This document shows positions 1 through 64,000 of a DNA stretch of 64,000 nucleotides, piece after piece. A program made the position numbers and the translations under genes. Location of the stretch: contig CM076949.1 in NCBI GenBank assembly GCA_039566865.1, forward strand, positions 10,951,501-11,015,500. The letters run 5' to 3'. The notes under the pieces are model-generated. The model did no database searches and had not been told where the DNA came from. It was given only the letters and a program-made list of their open reading frames with translations. The stretch comes from Aurelia coerulea (lineage: Eukaryota; Cnidaria; Scyphozoa; Semaeostomeae; Ulmaridae). The number at the start of each line of letters is the position of its first letter. The first letter of the stretch is position 1.

Positions 1-814
1 TTTTAAACGACACTTGCTATGTCCCCCAGCCTCCCTGACTTTCACTAATTATCTATTAGCCACATTTTGGTGGAAAAAGTTTTGAACAATAGGACTCACA
101 GGTCACGTGACATGCCCATATTTGGAAGGAGGTAGCAGCAAAATCATTTTTTTCAATGATTTCAATGGAATTATTTGATTGAATTATGAAGTATTATACA
201 TCAAATGAATCAGCAAACAAAGGGCTTCAATTTGATATCGGAATTTCTGGAATTTGATGATGTCAGCATTTTTTATAATGACGTCATTTTGGCCGCCATT
301 TTGGACTAATTAGCAAATTTTTTCAAGTTTTTTCAAACTTTTTCAATGAGAAATACTCTAATGATACATTTGTTATAGATAATCATCATTTTGCAGGTTC
401 TTTTGGTCTCTTTTTACATAGAATAAATTAATCGCACAATTGACGTCATAAGAATCGGCTAATTTCTGCCAAAATATCATTCTAAAATCGTTATTTTCAA
501 TAAAATAATATTTTATCACAATTTTTGTTGACAAATTGAACCAAAAACTGCATAAAGTTCATGCAAAATTTTCATTAAACTTGAATTCAACTTGGAAGCC
601 TGATTTTCACAGATTTTCAGCTTTGTGACGTCACTGTGACGTCACAAGGCGTGGCAGCCACACCCAATTTACGCTACAAGCTACAAATTACCAGTTCTAT
701 AACTGTGCCAAGTTGTATTGAATTCGGATGCGTCTAAGGCAGTTTTCAGAGGGGGGTGGAAAGCACCCCCCCCCCCATAAATGGTAGCTCGAAAAAAGCC
801 CATATGGGTTAGGG
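1..814. mobile_element. piggyBac-like non-autonomous element, right part (copy A)
   Basis: The sequence matches copy B at 7940-8816 by eye. Both share an ATTATCTATTAGC block, a run of short AT-rich stretches, paired gacgtcac motifs and a final G/C run. The right end reads ...GGGTTAGGG followed by TTAA (815-818), mirroring the copy B end. The left end lies outside the window. No transposase ORF is present. TTAA target plus CCCTAA-type ends are known for piggyBac (Kolobok also uses TTAA), so the assignment is an inference from the ends. Confidence 0.6.
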
Positions 815-949
815 TTAATGCTGTAGGTGTAGAGTTTATTTATTTTTGTTAGCAGGGCTCATAAATTACTTGGCAAGATCTTCAAAGAAGTAATAACACA
901 ATTCACACTCAGAACAATGTCAGGTTAGTTTATTAAGTTTCAAAAAATT

Positions 950-1530
950 AAGCCTGCTGTTTCTTATAAGCTGCTTCTTAAAAAACGAATGCATTTAAAT
1001 TAGCATGTGCTTCTGTTTCTTTGTTCTATTTATAGACAGGCATATTTACCAGTGACACTTGCCTTTAAAAGCCCTTGTTTTGGAACCTTGATTCCAGGGT
1101 ATTTAACCTTGGCAAGACTAAGAAAAATAAACCTTTTCATTTTCTATAGGAAATTAAGAATTCTGGTCAGTGCGGAAAGGTTCTTAAAATTATCAGATTT
1201 CAAGTACTGAGAGTTTCTTACAAGTTTCTTGAAGGTTCTATAACTATCTCCATGTTCATTACCAGTGCCATTTCAAAACAAGGTTTTTTTTAAGTCTTTC
1301 CAATTTTCAGGCATTTCTCAAGTACCTCTCGAGTAATATATTACAGGAAACAAGTAGAAATAAAGTAACATCTGTTTTAATAATTTTCTTTGTCAGTAAG
1401 AAATAGTTCCTCAAGCTATATTTTCCCAGTACTGGAGTTTTGTTAACTTTTTTTGGCAATCTGAGAGTTGAGTTTCTTATGAGCAGTTTCTTACAAAAGA
1501 ATATGTGTATTGGACACATGAATGCTGCAA
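950..1530. repeat. dispersed repeat rich in GTTTCTTA/TAAGAAAC
   Basis: Many GTTTCTTA, TTTCTTAC and AAGTTTCTTG words occur here. A block near 1150-1220 is the reverse complement of 60885-60935 (shared tctgataattttaagaa). Related words occur at 3330-3430, 14340-14370, 24820-25450, 47090-47560 and 56190-56230. No convincing coding potential is visible. It looks like a diverged interspersed family of unknown class. Confidence 0.45.
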
Positions 1531-2400
1531 GTCAAACAAAATTAGATTCTATGCACATCAGTTGGCTTTGGGTAAATTGCATTTTTATTTATTCCAAAGA
1601 AATCCAATAGACAATATCCTTATCCTTATATGCTATTCGTTATAAGTATTACTGTTTTGCGAAGGTCTTTAAATACTTAACATCCATCGTACGGATTCTT
1701 CCTAATATCCATCAATAATTAGCATGGTATTCTTTCTTGAAAAATGATTTGCAATGCAGACACAGAATCTAAAAATCACCTTTAATAACGAACTCATGAA
1801 GCCCCGAACGCAAGATTAGACATGGTACTGTAGCCTGTGGAAGAACAGTGTTAACTCCTGAAAAAGAATAACAAGCAAAATGAACTAAGGCAAAAATGTT
1901 GAATCCTGCAAAAGAAACAACGATATGCTGAAAGCTACAATAAAGATCAACGTTGAATAACCAAAAAAACAGCCTTCGTCCCACATTCGTCAGTTCGGCG
2001 CGAGTGGCGCGAGTTCGGTTTGTTCGATGCAGAAGCCGATGTAAGAAAATCAAAAATTACGTGACCCAAGCCGATGATTATTTCATGGAATAATGGAAGC
2101 ATTTCTGAAATATTTCTTTCGATACTGGTCGCAGCATATCATCAGATAAGATTAAAAAGTGAGCTATGAAACCTACTCCCGAGAGTTTATTAGAGCAATA
2201 CATAAATGCAATGCAGTGCTGCATCAAGAAATGCTACGGCTCAGTGATCATTTTGTCTGATACTACTCACAAGCCAGTTTTGTTTTCAATGCTGTTCAGT
2301 AGTTGTAGTTGGATTGACTTCCCCATTCTATCGTGAGTGAATGTTGGTTTCGATGGTAATATGAACTAAACTTTTTTTAATTTGAGTAATACTTTATTCC
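1531..2400. other. no supported gene or repeat
   Basis: AT-rich sequence with only short, low-quality open frames. I see no motif, repeat or RNA gene that I can support. Confidence 0.5.
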
Positions 2401-2459
2401 AAAAGGGTGCTTTCTGCCTCTAATAAGTGCACAGATGAGCCACTCTCTTTAATAAACAG

Positions 2460-2591
2460 AGCGTTTTCCGGCAATCCTAAGGGCGTGGTCCCCAAGAAAT
2501 TTTTTCCGGGGGCTTCGCCCCCGGACCCCCGACCTCCTCGCGCTTCGCGCTCGTGCTGGCGACTGTCAACTTTCGGGCTGGATCCGCCCCT
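2460..2591. repeat. GC-rich transposon-end-like repeat
   Basis: A short GC-rich island carries a self-complementary CCGGGGGCTTCGCCCCCGG hairpin and ends in GGATCCGCCCCTG, whose reverse complement resembles the CAGGGGCGGATCC ends of many hAT-like MITEs. Comparable gggg-cttcgcccc blocks occur near 3700, 4040, 22790 and 23110. No left end or target duplication was found, so it may be a fragment. Confidence 0.4.
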
Positions 2592-3105
2592 GCTTTGGAT
2601 ATACATTGAAACGAAACTGATATTAAGAGTTAGGTAAAATTGAAATGAAGTCAATTGAATATTACAAGTCAACCTCGTTCCCAGATTGATCTGAGTGTAG
2701 AGGCGGTCTGAATGTAGAGGCGGACTGGCCAGTCGGGCTACCGGCCGATCACCCGGTGGGCCCTCCCAAAAGTATCCAAAAAGAATTGTTTAGTTTAATT
2801 TAATTATACTATGAAAAGGTAATTTTACTAGCTTGGTTGGGGCCCTCCTTTATCAGCGATCAGCCGCTGCACTAAGGATCTCTCGCTGTCTGGCTTCGTC
2901 AGTTGTTATTCAAGACAAGCATTGCTGAAGAGCACAGAGCTACCTTTTCGGGGCCCCACACGCATTTTGATGTTGTGAAGAATCGACCATATTTCAATGG
3001 ATACCAACGTAAAGAGTCTTTAGATCAGATCAAGATGGTGATGGATAGAAATAATGCACAAGTAAATAAATACTTCAAGCAGCACTTCATTTTACAAAGC
3101 TATGA
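2592..3105. other. unassigned sequence
   Basis: The stretch begins with AACCTCGTTCCCAG, the same word that ends the MITE at 13682-13777, so a diverged MITE end may lie near 2670. A short open frame from 2903 has no recognisable domain. Nothing else is supportable. Confidence 0.35.
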
Positions 3106-3734
3106 GGCCCCACCCCCGGGGGGGTTACTTGGGCCAAAAGATGACGGGGGCGTGCCGCCCAAATTGTAGCGTCATACCCACCCTTATCAATTCACATACT
3201 TTTTTCATACCCACTTTTAAGGATTTGGAGAAAAACATACCCAGTTTTATGGTTTCCAAATTGAACTGTATGTAACATGCAAGGGATTGAATAAGAACGT
3301 AAATAAACTACAACTAACATTTTATATGTTTTTTCTTTATAAGAAACTTGGATCTGGCCATAGCACTAAACGTTTCATAATTCAACAAGCAAATTTTCGC
3401 ATTTTAGTACTAGAAAGCTTCTTAATTTGTTTCTCATCTTTTAAACTCATGAATTGCCACTGCACTGTGGTCCCAACACTGCTGCAGATATGTTTCTTGA
3501 GATCTACAGTGGCGGCCTGGCTTTTTTCGTCCGGTGGGGCCGGCAGCGAAATGGCGCCCCCTTATATCAAGCATAGTCGTCAAGTTTCTGACGAGATTGG
3601 CAATGTTGCAACTTTCTTACGCTTACTCTTTTGAGACCCTGACCTGCCCCAAGGCTAGATTCAGACATCATGAGTGACTAATGTAAATTGTGACGGTCTG
3701 GGGGCGAAGCCCACAAGAAAATTTATTGCAATAG

Positions 3735-5410
3735 GGGCAAATTAAATGAGGGGTCTGAGGGCAAGGTGTTAGGAAAAAATTTTGGACCACACCATTTACT
3801 TAGGCTTAGAATGCATCTTCTAATACTACGAGGATTATTTTTGAAGAAACATCCTTTACTTTGGCTTAAAACTCATCGCCTAATATCATGCTTGCCTTTA
3901 GCGAAGAGGAAACCTGATAGTTTTGTGACAGCTATCATCCTATAAATCAAGGCACGAGGAACATTTTTGAAGAAACATCCTTTACTTTTGCTTACAATCA
4001 TTTGCGTGGCCAGGGTAAATTAAGAGGGGGGATTGAAATGAGGGGGTCTGGGGGCAAAGCCCCCAGGAAAATTTTTGGGGCCACGCCCTTTACTTTAGCT
4101 TAGAATGCATCTCCCAATATCATACTTGCCACTAGCGACAAGAAAACTTTGATAGTTTTGTGACAGTTATCCTATGAATTAGAGCATGAGGAAAATTTTA
4201 GAACAAAGATCCTTTACTTTGGCTTAGGATGCATCTCCCAATATCATGCTTGCCATTAGCGACAAGAAAAACTTTGCTAGTTTTGTGACAGTTATCCTAT
4301 GAATTAGAGCATGAGGAAAATTTTAGAAGAAAGATCCTTTACTTTGGCTTAGAATGCATCTCCTAATATCACGCTTGCCATCAGTGACAAGAAAAATTTT
4401 GATAGTTTCGTGACGGTTATCCTGCGAATCAGAGCGCGAGGAAAATTTTAGAAAAAAGATCCTTTACTTTGTCTTAGAATGTATCACGCTTGCCATCTGT
4501 GACAAGAAAACTTTGATAGTTTTGTGACAGTTGTCCTATGAATAAAAGCACGATGCACGAGGAAAATTTTTGAAGAAAGATCTTTTACTTTGGCTTAGGA
4601 TGCATTAGCCTGCGTGCAGACTCTATTGATTTCTTTTTAGAGAGGTTTCCCCTCCAGTAGAGTCTGCGCATCAGCGACCACATCCTTGTTCTCAGTTTAT
4701 GAGAAACGCTAAACCTTCTCTGATTGGCTAAAGCTTTCCCCTTTGTTTGAGTAGCTTCTGTGTCTTTGTTGGAGTCTTCTGATATTGGATTGGTATATGC
4801 ATGAACAAAGCTAGCCAAATAAAAGCCAAAGAAAACCTTTTGTGTATGGGTGCTTTGTCTATCCTATTTATAGGCGGCTCTATTGAATCTAATTCAATGA
4901 GTTAGTTCCTCAATCGTGCGAACCGCACGTGACCTAGAACAAGGATGTGGTCGCTGATGCGCAGACTCTACTGGAGGAGAAACCTCTCTGAAATGAAATC
5001 AGTAGAGTCTGCACGCAGGCTAAGGATGCATCTCCTAATATCATGCTTGCCATTAGCGACAAGAAAAACTTTGATAGTTTTGTGATAGTTATCCCATGAA
5101 TTAGAGCATGAGGAAAATTTTTGAAGAAAGATCCTTTACTTTAGCTTAGAATGTATCTCCCAATATCACGCTTGCCATTAGCGACAAGAAAAACTTTGAT
5201 AGTTTTGTGACAGTTATCCCATGAATTAGAGCATGAGGAAAATTTTTGAAGAAAGATCCTTTACTTTGGCTTAGAATGCATCTCCCAATATTACGCTTGC
5301 CATTAGCGACAAGAAAAACTTGGATAGTTTTGTGACAGTTGTCCCATGAATTAGAGCATGAGGAAAATTTTTGAAGAAAGATCTTTTACTTTGGCTTAGA
5401 ATGCAACTCC
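3735..5410 (+). repeat. ~125-bp tandem repeat array (interrupted)
   Basis: A unit containing TTTACTTTGGCTTAGAATGC, then a CATCTCCCAATATCA-type stretch, TTGCCATTAGCGACAAG and TTTTGTGACAGTTATCC, recurs about eleven times. Starts near 4086, 4211, 4337, 4460 and 4583 give a period of 123-126 bp. The array is cut by the MITE at 4606-5022. The same unit appears once near 23140-23310 and in reverse orientation at 51405-52035, so it travels with a mobile family rather than forming a local satellite. Confidence 0.8.
4606..5022. mobile_element. hAT-type MITE, 417 bp
   Basis: Inverted ends TAGCCTGCGTGCAGACTC extend inward about 90 bp; CATCCTTGTT on the left pairs with AACAAGGATG on the right. The target AGGATGCAT is present at 4597-4605 and 5023-5031 (8 or 9 bp, depending on end placement). 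It lies inside a repeat unit of the array, so it is younger than the array. A related palindromic copy is at 63690-63813. Confidence 0.8.
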
Positions 5411-5773
5411 CAATATCAATACCATTTCGTCAAAACCCATTATTAAGGTTTCAGGACAGTAAAACCAACCCATTTCTATTGGAATCACTGCATTTTGAGA
5501 CCCATATTTAGGGATTTTGAAGCTTTCGAACCCATCCTTATGGGCGGCACGTCCCCGTTCAGCTACATATAGGAGTCACCCCCCCCCCGGGGCCCCACCC
5601 ATAGATACACAAATATTCCGAGCCAAGGGCCCACTTGTCCCAATGGTAAATATATATTTTTTTTATAAATCTTCTAAACATGCATGTATATAACCTACTA
5701 ACAAAGTTTAAGAAGAATAACCAACTAAATTAGCATAATAGAAACTAATTAAATACTGTTAAAGGTAACTAAT

Positions 5774-6402
5774 TTACAAAGGGGGTGCAACAATTAGCTT
5801 TTCCGATCGAGTTATTGACAGGTTGAATAAATACGAAATTATTTCTTTCATGACAACCGGTTCTGGGATGGAGAAAAGAAATCTAAACTTGTCATTCATG
5901 TTCAGAAGTCTGATATTTGGGAATAACTTTTCTAAGAAATCTCTTCTAATGTGGTTGTAAAGGGGGCATTTTGAGATAAAGTGCATTTCATCTTCAACAA
6001 CTTCTGCACTGCAAAGTTTACACAATCTATCATCAAATTCAATTTTTGGTGTAGTTCGTCTACCGGATTCGACTGCCAGAACGTGGTCACTTGTGCGTAA
6101 CTTTGCTGTAAATGCTCGTTGTTGCCTAAAATCATAATCATGTAATAGGAGATATGGTTCACATTTAAATTCTTTGTCCATATTACGAAGGAATTTTCCC
6201 TTTTGGAGTACTGAAGTTGAGACTTCCATAATTGTTTGTATGACGTTTGTAAGCTAAGTTTAATCTTATTCTTATTCATTTCAAGAATGTTAGGTGTATT
6301 GGTGAAACTTTTTATGTTATCAATGTGAATTATTATGAAGTTGAGATATGAGACATATGAGGGTAGGTGCTTATTTGTAAAAGGGTAGATGCACCAGAAC
6401 AT
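5774..6402 (-). pseudogene. non-LTR retrotransposon RT, C-terminal remnant
   Basis: The minus strand encodes a C-terminal tail typical of jockey/CR1-type RT proteins: LRTSDHVLAVESGRR, then a CCHC-like cluster (RLCKLCSAEVVEDEMHFISKC, C-x2-C-x12-H-x3-C) and a closing stretch ending IVAPPL. An upstream piece with YKQLWKSQLQYSK lies in another frame (overlapping, 5932-6402), so at least one frameshift separates the parts. No RT palm motif remains. It is a 5'-truncated dead copy. Confidence 0.6.
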
Positions 6403-6619
6403 TTTGCAGAGATTGTTCTATGTGTCGCAGAAAGGAGATACATCTGCTGTCTATCGTGTTTTTAGAGGGAAGCGGCCTAATTTATATAACTTAATATGGC
6501 ACTGTTGAGGACCACTCTATATCTGATGCATAGTTAATATATAGTGTATGGGTAGAAGAGGGCCTAACTACTTAAAGAAACAGGCATCTGTTTGGTCTTT
6601 TGCGCTTTTTCTTTTCCAG

Positions 6620-6655
6620 TGCTGACGTTTCGCCCACTAGGTCATCTTCAGAGCA
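6620..6655 (-). ncRNA. hammerhead ribozyme motif (isolated)
   Basis: Read on the minus strand: stem I TGCT, core CTGAAGA, a stem II region TGACC-TAGT-GGGC, core GAAAC, then GTC as cleavage triplet, then AGCA closing stem I. TGCT/AGCA pair perfectly (6652-6655 with 6620-6623). Stem II has one mismatch. The extremely short stem III (GAAAC directly followed by GTC) is the arrangement reported for hammerheads in Penelope-like elements. The motif probably marks an old PLE tail; no PLE coding sequence is recognisable beside it. Confidence 0.65.
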
Positions 6656-6837
6656 ACTGAATAAATCTAACAAGTCAACCTATATTTATAGTCAAAGAAT
6701 TTAATTACAAGAATTAATGTCCATATAAGGTCCTTCCTATAAGGTGATGCATAGTTAAAGTGTAAGAGGATGTTCCTCTGCTGTTGTTAGAGATCAAATA
6801 GAGTTGGCAGTGGGAGCAAGTTGGGTGAAAAGGAACT

Positions 6838-6886
6838 CAAGGCAAAGAGCAAAGAAGAGCAAAGAAGAGCAAAGAGCAAAGAATAC
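6838..6886. repeat. short tandem repeat of GAGCAAAGAA
   Basis: Four to five imperfect copies of gagcaaagaa follow one another. It is a simple repeat with no further context. Confidence 0.7.
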
Positions 6887-7358
6887 CGAAATGAAAATTA
6901 TTCTTGAATTCTCAACAGATGTATGTCCGAGAGAATTTTGGCGGCTTATTGGTTGTTATTGGTGATGAAATAGACTGTTTGAAGACATAGTATCATTATA
7001 TCGAGTCGTCATCGTTAATGATCGCAGAACTCTTTGGCTTTGCCATGGCAATAATTGGTATGTGAAATCGAACAAGAACGAAAAGATTCGTCCAATCCTG
7101 TCAAGAAAGTATTGAGGGAAGGGTTAGGTAGCTATATTTGGGCTTTGGTGGCAACAAGGTCATCCTCTTACGGAAAAGGGGCATTTCTCGAGAAAAAATG
7201 ATGTGGTCTCAAAAAAGTTTCGACAGCCGCCGCCACTGACTGACTGATGACCGGAGCTCATTTTCTACAGACTGGAACTTGATTGAATTGGATTTTGTTT
7301 TAACTAAGGATTTGAACCATTTCCTGAGGAGCTCTCTGATAAAATTACGGAAATTTAT

Positions 7359-7586
7359 TCACCGTCCCAAGATTCCTCTGAGAGTTCCCGTTTTTAATCG
7401 CTGACATTCTTGCAATACCTTTCGAAGCCAAGAAGGCTTCACCACAAAAAATTTTCCGGGTAAGTATTCCCACAATCCATCACAAAATTGTGAGACTCCA
7501 TCCTCTTCCCCCTCACTCAATGTTGATTGGTGTGATCTTCGTGTGACTGCATGTAAATTTGCATCAAAAACATTGCTTAGAACCAC
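7359..7586 (-). CDS. possible terminal exon or ORF, unknown protein
   Basis: A 75-residue minus-strand frame contains an acidic patch (LSEGEEDG) and VSQFCDGLWEYLPGKFF, composition more protein-like than its neighbours. The stop is followed directly by AATAAA (tgaataaat), as in a 3'-terminal exon. I recognise no family. There is no matching upstream exon that I can support, and it may be chance. Confidence 0.2.
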   Translation of the reverse strand: MVLSNVFDANLHAVTRRSHQSTLSEGEEDGVSQFCDGLWEYLPGKFFVVKPSWLRKVLQECQRLKTGTLRGILGR

Positions 7587-7939
7587 AACATTGACTGAGG
7601 GGGGAGGGGAAGTTGCAGGGGCAAGAAAATATGTGTTTTCTGTGGTAGAGACAAGGGTGTACTACATTTTTGGGATTTGTTATGTTGGTCTCAATATATT
7701 TTGTAAAGGATTGCAGAACCTTTAATTTTTCGGCTCGTTTTTTTTTGGGAAGACGAGATCGCTTTGTCCAAGGAAATTAACTTACAAGTTTCGCTCACCT
7801 GCGGTATTGGGGCCCTCTTCCTGCCGAAATCGCCCGGGCGCATTTTATTATTGTCGCAATTGGAATTATACTGAGAACTCGCAGGTCACACCATGAATTG
7901 TAAATTGTTCATTATTCACGTAGTTATTTTTTACTTTAA

Positions 7940-8816
7940 CCCTAATCCTACCGGGGGTGGGGGGGTGTCTTCCACCCCCCTGTCGGTTTTTTGCAGAGCA
8001 TTCTTTAACGACAAAAGCTATGACCCTCAAACTCTCTGACAATTACTAATTATCTATTAGCTACATTTTGACAATTAAAAATTTTTGAACAATAGGTGTC
8101 ACATGACAGGTGACACTACCATATTTGGAGCAAGGTATTGGAAGAATTTATGATTTTGATATTTTTACTCCTAGAATTAGTTCCAAATGTTGACTATTGT
8201 ACTTTAAAAGAATCAGCAAAGAATTAGCTTTCTATTGTTGTCAATAACAATGGAATTTGCTGACGTCAGCATTCTTAAATGATGACGTCACTGGGCCGCC
8301 ATTTTGAGTCATTTTGGCAAATTTTGAAGTTTTTTCCAACAGATTTTGTTAAAAATGCATAGAATTGCGTTATGCAATACTTTAAAAGCATTTTGAGCCA
8401 ATTATTATCAATTTTTGGCAGAAAAATACAGTTTTTAGTTAAGACGTCATCAATTTTTGTCATTTTCTTCAAAAATAACAGTCTAAAAACACCTCTATGC
8501 ATCATATTTGAATTGGAAATGAATAATATGCCAAATAAGAATGGAAAAAGTCATTCAGATTTCCTCTATTCCGTTTTTAGAACAAATAAGCCGGAAAACC
8601 ATATATTTTGACATTTTCCGGCATTATGACGTCATAGTGACGTCACCTAATGAGATGGCCACGCCCAAAACTACCAATCGGCTAAGAATAGTTAGGACTA
8701 CGCCCTTGCCAAGTTTCAATGATTTCCCATTAGTCTACGGCTATTTATAGAGAGGGATGGAAAGCACCCCCCCCCCCCGGCTATATTAGATAAAAAAAAG
8801 CCCGGTAGGATTAGGG
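7940..8816. mobile_element. piggyBac-like non-autonomous element (copy B), 877 bp
   Basis: Inverted ends CCCTAATCCTACCGGG (left) and its reverse complement (right) are each flanked by TTAA (7936-7939 and 8817-8820). Inside are G/C runs near both ends and the same AT-rich blocks and gacgtcac words as copy A at 1-814. No transposase is encoded. TTAA duplication and CCCTAA ends favour piggyBac; Kolobok is the alternative. Confidence 0.75.
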
Positions 8817-9057
8817 TTAAGACCACTTATTTCTCTTCTTACAACGAACACAGGAACACTAGGAGAGCTTTGTTTAGTTAGTTTTACTAAAACCTCAAAC
8901 AGATACAACAGCAAGTGCAGGTACAGGCAGTGGCAGTGTTTGGCATGTCTGCCATCTAATGCTTTTGTGGCTGGTGAAGTAAGAAAATAGGACGAAGGTC
9001 TCGGCAACTCTCGTTGGTCTAAAACTCAAGATTGATGAAAAGGACAATTTAGTCAGG

Positions 9058-10851
9058 ATGAATCCATGTCAACCACCTGAGTCAATTTTAAGCAAGCGAA
9101 GGAGACAACAGGGGGACCGCTCTCGATTTTGTTCACAGCAAGTTTTCTCTCACGAAAACAAATCAAGACGCAGATGGCTTTCCTACTCTTTGAGCAAAGA
9201 CAGCTTATTCTGCCTGCCATGTCTTTTGTTCACAGATACAGTATCTAGGGGTGAATCTGCCAGGCCAAATCAAGGTAATGCCTTCACATCCAGAGGCTTC
9301 TGCAGCTGGAAGAAGCAACACGAAAGTGTTCTGAAACATGAACAGTCTGACGCTCATCTGCATGCCAAAGTTGCAGAGGCTCTTTTTCTGCAGCAAAGGA
9401 CAATAGCAGAAAGTTTACGACGGCAAGAGACACTAGAATCTGACAGAAGAAAGCGACAAGTTATTTCGAACAGAAATGTCATGCAGCGTATTGTGGATAC
9501 AGTCATACTTCTAGGAAGTCAGGGACTCTCATTCAGGGGCCATCGTGAATCTCTTGCAAACCCATACCAAAACACTGGCAATTTTTTGGAACTTTTGAAA
9601 TTTTTGTCTCAGTACGATTCAACGATTAAAGAGCATCTCGAAAAAATTACCAAACATCATCAGCAGCTTGCGGCAAAATGTAGTGACAAGCCTGGAATCA
9701 CAGGACGTGGCTCAAGAATAACATTTGTTAGTAACGACTCGCAAAACAAGCTCATTTCGATAATTGGCTCTGAGATATCGGCAGAAATCGTACGAAGAAT
9801 TAAAAATTGCAGGGCATGGTCATTGATTGCTGACACCACCCCCGATGTAACTCACAAAGAGCAATTGAGCATTTGTGTAAGAATAGTGGATGGAGTTGGA
9901 GGTTGTTCAGAGCATATTCTTTCGTGCCAGCGTGCGTCAGGAACAACTGCAGTTGCACTTTACGATGCCATTTCCGCAGCTTTAGAGTCCCATGGGGTAA
10001 CCTTTGAGAAGCTAGTTGCCCAGACCTACGATGGTGCGTCCAATATGAGCGGATGCTACAACGGCTTGCAGGCCATCATAAAAGAGAAGATTGGGAGTCA
10101 TGTCCTCTATGTTCATTGCTATGCCCATACCTTAAATCTGGTCCTTTCAGATTCAGCTGGTGTTGCTATCAATGTCATCAGTCTGTTCAGCAACCTCGAA
10201 AAGCTTTATGTCCTGTTCAGTAGATCACAAAAGGTGCATGAACTATTCGAGTCAGTTCAAAAGAGTGCACAGCTTCAAGTTTTTTCAGTAAAGCGTCTAA
10301 ATACCGTTCGTTGGAATTCCAGAGAATTTTGTCTGAAAATATTTCTCTTGCGCTTTGACTGCATTTTGCAAGTTCTACAAACAGTTGCTGAGAGTAGATC
10401 ATTTGAAGAAAATCAGCGAGCAACAGCACAGGGACTTTATTCGTCTTTTCAGACGAAGCAAGTAGTTGCAACGGCCTGCCTTTTTCGAGAAATATTTGCT
10501 GTGACTGGCCCTCTCAGTAGATATTTGCAGAGCGTCGACGTCGACTTTGGGAAAGCAATTAACATGGTAGACAGTTCAATCGAAAAAATCAAGAAAATGC
10601 GAGGTGAGCCCGAGAGAATTCTCCAAATCGTCGAGGCGGACTTTGAAGATGTCCAGTGGAAGACAACAAGACTTCGCCACAAAAGAGTGATGGATGGTGA
10701 GCAAGAAAGGGACCAACCAGCAAGCACAGCTGAGGCTCAATGGAGGCGTGACACTTTCTACTCTGTTGTTGATACCATTCAAACTTCAATGAAACAGCGC
10801 TTTGAAAAGAATCGACCATTGTTAAAGTCGTTTGCACTGTTTGATTCTTAA
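9058..10851 (+). CDS. ZMYM1/hAT-like protein with TTF-type zinc finger, C-terminally shortened
   Basis: The 597-residue frame resembles ZMYM1-like or hAT transposase-derived proteins. A TTF-type zinc finger region lies at about residues 35-110 (WLSYSLSKDSLFCLPCLLF, with a later H-x-H-x pattern in HEQSDAHLHAK). A DUF4371-like/RNase H-like core follows, with IADTTPDVTHKEQLS near residue 257 and TYDGASNMSG followed by HCYAHTLNLVLSD near 325-360. In active hAT transposases these Asp residues belong to the catalytic core. The C-terminal hATC dimerisation region with the third acidic residue is absent: the frame stops after KSFALFDS. The frame is open for about 23 codons upstream of this ATG, so the true start or a splice acceptor may lie earlier. 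No inverted ends were found. It could be a domesticated gene, a spliced gene or a truncated transposon. Confidence 0.7.
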   Translation: MNPCQPPESILSKRRRQQGDRSRFCSQQVFSHENKSRRRWLSYSLSKDSLFCLPCLLFTDTVSRGESARPNQGNAFTSRGFCSWKKQHESVLKHEQSDAHLHAKVAEALFLQQRTIAESLRRQETLESDRRKRQVISNRNVMQRIVDTVILLGSQGLSFRGHRESLANPYQNTGNFLELLKFLSQYDSTIKEHLEKITKHHQQLAAKCSDKPGITGRGSRITFVSNDSQNKLISIIGSEISAEIVRRIKNCRAWSLIADTTPDVTHKEQLSICVRIVDGVGGCSEHILSCQRASGTTAVALYDAISAALESHGVTFEKLVAQTYDGASNMSGCYNGLQAIIKEKIGSHVLYVHCYAHTLNLVLSDSAGVAINVISLFSNLEKLYVLFSRSQKVHELFESVQKSAQLQVFSVKRLNTVRWNSREFCLKIFLLRFDCILQVLQTVAESRSFEENQRATAQGLYSSFQTKQVVATACLFREIFAVTGPLSRYLQSVDVDFGKAINMVDSSIEKIKKMRGEPERILQIVEADFEDVQWKTTRLRHKRVMDGEQERDQPASTAEAQWRRDTFYSVVDTIQTSMKQRFEKNRPLLKSFALFDS

Positions 10852-10962
10852 AACTGTCCACATGCCTACAGCTCAACCGTCCCTTTCCAGTGATAAACCT
10901 GTCTTTTAAAATTTAATTACTTCGGTTGTAAACTCTCACCTTGAAGACTTTACACAACGTTG

Positions 10963-10968
10963 AATAAA
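10963..10968 (+). terminator. possible polyadenylation signal
   Basis: AATAAA lies 112 bases after the stop of the ZMYM1/hAT-like frame. It is the right distance for a short 3' UTR, but the hexamer is common in this AT-rich window. Confidence 0.3.
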
Positions 10969-11152
10969 TTTGATTTTTCACACACCCTTTAGTGGATTTA
11001 TTTTACTTGTTCACGAAATGCAACTTGTTTTGAAAAGTGAGACCATGCTGAAAGCGTATTCGTTGAACATGATTAGTAGGGATTAGTAAAGATGTTTCTG
11101 ACGAAGGAAAATTCCTTCAATATGGTTTCGCTTTCCAAAGCAATGTCGTCAG

Positions 11153-11441
11153 CCCCCGGGGCCCGGTACCTGTTCAGGGTACGGGTATGTGCCGCCCATA
11201 TGGGTGGGTTTTTGGGCCCAAAATTCTCTTAACAAGGGTCCTTTTCGGCATATTTTCCATAAACATGGGTTGGGTTTCGCTGAAATTCGCAAAAAATGGT
11301 TAAAATGGGCAGTTTTCCGCCATAATTCATCATAAAAGTGGGTATCAAAAGCAAGTTTCGGTAATTAGAAGAGGGTAGCTTTCTGAAAACCGGGTGGCAG
11401 ACCCCCGCCCATCAATAAGTCATGTACCCCCCCCCCCCCGG
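11153..11441. mobile_element. MITE of the C/G-run family, 289 bp
   Basis: The target duplication GTCGTCAG is at 11145-11152 and 11442-11449. Ends are CCCCCGGGG...CGGTAC on the left and GTACC...C-run...GG on the right. The interior has gtgccgcccatatgggtggg, as in the larger member at 3114-5590. There is no coding potential. Confidence 0.75.
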
Positions 11442-11449
11442 GTCGTCAG

Positions 11450-12699
11450 TGGACGTTGCTTTCCGTGTACGCACTTTTATGCAAGGAACTCTTGATACGA
11501 AACTGAAGTCTCCATCTAGGGAGGAAAGGGGGAACTTCCTCAAATCTAGTCAAAATAATAATAAATTTCATTGTTGTCTATGGATTTTTAGAGAGGTAAT
11601 TGCCCTGTTGCCCTTACACTGTGTAGAGCACTACACCTGTACGCCTCAGATCGCTAACAAGACTGAAGCCTCATTATTTGGCACGAGTACCAAAAAAATT
11701 GGTTCTCTAGCTTTACTCTACGAGTTTTGTGTCAGCCGAGCCGTTATTTGCGAACCAGTAATACCCGTGCAGGGACCAACTTCATCGCCAATGTGCCCAG
11801 CACGATGACTATGACAGCACGGGTGAATTCTGGTACCGGTACCAATTTTATTCATGTTGTGCAGAAGTTTCCACAGTGTAAATAGGACCTGATGCGAGTT
11901 GACCCACGTGCAGCTCGCTTACGGCTCAGTGAGTTGTCCCGATGCTTCGATCAAATCCTTCATCAAAAAAATTTGTAATTACATGAAGCAAGCCAACCCG
12001 CCTTGCCAGCTTGGCTCGTCTTTCGAAAGTGGTCAACCCAGCCAGGCGAGCTGGCCTAGCTGGCCTGTAATCGCAGCAAATGAGTCAACATCGGGTCGAC
12101 TCACTGTACGCGCATGCGTTTTGACTGTGAATCATCAAATAAAGCCTCGTTTTTGGTTTTAGACAGGCTTGCTCAATGCTCAAGGCCAGAGCCGAGCTAC
12201 AGGCGTATCAACCCTAGACTGATGACAGTGAGTCCCAGTTATCGCTCATCAAAACGAGACTACAGCCTACCAAGGCGGAGGAGCGAAACTCGACTTGTAT
12301 TCAGTCTAGGTCAATCCTCCCATGTAATCCTGATCACTGGCGAGCCAGAGCTGAGCTAGATCCGAGGTACAAGCGAGTCAACACGAACCCCCTTAGTACT
12401 AACAGTTTCTTGATTTTTTATTTTTTTTTGGATGCTGGAATTATGATATTGTTTCTGCAACTGATATAGTCTAGCTACGTTTGTTGACAATAATGTTTGG
12501 CAATAAACTGAGTTCTATTGGGCTCAGAAGACAGAATTGCAGTGTCAGTCAAGAGTAATTTATTTATTTACTTTTATTTTAAAATTGTTTACCCAGGGTT
12601 ACAATTCAGTTTAAATAACTGTTTTACAATGTAACTACCCTGCAACTAAAAATAAAGCTAACCTAATTACAATATTCAACTAAACCTACAAATGTACAA
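11450..12699. other. no supported gene
   Basis: Short frames only. A small inverted pair CCTAGACTGA (about 12207) and TCAGTCTAGG (about 12301) brackets about 100 bp and may be a remnant MITE. Nothing else is supportable. Confidence 0.4.
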
Positions 12700-13268
12700 T
12701 ATATATATATATGTAGTCAAGAAAAACACATTCTAGTAAACGTTTCGGCGTAAGCCTTGATCAGTAATAGCTTTCCAAATTAGATGGAGCATACATATAA
12801 ATCTTGAAATAACAATACAATATAAAAACAATAGCCTGAGCGGGATCCTGATTATTACAATAAGTCATAAAAGGTGCAAATAGGGGTGTAGCCAAAGGCG
12901 GCAATGGGAAGATCAAAGAAAGCGCAGAGTAAAGAGCTGCTAAAGTCGGCGGCGGTGTCTGTCTCGCGGAAGCTAGAACGAAAAAAACGTGTGAACTAAC
13001 AAAACAAGCAATAGAAAGATCCAAGAGCGGATTGGCAGAAAAGAGATCCCTAAAAAAACAGCGTGTGTCCCTAATGAAAAGCTGAGCGCAAAAATCAAAA
13101 CAACCAAACAACCAAAGTGTAAACAAAACTCAAATCTATGTATCAACCTGCCTAGTGTTTAATCCCTTAGGGGCAAAGCAATCCAGCCGATATTGCCAAA
13201 AGCTTTCCCGCATCCTATTTCCCCCCGTTAGCCAATCGATTATCTTAATACTAATATCCTTCAGAAAC
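12700..13268 (-). pseudogene. Penelope-like element, C-terminus and 3' region (downstream piece)
   Basis: On the minus strand the coding end DISIKIIDWLTGGNRMRESF...LNTRQVDT is followed by the family's 3' region, a hammerhead-like core and a (TA)n tract. The piece joins directly to 19607-20249: coding breaks at GFLK and resumes at DISI across the Mutator-like element. The last ten bases (13259-13268, CTTCAGAAAC) are the left target duplication of that insertion. Confidence 0.85.
12739..12764 (-). ncRNA. PLE hammerhead core with G8-to-C change
   Basis: The minus strand reads CTGATCAAGGC then TTAC, GCC, GAAACGTT. Relative to the CTGATGA core of sister copies, the base equivalent to hammerhead G8 is C. 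G8 is known to be required for catalysis, so this copy is predicted inactive. The copy at 28343-28368 has the same change. Confidence 0.6.
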
Positions 13269-13283
13269 CGTATGTTATAAAAG

Positions 13284-13425
13284 TTAAAATCACCTGAAAC
13301 CACTGAAATCACCTGAAACCACCTGAAATCACCTGAAACCACCTGAAACCACCTGAAATCGTCTGCAAATCATCTGAAACCACCTGTAAATCACCTGCAA
13401 ATCACCTGCAATCGCCTGTCATTGT
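13284..13425 (+). repeat. subterminal ~10-bp repeat array, left arm
   Basis: Alternating CACCTGAAAC and CACCTGAAAT decamers, then cacctgcaaat variants, repeat about 13 times just inside the terminus. The right arm has the mirror array. Subterminal decamer arrays could be transposase-binding sites, as in several DNA transposons (inference). Confidence 0.8.
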
Positions 13426-13681
13426 TTTGATGAATGGGAAGAAGTCTTATTGTCTTCAACTTTGATCATTAACACCTAAAAAGGCAAATAATCCTACTGG
13501 TGTGATCGGTAGTTCTTAGGTCTCACACCTTTTGTCTCATTCAAATTGCTTTTTGGTCTCATTGGGCTGATTTTAGTGTTTTATCTAAATTGTATTGAAT
13601 CTAAGCTTGGTCCACACCTATCCGGATATTTTTGAAAAGTTCTATGCTCCATACAAATTTCAAGACTCATGAGGTATTCCC

Positions 13682-13777
13682 CAATCTCGTCCCCAGAGTG
13701 AGTTTGTTACTCTACCTCTATGTTGTTTTGGCTTCGTGACCAGCGTATGACGTCAGAACACCCTGGGAACGAGGTTG
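13682..13777. mobile_element. 96-bp MITE, 8-9 bp target duplication
   Basis: GGTATTCCC occurs at 13673-13681 and 13778-13786. Ends CAATCTCGTCCCCAG and (reverse complement) CAACCTCGTTCCCAG are inverted. The right arm of the host element lacks this segment and shows the empty site. The 8-9 bp duplication fits hAT. Confidence 0.8.
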
Positions 13778-14118
13778 GGTATTCCCAGTTATAGCAGCAA
13801 CAACAACAACAACATTTGTATGGCGATAACTACGAACTGGTTAGACTAATTCCAAGAAAGTCTCTTGTTTCGCTCCCCTCCCCCCTGCAGACTTGTCGCT
13901 ACAACACAGAAGCTATATTCAACAACAACAACAGCGAAAGTTAGAGGGACTTATGTAATGAGTCTACGAATTTGTATTATCAGTATATTTATAGGCCTAT
14001 CAATATAAAAAGATCGGCATTCTGCATCCACACGAGGAGCATCTTTGAAATTGTCCACACGAAAACCCTGCGATACTTGAAACTGGGTGACCGAGAACGC
14101 CGTCCACTTGTGTGCATT

Positions 14119-14392
14119 TTATTTTCTGTATGTCTCTCTTATTTATTATGTGTCTCTCTAATAAAGGTACCTTTTAACTGCAAAAATTGGTAAATTTTTG
14201 CCTCAATGTGCATGGCTTATTCGTGATGACAGTGTCAATGCAAAATGGAAGCCCTTTGTCGAGAAGAAGGCTTGACTTCGAACAATACCGCAATTTTAGG
14301 CCCAAAAATAAAAAAAACGTATCAAGCAAACTGCCAGGTACATGCAAAATTAAGAAACTTTTAGTACTAAGTGTTGATCGAAGTTCGTTATA
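14119..14392 (-). repeat. interspersed repeat shared with 47110-47395
   Basis: On the minus strand this matches 47110-47395 in order: gggcctaaaattgcggta, the aagggcttccattttgcatt region, caaaaatttaccaattttgc and the TAAGAAAC/AGTACT words. It occupies the loop between the two arms of the Mutator-like element. Confidence 0.6.
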
Positions 14393-14683
14393 AAAAAAAG
14401 TGTATTCGAAACATAAGCTTTGTGGCGGCCATGACACTTAAATGCAAATTCCCTATATCTTGACTGTGAGTCGCAGTCTCGAACTCGGTCTCAAATTTTG
14501 AGTGATTTCGGTCTCGGTTTGGTCCACACGCATCTGGATATTTTTGAAAACGCATCTTTTTTAGCCGCTTTGGTTTCACGCCCGCAAGTGGACGGCGTTT
14601 TCGGTCACCCAGTTTCAAGTATCGCAAGGTTTTTGTGTGGACAATTTCAAAGATGCTCCTCGTTGTGGATACAGAATGCAGAT

Positions 14684-17600
14684 GTCTGGTGTCTGCGTGG
14701 ATTCGGGAGTCCGGGTTCCTGATTCCGAGTTTTAAAGATCGCATTTGAAATTATTCCAAAGATATACCTCATACAAAATATTTTACATTGCCACATTGAT
14801 AATAAAGATTTTTCAGTATCAGGGGAACAGCACCACACTTTTTCGAATCATGTCGAGAAAACCTTTTATATCGAAAAGATTTGTATTAATCTTTTCATTG
14901 TTCTCTATTTCTGTATTTAAGTGTTCTTTATTATATTTAGATTTGTCCAGCATGTCCATGTATTGCGGTTGCAGCTTTTCTTTTGGCATGAAACCAATGA
15001 GAGGCTCTCTTCCTTGCCATGTACGTTTGCGTTGATCAATGGCGAGCGGCAATAGGTTGTTTCCGTCAATCCTTAGCAGTCTTTAGAAAAGTTAGCTTTC
15101 CGTTTCAACCATTTGTGTTACTTTTTCTTATCCTGAAATTATACCTTTTTTGTTGCAGTTTCATACTTTTCTCGATTCTAGCATTACCCATAGCTGTGCA
15201 TATCCAGGTCATTGCAAGTCATTCGTTTGACCCGAACTCTAGTCTGTTGCCTTTGGTTGCCCAGTTACATTCACTCACGAAAATTGTTTTGTACGTGGCC
15301 ATAGAAATATTAAAAAGGACACCTTTCTTTTTGCTACGTGTTCTCCACAGACAGAAAAGCTCAATCAAATACTTTCTGCTCAGCTACAATTATTTTTTCA
15401 TGATATGCATGACATTTCATACACTTCGATCACAATGGTATGTTACTGGTAGGTTACTTTTATTGAGCGGTGACATAGAGAAAAATCCTGGCCCTAATTC
15501 TTTACATTTTTGTACGTGGAATCTGAACAGTATAAGTGCACATGATTTCCTCCGAGTCTCCCTCCTTGAGGCTTATAATTCTGTCTATGATTATGATCTG
15601 ATAGGTATCGTAGAAACGCACCTTAACAGTACTGTTGATGAAAGTAAGATAGGCCTTGATGGCTACTCATTCCATAAAAGTAACTATCCGCAAGATGTTA
15701 AACGTGGAGGTGTTGGGCTGTACGTTAAAGAATCGTTCCCTGCCAGAAGGAGACCTGACCTCGAGACTCAACCTGAATGCATAGTATGTGAGATCAAACT
15801 CAACCGGAAAAAATACTTTTTTGCCGTCCTCTATAGGAGTCCAAGCCAAACCCAAGTAGAATTCGAGGGATTTAGAAATAATTTTGAACTAATGTTGTCG
15901 AAGATGTCTGCCGAGAATCCTTTCAGTGTTATAATCACTGGAGACTTTAACTGTCGTTCCTTGCAATGGTGGGATGGTGAATTTGAAAACGAAGAGGGTA
16001 AAATCTTTGAGCCATTCACAGCTGACCTTGGCCTGAACCAACTGATCTCTGAACCAACTCACATTATGGGTGAGTCAAAGTCATGCATAGACTTGGTCCT
16101 TACAGATCAGCCCAATCTATTTCTTGAAAGTGGCGTCCACCCTTCTTTAGATGAACTGTGTCATCATCATATCATCTATGGCAAAATAATTGTAACAAAT
16201 GTAGCTCCACCCCCTTATCGTCGTAGAATATGGTTTTACGATCGGGCAAATATCTTTGCAATCAGGAGGAGTATTGCCATGTTCAATTGGCAGGAAACCT
16301 TAGGTCAAATAAATTGCCCGGATCAGCAAGTTAAGTGTCTAAACGAGGCTCTGCTAAATATTTTCAGCAACTTCATACCTAATAGTCTCATAACAGTTAA
16401 GCCTCGGCAGGCACCTTGGATAACACAGTCAATAAAAAATTTTCTACGAAAGAAGAATCGCGCATATAGATCCTTTGTTCGGAGCGGCCAATCAGGAGAA
16501 AGATTAGAAGGTATTCTGGGAATGATATCACAGGGAACTAAAATGATCGAGGATGCGAAGCAGAAATACCTGATGAAAATTGGTCAAACACTTTCAAATC
16601 CGAATACAGGTCAAAAAACATATTGGTCATTAATAAATAAAATTCTTAACAAAGTTAAAATTCCCATTATTCCACCTCTTTTGGAAAATGATATATTTGT
16701 CTTGGATTTTACAACTAAGGCAGAAATATTTAATGACTACTTCATACTCCAATGTACCGTTATTGATACGGGCAGTGCAGTTCCCAATGATGTTCCTTTC
16801 CATGCTCCGACATTGACCACCTTCCATATTTCCGATGAGAAAATACTAAAGATCATCCGATCATTAAATCCTAACAAAGCTCATGGTTGGGATGATATTT
16901 CTGTGCGTATGATAAAAATTAGTGAAGAGGCACTTGTTGTTCCACTTAGGCTCATTTTTGAAAACTGTAAAAGTAAAGGCATTTTTCCACAAATTTGGAA
17001 ACAGGCTAATATAGTACCAGTTCACAAAAAAAGCAGCAAACAACTGAAGCAAAATTATCGTCCGATATCCCTACTCCCAATTTTTGGAAAAATTCTAGAA
17101 AAGTTAATGTTTGATAGTCTCTATGAGCACTTAAATGTGAATAACTTATTAAATCCAAACCAATCCGGCTTCCGTCCCGGCGACTCTACAATAAACCAGC
17201 TATTGTCAATTGTCCACACGATATTCACTGCTTTTGACTGTAATCCCACTCTAGATGTTCGATCAGTTTTTCTTGATATATCTAAAGCATTTGACAGAGT
17301 GTGGCATGATGGTCTTATCTATAAGCTGCAGTGTTGTGGTATTCGCGATGATCTACTTCTAATCATTCGAAGCTTCCTTGCAAACAGAAAACAACGTACG
17401 GTTCTGAATGGTAAAACGTCAAATTGGGGTTCAGTTACAGCTGGCGTTCCCCAGGGTTCAATCCTTGGTCCTTTGTTCTTTCTTGTGTATATTAACGACC
17501 TGACCGAGGACCTTAGATGCAATGCTAAACTCTTTGCTGATGATACGTCCCTTTTCACTATTGCACATAATTCAAACGCTACTGCTTCCGACATGAATCA

Positions 17601-18968
17601 TGACCTAGATATCATAAAAGCTTGGGCGTCTAAATGGAGAATGTCATTCAATCCTGATCCAAATAAACAGGCTGTGGAAGTGACGTTTTCTACGAAAAGA
17701 GTCAAAACAGATCATCCTGATATTCTTTTTGGAGGTAACCCAGTGGTGAGAGTTGATGAGCACAAGCACCTCGGTGTTATATTAGATTCGAAGTTATCAT
17801 TTGCTAGCCATATACAAACAGCTCTTACTAAATCTAGACAGGGAATAGGTATGATCAAATACCTCTCAAAGTACTTGCCACGTCACACATTAAATGAGCT
17901 GTACAAACTCTATGTTAGACCGCATTTAGATTATGGTGATGTTATCTACCATACCCCAGCAAAAATCTGTGAATTCAGTCATGATACTATCTTGAATACC
18001 CAAATGGAGAAGCTAGAATCGGTTCAGTACTCTGCTGCGTTGGCAGTAACTGGTGCTTGGAAAGGGACATCCCGTGAGAAACTGTACAATGAGCTCGGAT
18101 GGGAATCTTTGAACCTGCGACGCTGGAGCAGACGCCTTGTTATGTTTTACAAGATTGTAAATAACGTTACGCCAGAGTATACAAGGCATCCCATACCACA
18201 ACTTGAACAGCCTATGTACTCTCTTCGTGAGCATCATGTCATTGGGCAAATAAAGGCAAGGACAGAGAGATTTAAAAACAGTTTTTACCCAAATTGTTTG
18301 AACGAATGGGACAAGCTCCATCCTGAAATTAGACAGGCATCCTCGCTAAGTGTTTTTAAATCAAAAGTATTAGCTCTAATTCGGCCCCCTTCGAAACCAG
18401 TATATGGGATTCATGACCCGAAAGGTTTAGCTATCCTTACACAGTTAAGAGTCGGCCTCAGCAAATTAAGTTCTCACAAATTTAGGCACAATTTTAGAGA
18501 TACAATAGACCCGATGTGTCCTGCAAATGATGGTGTTGAGGACACGGAACATTACCTGCTGCTTTGCCAATCTTATGAAGAACCTAGACGCGAGCTTCTC
18601 AATGGTCTCAATGCAATATTGCCTCCTAGTGGATTTTCTAACCTCTCAAATGAATTATTAGTTGAACTCATTCTGTATGGCAATGAAAGGTTACAACCTG
18701 ACGTTAATAAAAGAATAATCGAGGCTACTCTAAAATTCGTTCACGCAACAAAGCGCTTTTGATGTCTGCTGCAAACCCCCAATACATGGACACATCCTCC
18801 CTTTGTAAATGTTTGTATTAGTTAATTTTCTTCTTTAATGTTTAGATTTATAACTATATGTTAAATGTCCACAGGGTTGATATGTATTTCCATTCTCCTT
18901 GTGGCATCGTTTTTGTAATCTTTTGTAGTTGTTGTATTTTTATGAGATTATATAAAAAAAAAAAAAAA
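14684..18968 (+). mobile_element. CR1-like non-LTR retrotransposon with 2A peptide, apparently full length
   Basis: GAATGCAGAT flanks the insertion at 14674-14683 and 18969-18978. The 3' end is TTATATAAAAAAAAAAAAA, typical of TPRT-inserted LINEs. It contains a 335-base leader and one open 1247-codon frame, and lies within the right arm of the Mutator-like element. The perfect duplication and undamaged frame indicate a recent insertion. Confidence 0.85.
15019..18762 (+). CDS. CR1-like ORF2: 2A peptide, APE endonuclease, reverse transcriptase
   Basis: This 1247-residue polyprotein copies element RNA by target-primed reverse transcription. Residues 1-150 are hydrophobic-rich with several possible membrane or signal stretches. 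GDIEKNPGP at about 151-159 matches the 2A consensus D-[VI]-E-x-N-P-G-P, predicting ribosome skipping between Gly and Pro. An APE/EEP endonuclease follows (FCTWNLNSI; GIVETHLNSTV; ITGDFNCRS; about 160-390). The RT (about 610-900) has NYRPISLLPIFGKILEKL, FLDISKAFDRVWHDGL, TAGVPQGSILGPLFFLVYI and the catalytic FADDTSLF near 838. A C-terminal C-x2-N...H-x4-C-type cluster (CPANDGVEDTEHYLLLC) lies near 1167-1183. No separate ORF1 is seen; the segment before 2A may act as the upstream product. 2A peptides are documented in APE-type non-LTR elements of animals, including sea urchin CR1-like elements. The frame has no breaks. Confidence 0.9.
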   Translation: MYVCVDQWRAAIGCFRQSLAVFRKVSFPFQPFVLLFLILKLYLFCCSFILFSILALPIAVHIQVIASHSFDPNSSLLPLVAQLHSLTKIVLYVAIEILKRTPFFLLRVLHRQKSSIKYFLLSYNYFFMICMTFHTLRSQWYVTGRLLLLSGDIEKNPGPNSLHFCTWNLNSISAHDFLRVSLLEAYNSVYDYDLIGIVETHLNSTVDESKIGLDGYSFHKSNYPQDVKRGGVGLYVKESFPARRRPDLETQPECIVCEIKLNRKKYFFAVLYRSPSQTQVEFEGFRNNFELMLSKMSAENPFSVIITGDFNCRSLQWWDGEFENEEGKIFEPFTADLGLNQLISEPTHIMGESKSCIDLVLTDQPNLFLESGVHPSLDELCHHHIIYGKIIVTNVAPPPYRRRIWFYDRANIFAIRRSIAMFNWQETLGQINCPDQQVKCLNEALLNIFSNFIPNSLITVKPRQAPWITQSIKNFLRKKNRAYRSFVRSGQSGERLEGILGMISQGTKMIEDAKQKYLMKIGQTLSNPNTGQKTYWSLINKILNKVKIPIIPPLLENDIFVLDFTTKAEIFNDYFILQCTVIDTGSAVPNDVPFHAPTLTTFHISDEKILKIIRSLNPNKAHGWDDISVRMIKISEEALVVPLRLIFENCKSKGIFPQIWKQANIVPVHKKSSKQLKQNYRPISLLPIFGKILEKLMFDSLYEHLNVNNLLNPNQSGFRPGDSTINQLLSIVHTIFTAFDCNPTLDVRSVFLDISKAFDRVWHDGLIYKLQCCGIRDDLLLIIRSFLANRKQRTVLNGKTSNWGSVTAGVPQGSILGPLFFLVYINDLTEDLRCNAKLFADDTSLFTIAHNSNATASDMNHDLDIIKAWASKWRMSFNPDPNKQAVEVTFSTKRVKTDHPDILFGGNPVVRVDEHKHLGVILDSKLSFASHIQTALTKSRQGIGMIKYLSKYLPRHTLNELYKLYVRPHLDYGDVIYHTPAKICEFSHDTILNTQMEKLESVQYSAALAVTGAWKGTSREKLYNELGWESLNLRRWSRRLVMFYKIVNNVTPEYTRHPIPQLEQPMYSLREHHVIGQIKARTERFKNSFYPNCLNEWDKLHPEIRQASSLSVFKSKVLALIRPPSKPVYGIHDPKGLAILTQLRVGLSKLSSHKFRHNFRDTIDPMCPANDGVEDTEHYLLLCQSYEEPRRELLNGLNAILPPSGFSNLSNELLVELILYGNERLQPDVNKRIIEATLKFVHATKRF

Positions 18969-19434
18969 GAATGCAGATCTTTTTATATGAATAGGCCTAT
19001 AAATATATTAGACTGATAATACAAGTTTGTAGACTAATTACATAAGTCCCTCTAACTTTCGCTTTTGTTGAATATAGCTTCTTTGTTGTAGCGACAAGTC
19101 TGACGGGAGACTTTGTTGGAATTAGTCTAACCAGTTCGTAGTTATCGCCATACAAATGTTGTTGTTGTTGTTGTTGCGATAACTGGGAATACCTCGTGAG
19201 TCTTGAAATTTATATGGAGCATAGAACTTTTCAAAAATATCCGGATAGGTGTGGACCTAGCTTAGCTTCTATAAAATTTAGAGATACTAAAATCAGCCCA
19301 ATGAGACCAAAAAGCAATTTGAATGAGACACAAGGTGTGAGACCTAAGAACTATCGATCACACCAGTCGGATTATTTGCCATTTTAGGTGTTAATGATCA
19401 AAGTTGAAGACAATAAGACTTTTTCCCATTCATC

Positions 19435-19590
19435 AAAACAATGACAGGCGATTGCAGGTGATTTGCAGGTGATTTACAGGTGGTTTCAGATGATTTGCAG
19501 ACTATTTGCAGACGATTTCAGGTGGTTTCAGGTGATTTCAGGCGGTTTCAGGTGGTTTCAGGTGATTTCAGGTGGTTTCAGGTGATTTTA
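19435..19590 (-). repeat. subterminal ~10-bp repeat array, right arm
   Basis: GGTGATTTCA and GGTGGTTTCA decamers alternate, the reverse complement of the left-arm array at 13284-13425. Copy number differs slightly between arms, so the array has slipped or been converted since duplication. Confidence 0.8.
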
Positions 19591-19606
19591 ACTTTTATAA
19601 CATACG

Positions 19607-20249
19607 CTTCAGAAACCCGTGGTGGCCTTCTCCAGTAAAATGCCTGAAGAATTCCGCCTGGGGTACTGAGGCCCCCGAATTAAACTTATGACTGCACGCC
19701 TTGTAATTGTTAAACCTAAGCCTAAAAGGCGTGCAGGTGCTACCAACATATTGTACACCACAAACAGTACATTCCAACAAATACACAACATTTGACGAGT
19801 CACAATTAAACGAATAGTTTATCCTATATTCCCGGCTATCTATGTTTGAATGAAAATGTCCACTATTACTCATGACATTACACACTTGACAACGAGATTT
19901 ACCACAACGAGAACATCCCTTCTTATCAGTCCCCCCATTTCCCTCACTACTGAGCCTAGCCCTAACAAGTATATCCTTAAGGTTCTTACATCTCCTAAAT
20001 GCTATTAAAGGTGGCTCAGGAAACACCGCCCTATGCTCCTCCGAGTTTGTGAGCATAGAATGGAGTCTCCTGGCAACCTTCCCCAAACGATTGAGTGCTG
20101 GATGGTATGTGGCAACAAGTGGAACCCTTTCCCCCCTCCCTTGGTTATTGGTCCTATTTCCCGCATTTGCTAGAAGAGTTGTCCTATCCAACCTACGTAC
20201 CCTATCTATTTGTTCGTTAACTAAAGTCTCTTCGTAGCCCCTGTCCATA
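19607..20249 (-). pseudogene. Penelope-like element, GIY-YIG endonuclease piece
   Basis: The minus strand encodes the linker and GIY-YIG nuclease of a PLE: DRGYEETLVNEQIDRVRRLD, then CSRCGKSRCQVC (zinc cluster before the nuclease), and VVYLLECTVCGVQYVGST, the GIY-YIG equivalent with a conserved downstream R (FRLRFNNYKA). It runs to GFLK, where the Mutator-like element interrupts it; the rest is at 12700-13268. At 20250 it meets an inverted 5' piece (20258-21215). Confidence 0.85.
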
Positions 20250-20257
20250 AGCCCCTG

Positions 20258-21215
20258 TAATTAAAGATTCTAGGTTAGGTAGATTTTATTTATTGCCTAA
20301 GATCCACAAGGGTCTTAGTAGTGTTAAGGGGCGACCAGTCATTTCCAATTGTGATACTATAACAGAACATATTTCAGAATATCTAGACCACCACCTTAAC
20401 CCGTTGGTTAGCCGAAGTAGGTCATATGTTAAGGACACTAACCACTTTTTGTCTAGGCTAAGTAAGCTAGGTAGGATACCAGAGGGGGCTTTGTTGTGTA
20501 CAGTTGATGTTGTGGGACTCTATCCAAGCATTCCACACGGGGAGGGCTTAGAGGCCATCAGGGAGGCGCTGGATAGAAGGGAAAACCCGGGCGTGGCTAC
20601 TGATACCCTAGTGGGGTTGGCGTCCTTGGTCTTGGAGAATAATTATTTTGAATTTAATGATAGGATTTATAGGCAGAAATTGGGCACGGCTATAGGCACG
20701 AAGTTCGCTCCGGCCTATGCCAGTCTCTTCATGACCCGGTTGGAAGAGAGGTTGTTGGAGGCTTCACCTGACAAGCCGCTCATCTGGATGAGATTCATTG
20801 ATGATGTTTTCTTTATCTGGATGCACGGGGAGGAAAAGCTGAAGTCTTTCATCAATCATCTCAACAGTAGCCACGAAACCATTAAGTTTACTAGCGAGCA
20901 ATCACGGGATAGTATTAGTTTTTTAGATGTTCAGGTTAGCGTGGGGGCGGGGGGAGTCCTTTCGACAGACTTGTTTTGCAAGCCAACTGACACACATCAG
21001 TACTTGCATAAGAAGTCTTGTCACCCCTGGCACACGAAGAAGGCGATCCCCGATGGTCAGGCTCTTAGGTTTCGTAGGATATGCTCGGAAGATCGCCAAT
21101 TTCAGGAGAGGGTAGGCGAGTTAGCTGGATGGCTTAAGGACAGGGGCTACGAAGAGACTTTAGTTAACGAACAAATAGATAGGGTACGTAGGTTGGATAG
21201 GACAACTCTTCTAGC
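20258..21215 (+). pseudogene. Penelope-like element, RT piece in inverted orientation
   Basis: The plus strand encodes PLE RT from IKDSRLGRFYLLPKIHKG through LCTVDVVGLYPSIPHGEG, KLGTAIGTKFAPAYASLFM and catalytic WMRFIDDVFFIW to TTLLA. The end overlaps about 25 codons also present at the start of the minus piece (GYEETLVNEQIDR...), and both pieces share Thr where other copies have Ser. This is the pattern of one insertion with its 5' part inverted and a short duplication at the break. The right end abuts a hairpin. Confidence 0.85.
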
Positions 21216-21276
21216 TTTTCCTTGAAGTTTGTTTACTGTATTTCTGGAATACAGTAAACAAACTTCAAGGAAAAGC
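21214..21276. repeat. 29-bp perfect hairpin at an RT-element 5' junction
   Basis: Arms 21214-21242 and 21248-21276 are perfectly complementary with a 5-base loop. The right arm is the in-frame start of the RT element (NTVNKLQGKA...). The left arm is its inverted copy, placed exactly between the PLE piece and the RT element. Confidence 0.9.
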
Positions 21277-22780
21277 AAGAAATGCCAAGGTTGGTCCATT
21301 ACGGGCCGAAAATGGAAGTGTAATTTCTGCCAAACAAGACATTGCTGAAGATCTGAACACCTTCTTCTCAAATGTAGGTAAAAACCTAGCAAAGGATGTT
21401 GAGAAAGTTGAAAATTTCACAGAATTGGAGCACTTCCACAGAGTCACACCAACAGTACAGGAGGTAACTGTTAACACCGACATTGTAAAGAAAACAATAC
21501 AAAAAAGAATCAAACCTGGAAAAAGCTCAGGCCCAGACATGATAACATCAAACGAGTTGAGGATTGTTGGGGATTTTGCGGCAGAAGGCCTTGCCATAGT
21601 AATGAAGAAAAGCCTAGAAAAATCGCAATTCCCAAATAACTGGAAAATTGCTTGTGTAAAAGCATTACACAAAAAAGGAACATATCTTGAAAGAGGAAAT
21701 TATCGTCCAATATCGTTGCTAAACTTACCAGGAAAGCTGCTTGAAGCAATTGTTGGTGATGTTATTGATAACCACTTGCTACACAATATCAGGATAGATA
21801 AAAAACAGCAATGGGCTTTTATGAAGGGGCGATCACCTGAGCTCTTAATGTTACACTTGACTGAAATGTGGAAAGAGGCTCTTGACAAGGGTAAAGTTGT
21901 GGGAATCCTCTTCATAGATTTTCAAAAAGCTTTTGACTCAGTGTGTCATGAAACTTTAAGGCTCAAAATGCAAGCATGTGGAATATCTGGAAATTTGTAC
22001 CTTTGGTTATCTGACTACCATACAGACCGAAAGCAATTTGTTCAGATTGACAATGCAAAATCAAACCTTCAAAATGTCGAATGGGGGGTCCCCCAAGGGT
22101 CAGTGTTAGGGCCTAGATTGTTTGGAATGAAGGTAATGGACCTTCCAGAATGTCATTCAACAGGATATATCAAAATGTTTGCAGATGATACTGAGTGTTT
22201 TTGTATCGGTGACAGTGTTGATGATGTGACTTCATCTCTTCAAATACTGCTTGATGATATCCATACTTGGTGCTGTAAAAATTCCCTGACTATACATCCT
22301 GAAAAGTCAGAGATTCTAATTCTAAATCGAAAAAAGCTTGTTGGTCCATTACAAGGAGTGTTTCTAAACAAAAAGCCTATAAACTATGTTGCCAAATCGA
22401 AATGCCTTGGGATGACTCTAGATGATAAAGTTAGCTGGAAAAGTCATGTACAAAATGTCAGCAAATGCCTAGGTCAAAAGATCAAATCACTTAGAAGATT
22501 AAAAGGTCTTGCACCCTCAGTTTTGGAGAACATTTACTTTAAAGGACTTTTACCAAGTGCCATCTATGGATTAGTTGTTTGGGGCTCATGCTCTAATAAT
22601 GCATTGTCACCTTTAGAAAGAGTTCACAGAAGAGCTGCCAAACTTATTCACAACATCCCAACATCTATCCCTGAAGATCAAATTCTAGACAAGGCAAAGT
22701 GGAAGGATATAGAATATTTGTACAAACAGGCCCGTAGGAGCATTTTTCAGATTGGAGGGGCACTAATTCACACCGAAGGG
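21248..22780 (+). pseudogene. jockey/CR1-like reverse transcriptase, truncated at both ends
   Basis: A continuous frame encodes a non-LTR RT: KSSGPDMITSNELR (fingers entry), NYRPISLLNLPGKLLEAI, ILFIDFQKAFDSVCHETLRL, VEWGVPQGSVLGPRLFGMKV, catalytic MFADDTECFCI and CLGMTLDDKVSWKSHVQNVS, then a thumb with YGLVVWGSCSNNALSPLERV. No endonuclease domain precedes it. The frame runs into a GC-rich repeat at about 22780 (IHTEG then foreign sequence), so the C-terminus and 3' UTR are lost. The palm is intact, but the element cannot be autonomous. Confidence 0.8.
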
Positions 22781-23320
22781 GTAAAGCTGCCGGGGGTCCG
22801 GGGTGAAGCCCCCGGAAGAATTGCTCGGTCAATGCCCTCTTTTCTTTTGGCAACGCCCTTCTGTGCATTGCTGAAAGGGCATTTTATGATCGGAGGTCCT
22901 GAAGAAGAATAGGAAATTTACGAATCCAAATATATTTCAAACAGGTTAGCTAGAATCAAACTACGATAGGATAAGAATACTTTGTCGAGAGCATTGCGTA
23001 AGATTTACTTGATATTTGATTTAAAAAAGTCATCACACAATTTTCGTGGCGTCCTGCGAAAGCAATGGCATGGCCAGAGAAATTAAATGGGCAGAATTGA
23101 AATGAGGGGGTCTGGGGGAAGCCCCCATGGAAATTTTTGGGGCCACGCCCTTTACTTTGGCTTAGAATGCATCTCCCAATATCATACTTGCCATTAGCGA
23201 CAAGGAATCTTTGATAGCGTTGTGACAGTTCTCTTATGAGTTGAAGAATGAGGAACATTTTGGAAGGAACATCCTTCTTTGGCTTAGAATGCATCCCCTG
23301 ATTCCATATTTGCCAATGCT
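22781..23320 (+). repeat. GC-rich repeat plus one ~125-bp repeat unit
   Basis: A ccgggggtccggggtgaagcccccgg hairpin-like block begins here. From about 23085, ttgaaatgagggggtctggg leads into ggggccacgccctttactttggc and one unit of the ~125-bp repeat described for 3735-5410. No ends or target duplication were identified. Confidence 0.6.
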
Positions 23321-23597
23321 AAAATGGAAGATTTGACATTTCTTGGAAAATTCTTTTTTCTCTTCGGTTTTCGAGGATTTCGAGGACCACGCCACTGCTC
23401 GTTAGTTTAGATATGATTATTGATTCTTGAAGTCTGGGTACTTTTCGCCTCTCTTGACGAAGTGCTTCTGATGTCAAAAGAGTTGAGCTTTCCAAAGTTA
23501 AATTTTCTTGCACTGGAATCTATGACAAATTCGTTTACGATGCTGACAAGGCTGAATTTATCAACTCTGCCTTTGTTTACATATTTCACCATCAGGT

Positions 23598-26500
23598 AGC
23601 ATAGCCGTCAAATCTTTTCTTTTGTCCAAAGCTCCCGTGGGGTTCTGACTCACGCGCTGATCAGATCGCATTTTCTCCTATGATTGACCAATCAGATGCC
23701 GTCGTTGTGCTTACTTCCGCGTTTCACAGCAAAACTTAGGCCATTTTCGGCCGTTTTGACCACTCTCCGGAAAAAATCATTGCACGATCGGATAAATCGA
23801 ATTTCGTCAAAATTTCAATTGGAAAAGATTCTCCATGCCTTGGACCATAAGTGTTTTCGGTATGGCTTTGCGATCACTAAAAATAGCAGAATTGTGGCAT
23901 TTTTAAGCTCAATGCAGTCATTCATCGGTTACAGACTCTATGATTAGCAAAAAGAAGAGTAGAAAAATGAAAACCTGAAGAAGAACTAGTGCATACACAC
24001 ACCTCAGATGGATTTAATAACAAACATCCACTTTTTCTGCCGCGATCTACAGCGAGTTTCACCAGCAAATAACACAGTCCACAAAAATAGGCGCGAGAAC
24101 TTGAATTATCAGCTACATGCCATCGTCGAGTGAGAACAACATCCGATTCCAATGAACAGAAATATGAATAAATCAACGGTGAATAACGAATACATGAACA
24201 TGCTGAAGATTACGGGAGTAGCTGTACGTCCACTCTGGCCCAGAAAGAACAATTTCGTGATGTCTTTTTCGATAAACCATCTATGGATAAACCGTGCCAC
24301 CATTCCTTTATCTAACTGCGGCTATCGTTGCCAGATGGAAACCGGCAATAACATTACCAAAACGATGTACGAATTGATCGGTCACATCCCATCTTTTATT
24401 GCAAGAAAAATGTCTATCGTCTTATGGTCTAGCAGGCTAGCAGCTTCATGAAACAGAACTGAAATGCTAGGTTTAGTGTTCTTACGAAACGAATAACAAG
24501 AAGAAATGTACATCTTATTTTCATAACGAGTAAAAAAGATCGATCTTTTCGACATTTGAAATACTATTTATAGAAACTCTTCATGTCAATTTCACATTTT
24601 GGGCGGATATCATAAAAAATATTTTATCTTTTAGAAGTCCTTCGTTTTAGAAAATCATCCCTTCTTCCCAGTCAAGCAACACAGTAGCATCAAAGCAAAG
24701 TTGGGCAGTTTTGCAAACTCATTGCCCATTCATGGAAGAACAACCCTATTTTTTGTAAGATTCTACAACTTCCATCCAATAAAGAAAGCTCCTCAAAATT
24801 CTCATTTTCCGAGTACGAAATGTTTCGTAAGAGTTTCTTAAAAGTTCCCTCAACTTTCTATCGGTGGTGTAGGATCTCTGGGATCTCCTGTGCCTTAGAT
24901 AAAAATTGTGTGGCAAATTATGAAATCATGCCACAGTGTAGATCACATACAAAATCTCCAGTAAGAAGTTACCAAACGAAAAGTGAAATTAATTTGTTTC
25001 AGTTTCCAAAATGTTATATTTATTTTAGGCTTGATTCTAATAGAAAAGTTTCTTGTAAGGTTCCCAAATTTTCAAAATTCCAACTGACAGTTTGTCGACG
25101 TTCATTCAGAACCACATTTTGAACCAATGTTAAAAAACGAAATAATAACAAAAATTATTACTTTTTAGTAATAGTTGAGTTGGTAATGCAATTTCTGGTT
25201 GAAAACATTTTTTGCAACTCATAACTTACTTTGAAAAAGTTCCTTAAATTTGAAATGACCTTTCATCGCTTCTAATAGAGTTTCTTAATTTATGGAAGAG
25301 ACAGCAACGGTTTCCTTCAAGCAGTTTCCTGCAGAAAAAGTGTATGCAGTTGCATTGATAGAGGTCCGCTATCATAGGAAAAATTTCGAGAAACTGAACT
25401 CTCAGGTCACCTAGAATATAAAATTTTTGATCCTGGAACAAATTGATTTCACTTTTAATTTAGTAATTTCTTACACGAGACTTCGTACGTGATCTACACT
25501 GTGGCATGATTTCATAATTTGCCACACAATTTTATCGAAGGCACATTAGATCCTAGAGATCCTACACCACCGATAGAAATTTGAGGGAACTTTTAAGAAA
25601 CTCTTACGAAACATTTCGTACTCGGAAAATGAGAATTTTGAGGAGCTTTCTTTATTGGATGGAAGTTGTAGAATCTTACAAAAAATAGGGTTGTTCTTCC
25701 ATGAATGGGCAATGAGTTTGCAAACTGCCCAACTTTGCTTTGATGCTACTGTGTTGCTTGACTGGGATGAAGGGATGATTTTCTAAAACGAAGGACTTCT
25801 AAAAGATAAAATATTTTTGATGATATCCGCCCAAAATGTGAAATTGACATGAAGAGTTTCTATAAATAGTATTTCAAATGTCGAAAAGATCGATCTTTTT
25901 ACTCGTTATGAAAATAAGATGTACATTTCTTCTTGTTATTCGTTTCGTAAGAACACTAAACCTAGCATTTCAGTTCTGTTTCATGAAGCTGCTAGCCTGC
26001 TAGACCATAAGACGATAGACATTTTTCTTGCAATAAAAGATGGGATGTGACCGATCAATTCGTACATCGTTTTGGTAATGTTATTGCCGGTTTCCATCTG
26101 GCAACGATAGCCGCAGTCAGATAAAGGAATGGTGGCATGGTTTATCCACAGATGGTTTATCGAAAAAGACATCACGAAATTGTTCTTTCTGGGCCAGAGT
26201 GGACGTACAGCTACTCCCGTAATCTTCAGCATGTTCATGTATTCGTTATTCACCGTTGATTTATTCATATTTCTGTTCATTGGAATCGGATGTTGTTCTC
26301 ACTCGACGATGGCATGTAGCTGATAATTCAAGTTCTCGCGCCTATTTTTGTGGACTGTGTTATTTGCTGGTGAAACTCGCTGTAGATCGCGGCAGAAAAA
26401 GTGGATGTTTGTTATTAAATCCATCTGAGGTGTGTGTATGCACTAGTTCTTCTTCAGGTTTTCATTTTTCTACTCTTCTTTTTGCTAATCATAGAGTCTG

Positions 26501-26834
26501 TAACCGATGAATGACTGCATTGAGCTTAAAAATGCCACAATTCTGCTATTTTTAGTGATCGCAAAGCCATACCGAAAACACTTATGGTCCAAAGCATGGA
26601 GAATATTTTCCAATTAAAATTTTGACGAAATTCGATTTATCCGATCGTGCAATGGTTTTTTCCGGAGAGTGGTCAAAACGGTCGAAAATGGCCTAAGTTT
26701 TGCTGCGAAACGCGGAAGTAAGCACAACGACGGCATCTGATTGGTCAATCATAGGAGAAAATGCGATCCGATCAGCGCGTGAGTCAGAACCTCACGGGAG
26801 CTTTGGACAAAAGAAAAGATTTGACGGCTATGCT
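23598..26834. mobile_element. 3.2-kb foldback element with ~1.4-kb inverted arms
   Basis: The ends AGCATAGCCGTCAAATCTTT (left) and its reverse complement (right, to 26834) open two arms that remain almost identical to about 24955 and 25485. Similarity then fades toward a central loop around 25030-25430. Mirror open frames of 99 residues (24152-24451 plus, 25981-26280 minus) differ by only two residues but have no recognised domain. No transposase and no convincing target duplication were found. A transcript would fold into a very long hairpin. Confidence 0.75.
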
Positions 26835-27074
26835 CAAGAATCAAATCAAGGGAAACTCCCTTGCATTGGATAGGATTAATTTTGGATCTACAGCAACGGT
26901 AAACAACAAAGACACAAGCACTTTCTTTTATTATTAACTTACTTTTAAAGGATTGTAAAACTTTTATGCCGAAAATTTGTATACGCTTTAATGTTTATGT
27001 AGTTGAGTAAATATATAGCAGGACCAAATCAGCCTTGTGCTGCCACTAAATTGTCCTGCTTTACCAAAAAAAAA
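26835..27074. other. no supported gene
   Basis: AT-rich linker between the foldback element and the microsatellite before the next PLE copy. Only a short inverted pair (AGCAGGAC / GTCCTGCT near 27017-27060) is visible. Confidence 0.4.
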
Positions 27075-27099
27075 ATGTATGTATGTATGTATGTATGTA
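27075..27099 (+). repeat. (ATGT)n microsatellite at PLE 5' junction
   Basis: Six copies of ATGT directly precede the truncated PLE start at GCAAATGCGGG. The junction suggests insertion into or generation of a simple repeat. Confidence 0.8.
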
Positions 27100-27265
27100 G
27101 CAAATGCGGGAAATAGGACCAATAACCAAGGGGGGGGGGAAAGGGTTCCACTTGTTGCCACATACCATCCAGCACTCAATAGTTTGGGGAAGGTTGCCAG
27201 GAGACTCCATTCTATGCTCACAAACTCGGAGGAGCATAGGGCGGTGTTTCCTGAGCCACCTTTAA

Positions 27266-27446
27266 AGAGGATCAACGGAGATAAAAGCCCCGCGCGGAAG
27301 GAGTCTGGGTATTCTATTATTAGCCTATTGTATTTGATGATTTCGAGACGCTCGTGGATATTGTTTAGCAAGAGGAACAATAACGTGCGTAAGAGTTTTC
27401 TTTGTCCTATTTATAGATTGCCTCTACATAACTCCGTTCATTCACT
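27266..27446. mobile_element. TTAA-target MITE, 181 bp
   Basis: TTAA occurs at 27262-27265 and 27447-27450, and undisturbed PLE copies show a single TTAA (cctttaatagc). The ends are imperfectly inverted (agaggatcaacggag versus agtgaatgaacggag, reverse complemented). The class is piggyBac- or Kolobok-like by target only. Confidence 0.65.
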
Positions 27447-28342
27447 TTAATAGCATTTAGGAGATGTAAGAACCTTAAGGATATACTTGTTAGGGCTAGG
27501 CTCAGTAGTGAGGGAAATGGGGGGACTGATAAGAAGGGATGTTCTCGTTGTGGTAAATCTCGTTGTCAAGTGTGTAATGTCATGAGTAATAGTGGACATT
27601 TTCATTCAAACATAGATAGCCGGGAATATAGGATAAACTATTCGTTTAATTGTGACTCGTCTAATGCTGTGTATTTGTTGGAATGTACTGTTTGTGGTGT
27701 ACAATATGTTGCTAGCACCTGCACGCCTTTTAGGCTTAGGTTTAACAATTACAAGGCGTGCAGTCATAAGTTTAATTCGGGGGCCTCAGTACCCCAGGCG
27801 GAATTCTTCAGGCATTTTACTGGAGAAGGCCACCACGGGTTTCTGAAGGATATTAGTATTAAGATAATCGATAGGCTAACGGGGGGAAATAGGATGCGGG
27901 AAAGCTTCTGGCAATATCGGCTGGATTGCTTTGCCCCTAAGGGATTAAACACTAGGCAGGTTGATACATAGATTTGAGTTTTGTTTACACTTTCGTTGTT
28001 TGGTTGTTTTGATTTTTGCGCTCAGCTTTTCATTAGGGACACACGCTGTTTTTTTAGGGATCTCTTTTCTGCCAATCCGCTCTTGGATCTTTCTATTGCT
28101 TGTTTTGTTAGTTCACACGTTTTTTTCTTTCTAGCTTCCGCGAGACAGACACCGCCGCCGACTTTAGCAGCTCTTTACTCTGCGCTTTCTTTGATCTTCC
28201 CATTGCCGCCTTTGGCTACACCCCTATTTGCACCTTTTATGACTTATTGTAATAATCAGGATCCCGCTCAGGCTATTGTTTTTATATTGTATTGTTATTT
28301 CAAGATTTATATGTATGCTCCATCTAATTTGGAAAGCTATTA

Positions 28343-28368
28343 CTGATCAAGGCTTACGCCGAAACGTT
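28343..28368 (+). ncRNA. PLE hammerhead core with G8-to-C change
   Basis: Reads CTGATCAAGGC, TTAC, GCC, GAAACGTT. The G8-equivalent is C, as in the copy at 12739-12764, so activity is unlikely. The two copies also share other 3'-region variants, pointing to a common dead or trans-mobilised lineage. Confidence 0.6.
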
Positions 28369-28395
28369 TACTAGAATGTGTTTTTCTTGACTACA

Positions 28396-28545
28396 TATAT
28401 CTTTTTTATTACATATTGCGAATGAGCTTATGAGAATATATATATATATATATATTCTCATAAGCTCATTCGCAATATGTAATATATATATATATATATA
28501 TATATATATTCTCATAAGCTCATTCGCAATATGTAATAAAAAAGA
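28396..28545. repeat. TA tracts and palindromic PLE tail junction
   Basis: The tail word attctcataagctcattcg followed by caatatgtaat appears three times in alternating orientation, separated by (TA)n runs. The plus PLE at 27100-28395 and the minus PLE at 28546-35680 meet here tail to tail. The palindromes would form cruciforms and could also be an assembly challenge. Confidence 0.75.
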
Positions 28546-28576
28546 TATATGTAGTCAAGAAAAACACATTCGAGTA

Positions 28577-28602
28577 AACGTTTCGGCGTAAGCCTTCATC
28601 AG
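28577..28602 (-). ncRNA. PLE hammerhead core, 3' terminal repeat
   Basis: The minus strand has CTGATGA, a short stem II (GGC-TTAC-GCC), then GAAACGTT. Core bases are intact, unlike the copies at 12739 and 28343. Stem III is minimal, which in PLE hammerheads is thought to favour dimeric cleavage. Confidence 0.6.
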
Positions 28603-29520
28603 CAATAGCTTTCCAAATTAGATGGAGCATACATATAAATCTTGAAATAACAATACAATATAAAACAATAGCCTGAGCGGGATCCTGATTATTACAATAA
28701 GTCATAAAAGGTGCAAATAGGGGTGTAGCCAAAGGCGGCAATGGGAAGATCAAAGAAAGCGCAGAGTAAAGAGCTGCTAAAGTCGGCGGCGGTGTCTGTC
28801 TCGCGGAAGCTAGAAAGAAAAAAACGTGTGAACTAACAAAACAAGCAATAGAAAGATCCAAGAGCGGATTGGCAGAAAAGAGATCCCTAAAAAAACAGCG
28901 TGTGTCCCTAATGAAAAGCTGAGCGCAAAAATCAAAACAACCAAACAACCAAAATGTAAACAAAAATCAAATCTATGTATCAACCTGCCTAGTGTTTAAT
29001 CCCTTAGGGGCAAAGCAATCCAGCCGATATTTCCAGAAGCTTTCCCGCATCCTATTTCCCCCCGTTAGCCTATCGATTATCTTAATACTAATATCCTTCA
29101 GAAACCCGTGGTGGCCTTCTCCAGTAAAATGCCTGAAGAATTCCGCCTGGGGTACTGAGGCCCCCGAATTAAACTTATGACTGCACGCCTTGTAATTGTT
29201 AAACATAAGCCTAAAAGGCGTGCAGGTGCTACCAACGTATTGTACACCACAAACAGTACATTCCAACAAATACACAACATTTGACGAGTCACAATTAAAC
29301 GAATAGTTTATCCTATATTCCCGGCTATCTTTGTTTGAATGAAAATGTCCACTATTACTCATGGCATTACACACGTGACAACGAGATTTACCACAACGAG
29401 AACATCCCTTCTTATCAGTCCCCCCATTTCCCTCACTACTGAGCCTAGCCCTAACAAGTATATCCTTAAGGTTCTTACATCTCCTAAATGCTATTAAAGG
29501 TGGCTCAGGAAACACCGCCC

Positions 29521-32500
29521 CACTGTGATCCAGACAGGGAATTAATCCCAAAAAATGAAAATACGAGTATACACTATTTGAGGGTTTCATCATGGTGAAG
29601 AGACATTAAGCTATTCGATACAACAAAAATTTCTTAAATCCGACTCATAAATCCAGAGATATGATTTTTTAAAGTTTGACTAAATTGCGAACTGTTGTTT
29701 ACATTGCAATTTCCGGCCTTTTGTTTGTGTTATCGTTGAAAACCCATACATTCAAGTTCTTGTAACTCTTCAATAAATGCACCGATTTTTTGAAACTTTT
29801 TTTTATTTTACAGATAAACACCTAAGCTATCTAAAAATACAAGGCTATTTGCAAAATCTCAAGTTGGTATATCAATATTTGTCAAAATGGTGTATGACCT
29901 TTTTAAGCACAAAAACCAGGCAAATTATCAAAATTCCGTTTGTTATAGTGAAAAGAAAAAATCTAACTAAATCTAACTCTTCAAAAAAAATATCACAATT
30001 GAATATGATGTCTTGAGAGAATTTCTACCCAAGGATTCGTACAGCTTCGTACAGGAAAAAAAGTTATCACACATTTGGTATGATAGGCCCTTTTGGTTTA
30101 ACGTTGATTTTTTGGCAATGATTTTTGGCTTTGTACATGATTGAACTGTTCCGCATACGAACAGTGTTTATGCAAACTACTTTCAACTATCTTAGCTTTA
30201 CTTGAGTAAAGCTTGTGTCTCTAAAGTATTTAGTTTTTGATTGATAATCTAATTCTCATTGTACATGTCCTTGATAAGGCCTCTTCTCGGTTTAGTGTAT
30301 CGATCACCTCACTTTAATGATAATTGACTGCCTGATCTTGGTCGGCTACGTTTTTTACCTCGTTCATCTACTTCATCGCTGAACACTCTTTCTTTTACAC
30401 GCCTCATCCTTGACTTTAACTTGATACAATTTTTGGAGTACTAATTTAATTTTATATGCGTCTTCCTTCAGCCCCCCTTTCCTCTATCAGTTTATCAGCT
30501 AGATCCTTAAATTTCGCAGTATATTTCATGTTCTACTTCGTACTTTTATCCTTTAAATCACCGTTTTCAACTATGAAATCATAAAGCTCGCCATTCGTTG
30601 TGATAAACGTGATTGATTTTGTGACACGTAGCTATTGGAATGGTTTAAAGACTACAGGCCAGCAGTGTTGTGTTTTAACAGTCATTGTTTTATTTTGTGG
30701 TAGGAACTGACTTGGAAATTAACATAGAAAAAATTCTGCTTCTCAATGAGGCATGTGAAAGATACAGGCTTGGCTTGGGTCAGTCATAGTTACGAGAAAA
30801 TTTTTTTTATTGTTTTGCAGTTTCATATCAGTTTATGTAAAGTTGCGTCATCCTGTAATTTGAGCACTCTCTGCATCCTATGATCCTATATACAATATGG
30901 TGAGCTGTAGACACTCTCTAGACTTATGACGATGAGTCCCTTGTATCCCTGCGGTACCTTGCTCACAGGGACTCATAATGAAACAGTTAAAATCCTGACC
31001 CTATTTTGTAAAGTCTCGCTTTCAGATTGCCTGCCAGAGAGCCCAAACATTTTGCGAAATATTTTTGCAAAACCTCCAAGGACTTGTCTTTTTGTGTGAA
31101 GAACAAAACTCTCTCGCTTATTTCAGGATGTTCGATTAGTTTCCCTAGAGACGCTCTAGAGTCCAAAGTCCACAGCAAGACTTCGCTCGTTGTTTGGGGG
31201 TTGTTTGCAAGTGGTGGACTCGGACATAAAAGCAAAGCAATAAGTTCTAAAAATAAGAAATAAGTTTTCCCTGTTCCTGCAACCAGACACGAAGATATCT
31301 TCACCCTTCAAAACTTTTAAATAAACAGCCTGGAATTAGCACAACTCAACTCCAGAATGTGTTTCTGTTTTCTGCAGAAGCTCCGAATCAACCATCTTGC
31401 ATTTTGTTTGGCGAATAAAGATTGCGAAATCGCTAAATCGCGAAAATTAAAAGATGAACAGCCTCCCTTTGCTACCTGCCCTGCCAGACCTCGCCTGATT
31501 GGCTAAAAGTCCAGCAGATTTGCCGTAACCATGGTAATTCGCAAATCTCGCAAGCTGATTGGTATGCTAGGAATCCCAGCATATTAGGCCTAAATAGGGT
31601 CAGGTTTTTCAGAGTAATAATATGAGTCTCTATTGACCGAAGCGCCATCATCAAGTCAAAGAGCACAGGGAAACAAGAGACTCATCGTCGTAAGTCTAGA
31701 CACTCTCTATGCGTACTATCAAAGTTTAAAAGTTGAATATATATTTTGAAATAACGAGGTAAAGTTGCCTTGCCTTAAACAAAGAGGCATTTAAGGCGAA
31801 TAAGTGAATGGAAAAGTAGTGATAGGGGAATGTAGGCAGTAGTTATGTTCCAATAAAAGTCGCCACAAGCATATCCGGACTATTGACGCCTCTTCCCTAC
31901 CATATCGAAGCCCTTGAAGGCAGTCAGTTAACATTTTCATTGACTATGGAATCAAGATAAAGATAAAAACCGAGTCGACAGACAAGAAGCATGAAAATGT
32001 TATACCAGAACAAGATCTTTATCAACAGTTGGTCGTCAAGGTTTCAGTGAGTACGACAATAACCAAACACAAACTGAAAAGGACCTACCATACCAAATGT
32101 GTGATAACTTTTTTTCCTGTACGAAGCTGTACGAATCCTTTGGCAGAAATTCTCTCAAGACATCATATTCAATTTTAATATTTTTTTCGAAGAGTTAGAT
32201 TTAGTTAGATTTTTTGTTTTCACTATAACAGACGGAATGTTGATAATTTGCCTGGTTTTCGTGCTTAAAAAGGTCATACGCCATTTTGACAAATATTGAT
32301 ATACCAACTTGAGATTTTAAAAAAAGCTTTGTATTTTTAGATAGCTTAGGTGTTTACCTGTAAGACAAAAAAAAGTTTCAAAAAATCGGTGCATTTATTG
32401 AAGAGATACAAGAATTTGAATTTCTGGGTTTTCAACAATACAACAAACAAAAGGCCGGAAATTGCAATGTAAACAACAGTTCGCAATTTAGTCAAATTTT

Positions 32501-32661
32501 AAAAACTCATATCTCTGGATTTATAAGACGGATTTAAGAAATTTTTGTTTTATCGAATAGCTCAATGTCTCTTCGCCATGATGAAACCCTTAAATAGTGT
32601 ATACTCGTATTTTCATTTTTTGGGATTAATTCCACGAATTCTAAAGAGCTGGATCACAGTG
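29521..32661. mobile_element. Transib/RSS-like non-autonomous DNA transposon, 3.1 kb
   Basis: Both ends are CACTGTGATCCAG in inverted orientation, and the 5-bp duplication CGCCC flanks them (29516-29520 and 32662-32666). The PLE reading frame continues across the site. Longer arms, similar but imperfect, extend to about 30095 and 32085 (shared aatgaaaatacgagtataca and cgtacaggaaaaaaagtta). The interior has no transposase ORF. Known Transib and ProtoRAG elements make 5-bp, often GC-rich duplications and start with a CAC-heptamer resembling the V(D)J signal CACAGTG, which this matches. CACTA elements share CACT ends but make 2-3 bp duplications. Confidence 0.65.
30919..31698. mobile_element. 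780-bp element with 33-bp inverted ends, 9-bp target duplication
   Basis: The ends TAGACTTATGACGATGAGTC and (reverse complement) TAGACTTACGACGATGAGTC continue inverted to about 33 bp. GACACTCTC is at 30910-30918 and 31699-31707. It sits within the Transib-like element. No coding potential is recognised. The 9-bp duplication suggests a Mutator-like MITE. Confidence 0.7.
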
Positions 32662-34751
32662 CGCCCTATGCTCCTCCGAGTTTGTGAGCATAGAATGGAG
32701 TCTCCTGGCAACCTTCCCCAAACTATTGAGTGCTGGATGGTATGTTGCAACAAGTGGAACCCTTTCCCCCCTCCCTTGGTTATTGGTCCTATTTCCCGCA
32801 TTTGCTAGAAGAGTTGTCCTATCCAACCTACGTACCCTATCTATTTGTTCGTTGACTAAAGACTCTTCGTAGCCCCTTTCCTTAAGCCATCCAGCTAACT
32901 CGCCTACCCTCTCCTGAAATTGGCGATCTTCCGAGCATATCCTACGAAACCTAAGAGCCTGACCATAGGGGATCGCCTTCTTCGTGTGCCAGGGGTGACA
33001 AGACTTCTTATGCAAGTACTGATGTGTATCAGTTGGCAAGCAAAACAAGTCTGTCGAAAGGACTCCCCCCTCCCCCACGCTAACCTGAACATCTAAAAAA
33101 CTAATCCTATCCCGTGATTGCTCGCTAGTAAACTTAATGGTTTCGTGGCTACTGTTGAGATGATTGATGAAAGACTTCAGCTTTTCCTCCCCGTGCATCC
33201 AGATAAAGAAAACATCATCGATGAATCTCATCCAGATGAGGGGCTTGTCAGGTGAAGCATCCAACAAACTCTCTTCCAACCGGGTCATGAAGAGATTGGC
33301 ATAGGCCGGAGCGAACTTCGTGCCTATAGCCGTGCCCAATTTCTGCCTATAAATCCTATCATTAAATTCAAAATAATTACTCTCCAAGACCAAAGACGCC
33401 AACCCCACTAGGGTATCAGTAGCCACGCCCGGGTTTTCCCTTCTATCCAGCGCCCCCCTGATGGCCTCTAAGCCCTCCCCGTGTGGAATGCTTGGATAGA
33501 GTCCCACAACATCAACTGTACACAACAAAGCCCCCTCTGGTATCCTACCTAGCTTACTTAGCCTAGACAAAAAGTGGTTAGTGTCCTTAACATATGACCT
33601 ACTTTGGCTAACCAACGGGTTAAGGTGGTGGTCTAGATATTCTGAAATATGTTCTGTTATAGTACCACAATTGGAAATGACTGGTCGCCCCTTAACACTA
33701 CTAAGACCCTTGTGGATCTTAGGCAATAAATAAAATCTACCTAACCTAGAATCTTTAATTTCCAAATACTCAGTCACTTCCTCTAGACCGGGGTCCCCCT
33801 CCCTCAGTTCTTTCAACCTAGAATTAATGGTCTTACCCAAATCTACCGTGGGGTCCACCTCTATTTCTTCATAAACCTGCCTATCGTCTAGTTGTCGGTT
33901 AGCCTCACTTATGTAATCCTCCCGATCCCAAACTACAACCGCTGATCCCTTATCCGCCTCCTTGATCACTATGTTCCTATCACATTTAAGCTGTTTCAAA
34001 GAAAGTTGTTCAGAAGAAGAAAGATTACTAAAATTCTTACCCTCCGGCGAGACAGACATTACCTCCTTCTCCAACAGCGAAAAATAGTTCTCCAGAAGTG
34101 GGTCATCCTTGGGGGGCTGCCAAGTGGACTTAACTCTAAATTTATTCTGATCATTGTCCGGTGTAAAATTGTCCTCGTTGTTTCTAAAATGCCACCTCAG
34201 CCTCATTCTTCGTTTGTAAACCTCAAGGTCTTCTTTTAGCTTTGCTTTATCGATGTCAGTGGGAGTGGGGGAAAACTTCAGGCCTTTCGAAAGAAGACTC
34301 ACGTCTTCCTCCGAAAGTTCCCTCCGTGATAGATTCACCACACTCCCACTGACAAATCGTCCCTTTAATCTACCATCTGCCATTACTTGGACTTCCTCAT
34401 CTGGTTCCTCCCTGGTTGTGGTCTGTATCGTCGTCGGATTCTCTTGATGTTGCTCTGCAGGTCGTAGGTCGCTGCTGTCAAATATTTCGTCATGATGGTG
34501 GTTGGTTCCTCTTAGGTCTTGTAGCCTTTCTGTGGAGATCTTAATTCCTGAGTCTGTGCATAATTTCAGCGCCTTTTTTATCCGCTTCCTTTGCAAGGTC
34601 TCCTTGGACGTCTTCACCTCTTCTCTTATATGGTCTAACTCCTCCCTTGTCAGTTCTTGTCGTGATCTGCGTAAATTCGCATACGCTCTGTTACGCGTCC
34701 CTTCCAATTGATCTCGGTACTGGATTAGAAGAAGAGTGAGCAGCTGATCCT

Positions 34752-34989
34752 TAGCCTACGTGTAGACCCCTTATCCAACTGGAGAAAAGGGTCTACGAAT
34801 TAATGAGCGAAAGCTTGCCACTACAGTTCCAGGTTTCTAGAACTTAATTTATGCAGCCTTTGTTTAGATGGGTTTCACACATTATTTGAATAGAGGATTA
34901 ACATAATTAATTGAACAGACGTAGCAAGCGTTATCTCATTATTTCGTAGACCCTCTATTCTGTAGGATAATGGGTCTACTCGTAGGCTA
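34752..34989. mobile_element. hAT-type MITE, 238 bp
   Basis: CTGATCCT flanks the element at 34744-34751 and 34990-34997. Ends TAGCCTACGTGTAGACCC and (reverse complement) TAGCCTACGAGTAGACCC are inverted, and an internal hairpin repeats gggtctac. Removing one target copy restores the PLE frame (AQDQ-LLTLLL). TAGCC ends plus an 8-bp duplication indicate hAT. Confidence 0.85.
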
Positions 34990-35300
34990 CTGATCCTGGG
35001 CAGTAGCAAGAATGTTCTTCCATGTTCCTTCAAAGTCATTCGATGGCTTTCCCAGTAACGACGGTGTTTTCTTCAGGCGAAGTCCGATTGGTATCACATT
35101 GACAGTCTTGCAGAATTCCAAGTAGCATCGATGGTGTTCAAGTTTAATTAAATCATTATATGTATTCAAAATCAATAATGTCCGCTCCATCTAATTATCC
35201 TTTTCTCCTATTCCAAGCAATTAATAAATATATTCTCATAAGCTCATTCGCAATATGTAATAAAAAAGATATATGTAGTCAAGAAAAACACATTCGAGTA

Positions 35301-35326
35301 AACGTTTCGGCGTAAGCCTTCATCAG
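35301..35326 (-). ncRNA. PLE hammerhead core, 5' terminal repeat
   Basis: It is identical in core to the copy at 28577-28602: CTGATGA, GGC-TTAC-GCC, GAAACGTT. It lies about 110 bases upstream of the PLE start codon at 35190, so cleavage would define a short 5' leader. Confidence 0.6.
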
Positions 35327-35680
35327 CAATAGCTTTCCAAATTAGATGGAGCATACATATAAATCTTGAAATAACAATACAATATAAAACAATAGCCTGA
35401 GCGGGATCCTGATTATTACAATAAGTCATAAAAGGTGCAAATAGGGGTGTAGCCAAAGGCGGCAATGGGAAGATCAAAGAAAGCGCAGAGTAAAGAGCTG
35501 CTAAAGTCGGCGGCGGTGTCTGTCTCGCGGAAGCTAGAAAGAAAAAAACGTGTGAACTAACAAAACAAGCAATAGAAAGATCCAAGAGCGGATTGGCAGA
35601 AAAGAGATCCCTAAAAAAACAGCGTGTGTCCCTAATGAAAAGCTGAGCGCAAAAATCAAAACAACCAAACAACCAAAATT

Positions 35681-37275
35681 GGAAGAGAGTTTGTTGGATG
35701 CTTCACCTGACAAGCCCCTCATCTGGATGAGATTCATCGATGATGTTTTCTTTATCTGGATGCACGGGGAGGAAAAGCTGAAGTCTTTCATCAATCATCT
35801 CAACAGTAGCCACGAAACCATTAAGTTTACTAGCGAGCAATCACGGGATAGGATTAGTTTTTTAGATGTTCAGGTTAGCGTGGGGGAGGGGGGAGTCCTT
35901 TCGACAGACTTGTTTTGCAAGCCAACTGATACACATCAGTACTTGCATAAGAAGTCTTGTCACCCCTGGCACACGAAGAAGGCGATCCCCTATGGTCAGG
36001 CTCTTAGGTTTCGTAGGATATGCTCGGAAGATCGCCAATTTCAGGAGAGGGTAGGCGAGTTAGCTGGATGGCTTAAGGAAAGGGGCTACGAAGAGTCTTT
36101 AGTCAACGAACAAATAGATAGGGTACGTAGGTTGGATAGGACAACTCTTCTAGCAAATGCGGGAAATAGGACCAATAACCAAGGGAGGGGGAAAGGGTTC
36201 CACTTGTTGCCACATACCATCCAGCACTCAATAGTTTGGGGAAGGTTGCCAGGAGACTCCATTCTATGCTCACAAACTCGGAGGAGCATAGGGCGGTGTT
36301 TCCTGAGCCACCTTTAATAGCATTTAGGAGATGTAAGAACCTTAAGGATATACTAGTTAGGGCTAGGCTCAGTAGTGAGGGAAATGGGGGGACTGATAAG
36401 AAGGGATGTTCTCGTTGTGGTAAATCTCGTTGTCACGTGTGTAATGCCATGAGTAATAGTGGACATTTTCATTCAAACATAGATAGCCGGGAATATAGGA
36501 TAAACTATTCGTTTAATTGTGACTCGTCAAATGTTGTGTATTTGTTGGAATGTACTGTTTGTGGTGTACAATATGTTGGTAGCACCTGCACGCCTTTTAG
36601 GCTTAGGTTTAACAATTACAAGGCGTGCAGTCATAAGTTTAATTCGGGGGCCTCAGTACCCCAGGCGGAATTCTTCAGGCATTTTACTGGAGAAGGCCAC
36701 CACGGGTTTCTGAAGGATATTAGTATTAAGATAATCGATAGGCTAACGGGGGGAAATAGGATGCGGGAAAGCTTCTGGCAATATCGGCTGGATTGCTTTG
36801 CCCCTAAGGGATTAAACACTAGGCAGGTTGATACATAGATTTGACTTTTGTTTACATTTTGGTTGTTTGGTTGTTTTGATTTTTGCGCTCAGCTTTTCAT
36901 TAGGGACACACGCTGTTTTTTAGGGATCTCTTTTCTGCCAATCCGCTCTTGGATCTTTCTATTGCTTGTTTTGTTAGTTCACACGTTTTTTTCTTTCTAG
37001 CTTCCGCGAGACAGACACCGCCGCCGACTTTAGCAGCTCTTTACTCTGCGCTTTCTTTGATCTTCCCATTGCCGCCTTTGGCTACACCCCTATTTGCACC
37101 TTTTATGACTTATTGTAATAATCAGGATCCCGCTCAGGCTATTGTTTTATATTGTATTGTTATTTCAAGATTTATATGTATGCTCCATCTAATTTGGAAA
37201 GCTATTGCTGATGAAGGCTTACGCCGAAACGTTAACTCGAATGTGTTTTTCTTGACTACATATATATATATATAT
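35681..37275 (+). pseudogene. 5'-truncated Penelope-like copy, inverted relative to the full element
   Basis: It starts abruptly at LEESLLDASPDKP inside the RT (just before WMRFIDDVFFIW) and is open through the linker. A frameshift occurs near 36190 (GRGKGFHLLPHTIQ versus GRGERVPLVATYHP). It then resumes with the zinc cluster CSRCGKSRCHVC, GIY-YIG and LNTRQVDT, ending with the 3' region, hammerhead and (TA)n. It is joined head to head with the terminal repeat at 35680. Confidence 0.85.
37208..37233 (+). ncRNA. PLE hammerhead core
   Basis: CTGATGA, GGC-TTAC-GCC and GAAACGTT are all present with the core intact. It lies at the 3' end of the inverted truncated PLE copy. Confidence 0.6.
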
Positions 37276-37279
37276 ATGT

Positions 37280-37350
37280 ACTAAAAAAAAACACATTCGT
37301 TTAAACGTTTCGGCGCAAGCCTTCATCAGTATGACTTCTCAAATTCAACA
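37280..37350 (-). mobile_element. solo PLE tail between TA tracts
   Basis: About 70 bp with a CTGATGA core and a variant stem II (GGCTTGCGCC), then GAAACGTTT (core at 37304-37329, minus), is bounded on both sides by (TA)n. Its sequence differs from the main PLE family (tgacttctcaaattcaac), so it is a second family's tail or a retrozyme-like unit. Confidence 0.5.
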
Positions 37351-37447
37351 TCAATATATATATATATATGTCGAAACGAAAAAAGTACAATACGCAAGTA
37401 AAATATATATCGAAACTTATAGAAGGCATTAACAAAAACAACACTCG

Positions 37448-37497
37448 TTTCTTTGGCGACTAGTTTCGTCTGTTCATGCAGACTCTTCAGGCTAAAA
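37448..37497 (-). ncRNA. hammerhead ribozyme, complete (inverted copy)
   Basis: On the minus strand: TTTTAGC (stem I), CTGAAGA, stem II GTCTG-CATGAA-CAGAC with five perfect pairs, GAAAC, TA, GTC (cleavage triplet), then GCCAAAG, which pairs with TTTTAGC except one A/C mismatch. All conserved core bases are present. This is the best-formed hammerhead in the window. Confidence 0.75.
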
Positions 37498-37560
37498 TGA
37501 TTAATTTACAGTGGCAACAGAGTTTATGTTTATGGTTCTTATTCATATGGTGTAAGATTT

Positions 37561-38222
37561 CTAATTATATTTATCTGACGTAAGATTCAATTTCCGTCTG
37601 GCTTTAGTTAATTTAGTTAACTTTATAGGCATAGGAATTTTAGTTCTAGGGTTTGCTTTAATGTCCGTTTCCTTAAACCTGGATACTGTGTTATTATCAT
37701 TTCTGTTACAGTTATAGTTATTGGTAGTAGCTCCAAGGACTTTCTCAAGTCGGTCTATTTCTGCGCCAATTCTTTCAAGTGCTGATTTATCAAAAAATTC
37801 GCCATATTCTTCAGCGTGCATCATTTTTTCAAATTCTTGTATGTATTTGGATTCAAGCTCTCTAATGTTGCTTATGGTATCATTAGGGCAAATATCGTAT
37901 TTCTTTTCTTTACATGGGTGTTCTGTGACAGCCATCTTTTTTGACGCTGTTTCTGTAACCATGCGGTTCTCTTTATCTAGCTTCTCTATCACTAAATCAG
38001 GAGGTATTTTGAATGTACGCATTTTCGACTTCATTTTTGTTTCATTCACTTGCCAAATTTGAATAGATTTAACTTCTTCCTTTTCACATTCTGTTTTCCA
38101 TTTGTTTTTAATCGACTGCATTTTGAGAGGATACTCACCATACTTCATCTCGATTAGGTTATCAATTTTATCGTCAATTGTCTTGATTCTCTTTTCGTAG
38201 GTATTTCTTTTTGACTCTAATT
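37561..38222 (-). pseudogene. inverted partial copy of the 378-residue protein gene
   Basis: The frame encodes the C-terminal part from about SKRNTYEKRIKTIDDK onward and is almost identical to the full copy at 38478-39614 (for example Y for N in AEENGEF and I for T in NDTTSN). It is truncated at 38222, where it meets the plus-strand repeat head to head. Confidence 0.8.
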
Positions 38223-38224
38223 AC

Positions 38225-38477
38225 TAAAATTCCTATGCCTATAAAGTTAACTAAAATTAACTAGAACTAAAATTCCTATGCCTATAAAGTTAACTAAATT
38301 AACTAAAGCCAGACGGAAATTGAATCTTACGTCAAAGAGTCTGCATGAACAGACGAAACTAGTCGACAAAGAAACGAGTGTTGTTTTTGTTAATGCCTTC
38401 TTTAAGTTTCGATATATATTTTACTTGCGTATTGTACTTCTTTCGTTTCGACATATACCTCTCCTTACGCATAAGAG
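38225..38477 (+). repeat. 5' terminal repeat with broken hammerhead
   Basis: This holds the last codons of the ORF (a short KIPMPIKLTKLTKA segment, duplicated at the junction), then jumps from cttacgtca to aagagtctgcatg. Compared with the 3' end, about 80 bases, including the CTG of the hammerhead core, are deleted. GAAAC-TA-GTC and stem II remain at 38334-38367. A leader of about 110 bases leads to the start codon. Confidence 0.7.
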
Positions 38478-39614
38478 ATGGCAGAAAGCAAACAACAGAA
38501 AGGTTTTGAAGACCAAGAAGATGAAACAAGATTTCAGTCAGGTCAAGCATCCTTTATTCTCGTCGTTATAAGACAAATCAGAGAGACAGCAACTGTCTTA
38601 TCAGAAAGCATCATAACAGAAGAAATTGATTTGGCAGGAAACATAGTGAAAATGTCTAGAATCCTTGAAGATTACGTCCAGTGTGGCCAAACAAGAGCTA
38701 CGACCAAAGAACAGAAACCATTAGACTATTCAAAGATCATACGAAAGATGAAGAAGAAGAGAAAGCTAGCCTATTACCACTTTTTTAAGAACAAGAGAAT
38801 TACCGAGATTTACAAGGAAAGTTATAATAAAAATAAAAATGAAATAAAAGTACCAAAGCACCTAGTTCCGAGGCATCGTCCAGAAGAAACGAAACAAGAG
38901 TTTCAACTACGAACAAAACACGCGAGACAAAAGTTAAAGCAAGAAATGGAATTATCAGAGTCAAAAAGAAATACCTACGAAAAGAGAATCAAGACAATTG
39001 ACGATAAAATTGATAACCTAATCGAGATGAAGTATGGTGAGTATCCTCTCAAAATGCAGTCGATTAAAAACAAATGGAAAACAGAATGTGAAAAGGAAGA
39101 AGTTAAATCTATTCAAATTTGGCAAGTGAATGAAACAAAAATGAAGTCGAAAATGCGTACATTCAAAATACCCCCTGATTTAGTGATAGAGAAGCTAGAT
39201 AAAGAGAACCGCATGGTTACAGAAACAGCGTCAAAAAAGATGGCTGTCACAGAGCACCCATGTAAAGAAAAGAAATACGATATTTGCCCTAATGATACCA
39301 CAAGCAACATTAGAGAGCTTGAATCCAAATACATACAAGAATTTGAGAAAATGATGCACGCTGAAGAAAATGGCGAATTTTTTGATAAATCTGCACTTGA
39401 AAGAATTGGCGCAGAAATAGACCGACTTGAGAAAGTCCTTGGAGCTACTACCAATAACTATAACTGTAACAGAAATGATAATAACACAGTATCCAGGTTT
39501 AAGGAAACGGACATTAAAGCAAACCCTAGAACTAAAATTCCTATGCCTATAAAGTTAACTAAGTTAACTAAAGCCAGACGGAAATTGAATCTTACGTCAG
39601 ATAAATATAATTAG
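38478..39614 (+). CDS. 378-residue basic, charged protein of hammerhead-flanked element
   Basis: I do not recognise a family. The intact frame starts in a good context (gagATGg). Residues 1-40 are acidic and polar; 90-180 are strongly basic (RKMKKKRKLAYYHFFKNKR; KVPKHLVPRHRPEETKQEF) with helix- and coiled-coil-like spacing to about 200. The middle (KIPPDLVIEKLDKENRMV) and a CPNDTTSN segment precede another charged helix (ERIGAEIDRLEKVLG) and a basic tail (KLTKARRKLNLTS). There are no RT palm residues, no GIY-YIG and no zinc knuckle. The HRPEETKQ... region might be distantly related to PLE N-terminal domains, which also combine basic and coiled-coil character (weak inference). RNA binding or packaging of the hammerhead RNA is a hypothesis only. 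Confidence 0.7.
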   Translation: MAESKQQKGFEDQEDETRFQSGQASFILVVIRQIRETATVLSESIITEEIDLAGNIVKMSRILEDYVQCGQTRATTKEQKPLDYSKIIRKMKKKRKLAYYHFFKNKRITEIYKESYNKNKNEIKVPKHLVPRHRPEETKQEFQLRTKHARQKLKQEMELSESKRNTYEKRIKTIDDKIDNLIEMKYGEYPLKMQSIKNKWKTECEKEEVKSIQIWQVNETKMKSKMRTFKIPPDLVIEKLDKENRMVTETASKKMAVTEHPCKEKKYDICPNDTTSNIRELESKYIQEFEKMMHAEENGEFFDKSALERIGAEIDRLEKVLGATTNNYNCNRNDNNTVSRFKETDIKANPRTKIPMPIKLTKLTKARRKLNLTSDKYN

Positions 39615-39676
39615 AAATCTTACACCATATGAATAAGAACCATAAACATAAACTCTGTTGCCACTGTAAATTAATC

Positions 39677-39727
39677 ATTTTAGCCTGAAGAGTCTGCATG
39701 AACAGACGAAACTAGTCGACAAAGAAA
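39677..39727 (+). ncRNA. hammerhead ribozyme, 3' terminal repeat
   Basis: CTGAAGA (39685-39691), stem II GTCTG/CAGAC around loop CATGAA, GAAAC, TA, GTC (ending 39717). Cleavage is predicted after 39717. Stem I (TTTTAGC/GACAAAG) is weaker than in the inverted copy, with two mismatches. Confidence 0.7.
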
Positions 39728-39761
39728 CGAGTGTTGTTTTTGTTAATGCCTTCTATAAGTT

Positions 39762-39770
<9 letters not shown>

Positions 39771-39810
<40 letters not shown>
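39771..39810. repeat. (TA)n tract
   Basis: Nearly uninterrupted TA repeat at the end of the hammerhead element, also the target of the next MITE. Confidence 0.9.
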
Positions 39811-39811
<1 letters not shown>

Positions 39812-40023
39812 CCGGGTGTCCCAAAATGATGTATTATCGTATGATTGCCTATATGTCCATGACCGATGAACCGATTTTCAAAATCTGGTAAAACCACAAC
39901 CAACATCTTAACATCCAATTTAGCCTTTAGGCAATCAAACAAAACAAAATTTTTGAAAATCTGTTCATTGCTTATGGACATACAAGCAAGAAAACAATAA
40001 TACATCATTTTGGGACACCCAGT
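39811..40023. mobile_element. mariner-like MITE, 213 bp, in (TA)n
   Basis: The ends ACCGGGTGTCCCAAAATGAT and (reverse complement) ACTGGGTGTCCCAAAATGAT are inverted, and similarity continues inward (tatgtccat...gattttcaaaa), giving a long hairpin. It is flanked by TA on both sides. TA target and GGGTGTCCCAAAA ends are characteristic of the Tc1/mariner/IS630 group. Confidence 0.75.
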
Positions 40024-42056
40024 ATATATATATATATTCATCAAAAACTTAAATAGAAAATGAAAATAAAAATTTAAAGCCAGCTTTCCTTGAATCTAAT
40101 CAATTATGAGCTTTTGAGCTTGGTTTTAAATGATTGGATGGAAGGGGCTAATTTAATATCAGAATCAGAATGGAGTTTGTTCCATGTATCAGCTCCGCGG
40201 AAAGCAAACGACTTTTGGCCATAAGCTGTTCTCATTCGAGGTATGGCTAGATCCAACTCAGTGTTGCGTAACACCCGATTGTGAACATCAGATCATCGGG
40301 AGAAAATCTGACAAAGGCTGTCGGGTGCAAGTCCATTTAGGGACTTATATACCATGGTAGATGTTTCTCTGTTGACTAGCCTGTCAACTGAAAGCCATCC
40401 TAATCTTTGAAACAAAGGAGCAGCCGATGAATCCAAAGGGCTGCTCGTGACAATTCTTGCAGCTCTGTTCTGCAAATTTCGCAAGGTATTCAACTTGGTA
40501 TTGCCACAGCATCCCCACACTGAGCAACAATAGCTCAAATTAGGCTCAACAATACTTAAATACATGTTTCTTAGGGTATCTTCTTGGACAAATTGTTTGG
40601 CATATTTCAAAAGCCCGAGGGCTCGTGAGACTTTCCTTTGAAGAAACTTTGTCTGGCTTCCCCATTTCAAATTGTCATCAATCATTACACCAAGATATTT
40701 CGTTTCATGAACAAGATCGATATCATTCCCATTAACTTGAAAGCAAGGGGTGATTTCTGACGTTTTGTTTATCTTCCCCAGCTTTTGGGCTGAACCAATT
40801 ATCATGGCTTGTGTTTTGACGACATTCAAGGAAAGCTTATTGCCCTGCAACCATTTCTCAAGGCAGGCAAGTTCTGCATTGACAACAACGTCAATCTCTT
40901 CAATTCTATCCGAAGAGAAGGAGATCGCTGTATCGTCTGCGTACATTGTCGCTTGTGCCTTTTTAAAGCGAAAGGAAGGTCATTTATATAAAGTAAAAAT
41001 AAGAGAGGTCCAAGGCAAGATCCTTGTGGTACCCCTATATTAAATAATTTCTACTGTATCGGATGTGACACCGTTGACTTTGCAGCACTGCCTGCGATTG
41101 TTGAGATAAGAGCTGAACCATTGATGTTCGAGACTATCAATCCCGTAATGGTGCATTTTTCAAGGAGAATTTGATGGTCTACTGTGTCAAAGGCTTTCTC
41201 TAAATCAATGGAAATCATCGCAGTATATTTACCCCAGTCTATATTGAAGAACCAATCATTGGTACATTTAAGCAAACAGGAAACAACCGAATGTAAATGT
41301 CGAAAGCCATACTGATCTGAGTACAGATGTTTATTAGAATCGAGGTACTTGTAACCCAACCAAACCACACCTTAAGATTGGTTCCGAGGATATCAAGTTG
41401 GTAAAGGAGGTCAAATACCTTGGTGTTCAGGTTGACCATCAACTTAAATGGACATCTCAATTGGCCCTAACAACTAATAAGATCTCTAGAGGTATTGGTG
41501 TGCTTCGTTATGCCAAGCAGTACCTTCCTATTTCAACTGTCAAGACAATGTATAAGAGTTTAGTGGAGCCTTACTTTAGATATTGCTGTCCTGTCTGGGG
41601 AAATGCTGGGGTGACTGCCATTGAAAAATTGTAGAAACTTAAAATCGGGCTGCAAAACTCGTCTCCAACAGTCCATTTGATGCTACTGCTTTACCAGTTG
41701 TTCGGGCGCTTAAATGGCCGACTGTCAGGGAGCTTATTGATTTTGAAGCTCAGAAAATGGTCTTTAAATCCCTTAATGGGGACGTGCCTTCTTATATGAA
41801 AGACATGTTCACGAGAGTCAACAACTCTACCAGTCGTTCTCTTAGAAACGCCGAAGTCAATCTCAGGTTGCCATTATTAAAATCGGCAGGGGGGCAGAAA
41901 TGTTTCGCGTACCGAGGCGCCAAGCTTTGGAACAGTCTTGGCCCTGAGATCCGAAATACTTCAACCCTGAGAGCGTTTAAAAAGAAGGTGCAACCATGAA
42001 TTTCTCACCAATTCTTTTCTGTTTTCTTTTATTTATTCATGACAATCTGTAATTAG

Positions 42057-42080
42057 TTTAGGTTTAGGTTTAGGTTTAGG
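42057..42080 (+). repeat. (TTTAGG)4 telomere-like repeat
   Basis: Four tandem TTTAGG units sit in the 3' UTR of the truncated RT element. It is too short and embedded to be a telomere. Confidence 0.85.
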
Positions 42081-42191
42081 TTTTATAGCAAATGTCGTTT
42101 TTATTGTAAATTAGTAGTTATTTGTAAGTTTTTAGCATGGCCCCCTAGGGGCCCCTGTAAATCAATTATTTTTATTGAGGGGCTACCATGG

Positions 42192-44052
42192 CCCGGGGGG
42201 GGGTACTTGACTAGGGAAGTGACGGGGGTGTGCGGAAAACCTCTCCACACCCTGCACCCTGTCGCATAAAAAATAGGCCAAAAGTATACCCTGTCGCATA
42301 AAAATTTTGCCTCTCAAATACAGTGTAGAACGCAATTTTTGCTTGTGATACCCTGTCGCATAAAAATTTTGCCTCTCAAATACAGTGTAGAACGCAATTT
42401 TTGCTTGTGATACCCTGTCGCATAATTTTTCTACCTATTATAATACCCTGTCGCATAATTTTCGCTAGAAAATGACACCCTGTCGCCAAAGTCCAGAAAA
42501 GTACCAAACCTTCCTCCGGTCAAAATTTTCTCCAACCAAAACCTTCCTCCAGTTTTTGAAATACCGGGGCGTGGCTAGGGTGCGCCAGTCTTTAGAGTTC
42601 GAAAGTGAACAAGTAAAACGCAAAATTATTGCCATTTGCCATTCCCGACGTCATTGCTATAGACTTACTACCTGGGTCTTATGTTCTCTTCAATACCTCC
42701 CTTTTTTCAAAAAAGTGGAATACAGGCCTCAGGTAGTCAGTCTGTATACATAGTGGGACAACAACAGCAACAGCAACAAAATAGCGATAGCGATGATGGG
42801 CCTAAATCAATCTGCATCAAAAACATCAAAAAGGATTCAGATGGGTATGAATTCATATGGATTTTGTAAACGTTTATTAGAGATCTTGTTAGAGTCAGCT
42901 TTGGTAAACTGTAAACAGACTGCTCAAATTATTGTGCCCATAACGACAGCAAGGAGTCAGAGCCATACAACAGAGAAAGAGGGTAAAGATAGTGAAAAGA
43001 TTGACTCTGTCTTGGAGTTGGACTGGTGGCGATTGTATCTCTGCAAATATTTGGCAAGTGATTCACTTATTTGTGATGTGGGAAATACAGCCAAGTAAAA
43101 AATGATCTGTGGAAATAGGTGCACTTGAGGTGGACAGTAGTATGATCGATGGATGTCCTGCATCTTTTTTGCATCATAAGATTTATTGCTAGAATTTATC
43201 TTTGGAGGGAAGTCCAACATTTTGAAGACGAAAAGAGAGTCGCAACTAGTAAAGAGCTTGAAGTGGGTTATAACATGAAACTGTGCTCGGAGTTTTGATT
43301 GAGGGTTGGTAACTTGTAGCTGGAATTGCTGACTGCATCAAATTCCAAAAATATTATGAAGACATCTCCACAACAAAGGGTCAGGGAGGTAATATCTGAA
43401 ATTCAGGAAGAAAAATTTTCAAACTTAATGATTTGCCCATCAACCCAACTGGACCATTCTTTGCAGCAACTATTTTTGGCATCATGTGTGACTATGGTGG
43501 TTGATATCCTCCTATTTCAAGGAGTTTGCAGTGAAACTTTCCTAATAAGCTTTGGAGACTTTGCAGAGTACATGTCGTTGAAAACACTCTTATTTTCTTT
43601 GAGACATAAAATTGTGCTACACATGCAGCAAGTTGTAATGGGAAATATGTCAAGATTTTTAAAGCAGATATAGAAAATGAGTGGATATACCAGTTATCAA
43701 TGCTCAAAAGCTATTGCAGGGCAAATAATTTGAGCTGTTTTGCCTATATACTATAGCTAAGCATAGTGAGTTTGACTCTGACTACACTGTGTGTGACAGT
43801 TTCTTACAATAAACCCAAAATAAATTATCTCAGTTTCCATAGTGAGAAACAATTTTTAGAGCTTACTCCAAATCTCCATTTTGTCAAACCTTCCTCCAAA
43901 TTCCCATTGTTTTACAAGCCTTCCTCCGGTCAATGACCGTGCGACCGTAATGTTTTCTGGACTCTGCCTGTCGCATAATTTTTACCGCAAAAGGACACCC
44001 TGTTGAGCGGCACATACCGTCAGGTCAAGTATGGGAGTGCCCCCCCCCCGGG
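42192..44052. mobile_element. C/G-run family transposon, 1.86 kb, 8-bp target duplication
   Basis: TACCATGG flanks it at 42184-42191 and 44053-44060. Ends are CCCGGGGGGGGGTACTTGAC and (reverse complement) a G-run followed by ATACTTGAC. Subterminal ACCCTGTCGCATAA words repeat at least six times on the left and twice on the right. The interior has weak frames of 70-115 residues with no recognisable transposase (including a QQQQQQQNSDSDDG stretch around 42760-42800). Confidence 0.8.
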
Positions 44053-45411
44053 TACCATGGGTAAAAAAGATAAAATGAAATGAATGAAAATGAAATGAAA
44101 TGTAAAGTTGATCATATATGAGTTTTTCAAACAACCTGGAGACAACAGGTAAGACAGATATATTGGCCTATACAACGATCATCGGCCTTGCCACTTTTGA
44201 AGATAGGAGCTACACGTGCTTCCTTCCAACTGTCCGGAAATACCCCAGTCTCTATGGAAAGATAATAAATCCTACATAGGATTGAATTGGAGATGACCGG
44301 AAATGCGACTTTGAGAAAATGGCTAGCGATACCGCCCGATCCAAAGCCAAAAGAAGTTTTCATTTTCTTCAGAGCTCTCTCTGCACCAACGGGATTGACG
44401 GTCTCAAACCTGAATTGCGAACTAAGTCGATTTACAAGATAGTCATTAGATAATAGGGGGTTAGATTTATTCATAGACTGGGCTATTTCAGCATTATCTA
44501 CGACGTCCTGACCATCTACCTTAAAACTGTCTACATTTGTGGTCTTTGATCTTTTGTTCAGCAACAAGTTGATTGTTTTCCAAGTGTTTTTCAAATTTCC
44601 CTTATTGTGAGCAATTTTCTTGAGGAATATTCTTTCTTGAGTTTCTTATTAAGATTATTAACTTTGTTGCGAACTTGCTTATATGATTCCATAATAATGG
44701 TAGACTTACTTTTTACAGCTGCAATCTTAAGCTTATCTCTTGTTCTGGGAAGTTTTTTGAGCTCAGTGGTTAACCACCTGGTCGACTTACCTGAGACTTT
44801 CTTCGTTCGCATAGGAGCATGTTTTTCTATCATTAATGATAAAAGAGCAGGCCAATTTTTCACTGCCTCGTTTACATCTCTACTAGAATCAATTATTTGG
44901 TCCCAGTCCACCTGACAAAGATCTGACAGGAAAATTTCTTGATCAAAGTTTTTCATTGTTCTAGTGGTGATAATTTTATGTTGATGCTTCACGGAGCCCA
45001 TAAATTTTCGTATGCATTAAACAGCATAGAGGTCACTTAGTGCAATTTTTAGGACCCCGGATTCAGGAATGTTTTCAGGATGGCTAGTTGCTATGTGATC
45101 AATCAGCGTGGCATTGTCCAAAGTTACCCTGGTTGGCTCCTGAATAGGTTGAGCCAAACCAAATGCATGATAGATCGCAGCCATATGTACGGCAGCGTTA
45201 ACATTGTTTGTAGCACTGTCTGGAGAACTTTCCAAATAAAGATATATCACAATTTGTATTACCAAGAAAAATTATTTCTTTGTTTTGAAGATCAAAAAAT
45301 TGCAGATTTCTTTCGAGCTTTGTAAATGAATCAACAGGATCCGAATGGGGCCTATACTAAGATGAGTCATGTTTAATGATCTGATTCATTCGGGACAAAT
45401 CCTAGCCTATA

Positions 45412-46821
45412 GACACGTGACAACTGATTCGAAACAAAATAACTGATTTGAGACTGGTGATGGAAAGATGCTTGCCTGATATTTTGGTAATAGAAGAAAC
45501 TAAACTAAATTCAGATTTCAAAACTGAGACCTTTCTTATAAATAACTATCAAAGACCGATTCGTCGTGATAGGAATGAATTTGGTGGGGGTTTGATGCAA
45601 TTTATTAGGAAAGGGGTTGTCTGCAATAGAGTTTCTAAATTTGAGAGTCCTTCGATCGAGATCATCTGTTCTGATTTGATGGTTTGCAAAAAGAGATGGG
45701 CTATTTTTAGCATTTACCGACCTCCAGATGCTGCCAACTTAGATCTATTTTTCAGAGAACTGTCTTCTTCATTAAACTTGGCCTTGGACAAATACGATAA
45801 TGTTATGATTATGGGCGATATAAATATTGACACTCATGATATTCAGCATCCCGGATATAATAAGTTAAATTCCTTCATTGACGTGTTTGGACTATCAAAT
45901 TTAGTAAAGGCTAAGACATGTTTCACAAAAGGTCATAGTTCGTCGATTGACGTCATGCTCACGAATAAACCCAGATGTTTTCAAAATACTACTGTTTTTG
46001 AAACTGGTCTAAGCGACTTTCATGGTCTTGTCTCAACTTTAATGAAAACACACATACCCCGTCTCAAACCTAAGATGATTGAATATCGTACCTATAAAAA
46101 ATTTGACCCTGTAAAGTTTCTTCAAGATGTAAAGAATACTGACTTTAAAGTAGATTCAAATGATGCAGATTTGTTTTGTAGGAATCTTTCATCTGCTTTC
46201 CGAAAATTGGTAGATAAACATGCTCCTTTAAAAACTAAAATTCAGAGGGGAAATACTGCTCCTTTTATGAATCAGCAATTACAGAAAGCAATTTATACAA
46301 GATCGAGGCTCAAAAAAAGACTAAATAAAAATCCTACCACAGAAAATAGAACTAATTTCAAAAAGCAACGAAATAAATGTGTCTCCATAAGAAAGAAGGC
46401 AATGAAAAACCACTTTAAAGAAGCAACTAAACATGGAACTATGTCTAATAAAGAATTCTGGGATCTTGTTAAACCATTTCTTTCAAATAAAGGAGGACTT
46501 ACAAGTAGCGATATTTCTCTTGTGAAAAATGATACCGTTATAACTGATGACCAGGAATTGACAGAGATTTTCAATGATCACTATGTAAATATAGTAGAAA
46601 AATCCAGCGGTAAGAAGCCCATCAGCCTTGCTAAAGATACTGGAATTTCTGACGACCGCCAAGTTGTTCGCTTGATTCTTGATAAGTATAAAAACCACCC
46701 TAGTGTCCTAGCTGTTATTCAAAACCCAGAGAAAGTGTTAGACATTTTCACCTTTCATGAGATAGACAATCAAGTAGTTGCAAAACTATTGAAATCATTG
46801 GATGGAATCAAAGGACCTTAG
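45412..46821 (+). pseudogene. CR1/L2-like APE endonuclease half
   Basis: The frame encodes an APE/EEP endonuclease: DILVIEETKLNSDF, NEFGGGLMQFIRKGV, FSIYRPPDAANLDLFFREL, MIMGDINIDTHD, SSIDVMLTNKPRCF and GLSDFHGLVSTL. The connector region up to the RT entry (FWDLVKPFLSNKGG, ITDDQELTEIFNDHYVNIV) follows. It breaks off at SLDGIKGP, where foreign sequence begins. The catalytic residues E, D, N and SDFH are present. The matching RT half probably starts at 48656. Confidence 0.8.
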
Positions 46822-48655
46822 AAGTGACTCACGGGCTTAATGATTTTTATTGTGAAATTTTCCAAATTATGCCATGAGAATGCAAAGGAAGATCAGTGCA
46901 ATTTTATTGCACCTTCCTCGAAATATGAGTAAATATGCTGTAATGTTACGTTACAGAATGCAGTCTGAGGAAGCAACCATCAAAAATTGGCGTGCAGGAA
47001 ATGTTTAGTCTTTGCTTGAAGATTTTTCAGTGGAGAACAAACAATCTAATTAAACACACAAGCAATCAAATTAATCACGAAATACACGTTTTTTTTATTA
47101 TAAGAAACTTGGATCAGCACTTAGTACTAAAAGTTTCTTAATTTCGCATGAAAATTTCGGTGTTTTAGTAGTAAAAGTTTCTTAATTAGTTTCTTATTTT
47201 TTTGGGCCTAAAATTGCGGTATTGTTCGAAGTGAGCCTTCTTCTCGAGAAAGGGCTTCCATTTTGCATTGACATTGTCATCAAGAAGAAGCCATGCACAT
47301 CAAGGCAAAAATTTACCAATTTTGCAGTTAAAAGTCAAGAAAAGACGAAGGCACCTTTGTTAGAGAGACATAGAATAAGAGAGACATACAGATATAACGT
47401 TTTAGAGTTTCTTAACTGTTCTTGAGCGTAGTACTAGAGTTTCTTAAATTTTTGGTCATCGTAGTACTAGTTTCTTATAAACCAGTTTCTTATAAAAAAA
47501 CGTGTAATCCGTTTTCAGCATGATTAAACAGTGCTATTGTTAATAAGAAACTCTTTTCAAGAATTCAACTAAGAACTAAACCAGTAAGAACCTCGACTGA
47601 GAACTTGGATATTGCTCAAGAAACTTGTTTATTTTGTCTGAGAAGGTAATTCGCATACTGGCGCTGTATTCTGGTAAAACTCACGAAATGCTTGGGAAGT
47701 TACCTATCAATGAATACAACGAACATTTAAGAAGGATGCAGAGAAACTGCAAAAACCTTTGGTACCCATGATCTGCTAATTTCAACTGTTTACTGAAAGC
47801 TAAAAGAGACTTTTAGTACTGGGTGGGAAAATTTATTGGTTTCTTGAAAACTCTTCGGTTGTTGTTCTACTTGACTGATCAGCTGCCTAAAAGTTCTTAG
47901 AAAACTAACAATAATCTTGAAAAAATGCTAACAAAGAGCTTTTTGAAATAATTTTGATGGGAACGTCATTGAGCTAATTACTGCACTCAAAGAGTTCATT
48001 TTGTTGGAGGAGTTTCCCTTAGAAACCAATCTCATTCTGTGAAATGATGCATCAACACAGGCGAGCAAGGTGGCTGCCATATTATATTTTCCAATCTCGG
48101 CCTGTTCTCAGCTGCAGTCCCTCTATTTTCCAGAAGTTTATTATTCACAATTTAGCGCAAACCTCAAGATCAATGTGCTTTGCACAAGTCAACTTAGAGG
48201 TCTAGTCCGAACAAAACATTGAATTCAGACTATTGCTGAACAAATTAAAAGTCTAGGCCTACTTTTGAAGCAAAATCGGCTATGATTCAAATAAAATGCA
48301 CAGAAAGTTAAAAAATGCAAGGCTTGAATTGAAAATTGATTTTAAGCAGCTACGAAAAAGTAAGTTGATAAACTTCTTGATCAAAGATGAGAGACGTACC
48401 TTTCTCCAGCATTTTGAGCGCGCAGGCTCCGCGACCATGATTCGTTCTTTCCGTAGAGTGGCCGCGCGTGCTCAAACCGCTGGAGCGTTTGACCTTTGAG
48501 ATGTCATACACCTCAGGAGGGCCTCCGCTGAACGACAAGCTTTGACCTCGCGTTGTTGCAAGGCTTGATGTGGACTTCATCACGTCCTTCACCCCATGAC
48601 ATAAAAGATTTTGTAAACAGGAAAATGCCCACCACCCCTATGACTTCACTACCGT
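46822..48655. other. insertion of unknown type, includes interspersed repeat
   Basis: It separates endonuclease and RT halves of similar type. TGACTCACGG at the left (about 46825-46835) is inverted relative to CCGTGAGTCA at the right (about 48651-48660), suggesting terminal repeats, but no clean target duplication was found and roughly 60 residues of the expected protein are missing. Within it, 47090-47560 carries the TAAGAAAC/AGTACT repeat also seen at 14119-14392. A short GC-rich inverted pair lies at about 48414-48480. No gene is supported. Confidence 0.45.
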
Positions 48656-50213
48656 GAGTCAAAAAGGCAGCGGTCTGCCCTTTGGATAAGGGGGAACCAA
48701 ATCGCACAGTAGAAAGGAATTTTCGCCCAGTTAGTGTTCTCAATACCTTTTCAAAGATATATGAAAAAGTTCTAAAACATCAACTGATTGGACATTTAGA
48801 TAGCACGCTTTCTATCTTTATTGCGGCATACAGACGAACATATGGAACTCAACACGTCTTGATACGTCTCATAGAAGATTGGAGGGCTAACCTCGACAAC
48901 GACTATCTCGTAGGAGCAATCCTAATGGATCTTTCAAAAGCCTTCGACTGTATTCCGCATGACTTACTTATTGCCAAATTACATGCATATGGATTTGACG
49001 AAGATGCACTAGTCCTTACCTATTCTTACCTCAAAAGACGAAAACAATGTGTTAGGATAAATAATACGTATAGTTCTTTTCAGGAGGTTATATCTGGCGT
49101 ACCCCAAGGCTCTGTGCTGGGACCAATCCTTTTCAACTTTTACATCAATGACTTATTTTACTTTATAAAACAGGCAACGCTTTATAATTACGCTGATGAT
49201 AATACACTCACTTATTTTTCTAAAAGCATGCCCGATCTTGTAAATATTTTAGAAAAAGAAACAGGAGTTGCCTTGTCCTGGTTGGAACAAAATGAAATGA
49301 TTGCTAACCCTGAAAAATTCCATGCTATATTGCTCAGAAAAAACCGGAAAAATACTAGTGGAGAACAAATTAACATTAACAGCAAAATAATCAAATCTGA
49401 GGAGACTGTGAAACTTTTAGGCGTTACGCTGGATTATAAACTTGATTTCGACCCACATATTTCGAATCTTTGCAAAAAAGCTGCAGCACAATTAAATGTT
49501 CTTAAAAGATTAAAGTCGTTCATTGGCTGTAAAGAAAAACGATTCTTGTTCAGAGCTTTGTATATTCTAATTTTGATTACTGTCCCTTGGTCTGGTATTT
49601 TTCATCTTCCAAATCATTACAGAAAATTGAAAAGTTACAAGAACGCGCTCTAAGATTTCTCTATAATGATCATACCAGTTCGTATAACGATTTGCTTTCG
49701 AAGTCAGATAAATGCACAATGCTCATTGCTCGCCAAAGAGTCCTGTGCATAGAAATATTCAAAACAGTGAAACAGTTGAACCCACAGTTCATGCAAAACG
49801 TTTTTAAATTACGGTCATCAAATTATTCATTAAGAAATCCAAATAACTTAGCCCATGTTAGGCCTAATCAAACAACATTCGGGTCCAACAGTCTGATGTC
49901 TATTGGGCCACAGATTTGGAATGGCCTACCAAACGAGCTGAAAGCAGCAGAAAACTTGAAAACTTTTAAAAATCTGATAAAACGATGGGACGGACCCTCC
50001 TGTAAATGCAGTGCTTGTCATTGCCTGCCTAGTGTTACAAATTAGTGCCTGTTAGTGCAATTTAATTTTATGATTTATAAAACAAAAAACAAATTTAATT
50101 TACTTCCTGTAGTTATATTCGATTTTGATTAGTTAACTTTGTATATATGTATATATGTGTATATATTGTTAGCTATAGTAGTTAATCGAATCAAAATAAA
50201 TTTACAAACAAAC
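48656..50213 (+). pseudogene. CR1/L2-like reverse transcriptase half with (AAAC)n tail
   Basis: The frame has AAVCPLDKGEPNRTVERNFR, VSVLNTFSKIYEKVLKHQL, ILMDLSKAFDCIPHDLLIAK, VISGVPQGSVLGPILFNFYI, catalytic NYADDNTLTYF, and VKLLGVTLDYKLDFDPHISN. A frameshift near 49590 leads into KLQERALRFLYNDHTSSYN, WNGLPNELKAAENLKTFKN and the terminal CCHC-like GPSCKCSACHC. The stop is at 50045, and the 3' UTR ends in acaaacaaacaaac. It is closely similar to the element at 56405-60443. Confidence 0.8.
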
Positions 50214-50640
50214 AAACGTGAGACATGACTTCCGAAACATTGATCGAGGCTTTCCTGCGCCAGACAGCGGAGGGAACGTAAAATTACAAGTTCTCAATTG
50301 AGAGTTTTCTGAAATAGTCTTGAGTGATCGATGAATACTGTCCAGGGAACCACCCATTCTTTCATCGTCATCACCATCTTTCAAACAAGACACATGCCCC
50401 AATTGTAGCTGAATGTTTCACCAAAGGCTAATTCCATTTTGGACTAAACAAGGCAAAAACGCGGAAATGGGATAAGTTTACTTGACAAAAATATAATGCT
50501 GAAAGAAACCGACTCAAAGCCAATAAGTACTCGGTCCGCGCTTTGGATGATATAATTGAACAGTCATTCCGTGCTCTAACAAGGCCCTTTTCTAACATAT
50601 AGGTTTTTCACTGGGTCCATCCAAGGGCGGGCATGTCACA
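50214..50640. other. no supported gene
   Basis: No motif or repeat that I can support between the RT element tail and the following minisatellite region. Confidence 0.4.
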
Positions 50641-50897
50641 CTGGGAACGATGGTCCTACCTCTGTCCAAAAACAGGTAGTTCGCGAAAACATTTTTGCAC
50701 CACTTTTGTCCCAAATACTGGTCGTTTTTATGACACGATATTTGTCCCAAAAACCGGAAGTTTCGACCAAATATCGTTTATTCGAAAGCAAGGGGTAATC
50801 GTAGCCATGAAAGTACAAGTGTCCCAAAACCAGTTGCCGGGCAAATGTACAGAGGCGTCGTGGGTGGGGGGCAGGGGGGCAGGTGCCCCCCTAGCGT

Positions 50898-51013
50898 CGG
50901 AATTTCGGAAAATTTCGGAAAATTTCGGAAAATTTCGGAAAATTTCGGAAAATTTCGGAAAATTTTGGAAAATTTTGGAAAATTTCGGAAAATTTCGGAA
51001 AATTTCGGAAATT
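50898..51013 (+). repeat. minisatellite of AATTTCGGAA decamer
   Basis: About eleven uninterrupted AATTTCGGAA units (two with T for C) repeat at exactly 10 bp. A degenerate continuation with gtcggaaattcgga words follows at 51110-51185. The preceding gtgggtggggggcaggggggcaggtgcccccct block recurs in part at 51059-51095, so the whole stretch may be an internally amplified transposon end. Confidence 0.85.
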
Positions 51014-51404
51014 TGAGATCCGTTCGGCTTTTGAAATTTGGGATCTTCAGAAGCGTCGTGGCTGGGGGGCAGAGGAGGAGCACGTGCCCCCCTAACGTCT
51101 CAAATTCGTATATTTGTCGGAAATTCGGATTTTTGGTCGGAAATTCGGAAATTTTAAGGAAATTTGGAAATTTTTCCGAAATTTCTTATCTGTATGAATT
51201 GAAGCCTAGTAGCTACTATAACGACCCTATTTACTAATTAATTTTTAACAAGAGGGGCATTTTCCAACAGTCTAAGGGAGGTCATATAAAAAAAATGTCC
51301 TGGGTGCCAGAGCCTTTGTTTGTCGAGATATGGTCCTCGGCATTCCGAAGAGAAAATAGGTGGATATAGGTTGGGTAAGAATTTTCCGAGAAAGGTCAAA
51401 TCTT

Positions 51405-52035
51405 CTATTTTAGCACTGGTAAATATGGAATCAAGGGATGTATTTTAAGCCAAAGTAAAGGACGTTTCTTCAAAAACGTTCGTCGTGCTCCGATTTATAG
51501 GAGAACTGTCACGAAGCTATCAAGGTTTCCTTGTCGCTAATGGCAAGCATGATATTGGGAGATGCATTCTAAGCCAAAGTAAAGAATCTTTCTTCAAAAA
51601 TTTTCCTCGTGCTCTGATTCATAGGATAACTGTTACAAAACGATCAAGGTTTCCTTGTCGCTAAAGGCATAGATAAAGGCAAGCATATATAAGATTGGGA
51701 GATGCATTCCAAGCCAAAGTAAAGGATCTTTCTTCAAAAATTTTCCTCGCGCTCCGATTTATAGGAGAACTGTCACGAAGCTATCAAGTTTTCCTTGTCG
51801 CTAATGGCAAGCATGACATTGGGAGATGCATTCTAAGCCAAAGTAAAGGATCTTTCTTCAAAAATTTTCCTCGCGCTCCAATTTATAGGAGAACTGTCAC
51901 GAAGCTATCAAGGTTTCCTTGTCGCTAATGGCAAGCATGATATTGGGAGATCCATTCTAAGCCAAAGTAAAGGGCGTGGCCCCAAAAATTTTCCATTTCA
52001 ATGCTCCAACCTACTTAATTTACCCTGGCCACGGC
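51405..52035 (-). repeat. ~125-bp repeat array, reverse orientation
   Basis: Five to six units read as the reverse complement of the array at 3735-5410 (gcattctaagccaaagtaaa, ttccttgtcgctaatggcaa). The end block ggcgtggccccaaaaatttt corresponds to the ggggccacgccctttactt start of that array. No terminal duplication was identified. Confidence 0.75.
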
Positions 52036-53137
52036 ACTGATTGTGGTACGCTCTATTCCCATACAGTTATAGCAAACTAATCTGTATTATTGCTTCGATT
52101 GAATGCCAGATCAGGGTCTTGGTATCTCTGTCTAAAAATCATTTTTTGTAACCAAACTGCGCATGCGCATGATGATGTCATTAGTTTTGACGTCATCATT
52201 CGTCGGAAAATCAGCAAACTGTGCCCCCCCCTGTCAATTGGTACCCACGACGCCCCTGCAAATGTAGAATCGCTTCGATTTGGTGAAAAATTGGAATTCC
52301 TAATCTTTTTTCGTAAATTTGGCAGACAAAGGTGGAAACGCTTATGTGAAAATTTGAGATACTGATATTGTGTGCTTAAAGCTGGCAGACAAAGGTAGAA
52401 GCAGCTCACAGGTACACTTTAAGATTGTGATTATATTACAAAACTTAATTTTTGTGACAAAGTGATGGAGAAGGAAGACTGATTCTAAAATTTCACCTTT
52501 GTTCCAAAAACTGATTGTTTTAGGCCGGGGAGTTTGACTGTGTGATAAGAACTGGTTATTTTTTGCGCGCCCCTGGTCCAACTATGCAGTTTTGCTACTG
52601 TAGCAAATCAAACAGCGCATTCACAACAACTGTACTAGCATGTACAGCACTAAAGGTGCTGAATGCTAAAACAATAAAGGTGCTGAATGCTAAAATTATC
52701 CATTGCTGTCCAAATATCTCAGTATCCATGTGAAGAACACGAGAAATTGGCAAAAAGGTTGAAAACCTATGGCATTACAGGATCAATAATGTTGAGATTT
52801 CTATTTTAGCTTATTACCTTTAGTTTATTTGAATTCAAACTTTTTTTAGAAATACAGTGTGCCCAAAAATGTTTGTGCCCTATTTGTGCAGGGCACGTGG
52901 CTGGTGATTTATGGCACAAAACATTTAGAAGAGTGGTTGCTTCAAATACAGCAGGCCCATCGTTTACCAACTACGCTGAAATCAGTTATATTGCCAAGCG
53001 TATGTTCTAGCGTCGTGATAGCATCGTACGATAAATAAACAATGCTATTAATTGTTCTTCAAATGTCGAAAAACTACATGAAAAATGCTACAACCCTCAC
53101 TTGTTATCTCTGGACTACTTGATTTTGGTATTTGTTG
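52036..53137. other. no supported gene
   Basis: Non-coding AT-rich sequence. A small tandem duplication (aaggtgctgaatgctaaaa, twice, 52653-52697) and paired gacgtcat words near 52175-52200 are the only regularities. Confidence 0.4.
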
Positions 53138-53146
53138 GAGACAGAA

Positions 53147-53395
53147 TGGACTTGCTATAAGTCTATCTCTTGGTCCTAAAGAAGATGGTCCTAAAGAACG
53201 AGAGGAAGAAAATAAAGCAAAATAAAGACAGAAAAGAAAGAAGAAGAGAAGTAAAGAAAGCCTTCTAAGAAAGCCTCGATTGGGTGTAGGAGAGTTAAAA
53301 GTTCCTTCTTTCCTTTCTCTTTTTTCTTTCTTTTTCTCCTCTCGCGTTTTCCGTCTCTTTTTCACGAACCAAAAGAGAGACTTATAGCAAGTCCA
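53147..53395. mobile_element. 249-bp MITE, 9-bp target duplication
   Basis: GAGACAGAA is at 53138-53146 and 53396-53404. Ends TGGACTTGCTATAAGTCT are exactly inverted for 18 bp. The interior is purine/pyrimidine skewed (gaag runs, then cttt runs). The 9-bp duplication suggests a Mutator-like MITE. Confidence 0.8.
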
Positions 53396-54225
53396 GAGAC
53401 AGAACAGATGAATTTCAATTTTAAACCAACCACTCTTTACTTTCTTGTGCCCTTAATCAGCAACCACTTGCTGGAGATTAGCAATATATATTGTAAATTT
53501 TTGCCAAGATAAGCATACAGGCTCCATATTTCTAAAAAGTTGATGATAATAATGGCTATCGTCTCTATCTTTCAATTGAATAGCTTGAAAGGAACTGCAC
53601 GTGCTTTGCCATACGCCTACCGCGATAAATCGTTTTGAAACCTTGATTGTTTTCAAATTTACAACGTGGGCGTGAATCTCCCATTCTAAATCAATTTGAA
53701 AAAATGAAATTATCATAGATTTAGCTTCCAAAATAAAGGTAACATTAAAAAAAAAACAATTTTCCATGGTAGCAACAATTTGGAAATGTCACCATTACAA
53801 CTCAAAAAATTATTAAATTTATACAAAAACGCTGCCATCTAGAAAATTTTTAAGATACAAAAAAGTTGGTGGTAGAATTACAGAAAAGCACCTGACGTTC
53901 TTTTCCTACCATTCAATTAAAGAAATCAGTTACATCAACCTGCTTTTTGATGATTTCTTAATTTCATACCCTCCTTAAAAGTGAGAAACGGCTTTCATTG
54001 ACTGATGGGGCTACTGCGTTAAAACTGAGCTACTGTGATGCTGTGTGTTTCCCAAATTAGAAAATGAAATAAAATATGAAAATCAAGAATTTGAAGCAGA
54101 AAACTACGAGAACATGAATGATTTTGCTGCAACTTAACCACCTTGGCTACCATAGCAACAGTAATACAAAGCACTTGTCATATTCACAACTGAATACAAC
54201 TCAGCTGGAGCGAATCAGGTCTGAC
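53396..54225. other. no supported gene
   Basis: AT-rich, only short frames; no repeat or RNA gene recognised. Confidence 0.4.
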
Positions 54226-54233
54226 TGAGACCA

Positions 54234-55171
54234 CGAGGGAGGAGGTTCTTGGCTAAATTTTGGGTAGGGGTCTCCGCGAGCATGTTAAAAGTGGTACCGT
54301 TGGCTAGTGTGAAACTACCGACGTGCTTCACAAGTGCGTGAGTGGTTGCAGAAACACAGAATGAAAGATACAAAACTAAACTTACGACCTTGAAAGTGAC
54401 GGCTTGGTACGGCAGGTAAACTGGCAGCAGGATAACGATCTTTGGCAATATTCTTTATAGTAACAACAAAACGACTTCCAGCAGCGAATAATAACAAGCT
54501 TATAATATCATGCGTAACTTATAACTATAGGTAAATGAAATGAAAACCTAGATAGTTCGTCTCAACTTCGTCTTGATTCGGCCTCGGCTAGTTCGTCTTG
54601 ATGCGCGGCATCAACAGATCGGCTTCAATTTAGTGTTCGTCTCGACTGACTAAAAATACTAAAACCCTAACCTAAAATGCAGGACCATGAAACAATAAGG
54701 CACACCTAATTTACCTTATAAAGAAAAATACAATTAAGTAAAAATAGCAATAAACAATAAAATGTCATTCGCATGATACAAAGTCAAGCAGGGAGAGAGT
54801 CTACTCTCGTCCAAATAAGGCACGTTTCTGGCATCGCTTCAAACAGTACTTTTCTGTACATGCCAACAACACGCAAACAACTTCAAGTTATCAATCTATT
54901 AATCAATCAATCAGCAAAGGGGCGCGTCCATATCGCAACACTAGACCTAATTTTCACGAAAATAGTACCCTTTGCTACACCAATTTTGACCGTGCCCTAG
55001 ACCAGTATTGACAACTATGATACCCTTGGGAAGACCTTGGCTGGACCAAAATTGCAAAAACGTATACCCTTGGCTAGACTAGAAGTCGGAAAAGGTATAC
55101 CCCTGCTCGCGGCACATCCCCAGGTACCTTTACCGTGGAAGAAGAGAAGGCACCCCCCCCCCCCCCGTGAT
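54234..55171. mobile_element. C/G-run family element, 938 bp, 8-bp target duplication
   Basis: TGAGACCA flanks it at 54226-54233 and 55172-55179. The left end has GGAGGAGGTTCTTGGC, the right end a 16-base C run. Subterminal words (ggtaggggtctccgcgagca at the left, atacccttggctagac at the right) match the reverse complement of 60447-60777. The interior frames have no recognised domain. Confidence 0.65.
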
Positions 55172-55207
55172 TGAGACCAAGCAAAATGTTGCAGCTTGAA
55201 GAATACA

Positions 55208-55496
55208 CCCCTAAGTAACGACCACGCTGGACGTTAATAATACAGCGGGGAATTATGAAATTAAACATTTTTAACAGGGATTAGAAATATCATCGCTTGA
55301 AAGGAAACTTTCGGTTATCAATTTTCTATGATGAAACTTAAATAATTTCTGACGGGGACACACAAGTTTCAACGGGGAACCAACAGAAACGCGGCGGGGA
55401 AAGCGTTTAAACTCGTTAGCGGGGAAGCAAATTTTCTTGGCGGGTCATCCCTCTACCTTGGCGGGGCAATGTTTCAGCGGGGTCGTTACTGGGGGA
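55208..55496. mobile_element. MITE-like element with GTAACGACC ends
   Basis: CCCTAAGTAACGACCACGCTG at the left and (reverse complement) CCCCAGTAACGACCCCGCTG at the right are inverted. CGGGGAA words recur internally at least six times. No clear target duplication was read. Confidence 0.5.
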
Positions 55497-56404
55497 TGTA
55501 AAAATACATTACACATCTTCTGCGAAACCAGCCATAATGTCTTGCCCCCTCTGTTTATTTTGATTTGATTCAGTGCAGTCAGAGGTGTGAAATCTATTCT
55601 TCAGAAAAGGCGAGTCGCTTTACTGTCTTTTCAGTTCAGAAAATCCAATTTCTTGCTTACAAAATGTGCCCTTGCTTTGCGACTCTCCTGATTGAAATGA
55701 ATATATTAGCAATTCTGGTAGCAATTCCGTTGTATATAAAGAGAAACTGAACGACAGGGAAACCTGAATAGGATAGCAAAAACCCGATATCTACTTAGTG
55801 ATCCCTCCTAGTCCTAAGTGATTTAAAGTTTCTTGATTCACTATTGAACACCTCAAAAACCACAAAACCACATAATAACGTAATGCAAAACAGGCGTTCT
55901 AAGATATTTGTCAGCGCCATTTCTAAAGAGTTTTGCCATCTTCAACTTGGGGAAACTCAATACTTATGTCTCCTTGTGTATCGCTTGTACCCTGCCGTGC
56001 TGTTGCACTGTGATCAGAGCATCGAATGTAACCAAAATTTGAAGATTTTGATTCCTGCTTGATTTTAGGCTTGAGACACACACCATAACTGTACTGCAAA
56101 CATTTCCAAGATCAGTCAACAGAGCGGAGATATTGATTTTTAAAGTTGGGCCTAAATCAGATCTTTTTACCTGTATTGTTTGTAAGAAATTGCTTAAAAG
56201 AAACTAAACTCTCAAATTGCCAAAAAATAAGAAATTCCAGTAGGCCCACTGGGAAAATGTAGTATTTTGATAAAAGAAATCCTTGTTACATTTTACTTCA
56301 TTTTCACTTGGTTCCTGAATCTTGTTATGTACTCACAAAGTTCTTGAGTATTGCCTAAAGGCCTCTAAACATCGGAAATGCTTCAAAAACACGGGGTGGG
56401 GGGT
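55497..56404. other. no supported gene; diverged repeat at 56095-56230
   Basis: Short frames only. The block at about 56095-56170 (aaagttgggcctaaatcaga) is the reverse complement of 61556-61626, so a dispersed repeat lies here. Confidence 0.45.
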
Positions 56405-59400
56405 TCTGGGGCAACGCAACTTGTGTGTTAAATTATTCAAAAAGGAAAAAAGAAATTTTTACAAAAATTTGAATATTACTGATATTACTGACAATAAAAA
56501 GTTTTGGAAAACTGTGAAACCTGTCCTTTCCGATAAAGGTCGATCGAATTCAAAAATTACCCTTATTGAAAATGACACGATAATTCCAATGATAAGGAAG
56601 TTGCTGAAACCCTGAATGATTATTTCGTAACTATTACTGACTCACTAGGTCTTACGGAGAACAGTGAGATTATCGTTAGTACAGAAGGTGTCTCAGATTC
56701 TGTAGAAAGGGCTCTAATGAAATATTCCAACCACCCAAGCATAAGGAAAATTCGCAGTTTTGCTCAAAACGACGATTTCTTTAAATTCCAAAAGGTTTCC
56801 ATAGAATAGATGCATTCTGAAATTGGAAGACTTAATCCTAAGAAGGCAACAACCTATAAAAATATACCTGCAAAAGTACTGAAAAGCAACGCTGACATTT
56901 GCTCCGAATCGTTACAGCTTATTTTCAATGATTGCGTAGAAAATGGTTTGTTTCCGGACTTATTGAAACTAGCAGATGTGACTTCTCTTCATAAAATGGA
57001 GGAGAAAACAAGGAAGAAAAATTACAGACCCGTGAGCGTTTTGCCAACTGTTTCTAAGGTTTTTGAAAGACTGCTGGACCAACAGATTATTGATTATATG
57101 GGGCCTTATTTATCGGCACTTCTTTGCGGTTTTCGTAAGGGGTATAATGCGCAGCACGCGTTAGTTCGAATGCTTGAAAAGTGGAAAGCAAGCTTAGACA
57201 ATGGAGAAAATATTGGCGCAATCCTGATGGACTTATCCAAAGCGTTCGATTGTATTAAACATGACTTCCTTTTAGCAAAACTAGATGCTTACGGTTTCAG
57301 CCGTGAAGCACTGTGTCTCGTCAACAGCTTCTTGGAAAATAGGCACCAGAGAGTTAAGATTAATGGGTCTTTTAGTGGCTACAAGCAACTGTCCCTTGGA
57401 GTTCCACAAGGATCTGTTCTTGGTCCCCTGTTCTTTAACATATACATAAATGATTTGTTGCTCTCCATAGACGATACTGATATCTGCAATTACGCAGATG
57501 ATACAACCATATATGCATGCGGTAAGAATCTTGATAACGTAATTGCAAGGTTGGAGAATGATTCAAGTACAATTATTCAATGGTTCGCTGATAACTTTAT
57601 GAAATTGAATACAGATAAATGTCATTTACTCATACTTGGTAGAAATTCTAACCAGCAGGTCACAGTTAATGTAGGAGATTCTGTCATAGCAAATACGGAC
57701 GAGGAAAAGCTACTAGGCGTTGTGATCGACAAAAAACTCAATTTTGAGACGCATATCAATAAGTTGTGTAAGAAGGCTGGTAGCAAGCTCTTCGCCCTCG
57801 CTCGCATATCTGGTTACATGGACTCTAACAAACTAAGAATCTTAATGAGAGCCTTTGTAATTAGCCAGTTTCAATACAGTCCATTAGTCTGGATGTTTCA
57901 CAGTAGGCACATGAATAATAAAATTAATAGAATACACGAGAGAGCCTTGAGAATCGCATACAAGGATTATGAATCAAGCTTCAACACCCTGCTAGGAAAA
58001 GATGACTCAGTAATATTCATGCAAGGAACCTGCAAACGCTTATGATCGAAATGTTTAAAACTAAGGAGAACATCCATCCCCCTTTTATGAGGGAAATTTT
58101 CTGCTAGCGTCGTGTTAATTATAATCTGAGAAACAATAATGAATTTGTGCTACCAAGGGTAAGAACTACAAGTTATGGATCCGAGACTATCAAATATAGA
58201 GGGCAACAGGTTCTTTGACTTCTTCAAATTATAGGCCTATATCTCTTTTATCTGTTTTCAGTAAAATCATAGAGAAATTGATGTATAAGCGCTTATATAA
58301 TTTCTTAGAGCTACATGAAGTCTTGTATAATCTCCAGTTTGGTTTTCGTGCTTCTCACTCAATAGATCATGCTTTGATCAGTTTAACTGAATCAATTAAA
58401 AATACCTTAGATAATAAGAAGTACGGATGTGGCATTTTCATTGATTTGCAAAAAGCATTTGATACAGTCAATCATAAAATCCTCCTCGGCAAACTTGAAC
58501 ATTATGGTATTCGTGGTACAGCTTTGGCATGGTTCAGTTCCTATCTTTGCAATAGAAGCCAATATGTATCTGTTAATGGTCACAACTCTTTCTGCCTCAA
58601 TATTACTTGTGGAGTACCACAGGGCTCTGTCCTTGGTCCACTCCTATTCCTCATATATATCAATGATCTTCCTAACTCATCAACCAGACTATCTTTTTAT
58701 CTTTTTGCTGATGATACTAACATCTACTATGAATCAGACTGTTTACATAAATTACAAAAGGTAGTTAACACGGAACTTAAACATATAAAAAAGTGGCTAG
58801 ATGCTAATAAACTTGCTCTAAATGTAGACAAAACTAACTTTATAATTTTTCATTCTTTAAAGAATTCGTTGCATGAAACTGTCAACATTAAAATAGGAAA
58901 GAAGCATGTCAAGCAGGTTAAATATGTTAAATTTCTTGGTCTTCTGCTGGATGAAAACCTTACCTGGAAATATCACTTGAATGAACTCTCTAAAAAGTTA
59001 GCAAGAACATCTGGTGTGTTCTTCAAAATAAGGCATCTTCTCCCTTCTAGTGTCTTAGTCTCCCTGTACCATTCCTTATTTGGCTCATTTATTCAGTATG
59101 GGATTGTTGTGTGGGGTCTAACCTATGACATCCACACTAAGCCCATTTATGTTTTACAAAAGAAAATTGTTAGAGCTATCACTTTCAATAATTTTGCTGC
59201 TCCTTCTACCCCAATCTTTTCCGAGTTGAAAATTCTTAAGTTATATGATTTATTTTATTTAAAGCTCCTTTCTTTTGTGTATGAATGTGTTAACAAAATT
59301 TCTCCCTCATATTTTCATGATTATTTTACTTTGTTGTCCTCTGTTCATCAATATGATACAAGGCTGGCATGTATGGATGGTATTTTTTTAAATCGTAAAA

Positions 59401-60443
59401 ATACTATGCAATATGGAATAAGATCTGTCAGATACACAGGTGCTAAATCCTGGAATGACATTCCTACCATCATCAAGCAATGCCCCTCGAAATTAAGTTT
59501 TCGCCGGCAATTGAAAATTCATTTGTTCGCAACAAAATATTAAATATTAGTATTTAAATCCACGATTTTGGTTGCATTTTTCAGTCAAGGCTGTAAATCT
59601 CAAAATTCCTTAAAGCATGATGACTTTGGAGTGGCTTTGGTGGGCTCTTGCTTTTGGGGCCTGTTCTGGGTACAAAACCCTTCCGTGGCGTTAGCTGTGG
59701 ATTTGGGTTTTTTGCCTGGAGTGGGATCCGTGGGCTTGGGGTCACTGTGGTCATTCTGGGTCTCTTGCACATAACGCATCTTTTGGAATCATACTGATTA
59801 CTGAAAATGCGGATTTTTTTTTAATAGGGGGTGCTCTCTCCTCGATTAGTCTATCTACTGAGAGAGCTCCTCCTTTAAGGAATTCCCCACATACAGTTTT
59901 CATATGTTCTCTTCCTTAGTTTAATTCTAGGTGCTTGTATCGTTTGTTATTATCTGTATTATTGTATTTAATGTATTTTGTATTGAAAATTGTATGTTGA
60001 GTGAATTTTAAAATGAAAACTGAACTGAACTGAACATCTTTGGCTATCTCTTCCTTCTCACATAAGGAATGCTCAATCTATCAATGAGTTTAAGAAAAAA
60101 ATTAAAAGTTGGAATGGCACTGACTGCTCATGCAGATTATGTAGGACGTTTATACCACAACTTGGATTTTAGTGATACTATGATTTGATACAGCTTCCAT
60201 TTCATATTTCGGACATTCGGAATTTTAACAGCTCGGATTTTTATATTACAACGTTTTTAATTCTGTTTTGGAATTTTATACCTTGTATTTGATATCTTAG
60301 TTATTTAATCATGTATATATATTTCTTGGACTTGTAGTAGTTTTTAGCAGTTGGCTTGGATTAGCTAGTTTAGTAGTTAATTTTTACTGTACATAGCTAT
60401 GTAGCGCCAACTTTAAATAAATTGATTATTATTATTATTATTA
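56405..60443 (+). pseudogene. CR1/L2-like RT element, interrupted by a second RT element
   Basis: A 5'-truncated frame starts in the connector (KKFWKTVKPVLSDKGRS), has a frameshift and stop near 56610-56810, then the RT: NYRPVSVLPTVSKVFERLL, ILMDLSKAFDCIKHDFLLAK, LSLGVPQGSVLGPLFFNIYI, catalytic NYADDTTIYAC and LLGVVIDKKLNFETHINKLC, to about 58045, with a frameshifted continuation to YRGQQVL. The insertion 58218-60036 separates this from WLSLPSHIRNAQSINEFKKK and the terminal CSCRLC cluster (60043-60165). The 3' UTR ends in (ATT)n at 60443. Confidence 0.85.
58218..60036 (+). mobile_element. 5'-truncated RT element with (TGAAC)n tail, nested
   Basis: TCTTTG is duplicated at 58212-58217 and 60037-60042. 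The frame from 58218 to 59543 encodes an RT: TSSNYRPISLLSVFSKIIEK, IFIDLQKAFDTVNHKILLGK, TCGVPQGSVLGPLLFLIYIN, catalytic LFADDTNIYYE, KFLGLLLDENLTWKYHLNEL and a complete thumb and C-terminus ending LKIHLFATKY. There are no stops within it. It begins at the RT entry, so the endonuclease was lost at insertion. The 3' end is gaactgaactgaac. Confidence 0.85.
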
Positions 60444-60446
60444 TCT

Positions 60447-60777
60447 TCCATAGTAAAGGTACCTGGGGATGTGCCGCGAACAAGGGTATACTTTTTCGGA
60501 CTTCTAGTCTAGCCAAGGGTATCATTTTTGACAATATTGGTCTAGCGAACGGTCATGATATCATGTTTGGTACAAATTTGACAAAAATTGGTCCGGGAAA
60601 TGGTCAAAATTGGTCTAGCAAAGGGTACCATTTTCGTAAAAATTGGTCCAAAGAATGGTCAAATTGGTGTAGCCAAGGGTACCACTTTCATAAAAATTAG
60701 TTTAGCCAACGGTACCATTTTGAATATGCTCGTGGCAGACCCCTACCCAAAATTTGGCCAAGAACCCCCCCCCCGGG
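60447..60777. mobile_element. C/G-run family fragment, related to 54234-55171
   Basis: Reverse complement similarity to 54234-55171 includes ggtacctggggatgtgccgc, tagccaagggtatc and gcagacccctacccaaaatt, then an end CCAAGAACC plus a C run and GGG. No left end or duplication; it abuts the (ATT)n tail of the preceding RT element. Confidence 0.6.
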
Positions 60778-60869
60778 TCTAAAAACCTTATTTTGACATG
60801 TTCACGAGGGCACAGGTGGTTCATGTTCTTGAAAATCAAATGAACATCAAGATTCTTATGGAGCCTTTA

Positions 60870-61680
60870 GAAACTCAGAAGAAATTCTGAGTACTAAAAA
60901 TCTGATAATTTTAAGAAACTTTCGGTACTGGCGTGTACATGACAAGGCATGGCACTGTTTTGACTTGACAGCAAATTACAATTACACGTGTTTGCACATT
61001 GCACTCAGACTTCACCGATATTTCTTCTTTCTAGTCTCGTTTTGATCCCCTGATAAATGTTAAATGGCATGTATCGTGAACCTGATTGGCTAATGTAATA
61101 CAATTATCTCTTTTGTTTAGTACAAAGCACGGGACCGAGGCTACATTTTTACGGCAGTAAAAATTCATGAAGCAGAAATTAAAAGTCACGAAACAATGGA
61201 ATTCCACTCCAAGCTTCTTTGTTGTATCAACCAACTGTTATCGCGATATATGCCCTTTAAGCATATTCAATCATTTTGCCTCTTTATAACCGTTTTTTTT
61301 GGACAATTACACAATTATAATTCATTGAAAATTGAGTTTTGAAGACATGTTTTCAGAAAAGTACCATCGTGCAATTGTTTAAAAACGGGCATAAAAGGCA
61401 AAATACTTGAACATGCTCAACATGGCCTTGAAGCACACATTTAGAGGACCAGAATGAGGAATGAGACTAAAATGAAAAAGATCGGTGAAGTCTGAGTGCA
61501 GAAACGAAGAGCTGTGAACTCTTATAAAAACGCTGCAATATCTCTGCAGGTCATGTGAACAAAGTTCTGATTTAGGCCCAACTTTAAAAATAAATATCTC
61601 CATTTTCCATCTTGAAAATGTTTGCAGCACATGGACCCCTAGGTGCATGTAATGCATGTATCGAGTCCAACATCTAACAT
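60870..61680. repeat. dispersed repeat with AGTACT/TAAGAAAC words
   Basis: tctgataattttaagaaact (60900-60920) matches the reverse complement of the 1150-1220 block. 61556-61626 matches the reverse complement of 56095-56170. No gene is supported. Confidence 0.45.
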
Positions 61681-62124
61681 CTTTTTAGCATTTGCAACTT
61701 CATTTTTTTGGAATTTTTTAGATAAAGAGGGCCTAATGGATCATGGTACTTTGGTGCCCTTCTTCAGGTTTGCTCTTCCTTCAACATTGAGACTATGTAT
61801 TTTTTATCTAAATTTACCCTGGGGAGTAAAAGCAGTCTTTCTGCAACTAGAAAATGGGCACACTCCAGATTATTTTACAGATGTGATGATGTGATGACGT
61901 CAGTGTTCAAACACAGAAACCGAAGTGCTTTATACAGGTTTTTTGGTCAGTGATTTATACAAATATAGGATACTTTTGTATTTCACGATTCAATGCTTAG
62001 TGTATGTTTTTGTGGAAGTGTTTCTATGTATCGTTGTGAAATCAAGAAACAAACAAAAAATACTACAAAAGTATCCTATTGCTTTGCCTGTTGCTAAGGG
62101 ACAGTGCAAAGTTTATATTATAAC

Positions 62125-62391
62125 ATGGCCAGTGCAAAACGTAACGGGGCAACTACTTTTGCTGAGCTTTGTACAGAATTACAAAGCAATATGAACGAGG
62201 CAGGAACTTTTTATGAGCTCAAGACGAATTTTGAGATAAGAATGGTTCATTTTGAAGACAACATTGTGAATCATGCAAGTCGAGAAATGCAGGAAGATGT
62301 ATATGAAAATAATGCAAAATGTCCTTGTCAGTCGTTTGCAAGAATAAGTCATAAGGCGACAAGAATTGATTTTGTTATGGTCTTTGGTTAA
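62125..62391 (+). CDS. possible 88-residue protein or exon, unknown
   Basis: The frame starts MASAKRNGATTFAELCTELQ and continues with amphipathic, charged sequence (FEIRMVHFEDNIVNHASREM) to a stop at 62391. Composition is plausible for a protein, but no family is recognised and no splice partner or repeat relationship is seen. Confidence 0.2.
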   Translation: MASAKRNGATTFAELCTELQSNMNEAGTFYELKTNFEIRMVHFEDNIVNHASREMQEDVYENNAKCPCQSFARISHKATRIDFVMVFG

Positions 62392-63689
62392 TTCTGTCTG
62401 CGGTGATAAACAACATCTGTTGTTAAAGAATACGGGAGACACATTTTTCGAAGGAAAGGGTGACGGGCAGTTAGTTTTTTTGCAATAATTTCATACAGGG
62501 AGGGCAGATTTTTTTGCAAGAATTTTTGTTCTCCACCGGCCATGTAATATAATAAATTTTGCACTGCCCTAACGATTGGACTCTATATTTAGAGTGACTG
62601 TTGGGTAATCACTTCTTAAAAGCTTCCATAGGCTCTTAGCAGAAACCCACAAACCTTCACAATTCAAAATTTTGCACGATTTTACCATCGGCATGAACTT
62701 GCCTGTTTCTGCAAAGCCTGCACGGAAGATTTAAGAAGTAATACACCCGTTGGTTTTTCCATAGTCTACTGTAATGGAGGGTGTAGAAGGGGTTTTGACT
62801 AGCTGACTAACAGACTGTTTTGCACACTGACTAATGACTAATTTTGTTCAAAAGCATAGACTAATGACTAACTATATTCTGTAGTTGACTTTTGACTAAG
62901 CCTATTTTTCTCTGCATTTAGTCAAAAGTACATTTGCACAGAGGCCAGAAGTAGCACAAACCCTGTTATTTCAGCAATGAATATCAAAAGGAATGGAAAA
63001 ACGACCAACTTTTACCACACAAAAAATATTCTTTTTAAAACAATCAGTGGCAGGAACGTGGGAAGCATCTCAAACTTGGGGGGCATGACACTTCAAGGGC
63101 ACTCTTTTCATTAAGTTAAAGGGGCACTCCCTGAGAATAAACGGGCATTTCTTTGTTACTTGAAAAATTTTGGGGGAAGCACGTGCCCCCAATGCCCCCC
63201 TTCGGTTCCTACGTCTCTGCTCAGTGGTAGGCTGAGATTTTTCAATTCTTCTTCTTTCCTTCTTCAGCATCAATATCTCGAGAATGGGGCCAGAAAATGA
63301 TTGTAACACATATCAATTTTGTGTTCCCTCTTCTTCCTCCATTCAGGAAAGCACTTCTACCCTGACTGTTCAATTCAAAAATATTTTGGGTTACCCATGG
63401 TTATACCTCTAGGTCAAGCAAGGGACACAAAACGACCTTATCGTGTAGTACAGTAGTCAGCAATCTGGTTCTATCTTGACGTTTTCGGCGGAAGAAACGG
63501 TATATTTTATCACACACGCAATTACAACACAATTTTTGGCACTATCTTGGGGCAAAGGTGATGGAATGTTTTGGGAGAATAACTGGTCTTCCTGACAAAG
63601 AAATAAGCAATCCAATTGTGACGTGCATATCTTTGGCTGCATAGAAATAGTTATGTTTGGCTGTATGCAATATAATGTCACTCATTGAG
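62392..63689. other. no supported gene; GC-rich block at 63069-63230
   Basis: Mostly non-coding. The block 63069-63230 (gggggcatgacacttcaagg ... cgtgcccccaatgcccccct) has the look of a C/G-ended transposon fragment. Around 62800-62930 a gactaatgactaa word recurs. Confidence 0.4.
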
Positions 63690-63813
63690 TAGCCTGCGTG
63701 CAGACTTTACTATTGTGAAGGAGTTAGAGGTGAAAAGGGAAAGGTACCTTTACCTTTCCCTTTCCCTTTTCGCCTCTAACTCCTCCACAATAGTAAAGTC
63801 TGCACGCAGGCTA
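63690..63813. mobile_element. palindromic hAT-type MITE, 124 bp
   Basis: It is almost one perfect palindrome: TAGCCTGCGTGCAGACTTTA runs inward to ggaaaggtacctttaccttt and returns. The ends match the MITE at 4606-5022. The flanks ctcattga (63681-63688) and ctcattac (63814-63821) are an imperfect 8-bp duplication. Confidence 0.8.
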
Positions 63814-64000
63814 CTCATTACGCCGTTCTCAGGGATCTACAACTATATGATGGTGGTGTCAGCAGGAAGCCTGGTATTGAGATACATAGGCCACTTCTGT
63901 CATGTTCTAATCGAAAAAGGGGACAAATAAGGTGTTTATGTATAACAGTTTCACCCGCAGCTTGGCACTCAAATTATTAAAACTGGTGGTGCACCCACGA
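63814..64000. other. no supported gene at window end
   Basis: Short frames only. Confidence 0.4.

What the first reader, a model, noticed from the sequence alone, without database searches (positions are those of the whole stretch)
37365..39770. Penelope-architecture element with hammerhead repeats but a single non-RT ORF
The inverted partial copy, head-to-head junction, terminal repeats with hammerheads, ORF start about 110 bases after the ribozyme, and TA-tract ends all reproduce the layout of the PLE next door (28546-37275). Yet the only ORF is a 378-residue basic, helical protein with no RT palm and no GIY-YIG. Known animal retrozymes with hammerheads are small and non-coding, and known PLEs encode RT. 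A protein-coding, hammerhead-bounded, non-RT element would be a new kind of PLE satellite, possibly encoding an RNA-binding partner moved in trans.
Basis: partly seen in the sequence, partly recalled or inferred. Interest (0 to 1): 0.88.

Follow-up and report, generated by a model that had tools for sequence, protein, structure and literature searches.

The report
Ribozyme-framed satellite of Penelope retroelements
A probably jellyfish genome carries a family of small mobile elements, framed by hammerhead-ribozyme-like sequences, that encode a relative of only the first protein of a larger two-gene Penelope-type element in the same genome and so would likely be copied by that larger element's reverse transcriptase.

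Summary
Window 37365-39772 is one copy of a multi-copy, about 1,353-bp element: hammerhead-like motif, one 378-codon ORF, hammerhead-like motif, TA tract. All 13 full-length ORF matches at 97-100% identity are open. Older subfamilies (about 75%, 44-50% and 36% amino-acid identity) keep open frames, the hammerhead core and the ends. Between subfamilies dN/dS is 0.26-0.32 where it can be computed.

The partner is not the PLE next door. The protein is a homologue (profile-profile E 5.6e-18) of ORF1 of other PLEs in this genome, where ORF1 (347 aa) is followed by an RT/GIY-YIG ORF2. These two-ORF PLEs carry the same hammerhead core and TTTCG-TATAT ends. Of 24 ORF2 N-termini found, 20 directly follow an ORF1; of 74 satellite ORFs none is followed by one of them. 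Satellite and PLE ORF1 proteins lie on opposite sides of one branch (100/100).

Best reading: an ORF1-only PLE satellite, the PLE counterpart of HAL1 for L1, and a protein-coding relative of animal retrozymes. Hammerhead cleavage, circular RNA, RNA binding and trans-mobilisation are inferred, not shown.

The parts
37365..38232 (-). inverted, 5'-truncated second copy of the element, head-to-head with the main copy
   Evidence: inverted repeats I1 and I11; carries ORF residues 161-378
37458..37490 (-). complete hammerhead-like core (CTGAAGA, 5-bp stem II, GAAAC-TA-GTC) of the inverted copy
37564..38217 (-). ORF fragment in the inverted copy (residues 161-378, 99% identical)
38223..38334 (+). junction made of two short copies of the ORF 3' end (38223-38255, 38261-38334), a template-jump-like scar
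   Evidence: direct repeats D8 and D10
38335..38457 (+). 5' terminal repeat; its hammerhead lacks the CTG of the core in this copy
   Evidence: D7, I11
38478..39614 (+). 378-codon ORF: basic (pI 9.45), predicted mostly helical; homologue of ORF1 of two-ORF PLEs
39685..39717 (+). complete 3' hammerhead-like core
39688..39772 (+). 3' terminal repeat, ending at TTTCGATATATAT
   Evidence: D7
39765..39811 (.). TA-rich tract at the 3' insertion junction

Best explanation
This is one copy of an ORF1-only satellite of two-ORF Penelope-like elements: a roughly 1,353-bp unit framed by hammerhead-like sequences that encodes a homologue of the PLE's first protein but no reverse transcriptase, and that would likely be copied in trans by the PLE's second protein. 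Shown: the unit structure, its tandem and inverted copies, homology of its protein to ORF1 of PLEs in the same genome, shared hammerhead core and shared ends, absence of RT, and constraint on the protein. Inferred: transcripts of tandem copies cut themselves at the hammerheads, probably as dimers because stem III is the 6-nt palindrome ACUAGU; the unit-length RNA may be ligated into a circle; the ORF1-like protein coats or marks its own RNA; and the PLE ORF2 RT-endonuclease nicks TA tracts, primes on the UAUAU end and may go round a multimeric or circular template, leaving identical tandem units and an inverted partial copy.
For: Satellite alignment against PLE ORF1 alignment: hhalign probability 99.0, E 5.6e-18, 196 columns. 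Predicted helices come in the same order and similar lengths in both proteins: 23-41, 47-117, 139-186, 190-224 against 27-52, 58-134, 154-200, 204-239. 20 of 24 ORF2 N-termini follow an ORF1 with a near-constant 55-61-nt overlap of the matches; 0 of 74 satellite ORF matches do. The full core CTGANGA ... GAAACTAGTH is present in 66 of 71 satellite and 5 of 9 PLE model matches in held loci. The PLE has the same 5' layout: hammerhead remnant, about 120 nt, ATG (L053). 40 of 48 satellite 3' ends (38 of them right after TTTCG) and 9 of 9 PLE 3' ends run into TA tracts of 10 nt or more. dN/dS F0 against F1 is 0.26 (0.18-0.38) and 0.28 (0.20-0.39). 13 of 13 full-length F0 matches have no stop. Units within an array differ by 0-2 bases, units of different loci by 9-31 (C2 against C3: 3-5). 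Satellites and PLE ORF1 are split by one branch, 100/100, and database proteins fall beside F0, F2b and F3. [quoted passage not shown] pLTRs sufficed to move a host gene in trans in a rotifer (PMC3846280, passages).
Against: No transcript, cleavage or circle was seen. The hammerhead is sub-threshold in Rfam, stem I has only 2 contiguous pairs, and stem II covariation rests on few changes (1 two-sided change in 13 distinct rows; 36 of 500 shuffles reach it). The 14 sequences aligned had been picked with a pattern that demands the core, so their invariant core is partly by selection; 4 of 9 PLE and 5 of 71 satellite matches have a changed core. The 5' hammerhead of this copy is broken. dS is near saturation for the F2 pairs and saturated for the two F3 pairs. 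Recent copies give dN/dS from 0.18 to 1.01 with wide intervals. RT lineages were only partly sampled (93 of 1,846 candidates scored). The tree is unrooted and the program warns of long branches meeting. In L021/L022 and L048 satellite sequence abuts PLE RT sequence; in L048 an open frame crosses from the terminal repeat into RT, but behind the satellite's stop and hammerhead.
Confidence: 0.75

Rival explanations
1. An ordinary PLE that recently lost ORF2 by internal deletion; the ORF is a decaying remnant.
For: The protein is an ORF1 homologue and the ends match two-ORF PLEs; PLEs are often truncated.
Against: Satellites group apart from PLE ORF1 (one branch, 100/100) and are only about 20-29% identical to it; several subfamilies have open frames; dN/dS 0.26-0.32 between subfamilies; 0 of 74 followed by ORF2.
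Confidence: 0.08
2. A helper rather than a parasite: the satellite supplies ORF1 protein in trans to PLEs that lack a working ORF1, a split two-segment element.
For: 4 of 24 ORF2 N-termini had no listed ORF1 C-terminus beside them; shared hammerhead and ends would let one RT move both; TART needs HeT-A Gag in Drosophila (PMC5537684, passages).
Against: 20 of 24 ORF2 copies have their own ORF1; at one of the four exceptions a diverged ORF1 match lies just upstream (C1:14920332).
Confidence: 0.12
3. An integrated delta-like or Obelisk-like circular RNA replicon: about 1.4 kb, ribozyme, one basic helical protein.
For: Size, single basic helical protein, ribozyme-like motif, and a database contig of 1,519 bp for a 1,489-bp unit.
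Against: No rod-like fold in either strand of the two units tested (circular MFE z between -0.6 and +1.2 against 12 shuffles each) and no hammerhead core on their antisense strands; clear PLE ORF1 homology and PLE ends.
Confidence: 0.02
4. A host gene captured between PLE terminal repeats.
For: Such capture is described in a rotifer (PMC3846280, passages).
Against: Homology of the ORF to PLE ORF1, multicopy, no introns in the ORF, no Pfam family above its cut-off for P0001.
Confidence: 0.02

Closest known systems
HAL1 (half-L1), and HeT-A: ORF1/Gag-only retroelements
   Same: encode only the first protein and no RT; HAL1 is a non-autonomous derivative of L1 that encodes only ORF1p (PMC5753468, passages); HeT-A encodes no RT (PMC5537684, passages)
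   Different: those are non-LTR (LINE-type) elements; this one has PLE-type ends, tandem units and hammerhead-like motifs
Animal non-LTR retrozymes
   Same: type I-like hammerhead in the unit, head-to-tail tandem units, co-existence with PLEs (PMC7229834, passages; PMC7761336, passages)
   Different: known ones are about 150-450 bp and described as having no protein-coding region; the units here are 1,347-1,489 bp and code for 378-402 aa under constraint
Penelope-like elements (GIY-YIG type)
   Same: pseudo-LTRs, inverted 5' partial copy, tandem units, hammerhead in the repeat, AT-rich targets
   Different: no RT and no endonuclease; canonical PLEs have one ORF (PMC11167929, passages), and even the relatives here have ORF1 separate from ORF2
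Neighbouring PLE at 28546-37275
   Same: same overall layout
   Different: different terminal repeats, and no homology of its 688-aa RT ORF to the satellite ORF or to PLE ORF1

Membership tests
Penelope-like element (autonomous) | RT domain | tested here: not met
   no RVT_1 in the ORF
Penelope-like element (autonomous) | GIY-YIG endonuclease (where present) | tested here: not met
Penelope-like element (autonomous) | pseudo-LTR arrangement: tandem plus inverted partial copy | tested here: met
Animal retrozyme | hammerhead core in the tandem units | tested here: met
   full core in 66 of 71 satellite matches; tandem spacing
Animal retrozyme | small non-coding unit | tested here: not met
   1,347-1,489 bp, constrained ORF
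Animal retrozyme | self-cleavage and circular RNA | not testable with these tools
   no transcript data; one database contig length fits a closed 1,489-bp unit, which a genomic tandem would also give
ORF1-only (HAL1-type) satellite of a two-ORF element | encodes a homologue of the parent's ORF1 and nothing of ORF2 | tested here: met
ORF1-only (HAL1-type) satellite of a two-ORF element | shares cis-acting ends with the parent | tested here: met
ORF1-only (HAL1-type) satellite of a two-ORF element | mobilised in trans by the parent's RT | not testable with these tools
   needs a retrotransposition assay
Hammerhead ribozyme type I | conserved core, stem II, stem III, stem I | tested here: inconclusive
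   core present and stem II paired; stem III is a 6-nt palindrome; stem I weak; Rfam 16.4 of 34 bits
Delta-like circular RNA | rod-like self-complementarity and ribozymes on both strands | tested here: not met
   two units, both strands

The most novel reading that the evidence does not exclude
The genome holds a three-tier ribozyme-linked consortium: two-ORF PLEs that supply RT, ORF1-only coding satellites that package or mark their own RNA, and 0.8-0.95-kb retrozyme-like repeats that carry just the hammerhead. All share the palindromic stem III ACUAGU, so hammerheads of different tiers could pair and cut each other and feed one RT. The coding satellite would be the missing link that makes PLEs the engine of animal retrozymes.
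Probability: 0.35. Interest if true: 0.85.

Novelty: new variant of a known kind. Interest (0 to 1): 0.74.

Why it matters
Which enzyme moves animal retrozymes is open: two papers propose PLEs from co-occurrence and shared hammerhead type (PMC7229834, passages; [quoted passage not shown] Here an intermediate element shares the hammerhead core, the ends and a homologous protein with one class of PLE in the same genome, so the question becomes testable with one donor and one helper. It also shows that some PLEs have a separate ORF1 whose homologue stays under constraint in the satellites across several subfamilies, and suggests that PLEs have evolved ORF1-only satellites as LINEs did.

Tried and rejected
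Homology to the neighbouring PLE: none. Pfam and PDB by sequence for the satellite and ORF1 proteins: for those shown with their cut-offs only matches below them; for the other members of the alignment only weak scattered matches, best E 0.0015, cut-offs not shown; none in PDB. AlphaFold models of the satellite protein (mean pLDDT 67.7, pTM 0.41) and of PLE ORF1 (67.4, 0.48) are helical with disordered tails; Foldseek of the first against PDB gave 180 matches at E 10 or better, 0 of them at 0.001 or better, and the best hits are generic coiled coils, so no fold claim is made beyond the shared helix order; the second model was not searched. Delta-like rod: rejected. The contig-length argument for circles works for one subfamily (1,489 + 30 = 1,519; that the source 'lgn' is Logan and assembles at k = 31 is recalled) and could not be checked for the other (1,365 bp). 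Both proteins are close to this genome's own copies (P0018 0 differences of 384 to L052, P0019 6 of 402 to L051), so they may come from the same species. P0033, a database protein labelled Seg942.3/GoldUCD, matches a PLE ORF1 of this genome at 69 of 70 aligned residues; I recall that label as Aurelia (moon jelly), and the one paper search for it settled nothing. TR-GAG elements are recalled only.

Literature: seven searches on this question (listings with starts of abstracts only, three of them cut: 20 of 25, 25 of 36 and 10 of 18 papers) showed no title or abstract start describing a coding retrozyme or an ORF1-only PLE. The library lacks most subscription papers and the PLE-hammerhead paper of 2014, so absence in print is not shown.

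Rows left out: 14 of 93 model matches were in the hammerhead alignment (matches). In some searches satellite and 9 PLE matches were classified; 1 cut-off match (L053) and 12 weak matches, mostly other repeats, were dropped. dN/dS used 12 coding sequences and 13 of 66 possible pairs. The tree used 23 proteins; fragments and near-duplicates were left out. In one search the coordinates were typed by hand: 74 of 126, 34 of 105 and 24 of 94 rows.

Full report
Observation. The main copy runs from the 5' repeat (38335) to 39772; a 5'-truncated inverted copy lies head-to-head in front (inverted arms of 830 nt, 98% complementary; direct repeats of 85 nt, 99%). The single ORF, 38478-39614, codes for 378 aa, pI 9.45, predicted mostly helical at moderate confidence, without RT or GIY-YIG matches. 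Complete hammerhead-like cores lie at 39685-39717 (+) and 37458-37490 (-). The 5' direct repeat of this copy has lost part of the core. By Rfam the 3' motif is Hammerhead_1 below threshold (16.4 of 34 bits).

Copies. A DNA search of the genome that holds the window (574 Mb, 294 contigs) gave 53 matches, and a protein search 126; both are lower bounds. All 13 full-length matches at 97-100% amino-acid identity have no stop; seven of these lie in two arrays, so they stand for 8 loci. Other subfamilies lie at about 75%, 44-50% and 36% identity, and the members used here have open frames of 379-402 codons. Units repeat head to tail with spacings of 1,353 bp in F0 (1,352 and 1,357 once each), 1,373-1,399 in F1, 1,347 and 1,361 in F2 and 1,489 in F3. 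In the C12 array the four full units have 0 mismatches to each other (one has 4 extra bases), yet 10-23 to units elsewhere; in the C3 array 0-2 against 3-31. Each array therefore came from one template, as expected from copying a multimeric or circular RNA, or was homogenised; this step is inference.

Constraint. NG86 dN/dS between F0 and F1 is 0.26 (bootstrap 0.18-0.38) and 0.28 (0.20-0.39). F0-F2, F0-F2b, F2-F2b and F1-F2 give 0.29-0.32, with dS near saturation; the two pairs with F3 are saturated. Close F1 copies give 1.01 (0.43-2.69), as expected for dead insertions, and close F0 copies 0.18-0.47 with wide intervals. So selection acted on the source elements rather than on each copy (inference).

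What the protein is. Matching the ORF against held loci led to a second family: a 347-aa protein with an RG-rich tail. Profile against profile, satellite and this family match with probability 99.0 and E 5.6e-18 over 196 columns, 20% identity, and the predicted helices come in the same order with similar lengths. The same test against the neighbouring PLE fails. The second family is ORF1 of PLEs: of 34 matches that reach its C-terminus and 24 matches to an ORF2 N-terminus, 20 pair up on the same strand with an overlap of 55-61 nt. 14 ORF1 matches found no such partner among the rows scored. A representative ORF2 fragment (L023) carries RVT_1 above cut-off and GIY-YIG just below it (20.6 of 22.6 bits); 13 rows list a 794-aa open frame, 10 of them with one TAA inside the match. 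In one copy read directly, the ORF2 frame opens 60 nt before ORF1 ends. None of 74 satellite ORF matches reaching residue 370 is followed by one of the 24 ORF2 N-termini, with the caveat that only 93 of 1,846 RT candidates were scored.

Shared cis elements. PLE copies in L012, L014 and L023 (group X) and L015 (group Y) carry after ORF2 the same core. L053 shows the matching hammerhead remnant, cut by the end of the fetched stretch, about 120 nt upstream of PLE ORF1. Over the 80 model matches so classified in held loci the full core is present in 66 of 71 satellite and 5 of 9 PLE cases; the rest have changes in the core, mostly of one base. Satellites end at two alternative TTTCG-TATAT places about 41 nt apart, group X PLEs at two about 39 nt apart, and the three group Y matches at one. 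TA tracts of 10 nt or more follow 40 of 48 satellite ends, 38 of them right after TTTCG, and 9 of 9 PLE ends. Stem II keeps pairing through changes (group Y changes U-A to C-G; F3 shifts its last pair), but the count is small: 1 two-sided change, 36 of 500 shuffles as high.

Age and spread. The protein database holds satellite relatives in other sequence sets at 33-85% identity besides closer ones, and PLE ORF1 relatives. A tree of 23 proteins puts 17 satellites and 6 PLE ORF1 proteins on opposite sides of one branch with 100/100 support; it is unrooted and long branches meet, as the program warns. Database proteins fall beside F0, F2b and F3 of this genome, so the subfamilies are likely older than the split of some of the sequenced sources, although P0018 and P0019 are so close to this genome's copies (0 of 384 and 6 of 402 differences) that they may be from the same species. 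The longest contig that holds P0019 is 1,519 bp, 30 more than the 1,489-bp unit, the length expected for a closed cycle at k = 31 (recalled); a genomic tandem would look the same.

Mechanism. Shown: structure, homology, shared ends, constraint, absence of RT. Inferred from print and anatomy: hammerhead cleavage of tandem transcripts, perhaps as dimers, as reported for vertebrate retrozymes (PMC7229834, passages); ligation by a host RNA ligase; binding of the RNA by the ORF1-like protein; RT and nicking by PLE ORF2 at AT-rich DNA, as shown in vitro for a lizard PLE (PMC11167929, passages). Trans-mobilisation by pLTRs has a precedent (PMC3846280, passages).

Comparison. It works like HAL1 (ORF1-only L1 derivative; PMC5753468, passages) and is built like a retrozyme, but it fails the defining features of an autonomous PLE (RT) and of a known animal retrozyme (small, non-coding). 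I therefore file it as a new variant: an ORF1-only, hammerhead-framed PLE satellite.

Noticed in passing
L014 4715-6672 (-), L011 77-1755 (+), L039 1302-2326 and 3847-3904 (-): Other repeats carry hammerhead-like motifs with the same ACTAGT stem III but different stem II (GCCC/GGGC, GACC/GGTC), in L014 and L011 as tandems with spacings of 807-953 bp: probably retrozyme-like repeats. Those of L014 hold open frames of 262-264 aa of unknown worth.
   Followed up: partly
L026 4240-4420: The 3' end of one satellite is joined to an inverted satellite end through five TTAGGG telomere-type repeats.
   Followed up: no
G000 C1:17.04-17.30 Mb, C2:17.23-17.32 Mb, C15:10.67-10.72 Mb: Satellite and PLE matches cluster in narrow mid-chromosome stretches, possibly pericentromeric.
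   Followed up: no
window 39797-40037: A short element with 87-nt inverted arms (CCGGGTGTCCCAAAA...) sits next to the TA tract; the same end sequence flanks the satellite in L038.
   Followed up: no
G000 C1:17105189 and C1:17296597: A 365-aa open frame is 27-28% identical to both the satellite protein and PLE ORF1; it may be an intermediate family. Its DNA could not be fetched.
   Followed up: no
L021 / L022 (C1:17.28 and 17.09 Mb): Two loci share near-identical stretches with a PLE RT fragment fused to a truncated satellite, a likely segmental duplication.
   Followed up: partly
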